Part shown: piece after piece, positions 1 to 64,000 of the stretch
Position numbering within the stretch: position 1 is the stretch's first letter
Layout of the letters: each line of letters begins with the position of its first letter
Assembly: GCA_028682895.1 (NCBI GenBank)
Contig: JAJRAK010000001.1
Location: 62,001 to 126,000, forward strand
DNA length: 64,000 bases
Origin: Methanomassiliicoccales archaeon
GTDB lineage: Archaea; Thermoplasmatota; Thermoplasmata; Methanomassiliicoccales; UBA472
Direction: 5' to 3'
Position numbers and translations under genes: made by a program
The notes under the pieces: generated by a model
Databases searched by the model: none
What the model was told of the DNA's origin: nothing
Seen by the model: only the letters and a program-made list of their open reading frames with translations

Positions 1-566
1 CCGACACCACGATCACTGACTATGTCAACCTGGACGCTAACGTTACCGCGTCCTACTCTGTATCCATGACCTATTCCGATGGAGAGGACACCGACGGCAC
101 CAGCTACGTTTACAACCTCGAGATCTCCAACGATGGTAATGCCGACGACACCTACACCGTGACCATCGGCAACCTGGAAGAGCTCGAGGCTCTGGGCTGG
201 GAGGTCAAACTGGTCAATGATGATGGGGACCTGGTGGACAGCCTGAGCATCGATGTTGAGGCGGCCGATTCCGGTGAGTTCCAAATATCATTGGTATCTC
301 TCAGGGACAACCCCGACACCACCATCAGCGTGCTGCTGGTGGCCGAGTCCGAAGGGGACGAGTACGTCGTTGCCACCATGGAGATGGAGCCTGAGTTCGC
401 CGGCATAAGCGTGGACGACGGGCTGTCGATCACCGGCGATGATATAGCGAACAGCTCACCAGAGATCGATGATTATACCATCGTTCTGATGTGTGTGATG
501 TTGACCTTCGTGGCCGTGCTTCTAGCCGTCACGATCAAGAAGGGGGTGTTCTCACGAAGAAAGTGA
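1..566 (+). CDS. C-terminal part of a membrane-anchored surface protein (5' end outside window)
   Basis: The reading frame is open from base 3 with no start codon context, so the gene begins upstream and only its last 187 residues are visible. The visible part is very acidic (Asp/Glu rich, few Lys) and includes a SNDGNADDTYTVTIGN stretch. That stretch resembles the beta-sandwich NEW3/CARDB-type domains of archaeal surface proteins. The C-terminus has one hydrophobic segment of about 22 residues (from VLMCVMLTF) followed by KKGVFSRRK. This is the usual tail anchor that places the bulk of a protein outside the cell. The stop overlaps the next gene's GTG start (GTGA), so the two are co-translated. 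Binding partner and exact function cannot be told. Confidence 0.75.
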   Translation, partial: DTTITDYVNLDANVTASYSVSMTYSDGEDTDGTSYVYNLEISNDGNADDTYTVTIGNLEELEALGWEVKLVNDDGDLVDSLSIDVEAADSGEFQISLVSLRDNPDTTISVLLVAESEGDEYVVATMEMEPEFAGISVDDGLSITGDDIANSSPEIDDYTIVLMCVMLTFVAVLLAVTIKKGVFSRRK

Positions 567-1333
567 TAATACTGTTGCTGACGACATTCCTACTGCTCGG
601 TGCCTTGCCACTGGTACAGGCCGATGACTACAATCCGCTGTACGCTAACCTTGATGGTGACATGCTGGTCTCCACCGAAGGGACTGTGATGTACACGCTA
701 ACCATGGTCGGAGGGCCGGCCGAGGACAGCGATGGTAATTATACCTATGAGGCCGAACTAAGCGGTGATGACGTGTCCGACGCAGAAATAGACGATTCGA
801 GCGGTGAATCGGCCGATTCAGGAATATTCACCTTCAACGTCACTGCGCCATCTGTGGCCCAGACCTTCTACATAGTTGTCAACTGCACCTCGTACAACGA
901 TGATGTGACGCTCTACTCGAACATAACCTTCAAGGTGATTGCTGTGGAGCCAGTTGTGATAACTGCGACGATAACCAATAACGGTGAGGTCTCCGCGACC
1001 GGGATCCCTCTGGTCCTGCAGCTCTATGAGGACGATGAATGGGTCACTCTCTACAATACCACCATAGACCTCGATGCCGAAGGTTCGTATAACTTCTCGT
1101 ATAACTGGACCGTAGAAAACCTTGAATCCGGGGAGTACCGGTTCAGGTTGATACTCGACGAGAACAATACTGTGGTCACCTTCGAGGGCGGTGGAAGCGT
1201 CTACGAGAAGACCGTATACTACGACGTCTCGGGATATGATTGGATGAACACCTTGTTCTGGGTGCTGATCATTGCCTTGGCCATTGTGACGTTCTTCGTC
1301 TGGATACGCCCGGACAAGAAGAGGAAAAAGTAG
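563..1333 (+). CDS. Secreted surface protein with CARDB-like domain and C-terminal membrane anchor
   Basis: I place the start at GTG 563 because it overlaps the upstream stop as GTGA and puts a signal peptide (VIILLLTTFLLLGALPLVQA) exactly at the N-terminus. An earlier in-frame ATG at 491 lies deep inside the upstream gene. The product is 256 residues. It has an N-terminal beta-rich region, then a segment around residues 130-220 (ATITNNGEVSATGIPLVLQL) that looks like a CARDB/APHP adhesion module. It ends with a transmembrane helix (TLFWVLIIALAIVTFFVW) and a KKRKK tail. Several N-X-S/T sequons fit an N-glycosylated exported protein. It is cotranscribed with the preceding anchored protein. The specific role is unknown. 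Confidence 0.75.
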   Translation: MIILLLTTFLLLGALPLVQADDYNPLYANLDGDMLVSTEGTVMYTLTMVGGPAEDSDGNYTYEAELSGDDVSDAEIDDSSGESADSGIFTFNVTAPSVAQTFYIVVNCTSYNDDVTLYSNITFKVIAVEPVVITATITNNGEVSATGIPLVLQLYEDDEWVTLYNTTIDLDAEGSYNFSYNWTVENLESGEYRFRLILDENNTVVTFEGGGSVYEKTVYYDVSGYDWMNTLFWVLIIALAIVTFFVWIRPDKKRKK

Positions 1334-1346
1334 TCAAAACCTTAAA

Positions 1347-1379
1347 GCGGCCCGATGGCCGCCATAAAAATATTTTTTT
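1347..1379. terminator. Convergent hairpin plus T-run terminator
   Basis: A perfect 6-bp stem GCGGCC/GGCCGC with a CGAT loop (1347-1362) is followed by an A/T run (TAAAAATATTTTTTTA). It lies between the convergent ends of the surface-protein gene (stop 1333) and the translin-like gene (stop 1378), so it may serve both strands. Confidence 0.55.
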
Positions 1380-1995
1380 ACAGTTTTTTCTCCAGCTCTG
1401 ACATGCGGGCGCTAAGCCTCTCTCCGGAGACGGCCACGGCCACGTCCCCCCTGGTCTTTTCCAGGACGGACCGGGCGATGTCCTGCTTCCTTCTGATGGA
1501 GATTATCGCATCAGGGTAGTCGAAGCGCATGATGACCAGGAACATCTCCTCCATCGTGTCCAGGTGCCGTTCCGCGGTAGCGGTGTCGCCCCGGCGCAAG
1601 GCCTCCAACGAGAACCGCCTGAGCTCACCGATGGTGTCGGCCATGCCCATGAGGTATGCTGTCCCCGGCATGCCCAGCTGGTCCGGCGTCGGCAGTTCAT
1701 GTCCTTTCACGATAGCGGTCAATATGGCCGCCTCGGCCACTTCCTGCAGGGCGTCCTGCACGATGCCCGAATGCCAGATGTCGACATGCTCCGAGAGCAC
1801 GCTCTTCAGCTTGTGGGACTCATCGATGGCCTCCATCAGCATCGCTTCGCCGTCCTGACCTTTATGCATGCCGTGGACCACGCTGCTGGACATGCGTATG
1901 AGCGCCCTGGAGGACTTGATGGCGATCTCGCGCACCTCGTCCTTCTCATCTAAGGAGCCCTGTATCCTCTGGGCGATAAGCTCCAGGTTGTGCAT
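1378..1995 (-). CDS. Translin family protein
   Basis: This 205-residue, almost wholly helical protein has the size and layout of archaeal translin/TRAX homologues. It has an N-terminal helix with EKDEVREIAIKSSRALIRMSS and a conserved central ELRRFSLEALRRGD. The C-terminal half (MEEMFLVIMRFDYPDAI) carries the family's 'DYPDAI' signature. Translins form octameric barrels that bind single-stranded nucleic acid, and TRAX-type members carry acidic RNase residues. Whether this one is catalytic cannot be judged from the sequence alone. It lies 35 nt downstream of purD on the same strand and may be read through from it. Confidence 0.8.
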   Translation of the reverse strand: MHNLELIAQRIQGSLDEKDEVREIAIKSSRALIRMSSSVVHGMHKGQDGEAMLMEAIDESHKLKSVLSEHVDIWHSGIVQDALQEVAEAAILTAIVKGHELPTPDQLGMPGTAYLMGMADTIGELRRFSLEALRRGDTATAERHLDTMEEMFLVIMRFDYPDAIISIRRKQDIARSVLEKTRGDVAVAVSGERLSARMSELEKKL

Positions 1996-2030
1996 ATCAG
2001 GGGATTGGACGGAGGGTATGAAAAGATTGC

Positions 2031-3353
2031 CTAGCCCCGGACCTGGCGCATGTGCTCTACACGTCTCCTCACCAGTGCATCCTTTCCTATGTCATGGCGT
2101 ACGAAGACCTCGCCATGGATGTGCTTCAATCCCTCTTCGCACACCGCCTCGGCGTCTTCGATGCTGTCGGCCATGCCCACCACGCCCAGGGAGCGCGAGG
2201 AGGTGGTGTACACCACCCCGTCCCGCTCGTCAACGGACGCATAATAGAGCCTGGCCCCGGCGTTAGAGATGGCCTTCTCGTCCACCTTGACCGGCCGTCC
2301 CGACCTGGATTCCGTTCCATATCCCGCGGGCACAACGTACTTGCAGACGGTGGCCTTCGGCAGGAACGGTACGGCCTTTCCAAGTTTTCCGTCCGCCACT
2401 CCCTGGCACACTTCCAGGAAGCCGTTCTCCAGCAGCGTCAATACGTTCATCGCCTCCGGGTCCCCGAAGCGGGCGTTGAACTCGATGACCTTCGGTCCGT
2501 CCCTGGTCAGCATGAACTGTCCATAGAGCACGCCCCGGTACGGAGCACCCTCGTCCCTCATCGCCCCGATGGTCCGGCGCATGATCTCCTCGGCCTCCTG
2601 GCGTTCGTCCTCGGTGACGAACGGCAGAAGATGGTCCGCGTCGGTGTATGACCCCATTCCCCCGGTGTTCGGACCGACATCGCCGTCATAGGCGCGCTTA
2701 TGGTCCTGGACCAGCGGCATCCCTCGGACGTCCTTACCATCGCAGAAGGCCTGCAGGGTGAACTCCTCCCCGATCAGACGCTCCTCGAGCACCACGCCCG
2801 CGCCGCCGATTCGCTTGTCCAGTATCTCCTTGACATAGTCCATGACCTCTCCCTTGCCGGAGAGGTGCTCCCCTTCCACCTTGACCCCCTTTCCGCCGGT
2901 GAGGCCTTCTGGCTTTACCACCAGCTCCCCGGGGAAATCGTCGACGAAGAGCCGGGCGGACTCCAGGTCCTGGAAGGTGCCGAAGGCCACGTTCCCCGGG
3001 ACGCTATGCTTCTTCAGCAGGCGGCGGGTGAACCTCTTGGACGTCTCCAGGCGTGCTGCGGCCTTGGTCGGTCCGACGCAGCCGATGCCTTGTCGTATCA
3101 GTTCATCGGCCAGACCGGCCTCCAGCGGCGCCTCCGGTCCGATGACCGCAAGCTCGACGCCGCTCGCAAGGGCGAACTCGGTCACCTTGGCCACGTCGGT
3201 CTCGTGCACTAGCGCGTACCTCTGTGCCGAGCGGGCGATGCCCGGGTTCAAGTTCTTCATGGCAGAATAGACGAGGGCGCCATCCCTGGACAGCGCCTCG
3301 ACGATGGCGTGCTCCCGGCCACCGCCGCCCACAACCAGCACCTTGGTCTTCAT
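2031..3353 (-). CDS. purD: Phosphoribosylamine--glycine ligase (GAR synthetase)
   Basis: PurD catalyses the ATP-dependent ligation of glycine to 5-phosphoribosylamine, the second step of de novo purine synthesis. The 440-residue product is of normal length. It has the N-terminal Rossmann-like motif VVGGGGREH (residues 7-15). The ATP-grasp core shows VVKPEGLTGGKGV, EEFTLQAF and QDHKRAYDGDVGPNTGGMG, with EFNARFGDPE as the metal/ATP-binding strand. The start fits a leaderless mRNA: a TTTATTTAAG TATA-like box on the minus strand at about 3376-3386 lies some 25 nt before ATG 3353. No other purine gene is adjacent. Confidence 0.97.
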   Translation of the reverse strand: MKTKVLVVGGGGREHAIVEALSRDGALVYSAMKNLNPGIARSAQRYALVHETDVAKVTEFALASGVELAVIGPEAPLEAGLADELIRQGIGCVGPTKAAARLETSKRFTRRLLKKHSVPGNVAFGTFQDLESARLFVDDFPGELVVKPEGLTGGKGVKVEGEHLSGKGEVMDYVKEILDKRIGGAGVVLEERLIGEEFTLQAFCDGKDVRGMPLVQDHKRAYDGDVGPNTGGMGSYTDADHLLPFVTEDERQEAEEIMRRTIGAMRDEGAPYRGVLYGQFMLTRDGPKVIEFNARFGDPEAMNVLTLLENGFLEVCQGVADGKLGKAVPFLPKATVCKYVVPAGYGTESRSGRPVKVDEKAISNAGARLYYASVDERDGVVYTTSSRSLGVVGMADSIEDAEAVCEEGLKHIHGEVFVRHDIGKDALVRRRVEHMRQVRG

Positions 3354-3396
3354 GCACCCCGTGGATTGACGGGGACTTAAATAAACAAATTGGAGC

Positions 3397-4047
3397 TCAA
3401 TCGAGAAGCCGCCCGACCAGCTCCCTTATGCCATCCCCGGTGCGGACGCTCGTGGGCATGAGGTCCTTTCCTCCGGTCAGCTTACGGTAGTCGTCCTTTA
3501 CCCTTTCCACGTCCACCCCCATATATTCGGCCAGGTCCATCTTATTGAACACGGCGATGTCGGCGTCCTGGAATATCATGGGATGCTTGCGCACCATGTC
3601 ATCGCCCTCGGTGACGGATATGACGACCAGGCGTGAATCTGTCCCCAACGGAAAGTCCGCGGGGCAGACGAGGTTTCCCACGTTCTCTACGAAAAGGAAG
3701 TCAAGGTCCAATAGGTCGATCGAGTCTAACGCCTTGTCCACCAGGTTCGCGTCCAAGTGACATTCCTTACCGGTGTTAAGATTGAATGCCTTGACGCCCG
3801 CTTCCTGGAACCGGTCGTAATCGTCCTGCCCGGTGACATCCCCGGCGATGACCCCGACCCTCAACCCCCTCTCCATGATGATCTTGGACAGCTTGATGAT
3901 CAGCGCGGTCTTCCCGGCCCCGGTGGTCCCCATGACGTCCACGGACCTGACCCCGGCACCTCTCAAGGTATACCGGTTGTGATCTGCCAGGTGGCGGTTC
4001 TCAGCGAGGACGTCCGTCTCCATGCTAATGTGGGTTGTCTTGTGCAC
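3397..4047 (-). CDS. hypB: Hydrogenase/urease nickel incorporation GTPase HypB
   Basis: HypB is the SIMIBI-class GTPase that helps insert nickel into [NiFe] hydrogenase large subunits, normally with HypA. The 216-residue protein has a P-loop GTTGAGKT (residues 40-47), a GDVTGQDDYDR segment and an FNKMD base-recognition motif. It also has the metal-site pieces GKECHLDA and ENVGNLVCPA with conserved Cys and His. There is no N-terminal His-rich nickel-storage stretch. I keep the GTG at 4047, because a TTATTAAAAA box about 25 nt upstream suggests a leaderless start; ATG 4023 is an alternative. No hypA is adjacent, and hypE lies about 36 kb away in this window. Confidence 0.95.
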   Translation of the reverse strand: MHKTTHISMETDVLAENRHLADHNRYTLRGAGVRSVDVMGTTGAGKTALIIKLSKIIMERGLRVGVIAGDVTGQDDYDRFQEAGVKAFNLNTGKECHLDANLVDKALDSIDLLDLDFLFVENVGNLVCPADFPLGTDSRLVVISVTEGDDMVRKHPMIFQDADIAVFNKMDLAEYMGVDVERVKDDYRKLTGGKDLMPTSVRTGDGIRELVGRLLD

Positions 4048-4195
4048 AAGGCCGCATTTTCATCGGTTTTTAATAACTTTGCCTTCTTTCCTCCGATAAA
4101 TAATATTGAAAAGCGACGATAGGCCATCCAGATATCAGGGTATTAGCCGTTAAAAAACCATTCAGCATTGCCATTATATCGAATAACTTTTAAGT

Positions 4196-4267
4196 AATGT
4201 CACGTAAATATGTACCCCCGACCAGCGATGGTTCCGATAATAAAGGCGGGACCAATGGGGGATTTCT
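4196..4267 (+). promoter_or_regulatory. Promoter and leader of the giant beta-helix gene
   Basis: An AT-rich stretch (ACTTTTAAGTAATG, just before 4200, and CGTAAATATG) is a plausible TATA region. A GGGGGAT purine run ends 7 nt before ATG 4268 and can act as ribosome-binding site. The 220-nt gap back to hypB also holds the hypB promoter on the other strand. No other gene is seen in it. Confidence 0.45.
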
Positions 4268-7200
4268 ATGGATAATCCAAGTAGTTTGCAAAGCATTAAT
4301 CTGAAAGCCGGTTTGGCTAAGAGGGCCGTCCTATACCTGGGGGTATTGGCGTTCGCCCTCGTTTTGCTCCTGTTTTTGGGAGCGGGACAGGCCAGCGCCG
4401 GTTATGTGCCGGTTTCCGGTGATATCACGTCAAGTGACACCTGGGAATCGGGAAACGTGTATAATGTGACTGGACCGGTAACGATTACCGATGGCACGAC
4501 CCTGACGATCGAGAACAACGTCACCGTGAACTTCATGGGCACCAACGCAAGCCTCACGGTCGACGGGACTCTGATCGTTCAGGGAACTGAGGACCTGCCT
4601 GTTGTATTTGACTCCAACGGGTCCTACTTCTGGGGCAACGTGACCTTCAACGAGGGTTCCGTCGGCAACCTGGCAAACCTGAACATAATAAATGCCACCA
4701 TCGGTATCAACATGGTCGACACGAGCGATGTGGTGACCGACAACGTCACCATCACCGACGCTGCGACGACCGGTATGATGATCACCTTGAACGAGGGCGA
4801 TTGGGAGATCGCGCTGAGCGACCTGAACATCGTCAACGCTTCCTACGGCATATACGTCCAGACCTTCAATGGAAGCCTTGTCTTGGATATGAGCGATGTC
4901 GAGATCACCAATGCTCTGTGCGGACTGTATGTCGAGGTTGGCACGCTGAACGTGAGCGACCTCAGGACACTTGACCTGAGCATTGACAACTGCGTGTTCA
5001 ACGGCGGCTACATCGGTGTGTTCGCCGAGGCGCCCTACTACGGCAACGCGGCAGTGACGAACTCGCAGTTCCTCGGTCAGATGATGGTGTCTTACATCTT
5101 CGATTCCCTCGAGGGCGAGGTCAACGTTGACATAACCGACAGCACCTTCGACGGAAGCAGCAATGATGTTATCACCGCCTACTTGGAAGAACAGATAGAG
5201 TCCGACTATGAACTGATTGGGCGCGAGAGCGATAGGTGGAATGACATCGCCTCCGATGACAACTACCTGTACGTCGAGCTTCCGTTCGACTTCACCTACG
5301 ACTCTGCGACCTATGATCACGTCTACATGTACAACGACGGTTACCTGTACTTCGCCTCTGGCGAGTACATCTATCCGGTCGGTACCAGCGAGCTGTTTTA
5401 CAACGGGATGTACTTCTATGGCTACTCGATAGCTGAGGACAACTCGTCCGTGATCTTCAACTGGGCAGCTACTGTAGACATCGACAACGAAGCGAGCTGC
5501 GCCTTTGAGGTGGAGCTGTTCCCGGATGGTACCGTGCAGATACACCTGGCCGATATGGAGTGCTTCAACGCGTCCAGCACCTTCTGGGGAATAACCACCA
5601 GCAGTGGACCTGGTTATGATTATAACCTCTACAGCCTGTATGGCGACTACGCCTGGAACATGGACTGGACCAGCTGGGAGTTCACCCCGTACGCCATGTC
5701 CTCCTCGATAGCCATGATGATCCTCGCCGATAACGGCAGCATGGACCTGGCCATCGACAACGTCACCGTGGCCAACATGTACGGTGGCGCGCTGCTCGCC
5801 TACGAAGGCAACGGCAGCATGGACCTGGCGATAACTAACAGCACCTTCGAGATATTGTATGGCATGTTCGGCGGCTCCATCATCACTGCATATGGCGTCA
5901 ACGGATCGATGGATGTTGTCATGACCGACAACACCTTCGAGAACGTTTGGAGCGTAGCGGCCTACATCAGAGGTTACGGTCTCAATGGAGGCACGTACAA
6001 CTTCGATGTGTCCGACAACATGTTCACGAAGGTCGCTCTGGGCATCATGACCAGCGTCGAGGTCGAGGCATACAATGACACCGCTGACCAGACGGTCAAC
6101 GTAGTCGCTAACTTCGACAACAACGTCATGACCGACTCCTTCGGGCTTACCAGCTTCGTCCACGTGGGCGACATGTACAACAATGACGAGGGCTTCGGCA
6201 ATGTGAACTGGACCGTCAACGCCGAGCAGACGTTCACCAACAACGTCATGACCCAGGAGAGGTACGACGGCGGATGGTGCTTCGGCGGTTCCTTCAGCAT
6301 CCCGGCCGTCATCGACGCCACCCTGGTCGTCAAGAACCAGGAGTTCGATGACAACACCGAGCTCACCGTGAACCACGATGTGACCATAACCGGCAACGAG
6401 ATCGAAAGCCCCGTGTGGACCTACGATGTCATCGCAGCCGATACCACCGTGGAGAACACCCGCGGCGACCTGACCGTCACCAACACCTATGACGTGTCCG
6501 GCAACGAGATCGCCATGCTGGCCTACTACGGTATCGACTTCGATATCTATTCCAGCTGGGACAACGGTACCGCCGTGATCGGCAACGACATCGTCGTTGA
6601 TGACAACACCATCGAAAACCTCTATGACAACTATGACGACCAGAGCACAGGTATCTATGTCGGGCTCGATGTCGGTGGATTCACCGGAAACTACGCCGGT
6701 CTGCCCTCCGATATGACCCTTGTCGATGTGATATCTGTCAGCGACAACAACATCAACGGCACACCTTCGGGAATATACGCCTATGATAACATGTGGCAGT
6801 TCAATACCGAGGGTGCGTACGCGGCCGATGTGACCATGGACATCGATGACAATGTCATCAACAACACCGTCTGGGGCATATACGCCTATGTCGGGGCTGA
6901 TGTCTGGTTCGGCAACAACTACTGGCCCTACTGGGACCACAACGCCACTGGGACATTCAACCTTGAAGTGTCCGCGAGCATCGACAACAACACCATTATC
7001 GTGATAAACGGCTTCAACCCAAGCAGCACCCACGACGGTGCCATCTACTGGTACCTGGATGCATGCGCCCTCGTTGACAGCAACATCCTGTTCTCCATGG
7101 CCATGATGACCGTGGAGAGCGACTGGTCCGTCAGCGAGAACAACATAACCATGATCGACAGCCAGTTCAGCGCCATATGCGCCTCTGAATCGTTCACCGC

Positions 7201-10200
7201 TAGGAAGACCTCAACGATGACCGTCAGCAGCGATGTGACCGTTGACGACAACACCGTGAACACCACCACGGTGTTCAACGACTATGATCAGGTGCCTAGT
7301 TGGGTCTTCGACCTTTTAACCAATGTTAGCCTGGAAGGGGAGATCGAGACCGATGACCCTGTCTTGGCATACACCGGTGACTGGTCGATCAGCGGGAACA
7401 CCATAGTCGGTGACTTCGAGACCGGTATCATCCTGAACCAGGACATCGACTGCGATGCTGATATGGGTGTCCTGACCGAGGACATAACCGTTGATGTCTC
7501 CGAGAACACTGTCGGGATCGCTATCGAAGGCGGTATCATCCTCGACAACGACTACGACGTGAACGATGGGTTCAGCGACCTGTCGGTCGACATAGAGCTG
7601 ATGAACAACACGATCGAACTGATCAGCTACGACCCGACCACTCTGTCCCCGCTCAAGAGGGACGCGGTCGGTATGTCCGTCGGTGAGATGATGGACAAGT
7701 CCACCTCCGAGGAAGGTATGAACATGACCGCCAGCATCCTCATCTCCGGTAACAATATCACCGGAGGCGATTCTGCGATGGAAGTGTCCACCTTCGACGG
7801 CCCGATCACCGCGGAGTACAACGTCACGATGGTCATGATCATCGAGGACAATGTGATCAGCGGCACCGACTACGGTATCCGCGCCACGGGTGCGAACATC
7901 ACTATAACCGGCAACGTCATCGACGCCTATACCGCCGGTATATACTGGGTGTCCGTCTATGGTGAGGTATCTGGCAACACCATCTCCGCCTTCACCGGTA
8001 TCGAACTGTTCCAGGTCGGAGAGGTGCTCGTCCAGAACAACGACGTCACCTACATGGACGCCGGTGTCGTGGTCGACAATGAAATGGGATACTCGGGCGA
8101 AGTGCAGGTACTGTACAACACATTGACCTGGGCGGACCTCGACGACGAGACCCTGCAGGGCTACATGGCTGGCGTGTTCATCGCCTACGCTGAGAACGTC
8201 ACCGTGATGGGCAACACCATCACCGACGCCTTCGGCGGCGTGTTCCTGGCGGCCGTCACCAACGTGACCGTACAGAACAACACCATTTCGTACACCAACT
8301 ACGGTATCTACCTGACTGCCTTGACCCCCGGCGGCATCCTGCTGATATCGAACAACACCATCGATGAGGTGGACTTCGAAGGCATGATGACGACCGGACG
8401 CGCCATATGGCTGAGCTGGTTCGGAAACGCCACCATCGAGAACAACGTCATCACCGATGCCGGATACGGTATCTATGTGACCTGGTTCAATTACGACCTG
8501 CTGGTCCAGAACAACGATATGACCTACACCATCTACGGTGTGTACGTCCAGTACATAATCACCGGGGCCAACATCGACATACTGGGCAATGACCTCGCCG
8601 AGGTCGACCTGGTCGGAATGCCTCCGATGAGCGGCACTGCTGTCTACGTCTACGGTCAGGCCAACAACGTGACCGTGGCCGACAACACAGTAGCTGACGC
8701 CTCCTACGGTGTATACCTCGGTGGCGTGCTGACCAACGTCACGGTCCAGAACAATGAGATCGAATATGTCTGGAGCGGAATAGGCATCGAAGGCGACTAC
8801 GACTTCTTCCCCGGCATGTTCGAGGGCAGCGTTCAGATACTGAACAACGACCTGACCGAGTTCGATGAGAACACCGGTCAGGGCGATGGTTGGGCCATAT
8901 GGGTTGAAGACCGTGCCAACGTGCTCATTGATGGTAACGTCATGGAGAACGCTGACTACGGCGTATACGTCGAAGAGATCAACAACCTGACCATCAGCGA
9001 CAACGAGATCGCAAGCAGCGGTTGGGGCTACGGTATCTGGCTGTACGAGGACGTCTTCAGTGCCTCGATCGAGTCCAATGTCATCAGCGGCGCCGAGTAC
9101 GGTATCTATGCTGATTACTGTTACGATGTGGTCATTGGCAACAACACCATATCTGACAGCTACGAGTACGGCATATACCTCGACTACAACATGGACACCA
9201 TCCTGTGGAACAACGAGTTCACTGGCAGCAACTCCTACGACGTGTACGGCTATGATGGTGGAAGCACCATCTTCTGGTACATCGACGACACCGTCACCCT
9301 ACGGGGCGGCGTGTATCTCTACCACGCTGTGGTGACCGTCCTTGAGGGCGGGGCCTTGTCCTTCGAGTTCTGCTCGAACCAGATAATAGGCACCGTGAAC
9401 GTCGAGGAAGGCGCACTGCTTCACATGAACGACGCCTCTCTGTACAACTACAATGACGGGCGGAGCATGCTGAACGTATATGGTACCCTGATCGCGCACC
9501 TGAGCGGGTTCTATTACTACTCGATATACCTGGGCCCGACCGCCGACGCAGAGCTTAGAAGCAGCTACATGTACGCCAACGACGTCGCCATCACTATCGA
9601 TGGCTGCGACGCTGTTGTGTCTGACTGCTACATCTATAACTCCGAAATCGGTATACTGGTCCAGGGCGAGGGAGCTGTCGCGACCATAGTCAGCACCTAC
9701 ATAGAGGACTGCTGGATGGGTATCCAGGTCGTCGACGCCGATATGTGCGGCATCTATGACAACATAATTTACGACAACAGCATCGGTGTACTGGCCGAGA
9801 ACGCCACTGGCAGCGTGCACGACAACATCCTTGTCGATAACGGTATCAACGTGTACCTCATCGACAGCGACGTCAGCGTCGTGAACAATGACATAGGCTT
9901 CACCGACCAGTTCGAAGAGATGGCTGCCAGGCAGTTGGAGCTCTATGAGCGCATATGGTTCATGATCAACGATCTGAACAACACCAAGAACGAGAACCTC
10001 GACGAAGATGTTCTCGATGAAATGATGTATATGCTCGAGGACCTGAGCGACTACTGGTACGATGGCATGTACGAGGACGGCGTCTATCTGGCCACTGAGG
10101 ACGCAGGCATATGGACCGAGGGGTCAACCGTGACCACCTCCGGTAACACCTACGGCCTGCTGAAGTGGGCGGTGTACGCCGTTGACAGTACCGTCAACTT

Positions 10201-10882
10201 CGCCGACGATGTTACCACCAGCGAGGTGCAGATACCGCTCATAGAGAGCAATGTGACGTACTACGCCACCATGTACATCTACGTGTACAATGGCATATAC
10301 GCCGCTAACTCCACCGTGAACGTGTCTGGTAGCACCATCGAGGTCGTCAACAACGCCTTGGAATTGGAGAACTCATCGGCCATAATCGAAGACGCTGAGC
10401 TGATGGGCGGAAACCTCGACTATCTCTTGTTCGATGATAGCGTTGCCTACAACGTAGCCAGCAACTTCACCGGCAAGCTGATCGAGGACACCTCCATACT
10501 CTATGTGGCCACCTATCTGACCATACACGCTGAGGACGAGGGAGACCCGGCCGCCAATGTGACCATCGTCATAACCAACGGCAAGGGCGAGACCGTCTTC
10601 AATGGTGTGACCGACGCTAACGGTGAGGTCGTAGCACTGCTCGGACAGTACGCCTACACCTCTAGCGGCAAGGACGACCTGATGAACGACTACCACATAA
10701 ACGCCACCTTCCCCTCCGGAGACGACGATCAGCAGGACATCACTCTCGATGAGAGCTACATGGACGCTACCGTCACCGGCGCTGGTGAGACGGATATGGG
10801 TACCGTACTGGCGGTCGTCGGTGCGCTGGTCATAATCTTGCTCGTCGTGGCCGCAATAGTGGTCATGAGGCGCAGGAAGTAA
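4268..10882 (+). CDS. Giant right-handed beta-helix surface protein (2204 aa)
   Basis: A signal peptide occupies residues about 18-44 (AVLYLGVLAFALVLLLFLGAG, cleavage likely after ASA). Most of the protein is made of short NosD/PbH1-like parallel beta-helix coils, with recurring units such as NNTI, YGIYV and NVTVQNN. Residues about 311-479 interrupt the helix with a separate beta-rich domain (DFTYDSATYDHVYMYNDGYLYF), possibly nidogen-like. Near residues 2085-2160 there is a carboxypeptidase-regulatory-like beta-sandwich (AANVTIVITNGKGETV...TDANGEV). The end is a transmembrane helix plus RRRK. The protein is extremely acidic and rich in N-X-S/T sequons, so it probably forms part of the glycosylated cell surface. 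Strong codon bias suggests high expression. Adhesion or carbohydrate binding are guesses; no catalytic motif was recognised. Confidence 0.85.
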   Translation: MDNPSSLQSINLKAGLAKRAVLYLGVLAFALVLLLFLGAGQASAGYVPVSGDITSSDTWESGNVYNVTGPVTITDGTTLTIENNVTVNFMGTNASLTVDGTLIVQGTEDLPVVFDSNGSYFWGNVTFNEGSVGNLANLNIINATIGINMVDTSDVVTDNVTITDAATTGMMITLNEGDWEIALSDLNIVNASYGIYVQTFNGSLVLDMSDVEITNALCGLYVEVGTLNVSDLRTLDLSIDNCVFNGGYIGVFAEAPYYGNAAVTNSQFLGQMMVSYIFDSLEGEVNVDITDSTFDGSSNDVITAYLEEQIESDYELIGRESDRWNDIASDDNYLYVELPFDFTYDSATYDHVYMYNDGYLYFASGEYIYPVGTSELFYNGMYFYGYSIAEDNSSVIFNWAATVDIDNEASCAFEVELFPDGTVQIHLADMECFNASSTFWGITTSSGPGYDYNLYSLYGDYAWNMDWTSWEFTPYAMSSSIAMMILADNGSMDLAIDNVTVANMYGGALLAYEGNGSMDLAITNSTFEILYGMFGGSIITAYGVNGSMDVVMTDNTFENVWSVAAYIRGYGLNGGTYNFDVSDNMFTKVALGIMTSVEVEAYNDTADQTVNVVANFDNNVMTDSFGLTSFVHVGDMYNNDEGFGNVNWTVNAEQTFTNNVMTQERYDGGWCFGGSFSIPAVIDATLVVKNQEFDDNTELTVNHDVTITGNEIESPVWTYDVIAADTTVENTRGDLTVTNTYDVSGNEIAMLAYYGIDFDIYSSWDNGTAVIGNDIVVDDNTIENLYDNYDDQSTGIYVGLDVGGFTGNYAGLPSDMTLVDVISVSDNNINGTPSGIYAYDNMWQFNTEGAYAADVTMDIDDNVINNTVWGIYAYVGADVWFGNNYWPYWDHNATGTFNLEVSASIDNNTIIVINGFNPSSTHDGAIYWYLDACALVDSNILFSMAMMTVESDWSVSENNITMIDSQFSAICASESFTARKTSTMTVSSDVTVDDNTVNTTTVFNDYDQVPSWVFDLLTNVSLEGEIETDDPVLAYTGDWSISGNTIVGDFETGIILNQDIDCDADMGVLTEDITVDVSENTVGIAIEGGIILDNDYDVNDGFSDLSVDIELMNNTIELISYDPTTLSPLKRDAVGMSVGEMMDKSTSEEGMNMTASILISGNNITGGDSAMEVSTFDGPITAEYNVTMVMIIEDNVISGTDYGIRATGANITITGNVIDAYTAGIYWVSVYGEVSGNTISAFTGIELFQVGEVLVQNNDVTYMDAGVVVDNEMGYSGEVQVLYNTLTWADLDDETLQGYMAGVFIAYAENVTVMGNTITDAFGGVFLAAVTNVTVQNNTISYTNYGIYLTALTPGGILLISNNTIDEVDFEGMMTTGRAIWLSWFGNATIENNVITDAGYGIYVTWFNYDLLVQNNDMTYTIYGVYVQYIITGANIDILGNDLAEVDLVGMPPMSGTAVYVYGQANNVTVADNTVADASYGVYLGGVLTNVTVQNNEIEYVWSGIGIEGDYDFFPGMFEGSVQILNNDLTEFDENTGQGDGWAIWVEDRANVLIDGNVMENADYGVYVEEINNLTISDNEIASSGWGYGIWLYEDVFSASIESNVISGAEYGIYADYCYDVVIGNNTISDSYEYGIYLDYNMDTILWNNEFTGSNSYDVYGYDGGSTIFWYIDDTVTLRGGVYLYHAVVTVLEGGALSFEFCSNQIIGTVNVEEGALLHMNDASLYNYNDGRSMLNVYGTLIAHLSGFYYYSIYLGPTADAELRSSYMYANDVAITIDGCDAVVSDCYIYNSEIGILVQGEGAVATIVSTYIEDCWMGIQVVDADMCGIYDNIIYDNSIGVLAENATGSVHDNILVDNGINVYLIDSDVSVVNNDIGFTDQFEEMAARQLELYERIWFMINDLNNTKNENLDEDVLDEMMYMLEDLSDYWYDGMYEDGVYLATEDAGIWTEGSTVTTSGNTYGLLKWAVYAVDSTVNFADDVTTSEVQIPLIESNVTYYATMYIYVYNGIYAANSTVNVSGSTIEVVNNALELENSSAIIEDAELMGGNLDYLLFDDSVAYNVASNFTGKLIEDTSILYVATYLTIHAEDEGDPAANVTIVITNGKGETVFNGVTDANGEVVALLGQYAYTSSGKDDLMNDYHINATFPSGDDDQQDITLDESYMDATVTGAGETDMGTVLAVVGALVIILLVVAAIVVMRRRK

Positions 10883-10899
10883 GGCCTGGTCAAACCTCT

Positions 10900-10936
10900 T
10901 TATCGTAAACCTTTTCCTCATTTTTCATTTTTTAAG
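10900..10936 (+). terminator. T-rich terminator after the giant surface gene
   Basis: Pyrimidine-rich tracts (CTCTTTATC, CCTTTTCCTCATTTTTCATTTTTT) begin 18 nt after the stop codon, as in archaeal T-tract termination. The tract runs into TTTAAGATAA (10931-10940), which is the likely TATA region of gatD. Confidence 0.45.
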
Positions 10937-10977
10937 ATAATTTGTTAAACAGGGAGCACCATCTCCAGCCGGATGCA

Positions 10978-12270
10978 ATGAGCTATTCTGAACGGGCACG
11001 CCAGCTATTGGCCAGCAGTCAGGCGCGCGAGGGGGACACCGTCCGCCTCAAGGTACGGGGGAAGGAGCACGAAGGCATACTGATGCCTCACCATGAGTTC
11101 AGCCACCCCGACGTGATCGTCATCAAGCTGAAGAGCGGCTACAACATGGGCCTCAAGGTCGACGAGGGCTCCGAGCTCACGCTGGAGTCCCGGGCACAGG
11201 AACGGACCAAGAAGGCCAAGGACGCCGTCAATGGGAATGATCTGCCAACGGTCTCATTCCTAGGCACGGGCGGGACCATCGCCAGTTACGTCGATTACCG
11301 CACCGGTGCGGTACATCCCGCGCTGAAGGCCGAGGAGCTGGTGGCCACCGTTCCCGAGCTGTCGGAGATATGCCGCATGCGCTCGCACGTGGTGTTCTCC
11401 ATATTCAGCGAGAACATGACACCGCAGAACTGGCAAACGTTGGCCTCGGCCGTCGCCGATGAACTGAACGACGGTGCTGAAGGCGTCATCGTACCTCACG
11501 GGACGGACACGCTCGGTTTCACCTCGGCCGCATTATCATTCATGCTGGGGGACGTTCCTCGGTCGGTGCTGCTCGTGGGGGCGCAGCGTTCCTCTGACAG
11601 ACCCTCTTCCGATTCATACATCAACCTGCTCTCGTCTGCGCGCTTCTGCGTGAACGCCAACGCGGCAGAGGTGTTCGCCCTCATGCACGGCGAGAGCTCC
11701 GATAGCTATGTGCACATACATCGGGGCACCAAGGTGCGCAAGATGCACACCAGCCGCAGGGACGCCTTCCAGAGCGTCAACTGCGCGCCTGTGGCCCGTC
11801 TCGGCATGCAGGGGGAGCTGGAGATACTGTCAGAGTGCAAGCCAAAGTCCAGGACCAAGGTGGTCCCGGACACACGAATGGAGAAGGACGTGGCATTGCT
11901 TTACTTCTATCCGGGCATGAGCACGGAGATTGTGAAGAAGGTCATGGAAGACCATAAGGGATTGATCATGGCCGGCACCGGTCTGGGCCACGTCTCCCGC
12001 GACATGGTGCACGTACTGAAGGATGTCATCTCGGAAGGCAAACCCGTGGTCATGACATCTCAATGCCTGGGCGGGCGTGTGAATTTGAACGTCTATGATA
12101 CTGGACGAGACCTGCTTTCCGCGGGCGTCATACCGGGCGAGGACATGCTGCCGGAGACGGCGCTCATCAAGCTGATGTGGGTATTGGGACGGACCCAGGA
12201 CATGCCCGAGGTGGAGAAAGAGATGCTCACGGACCGGCGCGCAGAAATATCCAGGAGGCGGGACCTTTGA
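10978..12270 (+). CDS. gatD: Glutamyl-tRNA(Gln) amidotransferase subunit D
   Basis: GatD is the L-asparaginase-like subunit that releases ammonia from glutamine or asparagine for GatE, which converts Glu-tRNA(Gln) to Gln-tRNA(Gln). An N-terminal SH3-like domain (GDTVRLKVRGKEHEGILMP...) precedes the asparaginase domain. The latter has its first catalytic Thr motif LGTGGTIAS and its second region VPHGTDTLGFTS, and the C-terminal half has AGTGLGHV. I prefer ATG 10978 over the TTG at 10942, because the TTTAAGATAA box at 10931 would place transcription start near 10960. This gives 430 residues, normal for the family. The stop overlaps the gatE start as TTGA. Confidence 0.96.
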   Translation: MSYSERARQLLASSQAREGDTVRLKVRGKEHEGILMPHHEFSHPDVIVIKLKSGYNMGLKVDEGSELTLESRAQERTKKAKDAVNGNDLPTVSFLGTGGTIASYVDYRTGAVHPALKAEELVATVPELSEICRMRSHVVFSIFSENMTPQNWQTLASAVADELNDGAEGVIVPHGTDTLGFTSAALSFMLGDVPRSVLLVGAQRSSDRPSSDSYINLLSSARFCVNANAAEVFALMHGESSDSYVHIHRGTKVRKMHTSRRDAFQSVNCAPVARLGMQGELEILSECKPKSRTKVVPDTRMEKDVALLYFYPGMSTEIVKKVMEDHKGLIMAGTGLGHVSRDMVHVLKDVISEGKPVVMTSQCLGGRVNLNVYDTGRDLLSAGVIPGEDMLPETALIKLMWVLGRTQDMPEVEKEMLTDRRAEISRRRDL

Positions 12271-14129
12271 CGCACCCTGTGACGGTGGGCATCGAGATCC
12301 ATCAGCAGCTAGACACCTGTAAGCTGTTCTGTTCATGCCGCTCCCAGCTTGTTGAGGAGGAGGGCTCTCAGTTTAGACGCCGCCTGCGGCCGACGCAGAG
12401 CGAGATGGGCGAGATCGACCGGGCGGCATTGGCCCAGGCCGAGAGGCGCATGCACTTCACCTATCAGGCGCCCAAGGGCGTTTCCTGCCTGGTGGAGGCG
12501 GACGAGGAACCGCCGCACGATGCTGACGCAGAAGCGATGCAGACCGTGCTCACAGTGTCCACCATGCTCAAGGCGAGCATCATGGACGAGGTCCATTTCA
12601 TGCGCAAGATCGTGATCGACGGCTCCAACACCAGCGGCTTCCAGCGCACCGCCCTGGTGGCCGTGGACGGCACGGTCGATATCAACGGTAAGAACATCGG
12701 CATCCTTTCCGTCTGCCTGGAAGAGGACGCCGCCCGGAAGGTGGAGACCAAGGACCGCGAGGTCACGTACCGATTGGACCGTCTGGGCATACCGCTCATA
12801 GAGATCGCTACCGCCCCTGACATGCACGATCCGGAGGACGTCAAGGAGGTGGCTCAGCGCCTCGGCTCCATACTGCGTTCGACGCGCAAGGTCAAGCGCG
12901 GGCTGGGCACCATCAGGGAGGACATCAACATCTCCATACCCGGCGGGGCCAGGGTGGAGATAAAAGGAGCACAGGACCTCGGTCTAATCCCCACGTACAT
13001 CAGGAACGAGATGGAACGCCAATCGTCGCTCATCGAGATCAAGAGGATGCTGAACGAAAGGGGCGCTAAGCCAGTGACGGTAGCTGCAAGGGACATCTCC
13101 GACCTTCTGAAGAGCAGTAAGTCCAAGGTCATCGTCTCCGCCCTCTCCAAGGGCGGCAAGGTGTTCTGCGCCCCGCTTCCGCTCTTCGCCGGCACCATGC
13201 GCAGCGCCGACCTGCGGTTGCGTTTAGGGGCGGAGATGGCCCAGCATGCACGGTCCCGGGGCGTGGCGGGCATATTCCATTCCGACGAGCTGCCGGCCTA
13301 CGGCATCACCGCCGACGAGGTGCAGATGATAAGGAAGGAACTGGCGTTGGGCGATATGGACGCCTTCGCGCTCTGCGCCGACCAGGCCGACCGTGCGAAA
13401 CCGGCTTTGCTCGCGGCGCTCGCCAGGGCCAACCAGGCTCTGGTCGGCGTTCCCGAGGAGACACGGGACCCGCTTCCGGACGGAACGTCCGTCTACAGCC
13501 GTCCCTTGCCGGGCGCTGGGCGCATGTACCCCGAGACGGACGTACGGCCGATAATCATCGAGCCGGAACGATTGATGACGATCGCCTCGAACCTTCCCGA
13601 GCTTCCCGAAGCCCGCACTACGCGCCTGGTACGTGAGTACGGCATAAACGAGCAGCAGTCCCGGCAGCTGGTTCGCGAAGGATATGACGATATATTCGAG
13701 GAGGTGGCCAAGGACAAGGGCATGGCCGCCGTGGCCGCACGCACCTTCCTGAGCACCTATCCCGAGCTGCAGAAGGAGGGGGCGGACCTTGACGGTCTGA
13801 CTGGAACGACGGTAAAAGAAGCATTCTCCGCCCTCCTCTCAGGCAAGTTCGCCAAGGAGGCCCTGCCATCCGTACTGAGGGAATTGGCCAAAGGAAGTTC
13901 CGTGGAAGGGGCGGTATCGTCCCTCGGACTTGCAGCGATCGACCAGGGCGAGGCGGAGCGCATCGTGGACGCGATGATACATGAGCGCGCCGATTTCGTG
14001 AATGAGAAGGGCATGGGGTCTGTAGGCCCGCTGATGGGCGTGGCCATGAAGGAGCTGCGCGGCAAGATCGACGGCAAGGAGGCCGCCGATCTGCTGAAGA
14101 GGCGCATCGAGGCGTTCCTCAAAGCGTGA
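12267..14129 (+). CDS. gatE: Glutamyl-tRNA(Gln) amidotransferase subunit E
   Basis: GatE is the archaeal GatB-like subunit that phosphorylates and amidates Glu-tRNA(Gln). The start is TTG 12267: it overlaps the gatD stop (TTGA), follows a strong CCAGGAGG site by about 8 nt, and begins right before the conserved VGIEIHQQLDTCKLFC. That gives 620 residues, the usual size. Visible motifs include EADEEPPHDADAEA, IDGSNTSGFQRTALVA, EEDAARKV and IPLIEIATAPDMHDPEDV, and an AspRS-like insertion (FCAPLPLFAGTMR, RMYPETDVRP). The C-terminal YqeY-like tail ends with MGVAMKELRGKIDGKEAADLL. Its 3' end overlaps the convergent methyltransferase gene by 11 bp. Confidence 0.97.
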   Translation: MTHPVTVGIEIHQQLDTCKLFCSCRSQLVEEEGSQFRRRLRPTQSEMGEIDRAALAQAERRMHFTYQAPKGVSCLVEADEEPPHDADAEAMQTVLTVSTMLKASIMDEVHFMRKIVIDGSNTSGFQRTALVAVDGTVDINGKNIGILSVCLEEDAARKVETKDREVTYRLDRLGIPLIEIATAPDMHDPEDVKEVAQRLGSILRSTRKVKRGLGTIREDINISIPGGARVEIKGAQDLGLIPTYIRNEMERQSSLIEIKRMLNERGAKPVTVAARDISDLLKSSKSKVIVSALSKGGKVFCAPLPLFAGTMRSADLRLRLGAEMAQHARSRGVAGIFHSDELPAYGITADEVQMIRKELALGDMDAFALCADQADRAKPALLAALARANQALVGVPEETRDPLPDGTSVYSRPLPGAGRMYPETDVRPIIIEPERLMTIASNLPELPEARTTRLVREYGINEQQSRQLVREGYDDIFEEVAKDKGMAAVAARTFLSTYPELQKEGADLDGLTGTTVKEAFSALLSGKFAKEALPSVLRELAKGSSVEGAVSSLGLAAIDQGEAERIVDAMIHERADFVNEKGMGSVGPLMGVAMKELRGKIDGKEAADLLKRRIEAFLKA

Positions 14130-14685
14130 GCTCGAGCACGTCCAGCCTCTCGAAGAACAGGTTCTGTGAGGCTAACTTCCTTATCTTCCACCCCGAAAGC
14201 GCCCTTTCCATCGCCTCCCCCTCGCAATCGCTGGAGACGATGATGATCGCCCTGCCGCCGGTCGCAAGGTGCCCTTTCGCCTCCTGCAGGAAGCGCGCGG
14301 TGATGGTGACGCCGTCCTCGCCGCCGGCCCAGCACAGGTCCTCCTGACCTTCGACGATGCCGCGAAGGTAGGGGGGATTGAAGACCAGCAGGTCGTACGT
14401 TCCCGGAACGTTCTGGAACAGATCGCTGATCAGGACGACGATCTCAAGCCGGTTCAGCTCGGCATTCTTCCTGGTGTTCTCGGCCGCCAGCGGGTCCACG
14501 TCCACCGCTGTGACCGAGGCGCCTGCCTTGGCCATATGCAACGCGATGTGACCGCTGCCGCAGCCCATCTCCAGCGCCCTCTCTCCTTTACGGATCTCCA
14601 GGGCGGACAGCATCAGGAACGTGTCCTCTGCCGGGGCATATACGCCCACGTCCAGGTCCAGTCTGATAGAGCGGTCGCGTTCCAC
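14119..14685 (-). CDS. HemK2/N6AMT1-type protein (glutamine-N5) methyltransferase
   Basis: This class I SAM methyltransferase has the motif I sequence ALEMGCGSGHIALHMA and the acidic ribose-binding VDVDPLAAENTRKN. It also has the NPPY catalytic signature (VFNPPYLRG), diagnostic for amino-methylation of glutamine. The short size and VYAPAEDTFLML N-terminus match archaeal/eukaryotic HemK2, which methylates the GGQ glutamine of release factor aRF1. I take GTG 14685 as start (188 aa) because a GGTTATTACG box on the minus strand lies about 25 nt upstream; a TTG at 14703 is the alternative. Archaeal HemK2 normally needs a Trm112 partner, and none is nearby. Confidence 0.88.
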   Translation of the reverse strand: MERDRSIRLDLDVGVYAPAEDTFLMLSALEIRKGERALEMGCGSGHIALHMAKAGASVTAVDVDPLAAENTRKNAELNRLEIVVLISDLFQNVPGTYDLLVFNPPYLRGIVEGQEDLCWAGGEDGVTITARFLQEAKGHLATGGRAIIIVSSDCEGEAMERALSGWKIRKLASQNLFFERLDVLELTL

Positions 14686-14756
14686 GCATCTGGACCGTCG
14701 CAAGGCGTAATAACCTTTCCCGAAGGGTTTATAGCAAAATCGTATATCTGAGGCAC

Positions 14757-15662
14757 GTGGACGTCTTCAGCATCGTCAGCATATGCCTCGTGATCGGAGG
14801 CCTGGCCCTTGTCTATTACAAGAGGTACCCGCTGGCGCACTCGCTGGTATTGATCAACCTGGCCGTGTACATGCTGACCATATTGTCCGCTTCCTGGGGC
14901 GAAAGCTCCTCGATCCTGCCGTCGGTGGAGGAAAACCTCGGTTTCCGTCCCACTTATGTGGACCAGATCGACCGGTACTATACCGTGCTTACATCGATGT
15001 TCGCCCACGCCAGCATGATGCACATACTGTTCAACATGATCTTCCTGTACCTGGTGGGAGTGGCGCTGGAGGAAAGGGTCGGAAGGAAGGCCTTCGCCAT
15101 ATTCTATTTCACCACCGGAATAGCGGCACTGCTCATGGAGTCGTTGTTCCGCGGATTCGATTCGACCGTGCTCATCCTTGGTGCCTCCGGTGCGATATCC
15201 GGGGTGATGGGTGCGCTGCTCTACCTGTACCCCAAGGACGAGATACCCATGTTCCTGGGCTTCTTCCTGCTGCCCCGCGTCCCGGTATGGCTCTCCGTGG
15301 GCGCCTGGTTCGCCATACAGGTGGTGAGCGTTCTGACGCTAACGTCCGGCGTCTCCTCCGGCGGCATCGCCTATGTGGCGCATATCTCCGGGTTCGTAGC
15401 GGGCATGGCGCTGGCCCAGTTCCTTCCCGGGGTCGAGAAGGAGAAGAAGGGAGCGCCCCGCACCGACCTGAGCGAACTGGCCACGACGGACGAGCTGAAG
15501 GGGCTTTGGCAGCGCATCGACGGGGAGAACGAGCCCCAGGTGCGCCAGGCCTGGATCGAGCATTTCGCCAGCAAGGCCAGATGTCCAGTGTGCGGCGGCG
15601 CGCTCATCCTGGAGGGAAACCGTATTAAGTGCGCATGCGGATGGGAGAAGACGGTTAGATGA
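14757..15662 (+). CDS. Rhomboid family intramembrane serine protease with C-terminal zinc ribbon
   Basis: This is a polytopic membrane protein of 301 residues with about six transmembrane helices. The active-site serine lies in GASGAISG (Ser144), with the partner His209 in HISGF. The conserved helix-2 motif is HASMMHILFNMIFLYLVG. After the last helix, a soluble tail of about 75 residues ends in a two-knuckle zinc ribbon (CPVCGG...CACGW), an addition outside the core rhomboid fold. The start is GTG 14757. A TTTATAG box about 27 nt upstream implies a leaderless mRNA. The stop overlaps the next gene (ATGA). Substrates are unknown. Confidence 0.9.
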   Translation: MDVFSIVSICLVIGGLALVYYKRYPLAHSLVLINLAVYMLTILSASWGESSSILPSVEENLGFRPTYVDQIDRYYTVLTSMFAHASMMHILFNMIFLYLVGVALEERVGRKAFAIFYFTTGIAALLMESLFRGFDSTVLILGASGAISGVMGALLYLYPKDEIPMFLGFFLLPRVPVWLSVGAWFAIQVVSVLTLTSGVSSGGIAYVAHISGFVAGMALAQFLPGVEKEKKGAPRTDLSELATTDELKGLWQRIDGENEPQVRQAWIEHFASKARCPVCGGALILEGNRIKCACGWEKTVR

Positions 15663-16249
15663 CCGAGAACAGGGTGGAGGTGCTCTGCCCGGGAATGATA
15701 CGGCGCGACGGGCCTACCGTTCTGGAGGCCCATTCGACCGCGACCTTGGTCAGCCGGGGGCAGAGACGCATGCTCGTGGACACCAGCAGCCCTATGTACC
15801 GCGAGAGGCTGCTGCAGGCGTTGGCGGCGAAGAGCATCGGGCCCGAGGACATCGAGGTCGTGGTGCTGACGCACATGCACCATGACCACACCGGCAACGT
15901 CGGCCTGTTCCCCAACGCGGTGATCTATGTTCATGAGCTGGAATCGCCTGGCAGCGGCATCATGCGTATCAATAAGGACATGGAGCTATGGGACGGAGTG
16001 AGCATGATGCACACTCCCGGGCACACCAGGGGAAGCATGAGCGTGCTGGTGAGGGCGGAACGCAGGTACGCCATGGCCGGTGACGCCATACCGACGCAGG
16101 ACAACGTGCGGAAATGGGTCCCGCCGGGGATGCATTACGACAAGAAGGCGGCCATGGACAGCCTTTCCAGGCTGGTCAGCATGGCCGATACGATAGTTCC
16201 GGGGCACGGCCCCGCTTTCGAGACCAATGAACAAAGGACGGTGATCTGA
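15659..16249 (+). CDS. Metallo-beta-lactamase fold hydrolase
   Basis: The 196-residue protein has the dinuclear-zinc motif HMHHDH (His72, His74, Asp76, His77). Downstream metal ligands appear in HTPGHTRGS, MAGDAIPTQDN and PGHGP. The size is that of a minimal glyoxalase-II-like/MBL hydrolase without an accessory domain. It overlaps the rhomboid gene upstream (ATGA at 15659) and the zinc-ribbon gene downstream (TGATG at 16249), so the three are translationally coupled. Thioester, ester or phosphodiester substrates are all possible, and the sequence does not decide. Confidence 0.87.
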   Translation: MTENRVEVLCPGMIRRDGPTVLEAHSTATLVSRGQRRMLVDTSSPMYRERLLQALAAKSIGPEDIEVVVLTHMHHDHTGNVGLFPNAVIYVHELESPGSGIMRINKDMELWDGVSMMHTPGHTRGSMSVLVRAERRYAMAGDAIPTQDNVRKWVPPGMHYDKKAAMDSLSRLVSMADTIVPGHGPAFETNEQRTVI

Positions 16250-16848
16250 TGAGCACACCAAACTCAATCTATGTGGAATGCCCGGACTGCGGGGAAGAGA
16301 CGCTGCACGAGGTGCTGAAGGGAAAGCTTAGCAAGGACGGGGACACCTTCGAGGGCACGCTGAAATGTCAGGAGTGCGGCCGGGTGCATACCGCGGTAGT
16401 GCGGGAGGCCAAGGCGATCAAGGTGCCGATCATCGTCAGCGACCAAGGGGAATCAAGAAGATCCGTGATCGAACTCCCGGAGGACGAGCTGCTCTGCGTC
16501 GAGGACGAGCTGGTGGTGGACGACCTTCCGATAATCATAAGCTCGCTGGAGATGAACGGTGGGCGCGTCCTCAAGGCGGAGGTGAAGGACATCACCACAA
16601 TCTGGGCCAAGCGTTTCGACAAGCTGCACGTGAAGATATCGATAAACGATGTGCACAAGACGATGTCCACCGAGGTCATGGCCCTGCCCGAGGAGGAGTT
16701 CTTCGTAGGCGACATGATGACCATCGGACGCTACAACGTGGTCATCACCAAGATCAAGACCAGGGACTCCATAGCACAGCGCGGGTCGGTCCCGGCACGG
16801 GACATAATCAGGATATATGCCAGGAAGGCACGCATCACCTACTCGTGA
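16249..16848 (+). CDS. HVO_0476-type zinc finger protein
   Basis: The 199-residue protein starts with a zinc ribbon (CPDCGEETLHEVLKG...CQECGRVH). A conserved C-terminal region follows (ITTIWAKRFDKLHVKIS, EEEFFVGDMMTIG). This layout matches the archaea-specific family named after Haloferax HVO_0476. A role in nucleic-acid or translation-related processes is often assumed, but I know of no established function. It is third in the tight operon rhomboid-MBL-zinc ribbon-pcm. Confidence 0.8.
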   Translation: MSTPNSIYVECPDCGEETLHEVLKGKLSKDGDTFEGTLKCQECGRVHTAVVREAKAIKVPIIVSDQGESRRSVIELPEDELLCVEDELVVDDLPIIISSLEMNGGRVLKAEVKDITTIWAKRFDKLHVKISINDVHKTMSTEVMALPEEEFFVGDMMTIGRYNVVITKIKTRDSIAQRGSVPARDIIRIYARKARITYS

Positions 16849-16852
16849 TGCA

Positions 16853-17512
16853 ATGAGGGACGGCAGGGGACGTATGGTGGCCTCTCTGAAGGCCAGAGGT
16901 TACATTCGTTCCCCTGAGGTGGAGCGCGCCATGTCCATCGTCCCCAGGCATCTTTTTCTTCCTGCGGACGTCAGGGGCGAGGCCTACAGCGACACCCCGC
17001 TCTCCATCGGCGAGGGGCAGACCATATCCGCCCCGCACATGGTGGCCATGATGGCCGAGGCGTTGGAACTGAGGCCAGGGCATAAGGTGCTGGAGATCGG
17101 CACCGGTTCCGGATACAACGCTGCGGTCATGGCCGAGGTCGTGGGAAAGGAAGGGAGCACGATCACCATCGAGAGGCACGCCTCTCTTGCCGAGAAAGCC
17201 CGCATCGCCCTGCGGGAAGCGGGATATGACAACGTATCGGTGATGACAGGCGACGGCTCGATAGGGCATGAGGAAGGGGCGCCGTACGACCGGATCGCCG
17301 TCACCTGCGGCGCGCCCTCGATACCACGTCCGTTGATGGACCAATTGAAGGACGGAGGTCTGTTGGTGATCCCAGTGGGAGGGTTGAGCTATCAATCGCT
17401 GCTCCGGGTGAGAAAGATGGGTCAGAACATATCAACAGAGGACCTGGGCTCGGTCGTTTTCGTCCCTCTGCTGGGCGAGAAAGGCCATCGCCCATCAGAT
17501 CAGGTACGGTAG
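16853..17512 (+). CDS. pcm: Protein-L-isoaspartate O-methyltransferase
   Basis: Pcm uses SAM to methylate L-isoaspartyl residues so that damaged Asn/Asp sites can be repaired. The sequence shows the family's PRHLFLPAD and the substrate-site DTPLSIGEGQTISAPHMVAMM. It also has the SAM motif VLEIGTGSGYNAAVMAE and the acidic YDRIAVTCGAP. I use ATG 16853 (219 aa, normal length), 4 nt after the previous stop; the frame extends further upstream only by running through the preceding gene. The 3' end overlaps the convergent HAD phosphatase gene by 18 bp. Confidence 0.96.
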   Translation: MRDGRGRMVASLKARGYIRSPEVERAMSIVPRHLFLPADVRGEAYSDTPLSIGEGQTISAPHMVAMMAEALELRPGHKVLEIGTGSGYNAAVMAEVVGKEGSTITIERHASLAEKARIALREAGYDNVSVMTGDGSIGHEEGAPYDRIAVTCGAPSIPRPLMDQLKDGGLLVIPVGGLSYQSLLRVRKMGQNISTEDLGSVVFVPLLGEKGHRPSDQVR

Positions 17513-18151
17513 CACGGCGCTCAGGCTGGCGTCCCTGACCACCAGGTCCGCTCCCTTCACCACTTCCTCATCGATAGGGTTGAAGGCGATTCCCAATGAC
17601 GAACCGCGGAACATGGAGACATCGATCATGCTGTTCCCGATGCTGGCCGTCCTCTCCGGAGCGATGCCGAAAAGGTCCTGGGCCTGCTGCAGCGCCTTCC
17701 TCTTGTTGCCTAGCTCCACCCGGAGTATGCCCTCCCCGGTCAACCTTCCGTCGGGACAGGACTCCAGGCCGTTGGACCACTGCCCGTCGAAACCGTGCTC
17801 CTTTGCTATCTTCTCGGCGATGATGTCCAGACCACCGCTTATTATGACGGTGCGAACTCCATGCGCCTGAAGCTCTTTTATCGTGCGTCCTATGCCTGGG
17901 TTGATAGGAAGCATCAGCAGCTCCCTCTCCACGTCCGTGAGACCGAGACCGGGGCGGTGCTTGATCCAGAGGTTGATGTCCCGCCGCATGAACTCCATGT
18001 CATCGATATCACCGTCCATGAAGGCGATGACCGACTCATCGTTGCTGACCCCGAAACGGTCATGGACCCAGGTCCAGGAAGAAAGGTAATCGACCAGTAC
18101 GCCGTCCATGTCGAAGGCTACCAGGTCGAACTTGCGGCCGTTGCTGATCAT
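17495..18151 (-). CDS. HAD-superfamily phosphatase, phosphoserine phosphatase-like
   Basis: The 218-residue protein carries the HAD motif I FDMDGVLVD with the nucleophile and acid/base aspartates, motif II IISGG, and motif III/IV ERTASIGNSMIDVSMF. The helical cap (WIKHRPGLGLTDVERELL) resembles SerB-like archaeal phosphatases. It may dephosphorylate phosphoserine, but archaeal members of this group also act on other small phosphomonoesters. ATG 18151 lies about 25 nt from an AATATTATAT box shared with the divergent TraB-like gene. Confidence 0.82.
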   Translation of the reverse strand: MISNGRKFDLVAFDMDGVLVDYLSSWTWVHDRFGVSNDESVIAFMDGDIDDMEFMRRDINLWIKHRPGLGLTDVERELLMLPINPGIGRTIKELQAHGVRTVIISGGLDIIAEKIAKEHGFDGQWSNGLESCPDGRLTGEGILRVELGNKRKALQQAQDLFGIAPERTASIGNSMIDVSMFRGSSLGIAFNPIDEEVVKGADLVVRDASLSAVLPYLI

Positions 18152-18170
18152 CGGCGGTTGCCAGGTGGGA

Positions 18171-18180
18171 AATATTATAT
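18171..18180. promoter_or_regulatory. Shared bidirectional TATA element
   Basis: A single near-symmetric AATATTATAT lies about 24 nt from the HAD start codon (18151, minus) and about 30 nt from the TraB-like start (18205, plus). It is the only AT-rich box in the 53-bp gap, so it probably drives both leaderless transcripts. Confidence 0.45.
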
Positions 18181-18204
18181 CAAGGTTCCCACGTTGTGCG
18201 GAGC

Positions 18205-18906
18205 ATGATCGTGCTCGTAGGCGTAGCCCATGTCATCGACGTCTCCAAGCAGATCGAGATGTTGGTGGAGCATCACGCCCCAGCCGCCGTGGGCGTGGAG
18301 CTGGACCCGGCCCGCTACAAGGCCATGGTCGAGAAGGGCCCGCGGGGAAAGGTGCCGATACAGTACCGCCTGCTGGCGGTGACGCAGAGACGACTGGCCG
18401 ATCAGTTCGGCGGTGAGGTGGGCGCAGAGATGCTGGCGGCCATCGAATCGGCCAAGCGCCACGGTGCCCGTCCCATATTCGTGGACATGGACGCGGGGCG
18501 TCTCTTCAACTCATTATTGCACCAGATGACGTTCAAGGAGAAGGTTCTGATGTTCTTCTCCTCCTTCACCGGGCTGTTCATAAGCCGGAAGAGGGTGGAG
18601 AAGGAACTGGACCAGTTCCAGAAGAACGAGGGTGCGTACATGGAGGCCATGGGGCAGAGCTACCCCACGGTCAAGCGGGTGCTGATCGACGAGCGCAACC
18701 AGTACATGGCCTCGGCATTGCTGAAGGCCCAGAGCACGTACGGTAATGTACTGGCGGTCATCGGGGACGGTCACGTCGAGGGCATACGGAAGATACTGGC
18801 GCGGGAGGACATCGTCGCCTATCGTCTGAAGGACCTCAGCGATCTGAAGCTCGAGCCGAGGACGGGGAACGCCGAGGCGTCCTTCTCCTTTACGGTTGAT
18901 GCGTAA
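18205..18906 (+). CDS. TraB/PrgY family protein
   Basis: The 233-residue protein has the TraB-family hallmarks. These are an N-terminal VGVAHVIDVSKQ, the acidic VGVELDPARY, a central VDMDAG and the C-terminal VIGDGHVEGI with a conserved Gly-His. The fold relates to EreA/ChaN-type (Tiki-like) proteins that coordinate metal and may be peptidases or hydrolases. Longer archaeal TraB proteins have C-terminal membrane helices, and this one lacks them. ATG 18205 is preferred over GTG 18196 from the promoter distance. The physiological role is unknown. Confidence 0.82.
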   Translation: MIVLVGVAHVIDVSKQIEMLVEHHAPAAVGVELDPARYKAMVEKGPRGKVPIQYRLLAVTQRRLADQFGGEVGAEMLAAIESAKRHGARPIFVDMDAGRLFNSLLHQMTFKEKVLMFFSSFTGLFISRKRVEKELDQFQKNEGAYMEAMGQSYPTVKRVLIDERNQYMASALLKAQSTYGNVLAVIGDGHVEGIRKILAREDIVAYRLKDLSDLKLEPRTGNAEASFSFTVDA

Positions 18907-18943
18907 GGCAAACCCTTTTTTCCTGGACGGCATACACGTTGTG

Positions 18944-19618
18944 ATGAAGGTCGTCCTGCTCTCTTATACCAAGGACGCGGAGCGCCTGTGCGCCGCGGCC
19001 GCCCGCTCCTGCTATTCAGATGACGTGCCGAGCGACATACTGGAAAGGATGGAGGAGAGCAAGGCCGGCGCTGCCATAGATCGCGTCGTTGGCATGGGTC
19101 ATCATTCGGTCATCGAGCACGCATCGTACACGTTCTCCTTGGAAGGGGTGTCACGGGTGTTGACGCACCAGCTGGTACGTCACCGCATCGCCAGCTTCTC
19201 CCAGCAGAGCCAGAGGTACGTTTCACTGCTGGAGCCGGACTTCGTTACGCCGGGAACGATACAGTCGGACCCGGTAGCTAACCGGGTGTACGAGGAGGCG
19301 ATGGCCAACGCCTGGGATGCGTATCAGAAGCTGGCCACGATCGTTCCGGTGGAGGACGCCCGCTATGTGCTGCCGAACGCCTGCACCACCAACATCGTGG
19401 TGACCATGAACGCCCGCGAGCTTTGGCATTTCTTTACCTTGCGCACCTGCCGCAGGGCGCAGCAGGAGATCAGGACCGTGGCCGAGCTGATGTTGAAAGA
19501 GGCAAGGGCAGTATCGCCAAGCTTATTCGGCGATGCTGGTCCTTCCTGTCTGCGTGGAAAGTGTCCAGAGGGGAAGCTCAGCTGTGGCAGACCACGCGAG
19601 GAGCTAAAATTTAAATAA
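18944..19618 (+). CDS. thyX: Flavin-dependent thymidylate synthase
   Basis: ThyX makes dTMP from dUMP with methylenetetrahydrofolate (or an archaeal analogue) and FAD/NAD(P)H. The diagnostic RHR motif is present as RHRIASFSQQSQRY (Arg79-His80-Arg81). Other family features are GHHSVIEHASYTF, LPNACTTNIVVTMNARELWHFFTLRTC and the C-terminal REIRT-like EIRTVAELM. I choose ATG 18944, which gives 224 residues. Upstream in-frame codons overlap the TraB-like gene and add a non-conserved tail. Confidence 0.97.
   Translation: MKVVLLSYTKDAERLCAAAARSCYSDDVPSDILERMEESKAGAAIDRVVGMGHHSVIEHASYTFSLEGVSRVLTHQLVRHRIASFSQQSQRYVSLLEPDFVTPGTIQSDPVANRVYEEAMANAWDAYQKLATIVPVEDARYVLPNACTTNIVVTMNARELWHFFTLRTCRRAQQEIRTVAELMLKEARAVSPSLFGDAGPSCLRGKCPEGKLSCGRPREELKFK
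19604..19618 (+). promoter_or_regulatory. TATA region of rps17e
   Basis: The stretch CTAAAATTTAAATAATG overlaps the end of thyX and lies about 40 nt before the rps17e start codon, a typical archaeal box B position allowing a short leader. Confidence 0.45.
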
Positions 19619-19656
19619 TGCCACGGCTTTGGGCCGCCTTATCTGGGAAGATTGCT

Positions 19657-19848
19657 ATGGGCAACGTCAGACCAACTTACATTAAAAGAGTGGCCGTCGA
19701 ACTGGTCGAGAAGTACCCCCGCGCCTTCAGCGCCGACTTTGAGAACAACAAGGTGCTGGTCCAGCGGCTCACCAATGTGGATTCCATCATGATGAGGAAC
19801 CGCATAGCCGGTTACATCAGCCGATACTGGCAGACCAAAGAGTTCTGA
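19657..19848 (+). CDS. rps17e: 30S ribosomal protein S17e
   Basis: The 63-residue protein matches the short archaeal form of eukaryotic-type ribosomal protein eS17. It starts MGNVRPTYIKRVAVELVEKY and contains FENNKVLVQ and the RNRIAGYISRY segment, which binds 16S rRNA in the head of the small subunit. ATG 19657 is used because the sequence upstream is not conserved and includes the promoter. The gene stands alone between thyX and tRNA-Arg, an arrangement seen in other Euryarchaeota-related genomes. Confidence 0.96.
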   Translation: MGNVRPTYIKRVAVELVEKYPRAFSADFENNKVLVQRLTNVDSIMMRNRIAGYISRYWQTKEF

Positions 19849-20035
19849 ACGACCGTTGCGCATGGCGACATGCGCTCCGGGTAACGTCTTCTAATTCTCC
19901 AATTTCTCAGGCGACGGACCACCGTCCGCCCCATAAATCCTGTTTTTCATATCTGGCTAGTGCATTTCCGGTTCTATCCGGGCGATGTCGCAATAATTAA
20001 GCTTTAGTAATTGGAGCATATTGTCCAAACTCTAA

Positions 20036-20109
20036 GCCCGGGTGGGGTAGTTTGGATATCCTAAGAGGCTGCGGACCTCTAGACCCGGATTCGAATTCCG
20101 GCCCGGGCG
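20036..20109 (+). tRNA. tRNA-Arg (anticodon GCG)
   Basis: The acceptor stem GCCCGGG/CCCGGGC, anticodon arm AGAGG-CTGCGGA-CCTCT (anticodon GCG, reading CGC/CGU) and T arm CCGGA-TTCGAAT-TCCGG all pair perfectly. The discriminator base is G. CCA is not encoded (the sequence continues CTTATT). No intron is visible. Confidence 0.95.
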
Positions 20110-20116
20110 CTTATTC

Positions 20117-22039
20117 TCACTCCAAATTCACGCCGTGCGTTTCTCTGATGGTCATGTCGCCCGGCGGCAGGATGCGGGATATCTCCTCTTCTGGCACTTG
20201 GAACGCTCGGGCGAGCGCTGCCGACGTCCTTCCCCGAGGCGCGGACCCCGGCCCCAGGACGACGTACTTCTCTGTGCGACCGAAGATGCTCTCCTTGGGG
20301 GCGCACATGATCTTGCGCGTACCATCGATCTGCACCTCGGCTACCCACATCTCCAGCGGCAGATGGTAGATGTAGTTCCTCTTGCCGCGGATGATGAACG
20401 CCCCCCTGGGGGCGAACTCACCGGCCTCCGGGCGCTTCGATACCTGGTCCGGGAGCACCCAGTAGGCGGTCCCCTCCGCCGCCCCGGCGTTCCAGGCCTT
20501 GGAATGGCATAGGGCGAACTGGCAGACCTCCTTCATCTCCTCCTCGGTGGCGTTCGCCCCTTCCTTTAACACGATGGATGGTGCGCCATGAAGATCGGCG
20601 TGAGAATAGCGCTCATTGTCCCCCAGGTGCTTCTTCACCACCTGGTCGTTGGACTTGGCGTCCCTTCCGCCGACGACAAGATGCCCTCCGGACGTCAGGA
20701 ACCACTTGTAGGCCTCGTACCAGAAGCGCTTCGTAGGTGCTGTCTTTTCCTTCTCCTGCAACGCCTCCTTCTGCCCCCTGACCACGCGCTTCGCGATGGC
20801 CGCCCTGGTCTCATCCATGGCCTCACGGGCACCGGAGGTCTTCTCCTTCAGCTCCTTGGCCTTGGAATAGAGGCGATTGGCGTTCTCATCTATTCCTACG
20901 GTATAATCGAGCGTTACCTGTCCGTCCCCGACCTTCATGACGAAGCTCTTGTCCTTCGGGTCCACAGAAATTACCAAGGGCACCTTCACGCCCTGGTCCT
21001 TGAGCTTCTCCCAGTTGTTCGCCTGCGATAGCGCCCTCATGCGCTCCAGCGTGGCGCTGACCTCGGAATAGCTGGTGTAGAGCAGGTCACCCTGGGCCTG
21101 CAGGGCCAATGCCTCGGCCTCCGTGGCCTCGATCCCCTTGAGCTGTTGCTCCAGCTGCCTTTGCAACCGTTCTAGCTCGGCGTCCTTCCGTTCCACTACA
21201 TCCTTCCGTTGCGAAAGGAAGGTGGCCAAAGCGGCCGACGGTCCGGCCATGTCCATGCACGTCATGCTCGAGTTGACCATCAGTGATATCGGCGTAGCGT
21301 CGATGACATCCTCTCCGTCGAGCACCAGGCAAGCATGCGGCGCATCGTTCAGCTCCTGGAACATATCTAATGTGACCTTACGGAGGACGGATATCTCATC
21401 GGGCGTAAGCGTGGACGCCTTGCGTGCCTTGTCCATGCCGGTGCGCAGGCACACCTCCTCTCCGTACTGCCCACCCAAGTTCACCGACGTCGCCAACGTA
21501 CGTACTAGGTCTGATTTCGAGGTGAGGACGGCCTCCTGATATGCTTCCGGCGAGGCGGTGCGCGGATCGAAGCGCGAGGGCGGATAGACGTAGTCCGCCC
21601 CTATCAGAACGTCCCGGTGGCGCCACTTCTTCTGTTCCAGGGCGTTTATTATCTTTCCCTCGTGAACCACGATGAGGTTGCCTTCACCGATGAGCTCGAT
21701 GATCATCTGGTAGTTACCTTCCCTGGTGGCCAGGTCCATGGTGACGATGCGGTCGAACTCCCGCTGCGTAACCGCCTGGATACGGGCGTTGTACAGCACC
21801 TTGCGCAGATGGACGGCGAATCCGGACGGGGTATCTGGAGTGTCCGGCCGTTCCGCAACCAAGTGCAGCCACCTTCCGTCCCGGAGCACAAGCTCCTTCT
21901 TCCCCTCTCCCTGCACGTTGATCCTTATGAGCACATTGCGGCCCTCCCAGTGGAATATCTTGTCCAGGAAGGCTCCGCGAACGCCCTGTAGCTCCGACGT
22001 GATGGCCGCCACGTCGAATGCTGTCATCTCTTTCTTCAT
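20117..22039 (-). CDS. NFACT family ribosome-quality-control protein (Rqc2/NEMF homologue)
   Basis: Archaeal NFACT proteins bind stalled 50S-peptidyl-tRNA complexes; bacterial and eukaryotic relatives (RqcH, Rqc2/NEMF) add C-terminal alanine/threonine tails. The 640-residue product has an N-terminal NFACT-N domain (MTAFDVAAITSELQ, VLIRINVQGEGK). A long coiled coil occupies residues about 300-460 (VERKDAELERLQRQLEQQL). A DUF814/NFACT-R domain follows, with GGHLVVGGRDAKSNDQVVKK and YSHADLHGAPS. I place the start at ATG 22039, preceded by GAGGGGGCG. Upstream in-frame codons would add a stretch that runs back toward tRNA-Thr. Confidence 0.93.
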   Translation of the reverse strand: MKKEMTAFDVAAITSELQGVRGAFLDKIFHWEGRNVLIRINVQGEGKKELVLRDGRWLHLVAERPDTPDTPSGFAVHLRKVLYNARIQAVTQREFDRIVTMDLATREGNYQMIIELIGEGNLIVVHEGKIINALEQKKWRHRDVLIGADYVYPPSRFDPRTASPEAYQEAVLTSKSDLVRTLATSVNLGGQYGEEVCLRTGMDKARKASTLTPDEISVLRKVTLDMFQELNDAPHACLVLDGEDVIDATPISLMVNSSMTCMDMAGPSAALATFLSQRKDVVERKDAELERLQRQLEQQLKGIEATEAEALALQAQGDLLYTSYSEVSATLERMRALSQANNWEKLKDQGVKVPLVISVDPKDKSFVMKVGDGQVTLDYTVGIDENANRLYSKAKELKEKTSGAREAMDETRAAIAKRVVRGQKEALQEKEKTAPTKRFWYEAYKWFLTSGGHLVVGGRDAKSNDQVVKKHLGDNERYSHADLHGAPSIVLKEGANATEEEMKEVCQFALCHSKAWNAGAAEGTAYWVLPDQVSKRPEAGEFAPRGAFIIRGKRNYIYHLPLEMWVAEVQIDGTRKIMCAPKESIFGRTEKYVVLGPGSAPRGRTSAALARAFQVPEEEISRILPPGDMTIRETHGVNLE

Positions 22040-22133
22040 CGCCCCCTCTAAGAGTACGGGAATGAAAAGGATTGTGCCTGTGACCAGTAGCAAAAGGTTT
22101 ATGAACGACCACCGGTTTGTCGGTGGAAGTAAG

Positions 22134-22208
22134 GCCACTGTGGCTTAGCGGTATAGCGACGCCTTGGTAAGGCGTAGGTCGAGGGTTCAATTCCCTCCAG
22201 TGGCTCCA
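22134..22208 (+). tRNA. tRNA-Thr (anticodon GGT) with encoded CCA
   Basis: The acceptor stem GCCACTG/CAGTGGC, anticodon arm ACGCC-TTGGTAA-GGCGT (anticodon GGT) and T arm GAGGG-TTCAATT-CCCTC are complete. The discriminator is T, common for archaeal tRNA-Thr, followed by a genome-encoded CCA (22206-22208). A GGTTTATGA box about 35 nt upstream is the probable promoter. Confidence 0.95.
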
Positions 22209-22242
22209 TTTCTTCAACAAATATTGATAATACAACACTTCC

Positions 22243-25200
22243 ATGGGCAGGGCCATGGTGGGGAATTTCGGGATCGTCAGGTTTCAGGTGATCGTTCTTG
22301 CAGCGCTGTTCCTGCTGCCTGCGATCTCTTCGTGCTCCGAGGGGGCGGAGGTCTTCACGCCCATCGTGGTCGAGGGCGACAGCGGCTTCTCAGCTGCGGG
22401 GTTCAGCGGTAGCGGGACATCTGGTGACCCGTATGTTCTAAACGGCGTATATGTGAACGCCACCGGTCAGCATCATGGGATATTCATCTCGAACACCACC
22501 AAGCATTTCATCATAACGAACTGCAGGGCTAGCGATGCGTTCACATCCGAGACCGATGCGCTGGACCTTCAGGAGAGCGGCTCAGGCATTTTGCTCTACA
22601 ACGTTTCCAACGGCACGATCGAGAACACAGTAACGGACTACAACGCCCGTGGGATCACGATATGCGCATGCCGCGACATCGTTGTGACCAACTGCACTTT
22701 GGACAACAACTACCGTACCGGCGTCTACGTGGTCGATTGCTCTGGTACCGATATCGTCATTTCCGACAGCGGCATCACGGTCAGCGATACCTCGATGGAC
22801 ATCGGTGTGCTGGTGCAGGACAGCTCTGACGTATCGATCAGCGGCAACCACATCTCTTTGGCCACAGAAGCGGGCGTTTGTCTTCGATCCACGACCACCT
22901 CCTGCAGGAACAACACCGTGGCTGACAATATCATCAGCGGGCTCGATGGGACCGGTATATTTCTAACTGGCAGCATCGCAGCAGAGGACAACATCGTCCA
23001 GGATAACTCACTGCTGAGCATATCAGGTCCGGCGATCAAGATCGAGGCAGGATATTCCAATGACATAATCGGCAACGTGATCTCCGGTTGCGATTTCGGC
23101 CTCTCATTATTGTCGGGAGCGGACGGGAACGAGATCGTGGACAACACGATGATGGACTGCGCATACGGTGCTCGTTTCGAGAACGGTGCGAACGGCAACG
23201 TTCTGGAGAACGATACGATGCAGGATGGGATGTACGGAACCTACATCCGATCAAGCGATGGAAATTCAGTGCGCAACTGCTCCATCATCAACATGTCCAC
23301 TACCGGGATCGACATCGGGACGTACGCGACGAACACTACGATCATCGGCAACCTCATCCAAGGATGTGGCTGGGGCATAAGGGCGGTCGCTGGCACCGTT
23401 CAGGTGATCGATGGGCTCGAGGTAATTGACAATATGATCAGCAACTCCTCCATCGGCGGTCTGTACCTCACCTATGTGACAGGATCTCAGGTACTGAACA
23501 ACACTATCCATAACGCATCTGGAAACGGTCTCTACCTGGGCATCTCCTGTGACGATAACGTCCTGCGAGGGAACACCTTCAGCAGCAATAGCCTTCACGG
23601 ATTGATGATACATAACGCTGATGGTAATGACGTCATCGGCAACCTGTTCCGGAACAACACCATGGAAGGCATTTACCTGGACAGCGGTTCCGGGAACACC
23701 ATCAGCGGGAACGTCTTCCTTTACAACAACGGAACAACGACCGTGCATGTCGAAGGACGGCCGCAAGCCTACAGCGCCAACTCGCTCAACAGTTGGTATT
23801 CAAGTACGGGCAATTACTGGTCCGATCGGACCTCTCCCGACGAGAACGGTGACGGTATCGTTGACTCGCCATACATCATTGGGCCGTCAGGCATCGATCG
23901 ATACCCGCTGACGAGCATCATCGGCTCATTGTCGCAAGTGCAGGCCATCGGCCTGTGGCACTCGGTGCAGCTGAACTGGACATTACCCGAGCACGTGCTC
24001 GTCAATGAACTGCAGGAGATAGTGGTGACGCGCGACAGCGGTCCCACCTGGACGTTGGACGGTGATGCGGAAGGACTTCTTGACGATACCGTGTCCTCCA
24101 ATGCCACCTACAGCTACACCATCGTGGCCAGCAATGGCATCGCAGAGGTCACTGCCCATGTCACAGTTACCACTCCCGATGTGTCCTCGCTCCTGGTCAT
24201 CACCGTCCCGCAGGAGGGGCAAGTGCTCCGTTACGAGGAGAGCACACTGTCCTGGGACGTCAACGGTCTCAACGTAAGCTATTATTCTGTATCCCTGGAC
24301 GGCGGCGCGCTCATCAACGTTGGCGATGACAAGCAATATCAGATGGACCTTGCGGACGGAGCGCACCAGGCCATGGTACGGGCGACGTTCGCTAACGCTT
24401 CATACCTCGAGGCGAACGTCAGCTTCACCGTCTCAGGATATCCTCCCTCTGCAGCGTTCCTCTCTCCTTCCAACGGGAGCTACATCTCCAGCAGCGACGT
24501 CGTGATCAACTGGTTCGGGGCCGAGGGCGCTTCGTCCATCGCCAGCTATTCGATATCGGTGGACGGCGGCGATTGGGAGGATGTCGGTCTGGTGAACAAT
24601 ACCACGCTGGACCTGGCCGAAGGGGCGTATCTGATATTGCTCAAGGCAATCGATTCCTCTGGGCGGGAGAGCACTGCGGCCAGCATGAACGTCACGGTCG
24701 ATATGACCTCTCCCAATGTTACAATGTTCTCTCCGCAAGGAGACCATGTCGCCCAGGAAAGCAATGTCAGCATCACCTTCTCCGAGGTCATGAATGCCAG
24801 CTCCGTCAACGTCACGATGAACGGAGCGTCTCTGACAGGCACATGGGAGAACCTCACCTATACGCTGTCCGCGGAACTGGATTACGACACCGAGCACATC
24901 ATCACAGTAAGTGGGCAGGACAGGGCCGGGAACGCCCTGACCGCTTTCCAATGGTCCTTCACGACCGAGATCGGTAACGCTACCATGTCCGGAAGATTGG
25001 TGAACAAGGACGGGGGGGCGCTATCCGGGGCAAAGGTCACCTGTGGGGACGCGGTCGCTTATTCCGATGGGAATGGCAACTTCTCCATACTGCTGTCCCC
25101 GGGCAATCATACTCTGATCATCACCCTGGACGGGTATCAGGACGAGGAGGTCACTGTAGAGGTCATTCCTGGACAGGACCAGGGCCTAGGCGATATCATG

Positions 25201-25299
25201 CTCGAGCGATCTAGCGGAATGATGCTCTATATCGTCGTGATCGGCATAGTGGCCGCCATCTGCACCATCGGCGTATGGCTGTGGCGCCGGAGGAAGTGA
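22243..25299 (+). CDS. Beta-helix (NosD-like) surface protein with Ig-like and regulatory-like domains
   Basis: The 1018-residue protein has a signal peptide (VIVLAALFLLPAISSCS), then NosD/PbH1 beta-helix repeats over residues about 50-560. These end in the familiar TSPDENGDGIVDSPYIIG loop. One or two fibronectin/Ig-like domains follow. A SbsA-like Ig domain is at about 820-910 (TFSEVMNASSVNVTMNG...DRAGNALTAFQWSFTT). A carboxypeptidase-regulatory-like domain is at about 912-985 (SGRLVNKDGGALSGAKVTC). The C-terminal helix plus RRRK anchors it in the membrane. It is likely a glycosylated envelope protein. ATG 22255 is an alternative start. It lies 34 nt after tRNA-Thr. Confidence 0.85.
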   Translation: MGRAMVGNFGIVRFQVIVLAALFLLPAISSCSEGAEVFTPIVVEGDSGFSAAGFSGSGTSGDPYVLNGVYVNATGQHHGIFISNTTKHFIITNCRASDAFTSETDALDLQESGSGILLYNVSNGTIENTVTDYNARGITICACRDIVVTNCTLDNNYRTGVYVVDCSGTDIVISDSGITVSDTSMDIGVLVQDSSDVSISGNHISLATEAGVCLRSTTTSCRNNTVADNIISGLDGTGIFLTGSIAAEDNIVQDNSLLSISGPAIKIEAGYSNDIIGNVISGCDFGLSLLSGADGNEIVDNTMMDCAYGARFENGANGNVLENDTMQDGMYGTYIRSSDGNSVRNCSIINMSTTGIDIGTYATNTTIIGNLIQGCGWGIRAVAGTVQVIDGLEVIDNMISNSSIGGLYLTYVTGSQVLNNTIHNASGNGLYLGISCDDNVLRGNTFSSNSLHGLMIHNADGNDVIGNLFRNNTMEGIYLDSGSGNTISGNVFLYNNGTTTVHVEGRPQAYSANSLNSWYSSTGNYWSDRTSPDENGDGIVDSPYIIGPSGIDRYPLTSIIGSLSQVQAIGLWHSVQLNWTLPEHVLVNELQEIVVTRDSGPTWTLDGDAEGLLDDTVSSNATYSYTIVASNGIAEVTAHVTVTTPDVSSLLVITVPQEGQVLRYEESTLSWDVNGLNVSYYSVSLDGGALINVGDDKQYQMDLADGAHQAMVRATFANASYLEANVSFTVSGYPPSAAFLSPSNGSYISSSDVVINWFGAEGASSIASYSISVDGGDWEDVGLVNNTTLDLAEGAYLILLKAIDSSGRESTAASMNVTVDMTSPNVTMFSPQGDHVAQESNVSITFSEVMNASSVNVTMNGASLTGTWENLTYTLSAELDYDTEHIITVSGQDRAGNALTAFQWSFTTEIGNATMSGRLVNKDGGALSGAKVTCGDAVAYSDGNGNFSILLSPGNHTLIITLDGYQDEEVTVEVIPGQDQGLGDIMLERSSGMMLYIVVIGIVAAICTIGVWLWRRRK

Positions 25300-25301
25300 T
25301 C

Positions 25302-25410
25302 TCACCTCATCCGGTAGAGGACGCGGACCACATGTTCGGCCCGAAGTAGGCGGACCTCTTGGGCATGCGCCGGTCCTGTCGTCCAGCTTCCATGCGATAT
25401 CTTATGGACG
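25302..25410 (-). pseudogene. Decayed duplicate of the 3' end of the DUF1015 gene
   Basis: This stretch repeats, in the same orientation, the last ~110 bp of the DUF1015 gene at 26353-26463. Over 25324-25381 versus 26379-26436 I count 54 of 58 identical bases, and the LYRM-stop ending is also kept. A 4-base and a 1-base deletion break the reading frame, so it cannot encode the same peptide. It lies between a surface-protein gene and the K+ channel gene. The channel gene is therefore bracketed by two direct copies. Confidence 0.85.
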
Positions 25411-25425
25411 CCTTGAAGACAATAG

Positions 25426-25435
25426 TATAATTAGC
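25426..25435 (+). promoter_or_regulatory. TATA box of the K+ channel gene
   Basis: AGTATAATTA lies about 35 nt before ATG 25466, between the DUF1015 remnant and the channel gene, at a suitable distance for a short-leader archaeal transcript. Confidence 0.45.
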
Positions 25436-25465
25436 GGACCTAGCTCATAATCCACTGGTCCCGAC

Positions 25466-26368
25466 ATGAGGCGTACGCTCGGTTATTCCATCATTGCCCT
25501 GTTGGTGGTCATTCTAGGGGGATTCCTAGGATTCCTAATCACTGAGGATTATTGGTCCAGACCCTTCGATGCCTTGTATCTCACGATCGTGACCATGACG
25601 ACGGTCGGTTTCGGGGACGTGGTGCCCGTGACCGTAGCTGGTAAGGTGGTAGCGATGGTCGTGGCCATCAGCGGCATCGCGGTGGGGATCTCAACGATGC
25701 AGGTCATATTCAACATGATCATCAGTAAGAACCTGAGGTCGGAACTAGGTATTCCAGAAAGGAGGATCAGGATGAAGGATCATTTCATAATCTGCGGATA
25801 CGGCAATGTCGGGCGAGAGGTGGCCGTGAGGTTGAACGCGAAGGGGGAATCATATGTGGTGATCGAACAGGACCCTTCTCGCGTACAGGACCTGGTGGAA
25901 GGGGGTGTTTCGGTGGTCAGGGGCGACGCAGAGGACGAGGAGACCTTGCGCAAGGCCGGGATCATGGACGCGAAAGGGCTGATCGCAGCCATGAAAGACC
26001 CTCCCAACATGGTGACCGTCATCACCGCCCGAGGCATGAGGCCGGACCTGCTCATCATCAGCGAGGTCGAGGATGACAGGAACGAGCAAAAGCTTCGCCG
26101 GGTAGGGGCCAACGTCATCGTGAACTGCTACCGCATGGGGGCGCAGATCATGGTTGGCAGGTCAGGACGGAAGGATAGGGACCCGGTATGCGGGTTCGAA
26201 ATGAATGGAAAGAACCCCCTGGAGATGAAGTTCGAGGAGAATACCTATCATTTCTGCTCCAAGGAATGCATGGCCGCCTTCATGGCCCATCCGGAACGTT
26301 TCGTCCAATGGCAAAAGGCCATGGAGGATAACTGCGGGACGACCATCATAGATCAGGCCATACGGTAG
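25466..26368 (+). CDS. Two-helix K+ channel with RCK N-domain and C-terminal YHS domain
   Basis: The 300-residue protein begins with helix 1 (SIIALLVVILGGFLGFLI), a re-entrant pore with the K+ selectivity filter TVGFGD (residues 46-51), and helix 2 (VVAMVVAISGIAVGIS). A cytoplasmic RCK/TrkA-N Rossmann domain follows (HFIICGYGNVGREVA, VIEQDPSRV, VVRGDAEDEETL), the ligand-gating module of MthK/Kch-type channels. Where an RCK-C domain is usual, residues about 233-279 instead form a YHS metal-binding domain (DPVCGFEM...YHFCSKECMAAFMAHPERF). This suggests gating or regulation by a metal or redox signal; that is inference. The 3' end overlaps the convergent DUF1015 gene by 16 bp. Confidence 0.9.
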   Translation: MRRTLGYSIIALLVVILGGFLGFLITEDYWSRPFDALYLTIVTMTTVGFGDVVPVTVAGKVVAMVVAISGIAVGISTMQVIFNMIISKNLRSELGIPERRIRMKDHFIICGYGNVGREVAVRLNAKGESYVVIEQDPSRVQDLVEGGVSVVRGDAEDEETLRKAGIMDAKGLIAAMKDPPNMVTVITARGMRPDLLIISEVEDDRNEQKLRRVGANVIVNCYRMGAQIMVGRSGRKDRDPVCGFEMNGKNPLEMKFEENTYHFCSKECMAAFMAHPERFVQWQKAMEDNCGTTIIDQAIR

Positions 26369-27540
26369 AGCACGAACCCGGACCACATCTTCGGCCAGAA
26401 GTAGGTGGACTTCTTGGGCATGCGCCGGTCCTGTCGGGCCAGCTCCCATATCATGTCCACGGACGGCGGTCGGAGCAGCACCATCAGCCGGTAGCCGGAA
26501 GCGACCTTGCTCAGCGCCTTCTGCGTATCATGCTCGTACTCCACCGACGGTTCGTTAGGCCAAGCGTCCCCTTTCAGCACCATCTCCTGGCACACGTAGG
26601 AGTCGATCTCCCACATGGGGTCCGATGGTAGATCCTTGGGCGAGGCCAGGTATGACCTGCCCTCGACGACGAGTCCGATATCGGAGGGCCCCCTTCCGTT
26701 CAGAGCAGATTCCAGCGTGGCCGGGTCCTTCATCTGCGTGAGCTCGAAGCCTTCCCCCATGATCTTCAGGAATCTTTCCGCGGGAATCGCCAGCTCCTTC
26801 ACCAGGCGATGCGTCGGATAAACGAGAAGTCCAGGGTCGTTGGAGGGGACCAGTGTGGTCAGCACGTATCCTTTCTTCACATCGTCCGGGTTCTCCTCCG
26901 CGTAGCGCGAGGCGGTCTCGAAACGATGATGACCATCGGCGATGAGCACGGTCTTGTCCTTCAGCTCCTCGGTCAGCGCTTTTATGGCGTCCACGTCGCA
27001 GATGCGGAACAGGCAGTGCCGCACCCCCTGGGGGTCGGTGAACTCCAGCACCCTCGTCTCCTTGTCGTCCATCAGGTCCTTGGTCCTGGCCGACAGCTTG
27101 TCAAAGATGCCGAATATCGATTCGCAATGTGTCTCCGTTCCCCGCAGCAGGTTCAGGCGGTCCTCCTTGACCTTGGAGAAGGTCTCCTCATGGGGGACGA
27201 CACCTTCGGTATACCCCTTGGCGGCCAATATGCCGATGATACCGGTCCTTTGCCAGCAGTTCTCACCCTGGCAAAAGGTCTGCTTGTAGGTGTAGAAGCT
27301 CTCCATCCTGTCCTGGGACAGGGCGCCCTCCTTCAACCATGACTCCAAGAGCTTACCGGCCGCAGAGTAATTACCGTCCACGCCTCCCAGCGTGATATTG
27401 GTGACATTATAGCGCTGTGCCTTGAGCCGGGCAAGCTCCTCAGAGGAGATGACATCGTACGGTGGCGAGACGCGCTCGATCATTCCCTCGCCGTTGCTCA
27501 GGCGGGGTATGAGCGGACGAAACGGACGGAAATCGACCAT
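26353..27540 (-). CDS. DUF1015 family protein
   Basis: The 395-residue protein starts with the family's characteristic MVDFRPFRPLIPRLSNGEGMIERVSPPYDVIS and contains NVTNITLGG and VPHEETFSKVKEDRLNLL. It also has the conserved IADGHHRFETASRYAEE and YPTHRLVKEL. The family is widespread in bacteria and archaea; I know of no firmly assigned role for this archaeal member. The GHHRFE core suggests an enzymatic site. Its last ~110 bp exist as a decayed copy at 25302-25410. It lies 37 nt downstream of the DUF362 ferredoxin gene. Confidence 0.88.
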   Translation of the reverse strand: MVDFRPFRPLIPRLSNGEGMIERVSPPYDVISSEELARLKAQRYNVTNITLGGVDGNYSAAGKLLESWLKEGALSQDRMESFYTYKQTFCQGENCWQRTGIIGILAAKGYTEGVVPHEETFSKVKEDRLNLLRGTETHCESIFGIFDKLSARTKDLMDDKETRVLEFTDPQGVRHCLFRICDVDAIKALTEELKDKTVLIADGHHRFETASRYAEENPDDVKKGYVLTTLVPSNDPGLLVYPTHRLVKELAIPAERFLKIMGEGFELTQMKDPATLESALNGRGPSDIGLVVEGRSYLASPKDLPSDPMWEIDSYVCQEMVLKGDAWPNEPSVEYEHDTQKALSKVASGYRLMVLLRPPSVDMIWELARQDRRMPKKSTYFWPKMWSGFVLYRMA

Positions 27541-27577
27541 GGGGAGGGAATGGAATTATCCATATTATCTTTTACAA

Positions 27578-28687
27578 TCACTTCAGCCGCACCAGTTCGT
27601 AATCGCGGCGGCCGAGCCCTATCTTCTGGGCATGCTCCATCCCGCTCCTCCAATCCGTATTAGGGAACACAGCGTCGAACTTGTCCGTCTTCTTGGCGCC
27701 CTTCTTGTCTATCACGCAACCGCTATTGACCGCCGCCTTGTTCACTAGATCGACACAGGCGCAGTCCAGGGCCACCGGGTCCTTGGAGGCGGCAAGACCG
27801 ATGTCCGGAACGATAGGTATGCCATTGAATGGCCAGCAATCGCAGTTGGGCGAGACGTCCATGATGACGCTGACATGCATGCTAGGCTTGTCCCTCAGCA
27901 CGGCGAAGGCATACTCGGCGATCTTCTTGTTCACTATTCCCGAGGAGCCCTCCCACTCCACCTGGGGGGCGTAATAGCGGCACACGGAGATGCATTGCCC
28001 GCACCCTATGCACTTCTCTTGGTCTATGACCGCCCTCTTCTTCCCGTCGATCACGATGGCGTTCTGGGCGCAGTTCCTTACGCACTGCCCGCAGCCGACG
28101 CATTTCTTGCGGTCCACGCTCGGCTTCGAAGAGGCATGCATCTCCACCTTTCCGCATCGGCTGCCACTTCCCATTCCCAGGTTCTTGATCGCCCCGCCGA
28201 ACCCGGTGAGCTCATGACCCTTGAAATGGCTGAGGGAGATGACAACGTCCGCATCGGCGATGGCACTGCCTATCTTGGCCGTTCGGCACAGCTCCTTTTC
28301 AATCACGACCTCTCTTTGCTCGTTCCCAAGGAGCCCGTCGGCGATGATGACGTCGCAACCCACTGCTATGCGGTTGAAACCGTTCTCCATGGCACTGTTG
28401 AGATGGTCCACAGCGTTCGCCCTCTTTCCCAGGTACAGTGTGTTGCAATCGGTGAGGAACGGTCTCCCTCCCTTTTCCTTGACCATCTTAACCAGGACCG
28501 CGGCCAGGTTCGGTCTGATGTAGGCAAGGTTCCCAGGCTCCCCAAAGTGCATCTTGATCGCTACCAGTTTTCCATCCAGGTCCATGCGGTCCAGGCCTGC
28601 CCGCCGCAGTACTTTCTCCATCTTGTTCAACAGGTTGTTGCCCTGACATGTGTCCATGTCCGTGAAGTAGACCTTGGGAAGTGCCAT
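27578..28687 (-). CDS. DUF362 domain protein with two 4Fe-4S ferredoxin clusters
   Basis: The 369-residue protein has an N-terminal DUF362 region (YFTDMDTCQGNNLLNKMEKV, IAIKMHFGEPGNLAYIRP, ISLSHFKGHELTGFGGAIKN). Two CxxCxxCxxxC clusters follow at about residues 190-235 (CVGCGQCVRNCAQ and CIGCGQCISVCRY). A second DUF362 part with NCDCWPF comes after them. Such proteins are cytoplasmic Fe-S proteins of uncertain function, often annotated as uncharacterised ferredoxins in anaerobes. It is followed by DUF1015 and preceded by the agmatine pathway genes on the same strand. Confidence 0.87.
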   Translation of the reverse strand: MALPKVYFTDMDTCQGNNLLNKMEKVLRRAGLDRMDLDGKLVAIKMHFGEPGNLAYIRPNLAAVLVKMVKEKGGRPFLTDCNTLYLGKRANAVDHLNSAMENGFNRIAVGCDVIIADGLLGNEQREVVIEKELCRTAKIGSAIADADVVISLSHFKGHELTGFGGAIKNLGMGSGSRCGKVEMHASSKPSVDRKKCVGCGQCVRNCAQNAIVIDGKKRAVIDQEKCIGCGQCISVCRYYAPQVEWEGSSGIVNKKIAEYAFAVLRDKPSMHVSVIMDVSPNCDCWPFNGIPIVPDIGLAASKDPVALDCACVDLVNKAAVNSGCVIDKKGAKKTDKFDAVFPNTDWRSGMEHAQKIGLGRRDYELVRLK

Positions 28688-28748
28688 GCGATAAAAAACG
28701 GTTAGGCAATAGATAATGATGTCCCTGCGCGGTCGATGGGACCGGCCT

Positions 28749-29801
28749 TCAATCGCGCTCCGACGGCTCCTGCTGGGTCACACAGTGTATCCCGCCATAG
28801 CCGTAGACGAGCTCCTTGGCCAATATGGGCACGATCTCCCTTCCGGGGAAGTGCGAATGCATGATCTCCACGGCCTCGGCATCCTTCGGGTCATCGAAGA
28901 CCGGCAGGAGCACTACCTTGTTGCCAATGTAGAAGTTAGCATAGCTGGCCGGGAGGTTCCTTTCCTCCTCCTCTAGGTAGAGCGGTTCCGGCATCGGGAG
29001 CCGTTGAAGCTCCATGTCACTCTGTTCGCTCCATTGCTCCAGCAGCTTCCAGTTCTTGTTCAAAACCGGGGCGTTCTCTCCCTTCTCCGAATGGGCGCAA
29101 AGGATTGTGGACCTGGATGAGAAGCGGGCGAAGTCGTCGATATGTCCGTCGGTATCGTCCCCCTCTATGCCAGATGACAGCCAGATGACCTCTGGTGCGG
29201 ATATGTAATGGGCAAGATATCCTTCGATGTCCTGTTTCTTCAGATGCGGGTTGCGGTTCTTGTTCAGCAGGCACTGCTCCGTGGTAAGGACGCAGCCATC
29301 CCCGTTCACGTCTATGGACCCGCCCTCCAATACGATGCCTGGTCTGAAGAAGCGCACTCCGGACCGTTCCACCACTTCCTGCCCAGTAATGTTGTCGTAG
29401 AGCAGGTCATCATACTTACCGCCCCAGGCATTGAAGTCCCATTTGACCGCCGCCTTCCTTCCCGTCTCCTTATGCAACAGGAACGTCGGCCCGTAATCGC
29501 GTATCCATACGTCGGCGCTCTTGATGCGCATAAGCTCGACCTTGGACATGTCCGCGCCGGCCCTCTCGATCATGCCGGCAGCCTTGTTCTCAGCATCGGC
29601 ATCGTCCACCAGCATCCTGACCTTCTCCCCTCCGCTGAGGGCGGCGGCCATCTCGGCGAACACGCCTTCAACGTCATCCAGCACCTCCGAGGGGAAGGTC
29701 AGCGGGTTCTTCGGCCAGGAAAGCCACGTGGCCTCGTGCTTTGACCATTCCGGGGGCATGTAATAACCTAGGGCGCAGGGGTCCTTCGTTCTCATTCTCA
29801 C
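28749..29801 (-). CDS. aguA: Agmatine deiminase
   Basis: Agmatine deiminase converts agmatine to N-carbamoylputrescine and ammonia. The 350-residue protein has the guanidino-group-modifying enzyme motifs. These are DVWIRDYGPTF (substrate carboxylate/Asp region), LEGGSIDVNGDG, TDGHIDDFARF (catalytic His/Asp) and the C-terminal nucleophile Cys340 in GGIHCVTQQ. It begins 3 nt after the stop of the N-carbamoylputrescine amidase gene, so the two consecutive steps to putrescine are encoded together. No arginine decarboxylase gene is visible in the window. Confidence 0.95.
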   Translation of the reverse strand: MRMRTKDPCALGYYMPPEWSKHEATWLSWPKNPLTFPSEVLDDVEGVFAEMAAALSGGEKVRMLVDDADAENKAAGMIERAGADMSKVELMRIKSADVWIRDYGPTFLLHKETGRKAAVKWDFNAWGGKYDDLLYDNITGQEVVERSGVRFFRPGIVLEGGSIDVNGDGCVLTTEQCLLNKNRNPHLKKQDIEGYLAHYISAPEVIWLSSGIEGDDTDGHIDDFARFSSRSTILCAHSEKGENAPVLNKNWKLLEQWSEQSDMELQRLPMPEPLYLEEEERNLPASYANFYIGNKVVLLPVFDDPKDAEAVEIMHSHFPGREIVPILAKELVYGYGGIHCVTQQEPSERD

Positions 29802-29804
29802 ACC

Positions 29805-30680
29805 TCAATCCTTCTTCCGCACGAGCTGCCCATAGCATTCCGGTCGGCGGTTATGGAAGAAACGCCATCCTTCCCTCACTTTGGGGCCGTGGTCCATATC
29901 GATATCGGCGATGACGACCTCCTCGCCCTTGCCGCCCCTGGCCAGCGTCTTGCCGAAGGCGTCGCAGACGAAGGAGCCGCCGTAGAACTCGGTTTCTCCT
30001 TCCGTCCCAACGCGGTTGACGGCGCAGACCGGCATGGCGTTCGCTATCGCATGTCCGCGCATGACGTTCTCCCAGGCCTGCTGCCAATCGCCCTCGGCCT
30101 GTCCGATCCCTTTGACGGTGCCGATGGCCGTAGGATAGAACACAAGCTCAGCCCCCATCAGCGCCACGGAACGGGCGGCCTCGGGGAACCACTGGTCATA
30201 GCAGATGAGCGCGGACAGACGGCCGACGGACGTCTGGAACACCTGGAACCCGGTGTCGCCCGGCTTGAAATAATGCTGCTCGAAGAAGCCCTCGTCATCA
30301 GGAATGTGCGTCTTTCGATACTTGCCCAGACAGCGCCCGTCATTCTCGTATACGGTGGCGGTATTGAAATTACCGTCCTCGGTCGCCTCGAAGAGGGAAC
30401 CGCCCACGATCACCGTGCCCGTGCTTCGCGCCAGCTCTCCCAGCGCCTCCGTGACCCTCCCTGGGATGATGTTGAGCAGTCCAGCCTTATCCGCCAGACC
30501 CTCTGCATCCTCCCTCATCGGGAAGTACAAGGTGGTGAATAGCTCGGGAAGGCAGATGACCTGGGCACCAATGGCCGCCGCGCGCTCCGCCATGCTGATC
30601 GCCTTGTGAAGATTATCATCGGCGTCAGGGGACATGGCCATCTGCACCAGTCCCACCCTAAGCATGCGCTCCGTGGACAT
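29805..30680 (-). CDS. aguB: N-carbamoylputrescine amidase (carbon-nitrogen hydrolase)
   Basis: This nitrilase-superfamily enzyme hydrolyses N-carbamoylputrescine to putrescine, CO2 and ammonia. The 291-residue protein shows the Glu-Lys-Cys triad: Glu in CLPELFTTLYFP, Lys in GKYRKTHIPDDEGFFEQHYF and Cys in ALICYDQWFPEAARSVAL. The FEQHYFKPGDTGF and MRGHAIANAMPVCAVNRVG stretches are typical of the carbamoylputrescine subgroup. The neighbouring agmatine deiminase supports that substrate. The pair gives the cell an agmatine-to-putrescine route. Confidence 0.94.
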   Translation of the reverse strand: MSTERMLRVGLVQMAMSPDADDNLHKAISMAERAAAIGAQVICLPELFTTLYFPMREDAEGLADKAGLLNIIPGRVTEALGELARSTGTVIVGGSLFEATEDGNFNTATVYENDGRCLGKYRKTHIPDDEGFFEQHYFKPGDTGFQVFQTSVGRLSALICYDQWFPEAARSVALMGAELVFYPTAIGTVKGIGQAEGDWQQAWENVMRGHAIANAMPVCAVNRVGTEGETEFYGGSFVCDAFGKTLARGGKGEEVVIADIDMDHGPKVREGWRFFHNRRPECYGQLVRKKD

Positions 30681-30726
30681 CTTTTAGCGAATGAGGGGCA
30701 CTAAGATTTAACCATGTCGCCTCAGT

Positions 30727-31275
30727 TCAATGCGGTCGCAGCCGCTCGATGCGCTCCAGGGACCACTCCGCCCCCTTGCGCAAGAACTCGCTGTCGTCCT
30801 GAAGCATGACCTTGAGCAGCGCTATGGAGTAGGGCGACGTGAACCTCATCCTCTCCGCCATCCTTCCCAATGACCAGGCGGCCATTCCGCGCACTTCCTT
30901 CTCCGGGTCGGTGAGCAATATGTTCAGCGCCTCGATGGATATGGTGTCCCCGATACCAATGCCTGCCAGCTCTCCAAGGGCCCAGACGGCGTTCTCCCTG
31001 ACCTCGGCATCCTTGTCCAAGGCCAGCGGCACTAATGTTTCTACGGCGTGGGGGTCCCCCAGCTTCATCATGGCCAGCTTGCCGAGGCACCAAGAGGCGT
31101 CCCGGCGCACCTGAACGTCCTCGGACGACGTCAAGGCGATGAGCGGCTGCAGCAGACGTCGTTCCCCGATGCCGGCCATGAGGATGTCACGGGTCTCCAG
31201 GAGCGCGGCTCGGCACTCCTCCACTCCCAGGGAGCGCAGCCCCTTCAATATGCCACCCAGGTCGATGTCCACCAA
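30727..31275 (-). CDS. HEAT-repeat (PBS-lyase-type) protein
   Basis: The 182-residue protein consists of about five helical HEAT/PBS-lyase repeats, with recurring VRRDASWCLGKLA, VRENAVWALGELA and VRGMAAWSLGRMAERM units. It has no catalytic motif and is probably a protein-protein interaction scaffold. It lies between a small Cys-rich protein gene and the agmatine operon on the same strand. Confidence 0.85.
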   Translation of the reverse strand: MVDIDLGGILKGLRSLGVEECRAALLETRDILMAGIGERRLLQPLIALTSSEDVQVRRDASWCLGKLAMMKLGDPHAVETLVPLALDKDAEVRENAVWALGELAGIGIGDTISIEALNILLTDPEKEVRGMAAWSLGRMAERMRFTSPYSIALLKVMLQDDSEFLRKGAEWSLERIERLRPH

Positions 31276-31295
31276 AGCGATGCCTCCTCTTCATA

Positions 31296-31484
31296 TCAAT
31301 GACAAGGAACAGGCTTCTCCTTGTAGAACTCGCAGGTATGATAGTCCTTCTGGCCGGAGCACTCACCATATTCATCTTTCATCCCGAGCGCATCATGTCT
31401 GTATCTGCGTGCCTTGCAATTAGCGCACCTGCCGTCAGGTGCGTGCCACAGGCATGGTTTTCTGTCCGGGAGGTCCTCGGCCAT
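31296..31484 (-). CDS. Small Cys-rich protein (putative metal-binding)
   Basis: The 62-residue protein has six cysteines plus histidines in a compact pattern: CLWH near the N-terminus, CANCK, GECSG, HTCEFY and the final PCH. That density suggests a zinc- or Fe-S-binding fold. It has an ATG start with a GATGAGG site just upstream, and it ends 20 nt before the HEAT-protein gene. It is therefore probably the first gene of the minus-strand run. I do not recognise the family. Confidence 0.6.
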   Translation of the reverse strand: MAEDLPDRKPCLWHAPDGRCANCKARRYRHDALGMKDEYGECSGQKDYHTCEFYKEKPVPCH

Positions 31485-31572
31485 GGTACCTCATCATAAT
31501 GTTCGTTCGTGTATTTACGAATAATTGATTTGAAAATAAATAGAAATCGTCAATAATAGCGCTGGACCGTCT

Positions 31573-31625
31573 GAATGCCGAGCCTATAGAACTGATCGGT
31601 CAGTAGCATGCTTTCAGAGGCATTC
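31573..31625. repeat. Nested inverted repeat in intergenic region
   Basis: An outer perfect 7-bp pair (GAATGCC at 31573-31579, GGCATTC at 31619-31625) encloses a hairpin ACTGA-TCGG-TCAGT (31591-31604) and a palindrome AGCATGCT (31605-31612). It begins just after the stop of the QueG-like gene. On the minus strand it could be that gene's 3' structure/terminator or a small structured RNA. Confidence 0.45.
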
Positions 31626-31627
31626 TC

Positions 31628-32338
31628 CTATCTTTTCTTGATGCCCAGTCTCTGCGGGCAGACGCTCCTGCAGGTGTTGCATCTCATCAGGAAGAACCCC
31701 TTCTCGTTCGTGAAGCCCGATACGGGGCGGCAGAGTTTCTGGTCCACCGCGGTCCCATCGAGCGCCTTTGCAGGGCAAGCGTCAAGGCAACGGCGGCATC
31801 TCTCCGGGCACCCAGCATAAGTGGCGATAGGGTCCGGCTCGATATCCGCGTCCACAAGTATTGCCCCCAGCTTGATCATGTTGCCGTACCTGTCGTTCTT
31901 CAGGAGCGTGTTCCTGCCCATCAGGCCCAATCCGGCAAGATATCCAGCATGTCTCATCGACAGGACCGCCCTTCCGTACTGCCGGTCGGCCTCCCAATGC
32001 TCGTACGGATCGTCGGCGGGCAACGGCACCGCTCTCGCACCAAGGTCCTCGAGGGCAAGGCCGAGCGAAATGCCAAGTTTGTCTAATTCCTGGTTGATGA
32101 TGTGGCTCACCTGAGTATACGGAACGCAGCTCTTAGCATCCAAAAGGCCGGCAGGCATCCTCTTGGCGAACACTATGACCGATCGGCATTCCGGGTAGAT
32201 GTCCTTGGGGTGATGTCCCTTCGGCGCTCCCTCGAAACGGTCCGCTGGAGCTATTCCGCACAGGTCGGCTCCCAGGCTCATCGCGATCTTCTTGACCGTT
32301 ATTGCATCGACGCTTACCTCGCTGTTCGTGAACATCAC
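31628..32338 (-). CDS. QueG-like 4Fe-4S protein
   Basis: The 236-residue protein resembles the catalytic and ferredoxin parts of epoxyqueuosine reductase/reductive dehalogenase-like proteins. It has AMSLGADLCGIAPADRF at the N-terminus and the conserved GLGLMGRNTLL. The C-terminal Fe-S region has CPERCRRCLDACPAKALDG and MRCNTCRSVCPQRLG. It lacks the C-terminal HEAT-like tail of true QueG, so a role in tRNA queuosine is doubtful. Two shorter-range paralogues lie in tandem at 47-48.5 kb. Confidence 0.78.
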   Translation of the reverse strand: MMFTNSEVSVDAITVKKIAMSLGADLCGIAPADRFEGAPKGHHPKDIYPECRSVIVFAKRMPAGLLDAKSCVPYTQVSHIINQELDKLGISLGLALEDLGARAVPLPADDPYEHWEADRQYGRAVLSMRHAGYLAGLGLMGRNTLLKNDRYGNMIKLGAILVDADIEPDPIATYAGCPERCRRCLDACPAKALDGTAVDQKLCRPVSGFTNEKGFFLMRCNTCRSVCPQRLGIKKR

Positions 32339-32446
32339 CGCTCAAGCTTTTACGATAGGCGGGAAAACATCATCGTTCAATAAAATATTGTTCCTTAGAA
32401 CAGCCAGTCGGAGACCACGAGGTCCAAATATCATAAGATAAAATAG

Positions 32447-32519
32447 TGGGCCCAGCCGGATTCGAACCGGCGACCTACTCCGTGTAAGGGAGTCGTCATA
32501 ACCGCTAGACCATGGGCCC
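32447..32519 (-). tRNA. tRNA-Val (anticodon TAC)
   Basis: On the minus strand the acceptor stem GGGCCCA/TGGGCCC, anticodon arm ACTCC-CTTACAC-GGAGT (anticodon TAC) and T arm GCCGG-TTCGAAT-CCGGC are complete. The discriminator is A and no CCA is encoded. A TTTTTATAATCC box on the minus strand at about 32545-32555 is the likely promoter. Confidence 0.95.
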
Positions 32520-32542
32520 TTAGGGTAATCGTCATCGCTCAG

Positions 32543-32570
32543 GGATTATAAAAAGGAAAAGGAAAAAAAG
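32543..32570 (-). promoter_or_regulatory. Combined U-rich end of the protease transcript and TATA box of tRNA-Val
   Basis: Read on the minus strand this is a pyrimidine tract (CTTTTTTTCCTTTTCC) running into TTTTTATAATCC. The tract lies just after the stop of the metalloprotease gene, a suitable T-rich terminator. The TATAAT part lies about 27-30 nt before the tRNA-Val 5' end. Confidence 0.45.
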
Positions 32571-32584
32571 GGTTTGGTTGTGGT

Positions 32585-34783
32585 TTAGCCCATGAACATT
32601 CCACTGCGGTACGTCATATCGATCGAGTATTCGCCCACACCGTTCATCGGGGAGACCAGTATGAACACTCCAGGGTAGAACATGAACGCGCCCATCAGCC
32701 TCTGCGCCACTTCGGTGGCGTCATTGGTAGGCATGTTCATGACCATCGGTCCCATCCCATCATAGCCAGGGGCATAGATGGTGACCAGGAAGTCCTGTTC
32801 TGGGTAGGTGGTCTGGAACTCGGACATGTCCAATGATACGCCATCGATTTGGACCCCGTATATGGTCCAACCGTCATAGTATGTATACGGGTCGGTCACG
32901 TAACGGAAACCGAGCATGATCTCCTGACCAGCGTAATCGGACAGATCGAAGTAAAGGTAGCTTGGGCCACCCGTACCGGTCAGTCCGGGTAGCATGTCCA
33001 CGGTCGTCTGGTCCACATCGCCATAATGGAGCTCTGTGAAGTGATCTCCTGTGTCGTTCAGCGACGTCCAGGTCAGACCGCCATCGGTGGACACTTGCAC
33101 GAAGGCGAAGTCGTAGTAATCCTCGATGTCCCATTCGCTGTACATTCGCATCAGGCAATCGTCCCCGACCTTGTCGGTCAGGTCCACGTCGGCCGTCAGC
33201 AGGACGTTCATATTGTTGCTGGAACCGGAGTACCACCAGTCTGAGGGTGCCCTCCGGGACCTGTCCTCATAGTACAGCCACCCTTCCTTGGCGTTCTCAT
33301 CACCGTCGAATACCAGCTTAGAGAACAAGGCCTGCAGGAGTTCGTAGGAATAACCGCCCGCTACTGTCTCGAAGTCCACATAGATGTAGTCAGTACCGTA
33401 CTCATCAAGCCAGTAATATCCGGTGTTGTCGTTCTCGTAGGTGTAGGTAGGTCCCCAATCCTCGCCGAAGACCTTGCCATCATCTATGTCGTACTCCAAA
33501 ACGCGCAGCTCCTCTCCGATGTCCTCCCAGGTCAAGCTCTCATAATTATACAGACCGTTCCCAGGGGAATCGGACCAGATGAGGTTGGCCAGCCTCCAGT
33601 TCAGGAACACCTTGTCGAAGTTCATGCGGTTATACCCCATGTCTCTAAAGGCATCATCGATGCTGGCCATGCCCTGCAGCTGGTTGGTGAATATGCTCTG
33701 CATCATCTCAGTGCCGCCATAGTGGTCGTACATGTAGGCCATGAACATAGCGACCGCACCGTAGTCAGCAAGGGAATTAATGTCACCCTGGTCCTCCCAA
33801 ATTGTCAGGGAGTTGTCCGGGGTGGCCATGAACCAGGCCATATGGTTGTACGAGAATCCATATCCGCATAGGTACTCGGAGAACATGGACAACCCTTCGT
33901 TGATCCAGCTCTCCTCGGCAGAGTCCATCACATCATGTAATAGGTGCTGGTACTCATGGGCCACGGTCGACTCGTAAACATACGAGTAATGACCAGAGTC
34001 GGGTATGTCCGATTGAACACCTGTCCGGTTTGCCCAATCGAAGCAATCGATGTTGATTATGTTTCGGTTGTACATGGCGCTCATGTAGCTCCAATAAAAC
34101 CCAGCGACGTATCCACCATTATAATCATCATCATACCAGCTAATGTCGCGGATGTTGAAGATCATTATCATGAGCTTGCCCGAATCGTTCGTTGTGAACA
34201 GCTCATCAGCGATATCCTCTTCAGTAAGGTTGTAATCCTCATATCCAGCCATGTAATAGGTATATTCCCAATACTCCATGCCTGGTACTGATCCATTGAG
34301 CGCCGGAGAGCTGATGAACGTCTCGGTCATCACAGTATAAATCTGATCATCGAAGTTCTCTATGATGAGGTCCACCATATCATCCGTGATGTCGGTCCGG
34401 TTGTCTCGCGGGTCAAAAGCGCCGAAATAGTATGAAAGGTCGTTCGCGACCCACACCTCACAATAATTCCCCTCGCCACGCTTGGTCATTTCTTCTTGGT
34501 AGAAAGCACCACTGGCTGTGTTCTGTGTCCAGTAATTCATCACCGTTCCATTCGCCATGTCCCCTGCCTTAGAGACCGTGGTGATGGACCTGTCTTCTTG
34601 GACATCGTCAGTATGGGCGTTTCTGATCATCTCGCTTGCATAGATAGGAACCTGGTCCGCAATTCCATCTGTGGTCGCCTGGGACGACAAACCTGAATAT
34701 GGAATCACCACCAGAAAAGCTCCTGATATCATCGTAAGTGCAATGACCGTAGCCATTATCTTTTTCAAACTATCCATTCTCAA
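32585..34783 (-). CDS. Secreted zinc metalloprotease with M6-like C-terminal domain (copy 1)
   Basis: The 732-residue exported protein starts with a signal peptide (KKIMATVIALTMISGAFLVVI). At about residue 276 it has the zinc motif HEYQHLLH, followed about 15 residues later by ESWINEGLSMFSEYLCG, supplying the glutamate ligand of a gluzincin. The C-terminal third (FAFVQVSTDGGLTWTSLND, AGQEIMLGFRYVTD) resembles the MAM/immune-inhibitor-A-type beta-sandwich of M6 peptidases. There is no C-terminal anchor, so it is probably released or loosely attached. TTG 34783 is preferred as start because the paralogue at 34999-37221 shares the TTG and the GGGAGGATGA leader; ATG 34777 is possible. Confidence 0.85.
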   Translation of the reverse strand: MRMDSLKKIMATVIALTMISGAFLVVIPYSGLSSQATTDGIADQVPIYASEMIRNAHTDDVQEDRSITTVSKAGDMANGTVMNYWTQNTASGAFYQEEMTKRGEGNYCEVWVANDLSYYFGAFDPRDNRTDITDDMVDLIIENFDDQIYTVMTETFISSPALNGSVPGMEYWEYTYYMAGYEDYNLTEEDIADELFTTNDSGKLMIMIFNIRDISWYDDDYNGGYVAGFYWSYMSAMYNRNIINIDCFDWANRTGVQSDIPDSGHYSYVYESTVAHEYQHLLHDVMDSAEESWINEGLSMFSEYLCGYGFSYNHMAWFMATPDNSLTIWEDQGDINSLADYGAVAMFMAYMYDHYGGTEMMQSIFTNQLQGMASIDDAFRDMGYNRMNFDKVFLNWRLANLIWSDSPGNGLYNYESLTWEDIGEELRVLEYDIDDGKVFGEDWGPTYTYENDNTGYYWLDEYGTDYIYVDFETVAGGYSYELLQALFSKLVFDGDENAKEGWLYYEDRSRRAPSDWWYSGSSNNMNVLLTADVDLTDKVGDDCLMRMYSEWDIEDYYDFAFVQVSTDGGLTWTSLNDTGDHFTELHYGDVDQTTVDMLPGLTGTGGPSYLYFDLSDYAGQEIMLGFRYVTDPYTYYDGWTIYGVQIDGVSLDMSEFQTTYPEQDFLVTIYAPGYDGMGPMVMNMPTNDATEVAQRLMGAFMFYPGVFILVSPMNGVGEYSIDMTYRSGMFMG

Positions 34784-34844
34784 TCATCCTCCCGCCCCCG
34801 TATTAGAACAGTCCCGAAGGGGCAATGGGTACATAATTTACATG

Positions 34845-34862
34845 ACAGTTATTTATAGCATC
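34845..34862 (-). promoter_or_regulatory. TATA box of metalloprotease copy 1
   Basis: On the minus strand GCTATAAATAACTG lies about 70 nt before the TTG start, allowing a roughly 45-nt leader. That leader ends in GGGAGGATGA, the ribosome-binding site. Confidence 0.5.
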
Positions 34863-34998
34863 GTTCAAAATGGGTGTCTAAAAAGGTCATTTACCCTTCA
34901 TTGCTCCCTCTATTTCTAGGTCAATTGGCCAACGAACAGCTATGTCATCAATGATATTTGATTGAATAAATAAAAAAAATAAGAATAGAAAAGGTTTG

Positions 34999-37221
34999 TT
35001 ACCGGGCGAAGAACATGTTGTCGCGGTAGTCGATCCCGAACTCATAGTCCACAGGCCCTTGGGTCGGAGATACCAGGAGGGTTATCTCATCGTAGAACGT
35101 GAACGCCCCCATCAACCGCTGTGCTACCTCGGTCGCATCGTTGGTCGGTATGTTCACGATCATCGGGTTAAGGCCATGACCGGTGGCGACGATGGTCACC
35201 AAGAAGTCGGTCTCATCCTGGACCGCAGTGAAGGCGTCCGTGGGGATCAGCACGTTGTCCACCGATGCCGAGGTGATCTCCCAGCCCCAGTTGGTCGTGC
35301 TCCGGTCCGTCATATAGCGGAACCCGAGCATGATCTCTTGCCCGTCGTATGCCGTCAGATTGAAGGTGAGGTTGATGTAATCCCCCGAATGACCTGTCAA
35401 TCCCGGAACGTTCGCAGCTATGCTCTCCATGCAGCTCTCGTCCACTACTTCAGTACAGTAGTCCCCGGTATCGTTCAGCGATTCCCAGGTCAGACCGCCA
35501 TCGGTGGACACCTGTACGAAGCCGAAGTCCCACCCATCTTCGATATTATAATAGGTGGTCATGTTCAGCCAGTGGGTGCAGTTCTCGTATTCCATGTCGG
35601 CCGCATCGGTCAGATCGACCTCGGTGGTCAGCAGGAAGTCCGCCTCATCATATGAATAGCCGACCTCGTCAAAGTAATTTACAATGTTGATGCCGGTCCA
35701 CCAATAACCGAAAGAGTTGCTCTGCCAACCGATATCAACATCGTCCTCTCCGTCGAAGTACAGTTTAGAGAACAGCATGCTGAAGAGATCCTCCGAAGGA
35801 TCGCTATCCGTTCTGGATTCCATATTCAGCTCGATATAGTCGGTTCCGTACTCTCCCAGTCTGGACTCGTAGGTCAAATACCCGTCTATGTTGTAACGGT
35901 AACCAAAGTAGTTGGCGGCACTTACCATGCCATCATCAGCATCGTAATGAAGTGGGTCGATGTAGTAATAATCCCCATCATGCACGATGTCGTCAAGGGT
36001 CAGGGACTCATAGTTATAGATCCCGTTCCCGACATCATCGGTCCACAGCAGGTTGGCCAGCCTCCAGTTGTTGAAAACCTTGTCGAAGTTCATGCGGCTG
36101 TAGCCAGCGTCCCTCAGGCAATCGGTGATGCTCTCCATGCTCTGCAACTGGTTCTGCATTATGGCGGAGATCATATCCGAACCGCCATAATGGTCGTTCA
36201 TGTAGATCATGAACAGCAATGCGGCGCCATAGTCGGCCAGTATATTATTCTGTCCCTGGTCGCTCCACTGGGTCAGGGAGTTGTCCGGGGTATAGAAGAA
36301 GCAGGCGATGTGAGAGTAGCTGTATCCATATCCGCAAAGACCCTCAGAGTACATGGAGCAGCCTTCATTGAGCCAGGTGCTCTCATTGGTGTCCACATAG
36401 TCATGCAGCAGGTGCTGATACTCGTGAACCAAGGTAGACTCATAGACATATGATGAATGCAAAACGTTGTCGATTTTAATATCCTCTTGTTCGCCGGTCC
36501 TGTTCACCCAATCATAACTGTCGATGTGTATGATGTTACGGTCATAATAGGCCGTCTGGCTAGGGGAATAGAATCCAACGATATAGTACGGATATGATGG
36601 GTTGACGAAGTTCGTGTCCTTGATGTTGAAGATCATTATCATGACCTTTCCATCATCAGTGGTGTTGTAGTAATCGTTAGGATCATCAGTGTATGTAGGC
36701 ATCAGGGCATTGGAGCCATTGTATGCTGGCGGCTCGGAGAAATACTCGCTCTCGGTCGGGTAGATAACCTCATCGAACTGCTGCGCGGCATACTCTGCCT
36801 GGTCCATAGTGATGTTAAGCCTATTGGTGTAAGCGTTACGGGCATCTCCGGATGAGAAGGTCAGATCGTTTGCGACCCAAACCTCGCAATAGTTACCCTC
36901 GGCCATCTTGGTGAAAACCATCCAAGGGCTCTTTCCATATGATCCAACGAAATACCAGTTGGTATCACTGACCGACCAGTCCTTCGAGATGGTGCTCTTG
37001 CTCGAGGATATTCCCTGAGCATCAGCGCTCTCCAGAACCTCTTCTGGGTCTATGGTCTCTGCCCTGATCTGATAACCAAGGTCGATCCCGATGGGATCTG
37101 CTATCCCATCAATATCGGTGTCCGAGGCTGTGCTATATGGTAACAAAATAGCGAACCCCCCAGCCACCATGGTGAACGCCATAATCACTGAAATTAATTT
37201 TTTCAAACCATCCCTTCTCAA
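34999..37221 (-). CDS. Secreted zinc metalloprotease with M6-like C-terminal domain (copy 2)
   Basis: This 740-residue paralogue has the same order as copy 1. It has a signal peptide (KKLISVIMAFTMVAGGFAILL), HEYQHLLH at about residue 270, a downstream STWLNEGCSMYSEGLCG and a C-terminal beta-sandwich (FGFVQVSTDGGLTWESLND, DGQEIMLGFRYMTD). Long stretches are shared with copy 1, for example NYCEVWVANDL, ADYGA and SRMNFDKVFNNWRLANLLW, so the pair arose by tandem duplication. The only start that keeps the signal peptide is TTG 37221, 4 nt after GGAGG. Secretion and zinc proteolysis are predicted; substrates are unknown. Confidence 0.85.
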   Translation of the reverse strand: MRRDGLKKLISVIMAFTMVAGGFAILLPYSTASDTDIDGIADPIGIDLGYQIRAETIDPEEVLESADAQGISSSKSTISKDWSVSDTNWYFVGSYGKSPWMVFTKMAEGNYCEVWVANDLTFSSGDARNAYTNRLNITMDQAEYAAQQFDEVIYPTESEYFSEPPAYNGSNALMPTYTDDPNDYYNTTDDGKVMIMIFNIKDTNFVNPSYPYYIVGFYSPSQTAYYDRNIIHIDSYDWVNRTGEQEDIKIDNVLHSSYVYESTLVHEYQHLLHDYVDTNESTWLNEGCSMYSEGLCGYGYSYSHIACFFYTPDNSLTQWSDQGQNNILADYGAALLFMIYMNDHYGGSDMISAIMQNQLQSMESITDCLRDAGYSRMNFDKVFNNWRLANLLWTDDVGNGIYNYESLTLDDIVHDGDYYYIDPLHYDADDGMVSAANYFGYRYNIDGYLTYESRLGEYGTDYIELNMESRTDSDPSEDLFSMLFSKLYFDGEDDVDIGWQSNSFGYWWTGINIVNYFDEVGYSYDEADFLLTTEVDLTDAADMEYENCTHWLNMTTYYNIEDGWDFGFVQVSTDGGLTWESLNDTGDYCTEVVDESCMESIAANVPGLTGHSGDYINLTFNLTAYDGQEIMLGFRYMTDRSTTNWGWEITSASVDNVLIPTDAFTAVQDETDFLVTIVATGHGLNPMIVNIPTNDATEVAQRLMGAFTFYDEITLLVSPTQGPVDYEFGIDYRDNMFFAR

Positions 37222-37282
37222 TCATCCTCCCGCCCGTCCCCTCATTTTATAGATATGGGCGATAAATGCAACGTTTCATCGT

Positions 37283-37298
37283 CTTTATTTAAAAATAC
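37283..37298 (-). promoter_or_regulatory. TATA box of metalloprotease copy 2
   Basis: On the minus strand TTTTTAAATAAAG lies about 70 nt before the TTG start. This is the same spacing as in copy 1, with a leader ending in GGGCGGGAGGATGA. Confidence 0.45.
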
Positions 37299-37436
37299 CA
37301 TCTGTCAGCATTCGATTCATCGGGAATTTTGGGGTGATCTCAATTAAATATGGAAAAAATGATGAACCGCTCGATGAAGGTCCGAAAAGGATTTAGTCAG
37401 GCTCCTATATGGGATAGGTCGAAATGGTGAGATCAG

Positions 37437-38027
37437 TTGGAAAGGAACGAACGTAAGGGCTCCTGGTTCAAGGAGGCCATGAGCCTTCCCGAGACCGGAC
37501 CCGCGCTCAGAAGGTATTTTGTCAACACCATGTTCGACACCACCTTCGCGGTGCTGGGCATAATCATCGGCTCCGCCCTCACTGCGGATGCTGACAAGGG
37601 TCTAGTGATCACCACCATCATCACCAGCGCCGTGGCGTTAGCAATATCCACTGGCAGCAGCGTTTACGAGGCCGAGAGCATAGAGCAGTCCAGGCGCTTG
37701 GACGAGATCGGCCGGGCCATGCTCCGACCCGTTGACGGGACGAACCTTGGAAAAGCCTCGAAAGCGAGCGCGGCCATAATCGCCATCTCCAATTCCATGG
37801 CCCCCCTGATGGCATCGACCATCATTCTCATGCCGTTCCTGCTCATGGCCGGGAACATATTAGAAGCGGCCAAGGTGGCGATAGTGCTGGCGATATCCAT
37901 ACTGTTCGTCACAGGCTTCATCATGGGACGCCTCAGCGAAAAGAACCCCTGGTGGAAAGGACTCAGGATGGCCTGCATCGGTCTGGTGGCGTTCGTGATA
38001 TGCTATATGATCGGAGGAGCCGTCTGA
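37437..38027 (+). CDS. VIT1/CCC1-like membrane protein
   Basis: The 196-residue membrane protein has about five transmembrane segments. Its helix 1-2 region (RRYFVNTMFDTTFAVLGIIIGSAL and ISTGSSVYEAE) matches the vacuolar iron/manganese transporter-like (VIT1/CCC1) family. A cytoplasmic segment with EQSRRLDEIGRAM takes the place of the longer metal-binding domain of plant VIT. Divalent metal export is a family-based guess. The start is TTG 37437, which follows a GGTGA site. The stop abuts the convergent methyltransferase gene with no gap. Confidence 0.65.
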   Translation: MERNERKGSWFKEAMSLPETGPALRRYFVNTMFDTTFAVLGIIIGSALTADADKGLVITTIITSAVALAISTGSSVYEAESIEQSRRLDEIGRAMLRPVDGTNLGKASKASAAIIAISNSMAPLMASTIILMPFLLMAGNILEAAKVAIVLAISILFVTGFIMGRLSEKNPWWKGLRMACIGLVAFVICYMIGGAV

Positions 38028-38681
38028 TCATGCTTTCTTGAGGAGCACCTCATAGAGCTTCTTGGTGAACGGGGGCGAAGGGTCGTCGAACTCCCTGATA
38101 TGGACGATTTCATATCCTTTGGCCAGACGTCTTATCTTCTCCTCGGGGAAGAAGTGGACCACGAAACCGATGGGATTCTGCCACATGTCCTCCCCCTTGT
38201 GCGGTCCTTTGCCGAAGTGAGGGTCGTGGTCGTTACGCACCGAATAGAGGTTCAGTCCGCCGGGCCTCAGCACCCTCCGGCACTCCTCCAGGATGAACGA
38301 GATCTCCTTTTCCCACAGCTCCATGGTGAACAGCATGTGCGAGTAGATGGCATCGACGGAGGCATCGGGAAGCGGGATGCCCGAGCGGACGTCATGCACT
38401 ACGCATTCGATGTTAGGGTCCAGGCAGAGCTTGCAGGCCCTCTCCCTGATCTGGCATATGCCCGATTCGGAGTAGTCCAGGGCGGTCACCTTGAACCCCT
38501 CGCGGGCGAACAGCATGCTGTCCCGCCCCTGTCCACAGCCCAGTTCGACTATCCTGTGGCACCCGTTCTTCTTGAATATCTCCACCGCCCGATACCCAAG
38601 GTCGCTGGGCTGCTGGCCGAAGAAATCGGCCTTGGAGGTATAGGTCGAGTCCCATTGCTTGCGCTGATCGATCTCGTCCAT
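38028..38681 (-). CDS. Class I SAM-dependent methyltransferase
   Basis: The 217-residue protein carries SAM motif I IVELGCGQGRDSMLFA and the acidic strand VTALDYSESGICQIRE. The motif IV region VDAIYSHMLFTMEL and post-motif RVLRPGGLNLYSVRND are also present. The RKQWDSTYTSKADFFGQQPSDL N-terminus resembles small-molecule methyltransferases of the UbiE/thiopurine type. It begins 13 nt after the DUF169 gene, so the two form a likely operon. The substrate is unknown. Confidence 0.87.
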   Translation of the reverse strand: MDEIDQRKQWDSTYTSKADFFGQQPSDLGYRAVEIFKKNGCHRIVELGCGQGRDSMLFAREGFKVTALDYSESGICQIRERACKLCLDPNIECVVHDVRSGIPLPDASVDAIYSHMLFTMELWEKEISFILEECRRVLRPGGLNLYSVRNDHDPHFGKGPHKGEDMWQNPIGFVVHFFPEEKIRRLAKGYEIVHIREFDDPSPPFTKKLYEVLLKKA

Positions 38682-38694
38682 GATGGACCCCCGA

Positions 38695-39405
38695 TCAAAC
38701 GGTCTTGGCCCTTGATTTGGGGATGGCCCCTGCTCCCAATACCTTCAATGCCTTCACGGTGTCCTCGAAGTGCTTGAACGGTATGCCTACGAACATCTCC
38801 TCGGCCATTATGTCGGTGGTCTTGCGGCAGCCGAAGCAGCCCAGGGATATGTTCGTCTTGCCCTTCATGATCGGTATGGCGGTGGCATCGACGCAGCTGG
38901 CCTGAACGGCCGCCATCTCCACGGTCACACGGCCGCCCTTCTCAAAGGTAGCAGCAGCCGGCAGTATCCAGAAGACCTGTTCCGGCAATGCGGTGACGAT
39001 AACGACGTCCGGTACGAGCGTCGCCTTGGACAGCGGTGATGCCGCCACGGCCACGACACTTCCCAAGGGGAAGGACGTCCTAAGTTCCAGCGTTGTCTTG
39101 GCCGCGCTCGGGTCCTTGTACATTCCCATGTTGGAATGGAACTCGCCAGACGCTACCTTCTCTGGCACAGGGACCAATCCCAACGCCGAGGCCCCTACCG
39201 GGCAGGCTTCCTTGTCCGCAGGGACGAGAAGCTTCTCGCCGTGCCTGGCCCTCATGATGGTGCCGCAATGTCTCACCGGGGTCTCCGTGACCGGATAATC
39301 AGAGGGCATCGGCATCCCCTTTTTAATGAGCGTGATGGCCACTGGCTCGTGTTTCAATCCTAGTATCTCCTTCATCTCTTTTGCCATCAATGCGTAGTCC
39401 GTCAT
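38695..39405 (-). CDS. DUF169 family protein
   Basis: The 236-residue protein matches DUF169. It has KHEPVAITLIKKGMP near the N-terminus and a conserved CPVGASALGL. A C-terminal Cys cluster (GKTNISLGCFGCRKTTDI) may bind metal. The family is common in anaerobic archaea and bacteria and has no settled function. It precedes the methyltransferase gene by 13 nt. An AT-rich promoter region (CTTATATACATTTATTATATC) lies directly upstream at about 39435-39465. Confidence 0.85.
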   Translation of the reverse strand: MTDYALMAKEMKEILGLKHEPVAITLIKKGMPMPSDYPVTETPVRHCGTIMRARHGEKLLVPADKEACPVGASALGLVPVPEKVASGEFHSNMGMYKDPSAAKTTLELRTSFPLGSVVAVAASPLSKATLVPDVVIVTALPEQVFWILPAAATFEKGGRVTVEMAAVQASCVDATAIPIMKGKTNISLGCFGCRKTTDIMAEEMFVGIPFKHFEDTVKALKVLGAGAIPKSRAKTV

Positions 39406-39435
39406 TTTATCCCTTGATTAATACTGGTGCGCATT

Positions 39436-39480
39436 GCTTATATACATTTATTATATCTATATTAAATAATACAAATAAAA
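39436..39480 (-). promoter_or_regulatory. AT-rich promoter region of the DUF169 operon
   Basis: The run of TATA-like sequence (TTATATACATTTATTATATCTATATTAAATAATAC) starts about 30 nt upstream of ATG 39405. It is the most AT-rich segment of the 166-nt gap between hypE and the DUF169 gene. Confidence 0.45.
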
Positions 39481-39555
39481 AAGTACACCCCAGCATATCC
39501 ATGGAATGTATCACGATTGATAAGGAAAACGGGATAGGAAAGATATACAGGGATC

Positions 39556-39573
39556 GATCCCGTAACCGGGATC
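39556..39573 (-). terminator. Hairpin at the 3' end of hypE
   Basis: A perfect 7-bp stem GATCCCG/CGGGATC with a 4-nt loop overlaps the hypE stop codon. It is followed downstream on the minus strand by a second palindrome, GGGATCGATCCC. No U-run follows directly, so the element may stabilise the mRNA end rather than terminate transcription. Confidence 0.4.
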
Positions 39574-40618
39574 AGCATATGCGCGGCACGGGGTCTCCCA
39601 CCGGCGGCTCGAGTATGCGTCGTCCGCCCACCTCGGTGCGCAGCATGACGTGCTTGGTGTCCTTGCTGGCACGACCGACGATAGCCGCGTTCCGCCCGTG
39701 CTCGTCCTTCTTCAACGCCTTGAGGACCTCTTCCGCCATATCAGGCACGCAGGCGATGATGACCTTTCCTTCGTTGCCAATGGTCAGCGGGTCCAGTCCG
39801 AGCATCTCGCTAGCGTTACGTACAGCGTCCGCAATAGGGATGTCCTTCTCTGTCAGTTCGATGCCCACCTTGGACTTGGAGCTCCATTCGTTGATGGCGT
39901 TGGCGAAGCCGCCACGTGTGGCGTCCTTCATCGAGGTGATACCGCCGACCTCCAGCAGCTTTGCGATCATATGGTTCAAGGGAGCGCAGTCGCTCTGCAC
40001 CTTGCTCTCGAATCCATAACCCTCGCGGAAGGAAAGAAGTGAGATCCCATGGTCTCCCAGCGTCCCAGAGACAAGGATCGCATCACCATCCCTGACGTTA
40101 TCGTCCGTGAGCCAGCGGGAATCGACCTTGCGGTATGAGGAGGCCACTTTCAGGTTGTGGTCCATGGCCGGATGGCGCTTGCCAACGGCTGCGGCCGATA
40201 TGACCATCCTGTCGATCGCCCCCTTCTCCATGACCTTGGTATCGCCCGTGACGACCGGGACCTCGGCTATCCTGGAGCACTCGCCGATGCTCTTGGAGAC
40301 CCTTTCTAGAACATCGATCTCCAGTCCTTCCTCCAGTATCATGGACATGGAGAGGGCCAGAGGCCTTCCGCCCATGACCGCGATGTCGTTGACCGTGCCG
40401 CTCACGGCCAGGGTGCCGATGTCACCGCCCGGGAAGAATATCGGTTTGACAGTATGACCGTCGGTGGTGAAGACGATGTCATCGACCACCGCGGAATCGT
40501 CCAGCGAATCCAATGGCACCTCGCTCTTGAGCTTGGGAAAGAAAGGCGCTATCGATCTGGCGATGAGCTCCTGCATCATCTCTCCGCCGGCCCCGTGGCC
40601 CATGGTGACCCGCTTCAT
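39572..40618 (-). CDS. hypE: Hydrogenase maturation protein HypE
   Basis: HypE dehydrates the carbamoyl group on its C-terminal cysteine to a thiocyanate, which supplies the CN ligands of the [NiFe] site. The 348-residue protein has the PurM-like ATP-binding features: DDSAVVDDIVFTTDGHTVKP, GDIGTLAVSGTVNDIAVMGG, VVTGDTKVM and DATRGGFANAINEW. It ends with the essential PRIC (terminal Cys348). No hypF, hypC, hypD or hydrogenase structural gene is nearby; hypB lies at 3.4-4.0 kb. Confidence 0.97.
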   Translation of the reverse strand: MKRVTMGHGAGGEMMQELIARSIAPFFPKLKSEVPLDSLDDSAVVDDIVFTTDGHTVKPIFFPGGDIGTLAVSGTVNDIAVMGGRPLALSMSMILEEGLEIDVLERVSKSIGECSRIAEVPVVTGDTKVMEKGAIDRMVISAAAVGKRHPAMDHNLKVASSYRKVDSRWLTDDNVRDGDAILVSGTLGDHGISLLSFREGYGFESKVQSDCAPLNHMIAKLLEVGGITSMKDATRGGFANAINEWSSKSKVGIELTEKDIPIADAVRNASEMLGLDPLTIGNEGKVIIACVPDMAEEVLKALKKDEHGRNAAIVGRASKDTKHVMLRTEVGGRRILEPPVGDPVPRIC

Positions 40619-40726
40619 GCGCCTCGAAAGAATGGAAGCAGATAAAAAAGGTTGCTTTTGAAGGGAAGGAAGGGCAGAATAAAATGAAAAATGGATAGGT
40701 GGCCGTCCAGGCCACGTTCTATTGGC

Positions 40727-43714
40727 CTACTCCCTCTGCTGCTTCTCCGCCTTCCTTCTCATCTTCTCCTCACGGCCCTCCCTCTGCAGCCTGCCAGGGG
40801 CCCACCAGGCCTTCTTGCCCATGACGGTCAGAGCGGCTGGCACTATGTAGGTCCTAACGATCATGGCGTCGAGCAGGACCGCGACCGACAGAGCGAACCC
40901 GAACTCCTGGAGCATGGCGTTGCTGGACAGCATCATGGCACCGAAGGCCCCGACCATTATCAGTGCCAAGGCGGTAATGATGCCACCGGTCCAGTCCACA
41001 GCGTCAACCACGGCCTCCTTCGTTTCCTTCCCTTTGTGTATCTCTTCCCGGATGCGGGTCAGGATGAACACGTTGTAATCGATACCAATGCCCATCAGGA
41101 TGACGAACAGTATGAGCGGGATGAGCCAGAGAATGGGCAGTCCGAGCAAGGAGCCGAAGACCAGATGGGTCAGGGCGAAGGCCCAGGATATGCTCATAGC
41201 TATGGAGAGCACTGCGAACGCCGGAAGCAGGATGGAGCCAAGCACGATCATCAGCACGATGAATATGCCTATGACCACCAGTATCTCGATGTTGGTGAAC
41301 TCCGAGGCCGTACTGAGGCTGGTATCGTACAGTGCAGCGGTCGTTCCGCCCACCCGTATCTCCGATCCGACCAGCTGGGATTCCTGCCCCTTCCATACCA
41401 CTATCTCATCCCTTAGGTCGTGGATGAAGTCCACGGAGTCCGCGCTCTGTGGCTGGTCGGCCAGGATCACCGTGAGCAATATGCTCTGATCGTCGTCGCC
41501 GATGCACGAGAGCATGGCGGACAGTATCTGCGCGCTCTCCTCATCGGAGAAGGAATCGAGGTTGCGATAATCGATATGCTCACCATAGGGGCGGGTAATG
41601 CCCGTGACCTTCTGCACCTCCGATTTCGCACCGATGGACGCTGTTATGTTCTCGATCGCGTCCAGATATTCGTAGTTGAATGCCGTACCATTATAGATCA
41701 CGACATCACTGGTGATCACTATTTGAGTGGGCTGGATGGAACCAGCACCGAAATCATCGGTCATGGCCTTCATACCATTGATGCTCTCTGAGTCCCCCAT
41801 CACTCCGATGAAATCGAAGCTGGTCTCAGCGGTCACGAACAGGTAGGTAGTGGGGACGGTCACCAATATGGCCGCCACCAGCACTATCTTGGCGTGGTTC
41901 ACCGAGAAGGTCGCGGCCTTGTGGAAGTAACCGTGGTTACCGGTCCTCTTCTTCTCCATGAACTTATGAACATAGTCGTCCCACCGCTTTCCGGTCGTAG
42001 GCCAGAATAACTTGTTACCCACGAGCATCAGTATGGACGGGATCAAGGTCAGGGAGACCAGTAGCGCGATGACGATGGCGCCGCTTATGATGACGCCCAT
42101 GGTCTGCACGAAGCCGAAGTCAGCTGTGGCCATGGCCAAGAAGGCGATGATCACGGTGGAGGCGCTGGTGGCAACGGACTCGCCGGCCCAGGTCAGTGCG
42201 GTCTGGACGGCCTCCTCTCTGGTCGCACCCTTTATGCGTTCCTCACGGTAGCGGGTGATGATGAAGATGGAATAGTCAGTACCCACTCCCATCAGGATGG
42301 CGAACAGCATGGTGGAGATCATGTAGTTGACATCAAGCACGGTGGACGCCAGGATGAACACCATGGCCTGGCTCACACCCACCGCGACACCCACCGCCCC
42401 CAAAGGCAGGAACTGTCCGATGACCGTGCGGAACAGATAGCCCATTAGGACCAATATCACGGTGATGGTGATCGGTTCGATCAACATCATGTCGTCCTCG
42501 GACTCGTTAGCCATGTCCTCGGATATGGCGGCCATCCCGGTGACATAGGTGGTTACGTCATAACCTGTGCTCTCCTTCGTTTCGTCGATTATCGCTCGCA
42601 CATCGCCCACCACATCCGTCATGGGCGTGTCCCCGTCCTCGGTGATGTAGTCCGCCGCCACGCTGAAGGACAAGAGCATCAGCATGGTCTGGTTGCTAGA
42701 CGAGACGAACCCGCTCAGCAGCTGGTCCGGCATCTCGACCGGGTAGCTCTGGAGTGTGCCAGTGCTGATGATCGAAGCAACGGCGATGGTGATGTTTATC
42801 TGACCGCCGAGGCTGGTATAATCCGGGCCCATATCATAGGTCTCCTGCAGGAACATCATGTTGTTGATCCCGGACATATTGGACATCATTCCAAGCGTGA
42901 AATTGTGTACCACCGACCCATTGTTGAAGGTCGCCATGTCAAAGGCATCCTGGACGTCGGACATGACCTGTTTCTCGGATTCATCCAATGGTAAGCTATC
43001 GATGAATGACGTGGCAGTGGAGTTGGCGCAATATTCACCGCGGGAGATGGGGCCCGCAAACAACGAATAATTGATGGCCGTAGCGTTCCAGGACCCGGCG
43101 AAAGCACTATAATAGCCGAAGGCCAAGGACGTCATGTTGGCGTCCATGCCGGACAGGTAGGTGCTCAGTGCTGCGCTGGTGGCCGCATAGGCGTAGGCGG
43201 TGGCGTTCGTTTCATTAGCATCTCCAGCAAAATATCCAGCCCAGTTCTGCGCATGCATGGCCGGTATCCCCCAGAACAGGAACGCGCTCTGGTTGATCTG
43301 CTCCTCGGCAGCATACATCCGAGGCCCGAGCTCGTAAATGGTCAGGAACAATATCTGGGCCGAGTAGGAGTATATCGATGCTGTGCTTTCGAGATATGGC
43401 AGGTCCGCGCTCTCCAGGTCCTGTTGGAGCTCGATGACATAATCCCGGGCATCGGCCTCGGTCATGTTATCAGATTGCAGGACGATGATGAGCGTGCTGT
43501 TCGACACGGAACCTTGGAAGTTCTCAGCGATGATCTGCGATGCGATGGTGGACTCGCTCTTATCCTCCGAGGTCATCTCGGTGTCATAGCTGACCACGTC
43601 ACCGAGGCTCATCATGGCCGGCACGCTGAACAGCAGGGCGATCACCCAAATGACAATGATGACCTTGTAATGCTTGGTGACCGCCTTGGCAAGCTTATCG
43701 AATACCATCGTCAA
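40727..43714 (-). CDS. MMPL-family RND exporter
   Basis: The 995-residue membrane protein has the RND arrangement: two halves, each with one helix, a large extracytoplasmic domain (residues about 35-400 and 615-790) and five further helices. Both halves carry the MMPL proton-relay region with GxxxDY (GVGTDYSIFIITRYREE and GIGIDYNVFILTRIREE). A basic cytoplasmic tail (RLQREGREEKMRRKAEKQQ) follows. Such exporters move lipids or hydrophobic compounds by proton antiport. The neighbouring genes give no clue to the substrate. The protein stands alone, without periplasmic partners, as expected in archaea. Confidence 0.9.
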   Translation of the reverse strand: MTMVFDKLAKAVTKHYKVIIVIWVIALLFSVPAMMSLGDVVSYDTEMTSEDKSESTIASQIIAENFQGSVSNSTLIIVLQSDNMTEADARDYVIELQQDLESADLPYLESTASIYSYSAQILFLTIYELGPRMYAAEEQINQSAFLFWGIPAMHAQNWAGYFAGDANETNATAYAYAATSAALSTYLSGMDANMTSLAFGYYSAFAGSWNATAINYSLFAGPISRGEYCANSTATSFIDSLPLDESEKQVMSDVQDAFDMATFNNGSVVHNFTLGMMSNMSGINNMMFLQETYDMGPDYTSLGGQINITIAVASIISTGTLQSYPVEMPDQLLSGFVSSSNQTMLMLLSFSVAADYITEDGDTPMTDVVGDVRAIIDETKESTGYDVTTYVTGMAAISEDMANESEDDMMLIEPITITVILVLMGYLFRTVIGQFLPLGAVGVAVGVSQAMVFILASTVLDVNYMISTMLFAILMGVGTDYSIFIITRYREERIKGATREEAVQTALTWAGESVATSASTVIIAFLAMATADFGFVQTMGVIISGAIVIALLVSLTLIPSILMLVGNKLFWPTTGKRWDDYVHKFMEKKRTGNHGYFHKAATFSVNHAKIVLVAAILVTVPTTYLFVTAETSFDFIGVMGDSESINGMKAMTDDFGAGSIQPTQIVITSDVVIYNGTAFNYEYLDAIENITASIGAKSEVQKVTGITRPYGEHIDYRNLDSFSDEESAQILSAMLSCIGDDDQSILLTVILADQPQSADSVDFIHDLRDEIVVWKGQESQLVGSEIRVGGTTAALYDTSLSTASEFTNIEILVVIGIFIVLMIVLGSILLPAFAVLSIAMSISWAFALTHLVFGSLLGLPILWLIPLILFVILMGIGIDYNVFILTRIREEIHKGKETKEAVVDAVDWTGGIITALALIMVGAFGAMMLSSNAMLQEFGFALSVAVLLDAMIVRTYIVPAALTVMGKKAWWAPGRLQREGREEKMRRKAEKQQRE

Positions 43715-43918
43715 CCCTCTTTATCGATGGGATAGTTGGCGGCATCTGGCATATATATAGCTTTCTTGCGGTCAACATTTTTTTCTGGCATTTTTATCAC
43801 GATCTATCCAAGTCTAGTTTGGATCAGTACGAGGTCAGGTCCTTCCAATGCGTTGTTGATCATGAACGGATGATGAACAATAATCTTATCAAGTACCGTC
43901 ATTTTACCTCTATCTGCG

Positions 43919-43996
43919 GGGCTCGTAGGGTAGCCTGGATTATCCTTTTGGCCTTCGAAGCCGACGACTGGGGTTCAAATCCCCACGGGCCCGCCA
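43919..43996 (+). tRNA. tRNA-Arg (anticodon TCG) with encoded CCA
   Basis: The acceptor stem GGGCTCG/CGGGCCC (one G-T pair), anticodon arm TTGGC-CTTCGAA-GCCGA (anticodon TCG) and T arm TGGGG-TTCAAAT-CCCCA are complete. The discriminator is G and CCA is encoded at 43994-43996. This is the second Arg tRNA in the window. Confidence 0.94.
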
Positions 43997-44185
43997 TCTT
44001 GTTCTTGCTCCATTTGAGGAATTCGACAACAATTCCAAGGGCGCTCCGATATCGATGAACGATGGAACACAATTTACAGACATATTTTCTTTCTATTTTT
44101 TAGAAAGAAACCAAATGATACTTATTATAGGATAAATCTCCAATCATTTGCTTCCAGGTCACTGGGGGGAAGTGGGGAATGGAAC

Positions 44186-46489
44186 ATGATGATGTCCAAA
44201 ACATTAGCTTTAGCTATGGCATTATCAATGCTCATTATCGGTCTTGTACCGATATGCACCGATGCATCGAGCATTGATTCAGATAGGTATATTGAAAAAA
44301 CAATCGACGATCGGATAGATATCAATGGGACCGCGGATTTCCATGCGCAAGCGGACCATAAGAACTGGGCCGGAACAGGCACTAAAGCGAATCCGTACAT
44401 CATCTCCGGTCTCGTCATAGAATGTGACGCCAATCAGACGGCGATCAATATCATGAACACTGATGCATACTTCTCGATAAGAGACTGTTCGATGACCGCG
44501 ATATCCCAAGACAACATCGACAAAGGCTCATCCTCCTCGGGTGTGGAGCTGGTTAACGTCACCAATGGAAGGTTAAGCGATCTTGCCATCAACGGTTTCG
44601 TTTACGGCATCACAATATTTTCCTGCGGCAACATCATCGTGGACAACTCCTCGATGTCCGATGCAGCGTACAACGGTCTCGAGGCCCGGTACTCGAACGA
44701 TATCGTGTTCGAGAACAATTCCGTTACTAGATGCGATGCGGGCGGGGTCGACGCCAATAACTGCGACGGACTATTGATCCAAGGCAACAACGTCTCCTTC
44801 AACTCCAATTATGGGTTCAACCTCTGGATGTCGATCACCGACTCTCTTATAAGATGGAACCTGGCTTCACGAAATGGATGGTACAGCGGGCATGCTGCGC
44901 TGTTCATTGCTGGAACAGGTAACACCATCTACGGAAACATCTTGGTGTCTCCTGGCGGTCCCAACTCGATGCCGGCAGAGTACGGGTCCGGGGCGGATAA
45001 CAAATGGAACTCATCCAATGGCGTTGGCAACTTCTACGGAAAGAACTACAACCTCTGGCCTGGAAAATACACCAGTTTCCTTGGTGATCCGATTTGCTCC
45101 ACACTGGACGAGAATGGAGATGGTATATCAGACGTTTCTTATAAACCGAAAAATGGTGGCAGCAGTTACGAAGGGGAGAACGAGGTCGATCATTATCCTT
45201 TGATAAGCCCGACCTCTGCCCCCCGAAACCTCAGCGCTACGGTCGATTCCAACCAAATAACTTTGAGCTGGGACGACCCCTTCTATATGACCGGTTGCAT
45301 CGATCATTACATGATCGTTCGGAACGACGGTGTCTCCACGACTAGGATCAATGTTACCGGGGCCTCCTACATCGATACCATCGGTAACGTCGATGAATGG
45401 ACCTCGATCTCCTATTCGGTCGTCTGGGCCAGCAAGTTCATGACCAGCGGTCCCAGCAACATAGCGGTCGGGCAAAACCCGGACTGCCCCTCGGTGTCCA
45501 TCATCTCCGAGCTCGGCATCAAGGTACAGGCAGTGAACGACGTCATCACCTATTCTAACAGCACCGTTGACCCGCAGGACGTTCTTGTGCAGTGGAGCGG
45601 ATTCGATTCGGACTCGACAACAATGGTATACCAGGTGAGGATGGACGATGGCGACTGGGTAGATAAGGGACAGGCGACCAATCATACCTTCACCAACCTA
45701 TCGCAGGGTAACCACACGGTCACCGTCAAGGCCACGGATAACGACAACAATCTGGCAGAGTGCTCAAAGACGTTCGTAGTCCGCAAGCACGTTCAGATGT
45801 CCGTCTCCTGTTTCCCGGTCGTTGATGGGGACAACTATGACCTGATGCTGAAAGGCAAGGCTTGGGACCTCGTCACCGGGGATGCCATTCCTGCCCTTGA
45901 TATCAGCATCGCATATAGTATCGAGAGGGGGCAGTCTTGGAACTTCCAAGCGGTCTCCACCGGGACCGATGGAAGCTTCCAGGTCACCATAGACCTTGAC
46001 CTGAAGGCCATAATGGCCATCATGCTCTCGACATGCTTGGTAGACCAGTACTCGGACTCGTGCTATTACTACGAGAACGTGACCTATGCTGCTCTGACCT
46101 TGGAGGGCAGGGACGGGGTCTTCCTGACCAAGTCCACGTCGACCATCTCTGACTTCCTGTTCTCCTCCAACATGCTGAAGTTCAATGTGACCGGTGAGAA
46201 CGGCACGTCCGGGTCGACCAGCATATATATCCCCAAGGCCGAGATGAGCGAAGTGGAAGGCATCGAGGTCCTTCTAGACGGGGCCGAGAGCACTTATTCG
46301 ATCGAAAGCACCGAGGATTACTGGATACTGACCGTGAACTATTCGCACAGCATGCACCAGATCACTGTGAACATGGAGCCCACTGCTGCACTAGGTGATT
46401 CCAGCACCGTTCTGATGATGGTCCTGGTGATCGTCATCGCCGCGGTTGTGATCGGAATCGTGCTGATAAGACGGAGGAGGAAGGCCTGA
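44186..46489 (+). CDS. Beta-helix (NosD-like) surface protein, third copy
   Basis: The 767-residue protein has a signal peptide (TLALAMALSMLIIGLVPICTDA). A compact NosD-type beta-helix covers residues about 50-300 (NPYIISGLVIECD, NNCDGLLIQGNNVSFNSNYG, GNTIYGNIL), ending in the LDENGDGISD loop. A fibronectin-like domain (SAPRNLSATVDSNQITLSWDDP) and further Ig-like domains follow, then a C-terminal helix (MMVLVIVIAAVVIGIVLI) with RRRRKA. It resembles the 22.2-25.3 kb protein in design but is shorter. A GGGGAATGG site precedes the first ATG. It is probably an anchored, glycosylated envelope protein. Confidence 0.85.
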   Translation: MMMSKTLALAMALSMLIIGLVPICTDASSIDSDRYIEKTIDDRIDINGTADFHAQADHKNWAGTGTKANPYIISGLVIECDANQTAINIMNTDAYFSIRDCSMTAISQDNIDKGSSSSGVELVNVTNGRLSDLAINGFVYGITIFSCGNIIVDNSSMSDAAYNGLEARYSNDIVFENNSVTRCDAGGVDANNCDGLLIQGNNVSFNSNYGFNLWMSITDSLIRWNLASRNGWYSGHAALFIAGTGNTIYGNILVSPGGPNSMPAEYGSGADNKWNSSNGVGNFYGKNYNLWPGKYTSFLGDPICSTLDENGDGISDVSYKPKNGGSSYEGENEVDHYPLISPTSAPRNLSATVDSNQITLSWDDPFYMTGCIDHYMIVRNDGVSTTRINVTGASYIDTIGNVDEWTSISYSVVWASKFMTSGPSNIAVGQNPDCPSVSIISELGIKVQAVNDVITYSNSTVDPQDVLVQWSGFDSDSTTMVYQVRMDDGDWVDKGQATNHTFTNLSQGNHTVTVKATDNDNNLAECSKTFVVRKHVQMSVSCFPVVDGDNYDLMLKGKAWDLVTGDAIPALDISIAYSIERGQSWNFQAVSTGTDGSFQVTIDLDLKAIMAIMLSTCLVDQYSDSCYYYENVTYAALTLEGRDGVFLTKSTSTISDFLFSSNMLKFNVTGENGTSGSTSIYIPKAEMSEVEGIEVLLDGAESTYSIESTEDYWILTVNYSHSMHQITVNMEPTAALGDSSTVLMMVLVIVIAAVVIGIVLIRRRRKA

Positions 46490-46514
46490 GAACGCACAAC
46501 CGGCATCCTTCCTG

Positions 46515-46564
46515 CCCTTGCTCCAGCGTTGCCCGGCAAGGGTCCATTCTTTTCTTTTTATTTT
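46515..46564 (+). terminator. Hairpin plus T-rich terminator
   Basis: A perfect 7-bp stem CCCTTGC/GCAAGGG (46515-46521 with 46536-46542) is followed by ATTCTTTTCTTTTTATTTT. It lies 26 nt after the stop of the beta-helix gene. Confidence 0.55.
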
Positions 46565-46734
46565 CATGATCATCGACCTCAAAGTGGTCGATTCACGACC
46601 GTTCAACGAAACGAAGCGAAGGACCGGGTCGGGCAGGGACGCCGCATCGAGGTGCCTTCATGCCTACGATGATGTCTCTACATCAGCGCCACGTAACAAA
46701 AGGGTCATTAGCGCCTATGACATGATGTGGTCCT

Positions 46735-47007
46735 ATGGACCCCGAGACCATGCTGGGCCTGTTGGCCGGTTTCCTGACCACCGTAGGCTACATTCCTCAG
46801 ATCATAAGGGCGCTGAAGACCCATAGCATGGACGACTTCTCGTTATCTATGCCGCTCCTGCTGATGATCGGCATGGGCCTCTGGCTCGTCTATGGCATCA
46901 TGCTGAACGACCTTCCACTGATCATATGGAACATGGTGGCCATGGCCTTCAACGCGGGGCTGGTGCTGTTGAAGCTCATCTACTCCAAGCCCAAGCCGTC
47001 CCCGTGA
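46735..47007 (+). CDS. SemiSWEET-family sugar transporter
   Basis: The 90-residue protein is a three-helix bundle with the PQ-loop motif GYIPQIIRALKTHS, as in SemiSWEETs, which dimerise to form a facilitative sugar channel. MPLLLMIGMGLWLVYGI and DLPLIIWNMVAMAFNAGLVLLKL are the other two helices, with the conserved Trp/Asn of the substrate site (IIWN). ATG 46735 begins the protein. I see no strong TATA box in the 245-nt gap upstream. The substrate is unproven. Confidence 0.88.
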   Translation: MDPETMLGLLAGFLTTVGYIPQIIRALKTHSMDDFSLSMPLLLMIGMGLWLVYGIMLNDLPLIIWNMVAMAFNAGLVLLKLIYSKPKPSP

Positions 47008-47014
47008 TCGCCGT

Positions 47015-47731
47015 TCATTTGTTCGGGAACGAGAACGGGCACACGGCGATGCATCTTCCGCAGGCCATCTCCGGCTTGCTCCCGTCGCCGATCAATCTTT
47101 TCTCATAGTCCCCGCATTTGGCCCAATCGATGACATCGTCCCTGGACGCTGGGTGATGCTTGAAGCCAGCTCCTTTCAGCACCTTCATGGCGCACTTGTC
47201 TATGCAGGCGGTGCAATCGCCGCACTTGTTGTCGATGAGCGTCGCTCCCTCCCTCATCGGCATGTCAGTGAGCACGGCTCCCATGCGCTGACGCGGACCA
47301 CATCTCTCGGTGATGAACAGTCCGTTCTTCCCTATCCATCCCAATCCCGCCTGGGCGGCGATGGCCTTCTGGGAGATCGCACCGAGGAGGCGCTCAGGGT
47401 CGACCCGCTGCGCAGGGTCGATGAAACGGGCCTTGTACCCGGCCTCGGTCAGCATGGCGACGATCTTCTCACCGGCGGCCTTCAGCTTCTTATTGCACAT
47501 CTTATAGGCCTCTCTCATCTCGGTGCTTGGTTTGTTCATTGATGCTCTGACAGCGGCCTCTGGTATCTCCACGGCGAAGGTGATGGCCGATGGGAATTGG
47601 AGGACGGTATCGTCCCCGGTCTGGATCCCCTTCAACGGTGCAAGGTCGGCGAACCCGACAAGGAAGGAGCCTTCGTTCATTGCGGTCTCCATTATCCTGT
47701 TATACATGACCTCGATCGGATCAGATATCAT
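47015..47731 (-). CDS. QueG-like 4Fe-4S protein, tandem copy A
   Basis: The start at ATG 47731 (238 aa) aligns with the paralogue's N-terminus; the frame runs on upstream but that part is not conserved. The protein has GSFLVGFADLAPLKG and the conserved AIAAQAGLGWIGKNGLFI. It has two Fe-S motifs: CGDCTACIDKCAMKVL and, with an upstream Cys (AKCGDYEK), ACGRCIAVCPFSFP. It is like a stripped-down epoxyqueuosine reductase without the C-terminal HEAT part. It follows copy B in what looks like an ArsR-led operon. Electron transfer to an unknown substrate is likely. Confidence 0.78.
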   Translation of the reverse strand: MISDPIEVMYNRIMETAMNEGSFLVGFADLAPLKGIQTGDDTVLQFPSAITFAVEIPEAAVRASMNKPSTEMREAYKMCNKKLKAAGEKIVAMLTEAGYKARFIDPAQRVDPERLLGAISQKAIAAQAGLGWIGKNGLFITERCGPRQRMGAVLTDMPMREGATLIDNKCGDCTACIDKCAMKVLKGAGFKHHPASRDDVIDWAKCGDYEKRLIGDGSKPEMACGRCIAVCPFSFPNK

Positions 47732-47778
47732 GCTTATTCGATTGCTCCGCCCATGATTAATAGGTTGTCCCGGACACC

Positions 47779-48492
47779 CTACCGTTCGCCAGGGAAAGAG
47801 AACGGGCATGTGGAGATGCAGTTACCGCATACTTTCGGATGGCGATCATCCAATAACTTGTCCTCGTTCTCACCGCACTTGACCCAATCTATCACTAGGT
47901 CGCGTGAACCCGGATGGTGCTGGAACCTTGCACCTTTCAACGCCTTCATCGGGCAATTATCGATGCAGATCGTGCATTCGCCGCACTTGCTGTCGATGAG
48001 AGGCGCATTCTTCAGCACGGGCATGTCCGTGAGCACGGCGCCCAACCGTTGCCGGGCACCATTGATGTCTGTCATGAACAACCCGTTCCGTCCGATCCAT
48101 CCCAATCCCGCCTGGGCGGCTATGGCCTTCTGGGATATCGGGCCGATGAGATGCTTCTGGTCCACATTCTGGGTCCGGTTGACGAAGCGGGCATTGTACC
48201 CGGCCTCGGTCAGCATGGCGACGATCTTGTCACCGATGGCGAGCACCCTCTCATTGTTCGCTAAGTATCCCCTATGCAATTTGGCACTGGGGCCGGTCCT
48301 GCTCATCGGGATGGTGTCTTTCGGTATCTCCACAGCATAACTGACGGCTGAAGGGAACTCGAACACCGTAGGGTCCCCGATCTGGATCCCTTTGAGGTGT
48401 GAGAGGTCAGCGAACCCGACAAGGCCGGAACATTCTCTGGACGCGACCTCCTCGATCCTTGTCTGGAGCATCTCCAAAGGGGTTGGGGCCAT
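47779..48492 (-). CDS. QueG-like 4Fe-4S protein, tandem copy B
   Basis: The 237-residue protein closely resembles copy A along its length. It has CSGLVGFADLSHLKGIQIG, AIAAQAGLGWIGRNGLF, CGECTICIDNCPMKALKGA and VCGNCISTCPFSFPGE. Identical phrases in both (for example LTEAGY and FQHHP/FKHHP after the first Cys motif) point to a tandem duplication. It lies 57 nt after the ArsR gene and is the middle gene of the set. Confidence 0.78.
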   Translation of the reverse strand: MAPTPLEMLQTRIEEVASRECSGLVGFADLSHLKGIQIGDPTVFEFPSAVSYAVEIPKDTIPMSRTGPSAKLHRGYLANNERVLAIGDKIVAMLTEAGYNARFVNRTQNVDQKHLIGPISQKAIAAQAGLGWIGRNGLFMTDINGARQRLGAVLTDMPVLKNAPLIDSKCGECTICIDNCPMKALKGARFQHHPGSRDLVIDWVKCGENEDKLLDDRHPKVCGNCISTCPFSFPGER

Positions 48493-48549
48493 ACTGGTCC
48501 TATCGCTGCATGGTCGATTAATATATTTTCATCGGTCCTAAAGAAAACA

Positions 48550-48912
48550 TCAGGGTATGGACGTTCGACCGAGCTCGGTGAGGCTGTACACACGCCAGTT
48601 CTTGCTCTGACGCCAGACGATCATCTTCGCCCTCTCCAATATGCTAAGATGATATGACAGCTTGGAGTCACTCAGGCCGGTGGCATCCTTCAGGACACAG
48701 GGGCACAGATCGCTGCGCTTCAAAAAGAAAAGTATGGAGAGCCGCACTGGGTCCGAAAGTGCTTGATGCCTTTCGGCCAATGCTCTCATTGCCATATCGT
48801 CCGGAAGGTCAGCCCTCAGTCCGGTCATCCCTCCGATACCGGTCAGTCCGGCGGCCACCTCTGGGGGTAAGGTCACGCACTTCTCCCCGACCCGGTCATT
48901 TTCCGATGCCAT
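48550..48912 (-). CDS. ArsR-family winged-helix regulator with CPC motif
   Basis: The 120-residue protein has the ArsR winged-helix core (HQALSDPVRLSILFFLKRSDLC...LSDSKLSYHLSILERAKMIVWRQSKNWRVYSLTE). The DLCPCVL sequence sits near the helix that carries the metal/metalloid thiolate site in ArsR/SmtB repressors. It is therefore a candidate sensor of arsenite or a thiophilic metal. The first 40 residues are an extra acidic N-terminus. It precedes the two QueG-like genes and probably controls them. Confidence 0.85.
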   Translation of the reverse strand: MASENDRVGEKCVTLPPEVAAGLTGIGGMTGLRADLPDDMAMRALAERHQALSDPVRLSILFFLKRSDLCPCVLKDATGLSDSKLSYHLSILERAKMIVWRQSKNWRVYSLTELGRTSIP

Positions 48913-48975
48913 GCTGCAACGTCCTCAAAGGAGGAACAATCATCGGAAATTATTAGTTTATGTTCAGGTCCAACG

Positions 48976-49653
48976 TCATTCCAGAAGCAATAGTCCGATG
49001 GAGACGAGGTCGAACCGCATCACCTTCCCGTACTGCATGTCCTTGCAGGGCACGGTGCGTAGTTCCCACCCCACCTTCCTGGCCGTGGCGAACACGTCCA
49101 TCCCGGCCGCCTCCATGCTGGGGCGGACCAGGTCCATATGCCTGCACCTCCGTCGCACGCTTTCGTCCACTATGCCGATCTCCTCCTCGGCCACGCAATG
49201 TTCGCAATAGATGCATGGGTACGCGCCGAAGGCGAACGCCTTGTAATGACCGTCGTAGAACGCGGTCTTCTCCAGCATATGGACGGTCCGGTTCACCCAG
49301 AGTATGAGGTCCTTGTACCAGGGGTGAAAGTCCTCCGGCACGTCCTCCGGTCGGACGTTCTCATGCCCAGGCACGCCGTCGAAACGGAGCAATAGGGCGT
49401 GATCGTACTCGGCCAGCATCCGTCTGGTCTCCTCCGGGCTGGGGGCGTACGGCGGACAGGAGAGATGCTTGGCGTACCCTTTGCATCCATAGCGGCACTT
49501 GAACCTGACCCAATCGGACACCACGACATCGTGTGAGCTGATGGGCGCAGCGAAGGCGCCTTGCTCATCGGCCATGTGCACCAGCTTGATGATCTCCTCG
49601 GACGGTCGGTCCGTCAGCATCACCGATGATACATTCGGGCATCGGCGTATCAA
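48976..49653 (-). CDS. DUF2284 metal-binding protein
   Basis: The 225-residue protein carries the Cys pattern of DUF2284. It has KCRYGCKGYAKHLSCPPYAPSPEETRRMLAEY near residue 60, and later GAYPCIYCEHC with a further Cys-rich stretch, MDLVRPSMEAAGMDVFATA. The family is assumed to bind a metal or Fe-S cluster; its role is unknown. It lies on the same strand as the ArsR/QueG-like group but upstream of it, with its own start. Confidence 0.85.
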   Translation of the reverse strand: MIRRCPNVSSVMLTDRPSEEIIKLVHMADEQGAFAAPISSHDVVVSDWVRFKCRYGCKGYAKHLSCPPYAPSPEETRRMLAEYDHALLLRFDGVPGHENVRPEDVPEDFHPWYKDLILWVNRTVHMLEKTAFYDGHYKAFAFGAYPCIYCEHCVAEEEIGIVDESVRRRCRHMDLVRPSMEAAGMDVFATARKVGWELRTVPCKDMQYGKVMRFDLVSIGLLLLE

Positions 49654-49675
49654 CCCTGCGGTCCCTTGGGCCGTT

Positions 49676-49939
49676 CTAGAACATATCCCAAGAGCGCACG
49701 TACTTCAGGAGCAAGAAGACGAACAGGGCGTAGGCCACTACGCGGAACAGGATGGAAACGACGTCGATGGCCATGGAAGGCTCCAGCAATTCCAAGAAAT
49801 GAGAGACGGTGAAGAACGCGAAGGCCACGGCAACGAACAAGGGCAGCTCGTGTCGGCTCTTCCAGTACCCGACGATGCCCACGCCGACGATGGCCGCGCA
49901 TAGCAGGATATTGATCACGTTATCGATGTCCGCATCCAT
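49676..49939 (-). CDS. Small three-helix membrane protein
   Basis: The start is set at ATG 49939, preceded by GAGGAG at an 8-nt spacing. This gives 87 residues with three hydrophobic segments (VINILLCAAIVGVGIVGYW, LPLFVAVAFAFFTVSHFLELL and VVSILFRVVAYALFVFLLLKYV). An upstream in-frame start would overlap the fpg gene and add an unlikely Arg/His-rich stretch. I do not recognise the family. Confidence 0.65.
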   Translation of the reverse strand: MDADIDNVINILLCAAIVGVGIVGYWKSRHELPLFVAVAFAFFTVSHFLELLEPSMAIDVVSILFRVVAYALFVFLLLKYVRSWDMF

Positions 49940-49995
49940 GTTCAGCACTCCTCGTTCCCGTCCATGGCGTTCATGACATTTAAGAATGACCGCTC

Positions 49996-50766
49996 CTAGC
50001 GTTGGCACGACGGGCAAAAGATGGTCGTGCGCCCGCCCACCACCATCGTCCGCAGCTCTTGGCCGCATCGGGGGCAGCGCCCGTCCCTTCTCCGGTCCTT
50101 CAAAAGGTATCCTTTTGGAAGGGAAGAGAGATCGCCCTCCGCGGCGATCGAGGCGTTCAGGACCTCACCGATCCGGCGACATATGCCCGACAGGTCGTCA
50201 TCGTCAAGGGATGCCGTGGACGTCCAGGGAGATATCCTCTCCTGGAAGAGCACCTCGTCCGCGTAGAGATTCCCGACCCCGGCCAGGATGGACTGGTCAA
50301 GGAGCACGGACTTGATGGCCTTCTTACGTCCGCCTGCCCCGGAGACGAGATCGTCCTCGCTGATCGATAGGGCATCCGGTCCCAGCCCCCTCTCCTTGAC
50401 GAACGGAAGTATGCCATCCACGTACTGGAACCGGCCGAAGCGTCGCGGGTCATTGAGGACGATGGAACCACGGTCCAACCTCAATCTCAACCTCTGATGC
50501 GACGTGCTCTCATCATCACCAATAAGATGAACGCTACCGCTCATACCCAGATGTATGCGAAGGGCGCCCCTGTCCAGCAACAGGAAAAGATGTTTGCCAT
50601 GGCGGCCTGTTCCGATGACCTTCCGACGCAATATCTTCGAGACGAACTCATCGCGGTCCCCCTCGAGCATCTTGGGGTCCAGGACGATGACGCCCTCTAT
50701 GCGACGGCCCAATGTGCGTTCGTGAAGGTACCGTCTGGCGGCCTCCACCTCGGGCAGCTCGGGCAC
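49996..50766 (-). CDS. mutM: Formamidopyrimidine-DNA glycosylase
   Basis: Fpg/MutM excises 8-oxoguanine and formamidopyrimidines and nicks the AP site. Its N-terminal proline forms the Schiff base, so translation must begin at GTG 50766. That codon directly precedes the PELPEVE sequence, and the longer frame would bury the catalytic Pro. The 256-residue protein has the lysine-containing IHLGMSGSVHL, NDPRRFGRFQY, and the H2TH region ILAGVGNLYADEVLF. It ends with a C-terminal zinc finger (CPRCGQEL...CPSCQR). It starts 2 nt after the thioredoxin-like gene and is part of its operon. Confidence 0.95.
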   Translation of the reverse strand: MPELPEVEAARRYLHERTLGRRIEGVIVLDPKMLEGDRDEFVSKILRRKVIGTGRHGKHLFLLLDRGALRIHLGMSGSVHLIGDDESTSHQRLRLRLDRGSIVLNDPRRFGRFQYVDGILPFVKERGLGPDALSISEDDLVSGAGGRKKAIKSVLLDQSILAGVGNLYADEVLFQERISPWTSTASLDDDDLSGICRRIGEVLNASIAAEGDLSSLPKGYLLKDRRRDGRCPRCGQELRTMVVGGRTTIFCPSCQR

Positions 50767-50768
50767 GT

Positions 50769-51107
50769 TCACCACATTGGCAACGAGGTATCGTTGGCCG
50801 CGGCTACGAGCACTTCCTTGAGCTTCTCCGGCGTGGGCACTCCACCGAACAGCTTCAGGCGCTCGTTCACGAAGAGCGCCGGGGCGACGCCGGACCCGTA
50901 CTTCTTGTACAGGGGCATGATCTCGCCGACGAAATAGTACTGCCTGCTCATCTGCGCTTCCGTCGCCGTGACCAGGTCAAGGTCCGCTTCCAGACCCGTC
51001 TCGGCCAATACCTGCTTGATCAGGTCGATATATTTCTTATCGTACACCGCATGCTGCGGCTGGCAGCATGATACGGAGAATATCGTCACCTTGATCTTAT
51101 TCGCCAT
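50769..51107 (-). CDS. Thioredoxin-fold protein of the ArsD/CCxxx type
   Basis: The 112-residue protein has a short beta-strand followed by a double cysteine, VTIFSVSCCQPQH, where thioredoxin would have CxxC. It has a Trx-like cis-Pro region GVAPALFVNERLKLFGG. The vicinal Cys pair and adjacency to an ArsA-type ATPase (11-bp overlap with it) recall ArsD, the metallochaperone delivering arsenite to ArsA, but length and motifs are not diagnostic. It may be a metal-handling or redox partner. Confidence 0.7.
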   Translation of the reverse strand: MANKIKVTIFSVSCCQPQHAVYDKKYIDLIKQVLAETGLEADLDLVTATEAQMSRQYYFVGEIMPLYKKYGSGVAPALFVNERLKLFGGVPTPEKLKEVLVAAANDTSLPMW

Positions 51108-52014
51108 AGAGCTCCCTGCCCACCCGTCTCAGTATGTCCATGCCGTAGATGTCCGTGTCGAACAGCGGCACCTGTCTGCGGGTGATGGTGGGGAACCTCT
51201 GCTCTATCTCGGTCAGGTACTTGTCCTGGGTGGCCCTTCTCCTCTCCAGGAACCAGTTGCCCTTCAGCACGTCCTTGGGTATGACCTCGTTGATGATCAG
51301 CGACCTTACCTTGATCCCGAACCCGCCCAGGTCCTCAACGGCCCTGGCAGTTTCCTCTATGGGCAGCTTTTCGGGCAGGAGCACCAAATTGAAGGCGGAT
51401 ACGCTCTCATCAGAGAGCCCCTTCACCGAATGATCATACCTCGCCTTCTCCACCTCCAGGTCGGCCACCATCTTCTCGTCGTAGACGAAGCCGAGCACTT
51501 CCGAAAGCTCGCGGCGGTTCTTGATCTGGTTGGCGATGTAGCCGGACCAGTCGAAAGGCATGGACAGCTCACGGAGCGTGTGCCCGGTGGGCGCGGTATC
51601 GAAAACGACCTTGTCGTGAGTAGTATCATCGAAGAAGCTGACGAACTGGTCGAAGGCGGCGATCTCCTCCGTGCATGGTGTGGACAGCAGCTCGCTGCCG
51701 AACATCGTCGAAAAGCCCTGCATCATCCCCTCCAACCTGCTCTGGAAGACCCCCATGGCCTTCTTGGGGTTTATGTTGAGCCCGCACAGGTTGCGCTCGG
51801 TGCCGATCTTGGTGATGTCGGTGGCACTGATGTCCTGGCCATAGATGGCCGATAGGCTGACGGTCGGGTCGGTGGCCACGATCAAGGTCTTGTAGCCATG
51901 GTCTGACAGCCAGGTAGCTGTCGTTGCGGCCATGGTCGTCTTGCCCACGCCGCCCTTCCCTCCGAAGAACAAGAACTTCTTGCTTTCGATTATATCTCTC
52001 ATCTCATTTTTCAT
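51097..52014 (-). CDS. ArsA/Get3-family ATPase
   Basis: The 305-residue protein contains a single SIMIBI ATPase domain. It has the deviant Walker A FGGKGGVGKTTMAA, the A-loop-like GPTGHT equivalent DTAPTGHTLREL, and switch regions with IVATDPTVSLSAIYGQ. This is the size of one ArsA half or of a Get3/TRC40 tail-anchored protein chaperone. The Get3 zinc CxxC is not apparent. Its thioredoxin-like partner overlaps it by 11 bp and fpg follows. It is divergent from the heliorhodopsin gene. A metalloid-pump ATPase without a visible ArsB partner, or a protein-targeting factor, are both possible. Confidence 0.85.
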   Translation of the reverse strand: MKNEMRDIIESKKFLFFGGKGGVGKTTMAATTATWLSDHGYKTLIVATDPTVSLSAIYGQDISATDITKIGTERNLCGLNINPKKAMGVFQSRLEGMMQGFSTMFGSELLSTPCTEEIAAFDQFVSFFDDTTHDKVVFDTAPTGHTLRELSMPFDWSGYIANQIKNRRELSEVLGFVYDEKMVADLEVEKARYDHSVKGLSDESVSAFNLVLLPEKLPIEETARAVEDLGGFGIKVRSLIINEVIPKDVLKGNWFLERRRATQDKYLTEIEQRFPTITRRQVPLFDTDIYGMDILRRVGRELYGE

Positions 52015-52098
52015 GCGGATCGGTGTGAAAACGCAAGCAACATAGATATTGGTATTCCCGAACCCACCTCCATGTTAGCACTGGGCTCGCCTACGATA

Positions 52099-52147
52099 AT
52101 ATTTAATATCAATTGGTCAAATTATTTATTTAGTCTTTTCTGGGAGG
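52099..52147 (+). promoter_or_regulatory. Promoter and ribosome-binding site of the heliorhodopsin gene
   Basis: AATATTTAATATC (52099-52110) is a likely TATA box and places transcription start near 52130. GGGAGG (52142-52147) then sits 7 nt before TTG 52155. The GATAATATTTAATATC surround is an imperfect palindrome and could also be an operator. Confidence 0.5.
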
Positions 52148-52154
52148 TTTAAAA

Positions 52155-52934
52155 TTGGAGGAAACTACGACAGACGATGTCAAGTTCAAAAAATTGAGGA
52201 GGTTCAACCTAATAATGGGGTTGTTCCACTTCATCCAGGCAGCGGTGATGTTGGCCATCGCGAACTACGACGTGAAGATGATGTTCACCACTTCGTACAT
52301 CGACGCCTCCGGCGGTTTCCCGCCCATGGGCCCCGGTTCGGCGGTGGAGCTCTTCTCCGTTCCCTTGGGCCCGATGGTGGCCGTGTTCCTGCTGATGTCT
52401 GCCATAGCTCATCTCAGCGTCTCGACGTTCGGTTACAACTGGTACGTCAAGAACCTGAAGATGAACATCAACAAGGCACGCTGGTTCGAGTACGCCCTGT
52501 CGTCATCGTTCATGCTGGTGGTCATTGCCTGGCTTTGCGGCATGTTCGACTTCGTGTCGATAATACTGCTCTTTAGCCTGAATGCCTGCATGAACCTGTT
52601 CGGCTACATGATGGAGCTGCATAACCAGAGGACGGAGAGGACCGATTGGACATCGTTCATATTCGGATGCTTTGCCGGGCTGATCCCGTGGGTGGCGCTG
52701 TTCATGTACTTCACCGGGGTCAGGGGCGGAAGCCCACCGGGCTTCGTGTACGGGATCATGATCTCCATCTGCTTCTTCTTCAACGTGTTCGCCATCAACA
52801 TGCTGCTGCAATACCGGAAGAAGGGCAAGTACCAGGACTACCTCTACGGGGAGTACATCTACATCGTCCTGAGCCTGGTGGCCAAGACCGCACTGGCATG
52901 GCAGGTGTTCTCCGGTACGATGGTCGGAAGCTGA
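52155..52934 (+). CDS. Heliorhodopsin
   Basis: The 259-residue protein has seven transmembrane helices and the family signature set. The counterion is Glu112 in RWFEYALSSS on helix 3, and the retinal Schiff-base lysine is Lys244 in IVLSLVAKTALAWQVFSGT on helix 7. His25 and His86 sit where heliorhodopsins keep their Schiff-base cavity histidines. LNACMNLFGYMMELHNQ on helix 4 is also typical. Heliorhodopsins are inverted in the membrane (N-terminus inside) compared with type-1 rhodopsins and usually do not pump ions; signalling or enzyme regulation is proposed. Translation starts at TTG 52155 behind GGGAGG. No retinal or carotenoid gene is in the window. Confidence 0.93.
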   Translation: MEETTTDDVKFKKLRRFNLIMGLFHFIQAAVMLAIANYDVKMMFTTSYIDASGGFPPMGPGSAVELFSVPLGPMVAVFLLMSAIAHLSVSTFGYNWYVKNLKMNINKARWFEYALSSSFMLVVIAWLCGMFDFVSIILLFSLNACMNLFGYMMELHNQRTERTDWTSFIFGCFAGLIPWVALFMYFTGVRGGSPPGFVYGIMISICFFFNVFAINMLLQYRKKGKYQDYLYGEYIYIVLSLVAKTALAWQVFSGTMVGS

Positions 52935-52961
52935 GACCATCGAAACCTCTTACTTCCCTTT

Positions 52962-54461
52962 TTATCTCGCTTTATAAGTACGGGCATCCCCGCATTGCAC
53001 CAGTTTGCCGTCCTCAAGGTAGGATATCGCCCCGTGCCCTCCGCAGACCAGGCACTTCCGCCCGTCGTTCGTCCTCTCCACCTCTTCAATGAGGCCGAGG
53101 AGCCCCTTCCTTTCCTTCGAGGCCTTACCGCTGTCGACGTTCACCGTGGTCATCAGGTTCTTGGCCAAGGTGGCGAAGCCCTTGCGGTCCTCGGTCAGAC
53201 TGTCGAAGTTGATGAGGCTATCTCCGGTGAAGAGCACCAGTTTCTCAGGCAGGAAGAAGAACACCTGTCCTATCTGGTGCCCGCCGAACCCTTCCAGCAC
53301 CTCGCATCTCATGCCGGCCACGTCCATTATGGACAGGACGTTGAACTCACCCCTTTTTCCAATGGCGGAGCGCGGGAACGTTCGTGGCGTACTGCACACC
53401 GAGAAGTCGGAGAAGAGGTTGATCAGCTTGGTGTAGATCTCCTCCAGGATTGAACCCTCGCTCTCCGAGCCATAGGCCCTGTTCGCTTGACGGATGACCT
53501 CAACGGTATCGGGGTGCATCCACACCTCAGCGTTCAGAAGTCCAGCAGAGCCTGAATGGTCAGCGTCCCCGTGTGTCAGCATGGTCCTTTTCACCATGCC
53601 CATCCCTCCCCATCCTTCCTTCTCCATCAGGAGGTCCAGGTCACGGTAGTAGATGCCGAACCCAGTATCGATCAGGGTGACATCGGTCCCTTGGCGCAGA
53701 AGGTAGGTGTTCCCTCCGCATGGCAGCTGCACGCACAGGATGTGCGCTCCACCAATGTCCACGTCCTGCAGTTCGGCATAGAAACCGTCCCCGCTCGTCC
53801 TTTTAAGATCACCGCCGCTGCGCAGGATGTCCGAGAAGACCAGATGCGGGTCCTTCCCCAGGTTCATAAGCTCCTGTACGATGTGATTGACATCCGAAAG
53901 GAGGCGTAGAAGGAAGGCATCCTCGGTCTTGTCCAGCAGGCGCCGCAGTTCCTGGGCGAAGCGAATGTAGAAGACCGTATCGTCAAGGTGTTGGCCCGTT
54001 GTATCGTATTCTATGATCTCCAGGGGGTAGCGTGACTTGAGCGCTTCCAGCAGGCGGTCCACCGACTCGCCGCTCTCTACGGTGAGGGAGACGGTCAACC
54101 GCTCCGGGTGCTTCCCGCGGTCATCGAAGTCCAAGAAGGCGATGTTGCACTTCGAGGCCGTGGTGAAGTTAAGAAAATCGAAGAGGGCGCCGCTGCGGTT
54201 CGGCAACATGACCTGGAACTTGAGGAAGCTGGGTGTGATTATCTGCCCCTGGAGGTACCCGATGGCCTCCAGCTCTGCCCGCATGGCCAAATAATCATCG
54301 TCCGAGCACCGGGCCTCGAAGAACACAGTATAAGGGTCGATCCTCTTGTCATACTGGATCCGGTCGATGTTGCCCCCGTGGCGTTTCACTATCTCGGCCG
54401 CGCGATGCAACGCTCCTGGCTCATCAGGCATCTTGGCGACGAAGTAGTGCCTCTGCATCAT
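52962..54461 (-). CDS. Two ACT domains fused to a metallo-beta-lactamase-fold domain
   Basis: The 499-residue protein starts with two ACT-like domains, residues about 1-75 (FVAKMPDEPGALHRAAEIVKRHGGNIDRIQYD) and 80-155 (FQVMLPNRSGALFDFLNFTTASKCNIAFLDF). Both have the DEPGAL/NRSGAL loop typical of amino-acid binding. A helical linker of about 70 residues leads to an MBL domain with the metal motif THGDADHSG and GFGGHQIGQ and TGDSLIN. A C-terminal CLVCGGHGAIS follows. The HxDxDH variant differs from the usual HxHxDH. The fusion suggests a ligand-regulated hydrolase; the ligand and substrate are unknown. It converges on the heliorhodopsin gene. Confidence 0.8.
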   Translation of the reverse strand: MMQRHYFVAKMPDEPGALHRAAEIVKRHGGNIDRIQYDKRIDPYTVFFEARCSDDDYLAMRAELEAIGYLQGQIITPSFLKFQVMLPNRSGALFDFLNFTTASKCNIAFLDFDDRGKHPERLTVSLTVESGESVDRLLEALKSRYPLEIIEYDTTGQHLDDTVFYIRFAQELRRLLDKTEDAFLLRLLSDVNHIVQELMNLGKDPHLVFSDILRSGGDLKRTSGDGFYAELQDVDIGGAHILCVQLPCGGNTYLLRQGTDVTLIDTGFGIYYRDLDLLMEKEGWGGMGMVKRTMLTHGDADHSGSAGLLNAEVWMHPDTVEVIRQANRAYGSESEGSILEEIYTKLINLFSDFSVCSTPRTFPRSAIGKRGEFNVLSIMDVAGMRCEVLEGFGGHQIGQVFFFLPEKLVLFTGDSLINFDSLTEDRKGFATLAKNLMTTVNVDSGKASKERKGLLGLIEEVERTNDGRKCLVCGGHGAISYLEDGKLVQCGDARTYKAR

Positions 54462-54543
54462 GAGGCGGAACGCTCGCTGAATCTTATATTTTGGTCTCTC
54501 ACCACAACTGCGTTGACAGAACGGTCAACGGCAACTGTGAGTT

Positions 54544-54549
54544 CATATA
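54544..54549 (+). promoter_or_regulatory. TATA box of the beta-propeller operon
   Basis: CATATA followed by CTGG lies 28 nt before ATG 54572, which would give a leaderless mRNA. A nearly identical TATATACTGG precedes the gene at 58504. Confidence 0.45.
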
Positions 54550-54571
54550 CTGGTCGAGCGAATCAAAACAT

Positions 54572-56359
54572 ATGGCGGAACGGCAAGCGGTCAGGATCCT
54601 GGTCGCGATATTCATCGTGGCGTCCTTGATCACTGTAAGTTTGGCCATGCTGTTCGTATGGCCGAGCGAGAACTGGCCCGATGGCGATCTGCCGGCCTTC
54701 GAGAGCGAATCCCAGATGCGGGAGTACCTGGAGCAGAACCAAGAGGATGACGGTAACGACTGGTCTTGGACATGGTGGTGGGACCAGGGTTTCACTTCCA
54801 CTGGCGAATCTGACGGGGCGTACTATACCGGGACCAATGTTCAGGTCGCCGGTGTGGACGAGCTAGATATCGTGAAAACGAACGGTGAGCAGATATTCGT
54901 GTGCCGTTGGAACGGCGTGTCGATAATCGATGCCACGCCATCATCGTCCATGCGGAACATATCTGAGATCAACACCACCGAGCTGATCGGGAACGATTCG
55001 TACGCTTCGGTGCAGGGGATCTTCCTCTGTGGCGATATCCTGGCGATCATCATCGACCAGTATGAGAACGGGGCGATGTATGACATCTATGATGATGCAT
55101 ATTCGGTCGACTCCTTCTATTACTGGTATTTCGATGCCATTGTGACGTGTTGCCTGGTCGACGTGTCCGACCCCACGCACCCGTCTCTTATAACTAGCAC
55201 GTCGCAGAGCGGTGACTTCACCGGCGCAAGGCTCATCGGCGAGAACATGTACCTGATATCCGAAGAGTATGCCTGGCAGGACGGGGGCGTCGAGAGACCA
55301 TCCGTCGGGACCGAAGGCGACATGCAGGACGTGGATGCCACCAGCATAAGGTTCGATCCCGATTCCGAGGACGCCAACGCATTCCTCAACATCCTCGCTT
55401 TGGACCTCGGGTCCTATGAGAGCAACTTCACCTCGATTGTGACAGGGTATTCCAGCGTCATGTACGTGTCCATGGACGACCTGTACATCACCTACGTCGA
55501 ATACAGCTCAGGGGACTGGACCATCGACGACTCCGATGCTACAACGACGACCATCTTCCGTCTGAGCTTGGACGGTCTGAACGTGGTCCCAGAGGCCAAA
55601 GGCCAGGTGAAAGGGTATCCACGGGACCAGTTCGCTCTCGACGAAAAGGACGGCGTGCTGCGCATGGCGGTATGCACCAGCTCGTTCAACGGCGAGAGCG
55701 GCGTCTACACGTTCGATCAAGGATTGAACGTCATCGGCTCCCTCACGGGGTTGGCCCCGGGGGAGACCATCCAATCCGTGAGGTTCGTAGGCGACATGCT
55801 CTATCTTGTCACATTCTTGCAGACCGATCCCCTGTTCATCATCGACATGAGCGATGCGACCGAGCCAGAGCTGCTCGGGGAACTGGTCGTCCCCGGTTTC
55901 TCCACCTATCTGCACCCCTGCGGCAACGGGACCCTGGTCGGGATCGGCCTGGAGAACTGGGACCTGAAGATATCCCTCTTCAACGTGAGCGACCCGACCG
56001 CGCCGAAGGAGGTCGACACCCTGCGATCATCGCTGGGCGCCTCGTCCGAGGCCCTATGGGAGCACAAGGCGGTGCTCTACGACCAGGGACTGTTGATGAT
56101 ACCGGTCTCCGTGTACAACAGTACGAACTATGGACGGGCCCAGCAGGTCCTCGTCATCCAGGTGGACAGCGACGGTCTGACGGTCATCGAGAAATTGGAC
56201 GTCGGCACAGGCTACGGATCTGTGCGCTGCGTCATCATCGATGATGCTCTTTATACGGTGACAACATCATCCGTGATCGCCTGGGAGAACGGCACGTATG
56301 ATAAGGTCGGGGAGGTCATCATCGGACCATCGGAAGACCACTACCAGCTCGAGGACTAG
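54572..56359 (+). CDS. Secreted beta-propeller domain protein
   Basis: ATG 54572 (595 aa) directly precedes an N-terminal hydrophobic segment (VRILVAIFIVASLITVSLAMLFVW), a signal anchor or signal peptide. An upstream ATG at 54491 lies before the promoter. The rest matches the archaeal/bacterial Beta_propel family. It has the conserved TNVQVAGVDELDIVKTNGEQIFV at the start of the propeller, then repeated blades with YITYVE, FRLSLDGLNV and SVRFVGDMLYLVTF. The protein therefore sits outside the membrane, anchored by its N-terminus. It lies 3 nt upstream of a membrane-anchored winged-helix protein. Function is unknown; ligand or protein binding is likely. Confidence 0.85.
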   Translation: MAERQAVRILVAIFIVASLITVSLAMLFVWPSENWPDGDLPAFESESQMREYLEQNQEDDGNDWSWTWWWDQGFTSTGESDGAYYTGTNVQVAGVDELDIVKTNGEQIFVCRWNGVSIIDATPSSSMRNISEINTTELIGNDSYASVQGIFLCGDILAIIIDQYENGAMYDIYDDAYSVDSFYYWYFDAIVTCCLVDVSDPTHPSLITSTSQSGDFTGARLIGENMYLISEEYAWQDGGVERPSVGTEGDMQDVDATSIRFDPDSEDANAFLNILALDLGSYESNFTSIVTGYSSVMYVSMDDLYITYVEYSSGDWTIDDSDATTTTIFRLSLDGLNVVPEAKGQVKGYPRDQFALDEKDGVLRMAVCTSSFNGESGVYTFDQGLNVIGSLTGLAPGETIQSVRFVGDMLYLVTFLQTDPLFIIDMSDATEPELLGELVVPGFSTYLHPCGNGTLVGIGLENWDLKISLFNVSDPTAPKEVDTLRSSLGASSEALWEHKAVLYDQGLLMIPVSVYNSTNYGRAQQVLVIQVDSDGLTVIEKLDVGTGYGSVRCVIIDDALYTVTTSSVIAWENGTYDKVGEVIIGPSEDHYQLED

Positions 56360-56362
56360 ACG

Positions 56363-57067
56363 ATGGGCTGGATGGAGGCGGACCGCATGAAGGTCGAGCT
56401 GGACAGGGTCGCCCTGTTCGCCTTGGCCTCGGACACCAGGCTCGAGCTTCTAAGGGCGCTCCAGAACGATCGCAAGACCCTCGCCCAGCTGACGGAAAAG
56501 CTCAATGTCGACAAGGCCGCGGTGCACCGGCATCTCAAGAAGTTGGAAGAGGGCGGTCTGGTGAGCAAGGAGGATGACCACGGTTTCATCTATTACTCGC
56601 TGACATGGAAGGCTAAGAACCTGGTGTCGCCCGGTGAAAGGACGCATGTGGTCGTGCTTTTGGCGTCCGCCCTGGCGATCACGGCCATCGTAGTGGTCCT
56701 CATGGCCTACGTAATGATGACGGGCATTAGCGGCGGCGATGGAACGAGCACCCCGACCGGGCTCCTTGACTCCCCCGAGGTATCTGGAACATCAACGTTC
56801 AACGCGACGGTCGAGATCGGGTCGATCACTCCCAGCACCGCAATATCTGATATGGACTTCAAGATCGGGACCCTCAGCGCAATGGACGTTTCGACGACCA
56901 ATACCTACGCCCTGCCCTATATGGTCACGTTCTATGACATGGACGGGGACCTCACGGCATCGGACGGTGATTACTTCACCATCACCGGGATAACCGAGGA
57001 CGTCACCTTCTACCTGATATACGAGCCGACCGGCGAGGTCATCGACTCAGTGATGATAGACGTTTAG
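56363..57067 (+). CDS. Membrane-anchored winged-helix (ArsR-like) regulator with extracytoplasmic domain
   Basis: The 234-residue protein begins with an ArsR/HTH_20-like winged helix (residues about 12-80: ALASDTRLELLRALQNDRKTLAQLTEKLNVDKAAVHRHLKKLEEGG). One transmembrane helix follows (VVVLLASALAITAIVVVLMAYVMM, about 95-117), then a beta-rich outer domain of about 115 residues (IGSITPSTAISDMDFKIGTL). This is a one-component transmembrane regulator layout. The domain outside may sense the neighbouring beta-propeller protein or another envelope signal. It is coupled to that gene by a 3-nt gap. What it regulates cannot be seen. Confidence 0.85.
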   Translation: MGWMEADRMKVELDRVALFALASDTRLELLRALQNDRKTLAQLTEKLNVDKAAVHRHLKKLEEGGLVSKEDDHGFIYYSLTWKAKNLVSPGERTHVVVLLASALAITAIVVVLMAYVMMTGISGGDGTSTPTGLLDSPEVSGTSTFNATVEIGSITPSTAISDMDFKIGTLSAMDVSTTNTYALPYMVTFYDMDGDLTASDGDYFTITGITEDVTFYLIYEPTGEVIDSVMIDV

Positions 57068-57111
57068 AATTGGTCATAAGCGCGGAAGGCCGAGAACAGG
57101 ACGACTGGAGA

Positions 57112-57339
57112 TCATCTCATCTTGGCGGCCATGCTGACGGCCACCTTGAGCTGGTTCAGCATGCACGGCTCAACATAATAACCCTTCATGCTGCGAAGCT
57201 CTCCGTACATGTCTTCAGGGGACCTGCCGATAAGTTCCTTTACGGACCTTATTCCCAAGATGTACAATGGCTCGGCCACCTTCTCCCCTACCACGGGGAT
57301 GGTCCTCAGTTCCATCATGACCGCTTCCTTGTCGTCCAT
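57112..57339 (-). CDS. Cdd1 (pathogenicity-locus) type helix-hairpin-helix protein
   Basis: The 75-residue protein is all-helical with two HhH motifs. LRTIPVVGEKVAEPLYILGI is the first and a second pair ends in MKGYYVEPCMLNQLKVAV. That matches the small Cdd1 family. The family name comes from a Clostridioides difficile locus, but members are widespread and no clear function is known. The HhH fold suggests binding to DNA or to another HhH protein. It is convergent with the membrane HTH gene and 45 nt after the next minus-strand gene. Confidence 0.82.
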   Translation of the reverse strand: MDDKEAVMMELRTIPVVGEKVAEPLYILGIRSVKELIGRSPEDMYGELRSMKGYYVEPCMLNQLKVAVSMAAKMR

Positions 57340-57384
57340 AGGTCGAACTACGCAGCGCTGAGGATATAATCATTTTCCGATCGC

Positions 57385-57969
57385 TCACGGACGAAGCTGG
57401 GATGCCCGGCGGAACAGCTCCTTGACGGACTCAGTGACCTGGCCCTCTTCCAAGGTCCCTATCAACATGTAGAACATGGTGAACGCGAAGTAGGGCGCCA
57501 GGTAGAACCAGCTGAACGGTGTGAACGCAATCAACAGCACTAGGGCGATGTCGCTGAACGGCCGGTAGTGCAGGAAGTATTCCATGGCCGGTCCGAACCT
57601 TCTCTTGTGGGCAATCCCGTCAGCTATCTCGTCCACCGCCCCTGCGATGAGGAACACTGCCAAGGGCACCAGCATGAGCTCTGCGCCCCAGATGAAGGCC
57701 CCGGCGATATAGGTGACCAGGGCCACCAAGGTCCCGACCATGAAGCTCCAGTTGTCGATCTTCTTGGTGAGCACCAGGCTGATGAGCATGGCCAGGTAGA
57801 ACGCGGTGGAGAACCCGCCATCAAAGATCATGCAGGCCCCCATGACCAGCCCGGAGACGATGGCAAGCATCTTGGAGATCCTTATCGAACCTATGCCCTC
57901 GTCATATGCCTGATCTATGTACTTTATCGCCCCTCCCAAGAAGGCGTAGGCGACCACCAGGAAGATCAC
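57385..57969 (-). CDS. Integral membrane protein, unknown
   Basis: The 194-residue protein has about six transmembrane helices with two acidic stretches facing loops (YIDQAYDEGIG and AVDEIADGIAH). The overall pattern recalls small UbiA-like or CDP-alcohol-type membrane enzymes, but the diagnostic motifs are not clear. ATG 57969 begins the protein with helix 1 (IFLVVAYAFLGGAI). I do not recognise the family. Confidence 0.7.
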   Translation of the reverse strand: MIFLVVAYAFLGGAIKYIDQAYDEGIGSIRISKMLAIVSGLVMGACMIFDGGFSTAFYLAMLISLVLTKKIDNWSFMVGTLVALVTYIAGAFIWGAELMLVPLAVFLIAGAVDEIADGIAHKRRFGPAMEYFLHYRPFSDIALVLLIAFTPFSWFYLAPYFAFTMFYMLIGTLEEGQVTESVKELFRRASQLRP

Positions 57970-58348
57970 GTCAATGAACGTAAGGTCCCCGGCGGTGAAT
58001 AATTCTAAAGCTATGAGAATCCGCTCCTGGTCGTATTAATTCGGAGCACATCAGTGGGAACTGATTAGATAAGCGTTTCCCCTGATAAGATGACGATAAT
58101 AGATGGCGTATGACGTCAATTGACGATAAATATGGGTAAAAATCCCCATTTATTAGTGTTTTTAAGGCGTTGATATAATTATTGTCGAATCGATATTCAT
58201 TCATCCGAATCTTACTCAAACGATCAAATTTTTTCACCCTCCTTTCCTTCCGGTCCGATGGGGTAACACTGGTTAATAAAAAAACATTTAGATATTAGAA
58301 AAACCATATATCCACTGGCCCCCACCAGGGACTGGAGGTGGTTTACCA
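57970..58348. other. Gene-free AT-rich region with phased TGACG repeats
   Basis: This 379-nt stretch holds no convincing gene. A reading frame on the minus strand (57971-58237) has no ribosome-binding site, no homology signal and a composition like the surrounding AT-rich DNA. The segment 58091-58130 carries TGACGATAAT, TGACGTCAAT and TGACGATAAA at 58091, 58111 and 58121, i.e. on a 10-bp helical phase. Promoter-like sequence for the next small gene (AAAAAAACATTTAGATATT, CCATATATCC) lies at about 58278-58315. Confidence 0.6.
58332..58338 (+). promoter_or_regulatory. Strong ribosome-binding site before a 15-codon gene
   Basis: TGGAGGTGG lies about 10 nt before ATG 58349. It is among the strongest Shine-Dalgarno sequences in the window and is the main reason to regard the short frame as translated. 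Confidence 0.5.
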
Positions 58349-58396
58349 ATGGCTAAGGACAAGAAGCCGAAGGAGAAGGCGAAGGAGAAGAAGTAA
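58349..58396 (+). CDS. Lysine-rich micropeptide (15 aa)
   Basis: The frame encodes MAKDKKPKEKAKEKK and stops with TAA. Nine of its fifteen residues are Lys, with alternating Glu/Asp. An upstream TATA-like CCATATATCC and the GGAGGTGG site give a complete expression unit. The TTTTAAACC sequence after it may end the transcript. Such a peptide could bind nucleic acid or membranes, but function is unknown. It could also be a non-coding leader with an accidental frame. Confidence 0.45.
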   Translation: MAKDKKPKEKAKEKK

Positions 58397-58503
58397 ATTC
58401 TCACTTCGTCGGCTTTTAAACCAACCTCGTCAGGACGAAATGCCCTGGCGTATTTCCCTATTTTGTTCAACTTTTATATACTGGCCATTGTTCTTGAGTC
58501 CCT

Positions 58504-59244
58504 ATGAAATGGGCATCACACATCGCCATCGGAAAGGTGATAGCCGATGCCCTTGAACTTTCTCCGGGGGAGAGGAAGGCCTTCCTTGACGGAATTGTGG
58601 AGCCGGACCGTCACAAGGAAAGGGGGAACAGGGACGGACGGTCCTACCGTCTCAGTCATCATGATCCCTCGGACCGGGTGATAATGCTGCATGTATGGAT
58701 GGCCCGCAGGTCGATGCTCCGAAATGATACCTACCAAGGGTATCGGCACCTAGGGATGGCCCTTCATTACATCCAGGACAAGTCGACATCCAAGGGATTC
58801 CTGGGGCTTACCCACGAGCGCAGGGAAGAGAAGCTGGCCAAGGTCGAACCGTCCCGCGATGAGGTGATGAAAGGATTGAAAGAGCACGCTTCCTCGTCCG
58901 AGTTCGTCCGGCGCTCCCTATCTGAGATCAAGCCGCTGAAGGATCCCAAGAGGATAATGGCCCAAGCGTCCTACCGCTCGGCGTCGGTGGCCGCGGCGGT
59001 CATCGATATGGATGGGCAGACGCATGTGAAGAAGGACTACGCCCGGGCCCGCAGGAAGCACGCCCTGGCGACCGTTCCGCTGATCATTGGCTCTCTGGCC
59101 ATTGGCGCTTCCATTTCCATCCTATGGTCCTCTCCGTACCCGATGGTCCCCGCGGCCGTCCTAGCCCTCATCGCGGTCCTGCTGGACCGTCCATACCGTC
59201 AGCTCAGGCGTCTGGCCGAATGGAACGGGCTGGGGAAGCATTGA
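58504..59244 (+). CDS. Putative zinc-dependent phospholipase C-like protein with C-terminal membrane segment
   Basis: The 246-residue protein begins with MKWASHIAIGK and has the scattered His/Asp pattern of the Zn-dependent phospholipase C/S1-P1 nuclease fold. This includes a start Trp, EPDRHKE, SHHDPSDR and GMALHYIQDKSTSKG. Two C-terminal hydrophobic segments (TVPLIIGSLAIGASISILW and MVPAAVLALIAVLLD) put the domain on the membrane surface. A leaderless mRNA is predicted from a TTTTATATACTGG box about 30 nt upstream. Without the full ligand set confirmed, the enzyme activity is tentative. Confidence 0.6.
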   Translation: MKWASHIAIGKVIADALELSPGERKAFLDGIVEPDRHKERGNRDGRSYRLSHHDPSDRVIMLHVWMARRSMLRNDTYQGYRHLGMALHYIQDKSTSKGFLGLTHERREEKLAKVEPSRDEVMKGLKEHASSSEFVRRSLSEIKPLKDPKRIMAQASYRSASVAAAVIDMDGQTHVKKDYARARRKHALATVPLIIGSLAIGASISILWSSPYPMVPAAVLALIAVLLDRPYRQLRRLAEWNGLGKH

Positions 59245-59302
59245 GCAAGAGGTTCGATGACGCACGCGTCGAACAGCTCCAGAACGACCCTCGATCATAT
59301 CC

Positions 59303-60820
59303 TCAATAAAGGTCCATATCGATGGCCTGCCCTTTGACAGGAACTACGGTACGCAACGGGCACAGCTCCCTGAACCTCTCCGGGTCGGGGCAGTGCACCG
59401 GTATGACCACCTCGGGCGATATCCTCTCCACCACCTGCCATAGATGGTCCAATGAAAGGTGCCCGGAACTATGGAAGCCCCTCTCGAAGTCCAACTTTCC
59501 ATCCACCAGGGCCAGTCCCCGACAGTTGAAACCGAACAGCTCTATCCAGTTCATCAGCTTCTGCAGGTTGTCCATCTGCTTCAGGTCATAGGCCATGCTG
59601 TTAGAGTAGACGTACGTGCCGCCCTTAGGTCCGATGTCCAGCAGCTTTGTCATGTCAAAGAACGAGAAGCAGAGCATGTGCTCATCAGGCTCCCTGGCCA
59701 CGTCCTGGGGGTCGGCCACCTGCCAGCCTTTCTCTTGGAGGTCGTTGACGGTGGAGACGTCGTCCGGGCTCAGGGACCTGTACACCCAAAGAAGGTCCTT
59801 GCGTACGTTGCCATCCACCTTGGCTATGCTCTCTAGGAGTGCCACGTCCTTGTGGGTCACCACCATCCTCTTGCCGGTGGTGTTGGCGATGTCGATGAAG
59901 GTGTCTAATCGTTCGAAGTTATTGGCAGAGAAATCGGCGATGGTCAGTCCCTTCCCCGCCTCTACCGCGGCCCGGCAGTTCTCCCTGACCATGGCCTCGG
60001 TCATCTCCCTGCCATCGATGGGCCGACCGATCCGCGTTCCTTCGATGATGAGGGCCTTGGGGGCAAGTTCCCTGGCCGAGTCCGCGAAGCGCGAGGTGCA
60101 CTCCCCGTTCACTCCATGCATCCTCAGGTCACCGGAATAGACGAGCCAATCACCTTCACCGCGCCGGACGGCGAAGGCCGTGGCGCCATACACCGAATGG
60201 TCGACCGGGAACGAGCGGTACTCTATTCCATCGATCTCCCCCTCCCCCTGAGATACGTCGCACAGCGAACCCTTCTTCCACTGGGGGTCGTCATCTATGA
60301 CATCGCCGGTCAGCACCCATCTTCGACCGCGCATCTGCTTTTCCTTGGTGCGAGGGGAGAAAAGCACCCTGGGCTCCTCTTCCTTCCTTTCCCTTACCAC
60401 ATGGTCGAAGAGCTCTGTAGGGGCACCGGCCCTGCCCATCTCGCTGGAGGTGCGGAGGAGGGCGTAGGTCATGGGGCTGGCGACTATCGGGATGTCCTGG
60501 CGCAGGAACCCTATCTGCCCGTAATGGTCGAAATGCGCGTGGGAAAGGAACAGAGCGTCCACCCGCACCGGCCTCATTTCCGAGGGCGGCAGGTCGCTGG
60601 GGAAAAGGTCGGGACGATAACAGTCCAGGGCGGGCAGCATGCCCATGCGGACATAGTCCCACAGTCCCCGACCGGACCGCGGCTTGGAATATTCGGTGTA
60701 ATAGTCCTTGCTGACATCGAACGGCTCGCCGAAATCGAAGAACAGTCCGCGGTCGCCCAGATCGACGTGTATCTTGTTCCCGCCGACGACGCCCGCCCCA
60801 CCGTAGACCGTGATGTCCAT
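59303..60820 (-). CDS. RNase J-like metallo-beta-lactamase/beta-CASP nuclease
   Basis: The 505-residue protein opens with MDITVYGGAGVVGGNKI and has the metal motif LSHAHFDHYGQIGFL. YSGDLRMHG, SANNFERLDTF and the C-terminal HSSGHLSLDHLWQVVERI with VVIPVHCPDPERF complete the MBL/beta-CASP set. The spacing and length are those of RNase J-type nucleases (5'-3' exonuclease/endonuclease). Insertions around residues 35-70 and 165-195 suggest a divergent member. It stands alone between convergent and divergent neighbours. Confidence 0.85.
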   Translation of the reverse strand: MDITVYGGAGVVGGNKIHVDLGDRGLFFDFGEPFDVSKDYYTEYSKPRSGRGLWDYVRMGMLPALDCYRPDLFPSDLPPSEMRPVRVDALFLSHAHFDHYGQIGFLRQDIPIVASPMTYALLRTSSEMGRAGAPTELFDHVVRERKEEEPRVLFSPRTKEKQMRGRRWVLTGDVIDDDPQWKKGSLCDVSQGEGEIDGIEYRSFPVDHSVYGATAFAVRRGEGDWLVYSGDLRMHGVNGECTSRFADSARELAPKALIIEGTRIGRPIDGREMTEAMVRENCRAAVEAGKGLTIADFSANNFERLDTFIDIANTTGKRMVVTHKDVALLESIAKVDGNVRKDLLWVYRSLSPDDVSTVNDLQEKGWQVADPQDVAREPDEHMLCFSFFDMTKLLDIGPKGGTYVYSNSMAYDLKQMDNLQKLMNWIELFGFNCRGLALVDGKLDFERGFHSSGHLSLDHLWQVVERISPEVVIPVHCPDPERFRELCPLRTVVPVKGQAIDMDLY

Positions 60821-60953
60821 GTCGATCGAATGGAAGGTCCGGTGGGGATTTATGACTATGCTCTCGGTTTTACATCGATTACCAAATAATTATTCGTGAA
60901 AACGAGCGACAATATTTTTATGAACGGTCTACTAAAATGAAAATCTCGAAACG

Positions 60954-60966
60954 CATATATCTGGCG
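60954..60966 (+). promoter_or_regulatory. TATA box of the leuC-like operon
   Basis: CATATATCTGGC lies about 25-30 nt before ATG 60984, so the mRNA is likely leaderless. It again shows the TATA-CTGG arrangement noted at 54544 and 58473. Confidence 0.45.
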
Positions 60967-60983
60967 AACATGTTGGAGCACTC

Positions 60984-62243
60984 ATGGCAGCCATGACCTT
61001 CGCCCAGAAGGTTCTATCCCGGACCAGTGGAAAGGAGGCGTTCCCCGGTGACATTGTTTCGGCCAAGATCGACCTGGCGATGTCCCATGAGAACGCCGCC
61101 CTGGTGCTCCGTTCGTTCAAGGAGATTGGAGCGAAGCAGCTTTGGGACCCGGAGAAGGTGGTGCTGCTCTTCGATCACAGGATACCGGCCAATACCACCA
61201 AGGCCGCTGAAGGGCATCAGACGGTGCGTAACTTCGTGCGGCAGGAAGGTTTGCCAAACTTTTACGATATGAAGGAAGGCATCTGCCATCAGGTCCTTCC
61301 TGAGAAAGGGCACGTCCTCCCGGGCATGCTCATCGTCGGGACGGACTCGCATACCACGACGTATGGTGCGTTGGGGGCGTTCTCCACCGGCATCGGTGCC
61401 ACCGAGATGGCCGCCGCCTGGGCCACGGGAGAGCTGTGGATGAAGGTCCCACAGACTTTCCGATTCCATCTGAACGGGAAGTTGGACGGCATCACCTCGG
61501 CCAAGGACGTCATACTTCATCTCATCGGCAAGATGGGAGCGGACGGTTGCGATTACCGCTGCACGGAGTTCGTCGGTCCGGTCGTGGACGCCATGTCAGT
61601 GTCCGGCCGCATGACCATGTGCAACATGAGCATGGAGATGGGAGCCAAGGCCGGGGTATGCTTCCCTGACCAGAGGACGGAGGAGTACCTCAAGGGAAGG
61701 GCGAAAGGCCCATGGCAGCCGATCACCTCCGACAAGGGCGCAGAGGTGGAGAAGGAGCTCGACCTGGACCTCACCGGCCTATCACCCCAGGTGGCCTACC
61801 CGCACTCCGTTGACAATGTGAAGGCGGTGGAGGAGATGGTCGGGATACCGATAGACCAGGCGGTCATCGGCTCCTGCACTAACGGACGGGCGGAGGACCT
61901 GCTCGCCGCCGAGCGCATCCTGCACGGACGAAAGGTGGCCGAGAGCGTTCGCCTGATCGTCGTCCCTGCGTCAAAAGAGGTGTATCTGTGGGCGGCGGAC
62001 AGTGGCATACTATCATCGCTCGTAAGGTCGGGCGCGATCGTGACGAACCCCGGGTGCGGTCCCTGCCTGGGTGCGCACCAAGGCCTGCTGGCTCCAGGGG
62101 AGCGTTGCATCGCCACCACGAACCGTAATTTCAAGGGCAGGATGGGCTCCCCGGAGTCCGAGGTGTACTTGGCATCCCCGGCCACGGTAGCGGCAAGTGC
62201 GATGAAGGGAGAGATCGCAGACCCCCGGGAAGTGGGACCATGA
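60984..62243 (+). CDS. 3-Isopropylmalate/homoaconitate dehydratase, large subunit
   Basis: This 419-residue aconitase-family protein is of the archaeal HACN/IPMI type. It has FDHRIPANTTKAAEGH, GTDSHTTTYGALGAFSTGIGATE, and the three Fe-S cysteines in GSCTNG and NPGCGPCLG. It isomerises isopropylmalate (leucine pathway) or homocitrate-type substrates (methanogen cofactor/lysine pathways); the large subunit alone does not discriminate. ATG 60984 is used because of the promoter distance. Its stop overlaps the small-subunit start as ATGA. Confidence 0.92.
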   Translation: MAAMTFAQKVLSRTSGKEAFPGDIVSAKIDLAMSHENAALVLRSFKEIGAKQLWDPEKVVLLFDHRIPANTTKAAEGHQTVRNFVRQEGLPNFYDMKEGICHQVLPEKGHVLPGMLIVGTDSHTTTYGALGAFSTGIGATEMAAAWATGELWMKVPQTFRFHLNGKLDGITSAKDVILHLIGKMGADGCDYRCTEFVGPVVDAMSVSGRMTMCNMSMEMGAKAGVCFPDQRTEEYLKGRAKGPWQPITSDKGAEVEKELDLDLTGLSPQVAYPHSVDNVKAVEEMVGIPIDQAVIGSCTNGRAEDLLAAERILHGRKVAESVRLIVVPASKEVYLWAADSGILSSLVRSGAIVTNPGCGPCLGAHQGLLAPGERCIATTNRNFKGRMGSPESEVYLASPATVAASAMKGEIADPREVGP

Positions 62244-62722
62244 AGGGAAAGGTATGGAAGTACGGCGATCACGTCAACACCGACGTGATCATACCCGGAA
62301 GGTACCTGGACGATTACGACCCGAAGCACCTGGCGAGGCATGCGATGGAGGACATCGACGTCACGTTCGCAAAGGACGTTTCATATGGGGACATCATCGT
62401 AGCGGGACGGAACTTCGGCTGCGGCTCCAGCCGAGAGCAGGCGCCTCTCGCTCTCAAGTTCGCCGGCGTAGGCGCGGTCGTCGCCCCTAGCTTCGCCCGG
62501 ATCTTTTACCGGAACGCTATCAACATCGGCCTTCCGGTCATCGAGCTCGACGCCCGGGAGATGTTCAACAAAGGGGACACAGCGCTCATCAACTTGGAGA
62601 AAGGCATAATGGTCAACGAGGCCAGCGGCAAGAGCGTCAAGTTCGAACCGCTGCCCGATTTCCTGCTGGCCATACTCAAAGAAGGAGGCCTGGTCGCTCA
62701 CACCGCGAAGAGGTTCCGTTAG
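62240..62722 (+). CDS. 3-Isopropylmalate/homoaconitate dehydratase, small subunit
   Basis: The 160-residue protein is the swivel-domain partner of the preceding gene. It has the family's [19 protein letters not shown], the substrate-loop sequence [17 protein letters not shown], and the catalytic [18 protein letters not shown] with [11 protein letters not shown]. The YL-DD loop differs from the YLRT loop described for the Methanocaldococcus homoaconitase and from the YLV type of isopropylmalate isomerase, as I recall them, so the substrate remains open. It overlaps the large-subunit gene by 4 bp. Confidence 0.92.
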
Positions 62723-62728
62723 AGGAAG

Positions 62729-62737
62729 TTATATAAG
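62729..62737 (+). promoter_or_regulatory. TATA box upstream of a possible structured RNA
   Basis: TTATATAAG lies 7 nt after the small-subunit stop. With usual spacing, transcription would start near 62757-62761, well before the separate rpoK box at 62833. Confidence 0.4.
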
Positions 62738-62756
62738 GGGGGAAGGATTGGGCTAG

Positions 62757-62820
62757 CTCAAGGACGCTCCCAGTCACCTGCTGGAATACAGCGAAAAACA
62801 TGTCTGGGTCATCCTATGCG
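62757..62820 (+). ncRNA. Candidate structured RNA between the dehydratase and rpoK genes
   Basis: After the TATA box at 62729 there is no reading frame. The sequence can pair CGCT (62765-62768) with AGCG (62790-62793) around an inner CCAG/CTGG stem (62770-62773 with 62781-62784), and AGGA (62761) with TCCT (62812). This could be a small non-coding RNA or the leader of rpoK. No box C/D or H/ACA signature is present. Confidence 0.3.
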
Positions 62821-62832
62821 GGGCGTGAAAAA

Positions 62833-62877
62833 ATTTATAAGCCCCTCGATAATATGGGGACACTTCCCCTTATGGTG
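62833..62877 (+). promoter_or_regulatory. Promoter and ribosome-binding site of rpoK
   Basis: ATTTATAA (62833-62840) is a good TATA box, and transcription would start near 62863. GGTGA (62874-62878) then precedes ATG 62883 by 4-5 nt. Confidence 0.5.
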
Positions 62878-62882
62878 AATTC

Positions 62883-63056
62883 ATGAAGTATACTAGATTT
62901 GAGAAGGCGCGGATCATCGGTGCCAGGGCACTCCAGATATCCCTAGGCGCGCCTGTGCTTCTAGAGATCCCTGAAGGGATGATCGATCCGATCACCATCT
63001 CTCAGTTGGAATACGACAGGGGAATTATCCCTATAACGGTAAAACGCGACATATGA
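62883..63056 (+). CDS. rpoK: DNA-directed RNA polymerase subunit K
   Basis: The 57-residue protein is the archaeal RpoK, the counterpart of eukaryotic Rpb6 and bacterial omega. It has [19 protein letters not shown] and the conserved [19 protein letters not shown], ending in IPITVKRDI. It clamps the C-terminal region of the largest polymerase subunit and assists assembly. It lies 10 nt upstream of rps2. The usual archaeal partners rpoN and eno are not present on either side. Confidence 0.95.
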
Positions 63057-63066
63057 GGTTATTAAA

Positions 63067-63678
63067 ATGAGCGACGAGACCAAGACCGATCTTCTCGTAC
63101 CGGAGGACGTCTATCTGACCTCCGGCGTCCACATAGGCACCCAGCAGAAGAGTGCTGACATGAAGGATTTCATCTTCAAGGTCAGGACCGATGGCCTGTA
63201 CGTCATGGACGTCAAGCAGACCGACGTCAGAATAAGGGCAGCGGCCAAGTTCCTTTCCCGCTTCAAGGCCGACCGTATATTGGTCGTGTCCGCCAGGCAG
63301 TACGGGCAGAAGCCCGTCAGGATCATGTCCAAGGCCATTGGCGCCATGTACTTCGAGGAGAGGCTCATACCCGGTTCATTGACCAACCCGGTGCTCAACC
63401 GTTTCATCGAGCCCGATGTCATCATCGTGACCGACCCCGCCGCCGACCAGCAGGCCGTCGCCGAGGCCTTGAACGTGGGCATACCGATCGTCGCCCTCTG
63501 TGACGCCAACAATGAGACCAGGAACGTTGATTTGGTAATACCGACCAACAACAAGGGGAGGCGCTCCCTGGCCTGCGTCTACTGGCTGCTGACCCGCGAG
63601 ATCCTGAAGGAGCGCGGACAACTGCTGAGGGACGAGGATTTCAAGCTGGGCATCGACGATTTCGAAGCCAGCCTGTAA
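63067..63678 (+). CDS. rps2: 30S ribosomal protein S2
   Basis: The 203-residue archaeal uS2 shows [40 protein letters not shown], then [15 protein letters not shown] and [49 protein letters not shown] follows. It binds the small subunit near S1/S21 and is essential. The start follows a GAGG-like site 10 nt after the rpoK stop, so the two are cotranscribed, and the MEMO gene follows at 41 nt. Confidence 0.97.
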
Positions 63679-63718
63679 ACCCCAACCCTTTTCAACTTCC
63701 TTCCCTATATTTTCATTC

Positions 63719-64000
63719 ATGGTGCGCCGACCGGCCGTCGCCGGACAGTTCTACTCTTCTCGCAAGGACGATCTCGTCGATGAGCTGAAGCGATGCTTCC
63801 TTTCCCCATTGGGGCCTGGGCATCTTCCTGAGGTCAACAAGGACGGGCCGCGCCGGATCGTTGGCGCGGTCGTGCCGCACGCCGGTCTGATGTTCTCCGG
63901 GCCTGTGGCCGCACACCTGTATGCCGAACTGGCAAAGGATGGACTGCCGGAGACGGTGGTCCTCATCGGTCCCAACCACACCGGTTATGGGAGGCCGATG
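63719..64000 (+). CDS. MEMO1-family protein (3' end outside window)
   Basis: Only the first 94 residues are visible; the frame is open to the end of the window. The sequence RRPAVAGQFYSS and the HAG of VVPHAGLMFSGPVAA, then LIGPNHTGYG, match the MEMO fold. This family is related to extradiol dioxygenases and carries conserved His residues. In archaea memo often follows rps2, as here. The function in archaea is not settled; a redox role linked to AMMECR1/radical SAM neighbours is discussed for the family. Confidence 0.9.
   Translation, partial: MVRRPAVAGQFYSSRKDDLVDELKRCFLSPLGPGHLPEVNKDGPRRIVGAVVPHAGLMFSGPVAAHLYAELAKDGLPETVVLIGPNHTGYGRPM

Follow-up and report, generated by a model that had tools for sequence, protein, structure and literature searches.

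A lineage-specific RCK potassium channel whose C-terminal RCK lobe is replaced by a YHS domain, and its possible gating by metal or thiol state

Can the C-terminal lobe of a K+ channel gating ring be exchanged for a metal-binding domain, and to what might such a channel respond? The question is raised by a gene in the window (the whole stretch of 64,000 nucleotides that was analysed), which a first-pass annotation had described as a channel with a TVGFGD pore and a TrkA-N domain, ending in a YHS domain in place of RCK-C. The open reading frame was recovered with exactly the boundaries first reported, on the + strand, and with Pfam matches to Ion_trans_2 and TrkA_N. The following features were assigned.

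25466–26368, + strand: K+ channel gene, pore, RCK_N and YHS, 300 aa (open reading frame; Pfam; 16 full-length orthologs)
25496–25720, + strand: pore domain Ion_trans_2, residues 11–85 (Pfam, E = 7.9e-15)
25601–25618, + strand: selectivity filter TVGFGD, residues 46–51 (sequence)
25784–26125, + strand: RCK_N/TrkA_N, residues 107–220 (Pfam, E = 3.5e-31, 108 bits)
26180–26308, + strand: YHS domain PF04945, residues 239–281 (Pfam, E = 4.5e-10)

The RCK_N domain directly follows the inner helix, which is a trait of RCK (KTN) channels. The filter residues T46, V47, G48, G50 and D51 were unchanged across 16 orthologs, the only variation being F/Y. The GxGxxG nucleotide motif of RCK_N was also invariant among the orthologs (G111, G113 and G116), and Glu134 was kept in at least 90% of them. 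A profile search of the C-terminus returned YHS at 39.8 bits, above the curated cut-off of 30.3, and Ion_trans_2, TrkA_N and YHS were each matched individually in all 16 orthologs. Pfam gave no match to TrkA_C (RCK_C) for the window channel, nor did this family appear in the matches of the 16 orthologs. TrkA_C occupies the position of the YHS in the three unfused relatives checked (L006, L009 and L010), which bears out the replacement originally proposed. Because another unfused relative in the same phylum, L026, also lacks TrkA_C, this domain was taken as common in RCK channels rather than strictly defining. The channel is the sole Ion_trans_2 match in the window genome, where the further TrkA_N matches are a two-domain TrkA-like open reading frame and one weak hit.

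An AlphaFold2 model built from a 28-row alignment had a mean pLDDT of 87.5, with both the RCK core and the YHS core above 90. The model of the C-terminus agreed with the domain assignment, placing the YHS core (residues 251–280, pLDDT 91–95) behind a confident RCK_N, and confidence dropped to about 67–70 around residues 221–240. A model of the isolated YHS, made with no alignment, was of poor confidence (pLDDT 55). A fold search with the channel model retrieved RCK structures at Z of about 19–21, and the nearest solved proteins by sequence were GsuK and MthK, with alignments running to about residue 230. Searched by itself against PDB sequences, the YHS part returned nothing beyond weak matches such as eL24 and phenol hydroxylase.

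An ortholog-profile search found the complete pore-RCK_N-YHS protein in 16 of 147 genomes of the same order, and also one further tail fragment. The 16 genomes span four families of one archaeal order, apparently Methanomassiliicoccales, and the closest named record of a fused channel is from a Methanomassiliicoccales MAG (73% identical). About 85,000 species genomes were also scanned, at a sensitivity that reaches only close relatives, and yielded a single fused protein. The 389 sampled genomes of the same phylum gave no full-length match outside the order, the relatives there aligning only to about residue 245, and in a sample of 842 genomes across five bacterial phyla no match extended through the YHS. 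Bacterial matches passing residue 240 have long open reading frames, and the two best of the WOR-3 matches finish in RCK_C-like sequence. Plasmid and phage records contained no YHS-fused channel. The first-pass annotation knew of no described RCK-YHS channel, and searches of 5.39 million open papers for YHS in connection with potassium or with ion channels likewise found no description of this architecture. The pore-RCK_N-YHS protein is thus a real, lineage-specific and new form within the RCK K+ channel family. A chimeric assembly or frameshift artefact was ruled out, because the same three-domain protein is present in 16 genomes.

In a tree of the pore and RCK_N regions the 18 fused rows formed one branch (support 94/95). 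In all seven whole-genome neighbourhoods examined the channel lay between the following two genes, and the DUF1015 side of this slot was also seen in the named record.

20117–22138, - strand: NFACT (RqcH-type) gene, conserved neighbour (Pfam; synteny)
26353–27540, - strand: DUF1015 gene, conserved neighbour, convergent and overlapping the channel stop (Pfam; synteny)

The sequence data indicate that the fused channel is a single clade whose gene has been inherited vertically at a fixed position. Its recent arrival by horizontal transfer together with a metal-resistance island was rejected, since the NFACT-DUF1015 slot is conserved and neither neighbour is a metal gene. The YHS part had a dN/dS of 0.11–0.23 over ten pairs (Nei-Gojobori), similar to the pore and RCK_N, with synonymous sites near saturation in most of the ten pairs; judged from these ratios, it is under purifying selection.

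The slot has some local variation. A gene for a beta-helix/NosD-like surface protein of 1018 aa (22243–25299) lies between NFACT and the channel in the window and in the same-genus relatives L081 and L082 only, and is absent there from five more distant neighbourhoods. Just upstream of the channel, 25308–25393 repeats 3'-terminal sequence of the DUF1015 gene, an extra copy seen only in the window genome among those compared, and it forms with 26359–26449 a direct repeat (86% identical) that could be the remnant of a tandem duplication. Further along, at 28749–30680, a PAD_porph (agmatine deiminase-like) gene adjoins a carbon-nitrogen hydrolase (N-carbamoylputrescine amidase-like) gene, and the pair probably represents a putrescine route.

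Two features absent from the first-pass annotation are a conserved candidate internal start, which is new here, and a pair of invariant cysteines. The first lies in the linker between the pore and RCK_N.

25760–25765, + strand: internal Shine-Dalgarno-like AGGAGG, codons Arg99-Arg100 (conserved in orthologs, codon choice)
25772–26368, + strand: predicted second product, soluble RCK_N-YHS from Met103, 198 aa (Shine-Dalgarno and ATG, MthK precedent)

The AGGAGG stands 6 nt before the ATG of Met103 (region 25760–25774) and precedes Met103 in 12 of the 14 orthologs that have RRxxM. Among orthologs with two Arg residues at this point, AGG was used at codon 99 in 14/14 and at codon 100 in 12/14. In the family as a whole 39% of Arg codons are AGG, and other conserved Arg columns reached at most 7/12 (58%); these counts come from related sequences and carry no formal probability. 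Two orthologs (L061 and L066) have neither Met at 103 nor the AGGAGG, whereas in L057 and L060 the Met is present and the motif incomplete. The pattern indicates that a synonymous choice among the six-fold degenerate Arg codons has been held fixed, spelling a Shine-Dalgarno site. In MthK, translation from the internal Met107 yields the soluble RCK subunits (PMC9440719), and internal starts are reportedly used by most prokaryotic channels with a single RCK (PMC3510474). Together, codon choice and precedent suggest that an MthK-style start at Met103 yields a soluble RCK-YHS subunit, from which an octameric gating ring would follow.

The published metal set of YHS domains is one Asp and three Cys (PMC4626032), and the window channel holds it in full as D239, C242, C264 and C268. 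The CxF of the first-pass annotation is correct as written, although the motif concerned, DPVCGF, supplies a single Cys followed by G-F; comparison with the literature was made with the set Asp239, Cys242, Cys264 and Cys268 rather than with CxF alone. With the identical L003 and L053 taken once in the ortholog cysteine counts, Asp239 was invariant among the 16 orthologs, Cys242 and Cys268 were retained in 15, and position 264 was Cys in ten, Asp in four, His in one and Thr in one. In L066 (L066:2–865) the three motif cysteines are replaced by N, T and N, and its YHS still scores 31.5 bits. The canonical three-Cys site is therefore not essential across the family, given that Cys264 is replaced in 6/16 and that L066 lacks all three. 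The two remaining cysteines of interest flank the domain.

26126–26128, + strand: Cys221, end of RCK_N, invariant in 16/16 fused channels (ortholog alignment)
26333–26335, + strand: Cys290, C-terminal tail, invariant in 16/16 orthologs (ortholog alignment)

In the 32 unfused relatives scored, position 221 was mostly Pro and never Cys. Because of this, and of their invariance in the fused proteins, Cys221 and Cys290 were called fusion-specific. They may link the YHS with the ring, acting either as ligands of the metal or as a pair of thiols. L066 keeps the equivalents of both, and so offers a natural experiment on the importance of each cysteine.

The explanation that we favour, and whose probability as a whole we would put in the middle of the scale, is of an MthK-like channel with two products. 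One gene would give a pore-linked subunit and a soluble RCK_N-YHS subunit from Met103, and both types would assemble in the manner of MthK into a cytoplasmic gating ring, octameric in the proposal, below a tetrameric pore. RCK_N would retain its glycine-rich nucleotide motif, and the YHS would substitute for TrkA_C, normally the ligand-binding C-terminal lobe. The YHS would bind a soft transition metal through Asp239 and Cys242, Cys264 and Cys268, with copper the first guess and Zn, Fe and Ni possible. Cys221 and Cys290 would anchor the YHS tail on the RCK core, either as additional ligands or by forming a thiol switch. The metal or thiol state would then alter the ring so that the K+ pore opens or closes, the direction of gating and the physiological signal being, like metal binding itself, parts of the proposal that we infer.

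Gating by thiophilic metals or redox, as first suggested, is plausible by analogy, because the YHS domain that replaces TrkA_C senses copper in another protein. A second YHS above the cut-off was found in the window genome, in a 48-aa open reading frame beside a gene for a CopA-like P-type ATPase, at its 3' end. The ATPase frame (L001:10–1638) is followed directly by this stand-alone YHS, an arrangement that fits a copper role of YHS in this genome, although such a role is not thereby proven for the channel. No metal gene was found among the conserved channel neighbours (NFACT and DUF1015), which counts against the metal reading, as do the variable Cys264 and the loss of the motif cysteines in L066.

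Sequence does not distinguish between metal sensing, a structural metal, thiol switching and plain docking, and each was weighed. The YHS might be a constitutive, zinc-finger-like structural metal module that stabilises the ring in place of TrkA_C, with the nucleotide bound by RCK_N as the gating signal. This is on the unlikely side, even though GxGxxG and Glu134 are conserved here as they are in nucleotide-binding RCK domains and GsuK pairs a Zn site of unclear role with activation by nucleotides; structural sites are usually strongly conserved, and here one ligand varies among C, D, H and T and one ortholog lacks three. We consider it less likely again that Cys221 and Cys290 act by a reversible disulfide or by reaction with electrophiles, with metal binding by the YHS secondary or absent. 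Such a switch would resemble Kef, which releases K+ on exposure to electrophiles, and would account for a pair that persists in L066 where the YHS ligands do not, and for a position 221 that is specific to the fusion. The two cysteines could equally be metal ligands, however, and from the general biology of its order the organism should be a strict anaerobe whose cytosol is reducing. Least probable is a protein-docking or assembly domain with no metal role, which would suit the YHS of L066, scoring without its motif cysteines, and that of toluene-4-hydroxylase, metal-free in its crystal (PMC4626032), but which sits poorly with the retention of Cys242 and Cys268 in 15/16 and with an Asp or His at 264 that could still coordinate metal.

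Returning to the proposal of a metal- or thiol-gated channel, its strongest form would be a new class of channel with YHS sensors on the gating ring. In it, the K+ valve of an anaerobic archaeon would be opened directly by a thiophilic metal, with copper as the first candidate, or by oxidation of thiols. This we regard as doubtful, if still worth entertaining. Across K+ channels and transporters, from archaea to Slo/BK, the RCK ring is the common switch. If the proposal is true, the swap of a ligand lobe for a metal-binding domain would make the RCK ring a modular sensor platform and the channel a genetically encoded metal-to-potassium switch, and would suggest that methanogens answer metal or electrophile stress through K+. 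For YHS function, on which a single direct study was found, the channel offers a small and simple test protein.

Among known systems, MthK likewise combines a two-helix pore with one RCK per subunit, and it aligned over residues 9–230. MthK has an internal start in the pore-RCK linker, for which the window channel has a conserved candidate; by alignment Met107 of MthK falls about nine residues before Met103. In contrast, MthK has RCK_C and no YHS, the window channel the reverse, and the GxGxxG motif of the window channel is absent from MthK. The Ca2+ ligands of MthK are Asp184, Glu210 and Glu212; by alignment this site is incomplete in the window channel, where Asp184 corresponds to Ala175, and Glu210 and Glu212 to Glu200 and Glu202. 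The E. coli Kch type (PRK10537, voltage-gated K+ channel protein) was the top NCBIfam model, but it scored 127 bits against a cut-off of 425, left model positions 1–150 unmatched and covered residues 9–230, ending before the YHS.

The best solved relative by both sequence and fold is GsuK, a multi-ligand K+ channel of Geobacter, which shares the nucleotide-binding RCK. Its gating ring carries a Cys/His Zn site without known function, and it is activated by ADP and NAD+ (PMC3510474). Unlike the window channel, GsuK has two tandem RCK domains per subunit, and its Zn site lies in RCK2 rather than in an appended YHS. A Cys/His metal site within an RCK ring was counted as precedent for the favoured explanation, and its lack of function was counted against it. 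In the KefC K+/H+ exchanger, a fold match, RCK_N control of K+ efflux is tied to thiol chemistry; KefC differs in being an exchanger, in binding glutathione and in having no YHS. The direct functional precedent for the C-terminus is the adenylyl cyclase of Mycobacterium phlei, which is silent with Mg2+ and is switched on specifically by Cu2+ via a C-terminal YHS, whose Asp and three Cys are implicated in the switch (PMC4626032). This enzyme is bacterial, makes cAMP and has no K+ pore, but it shares with the window channel a C-terminal YHS placed on a signalling output and the motif of one Asp and three Cys.
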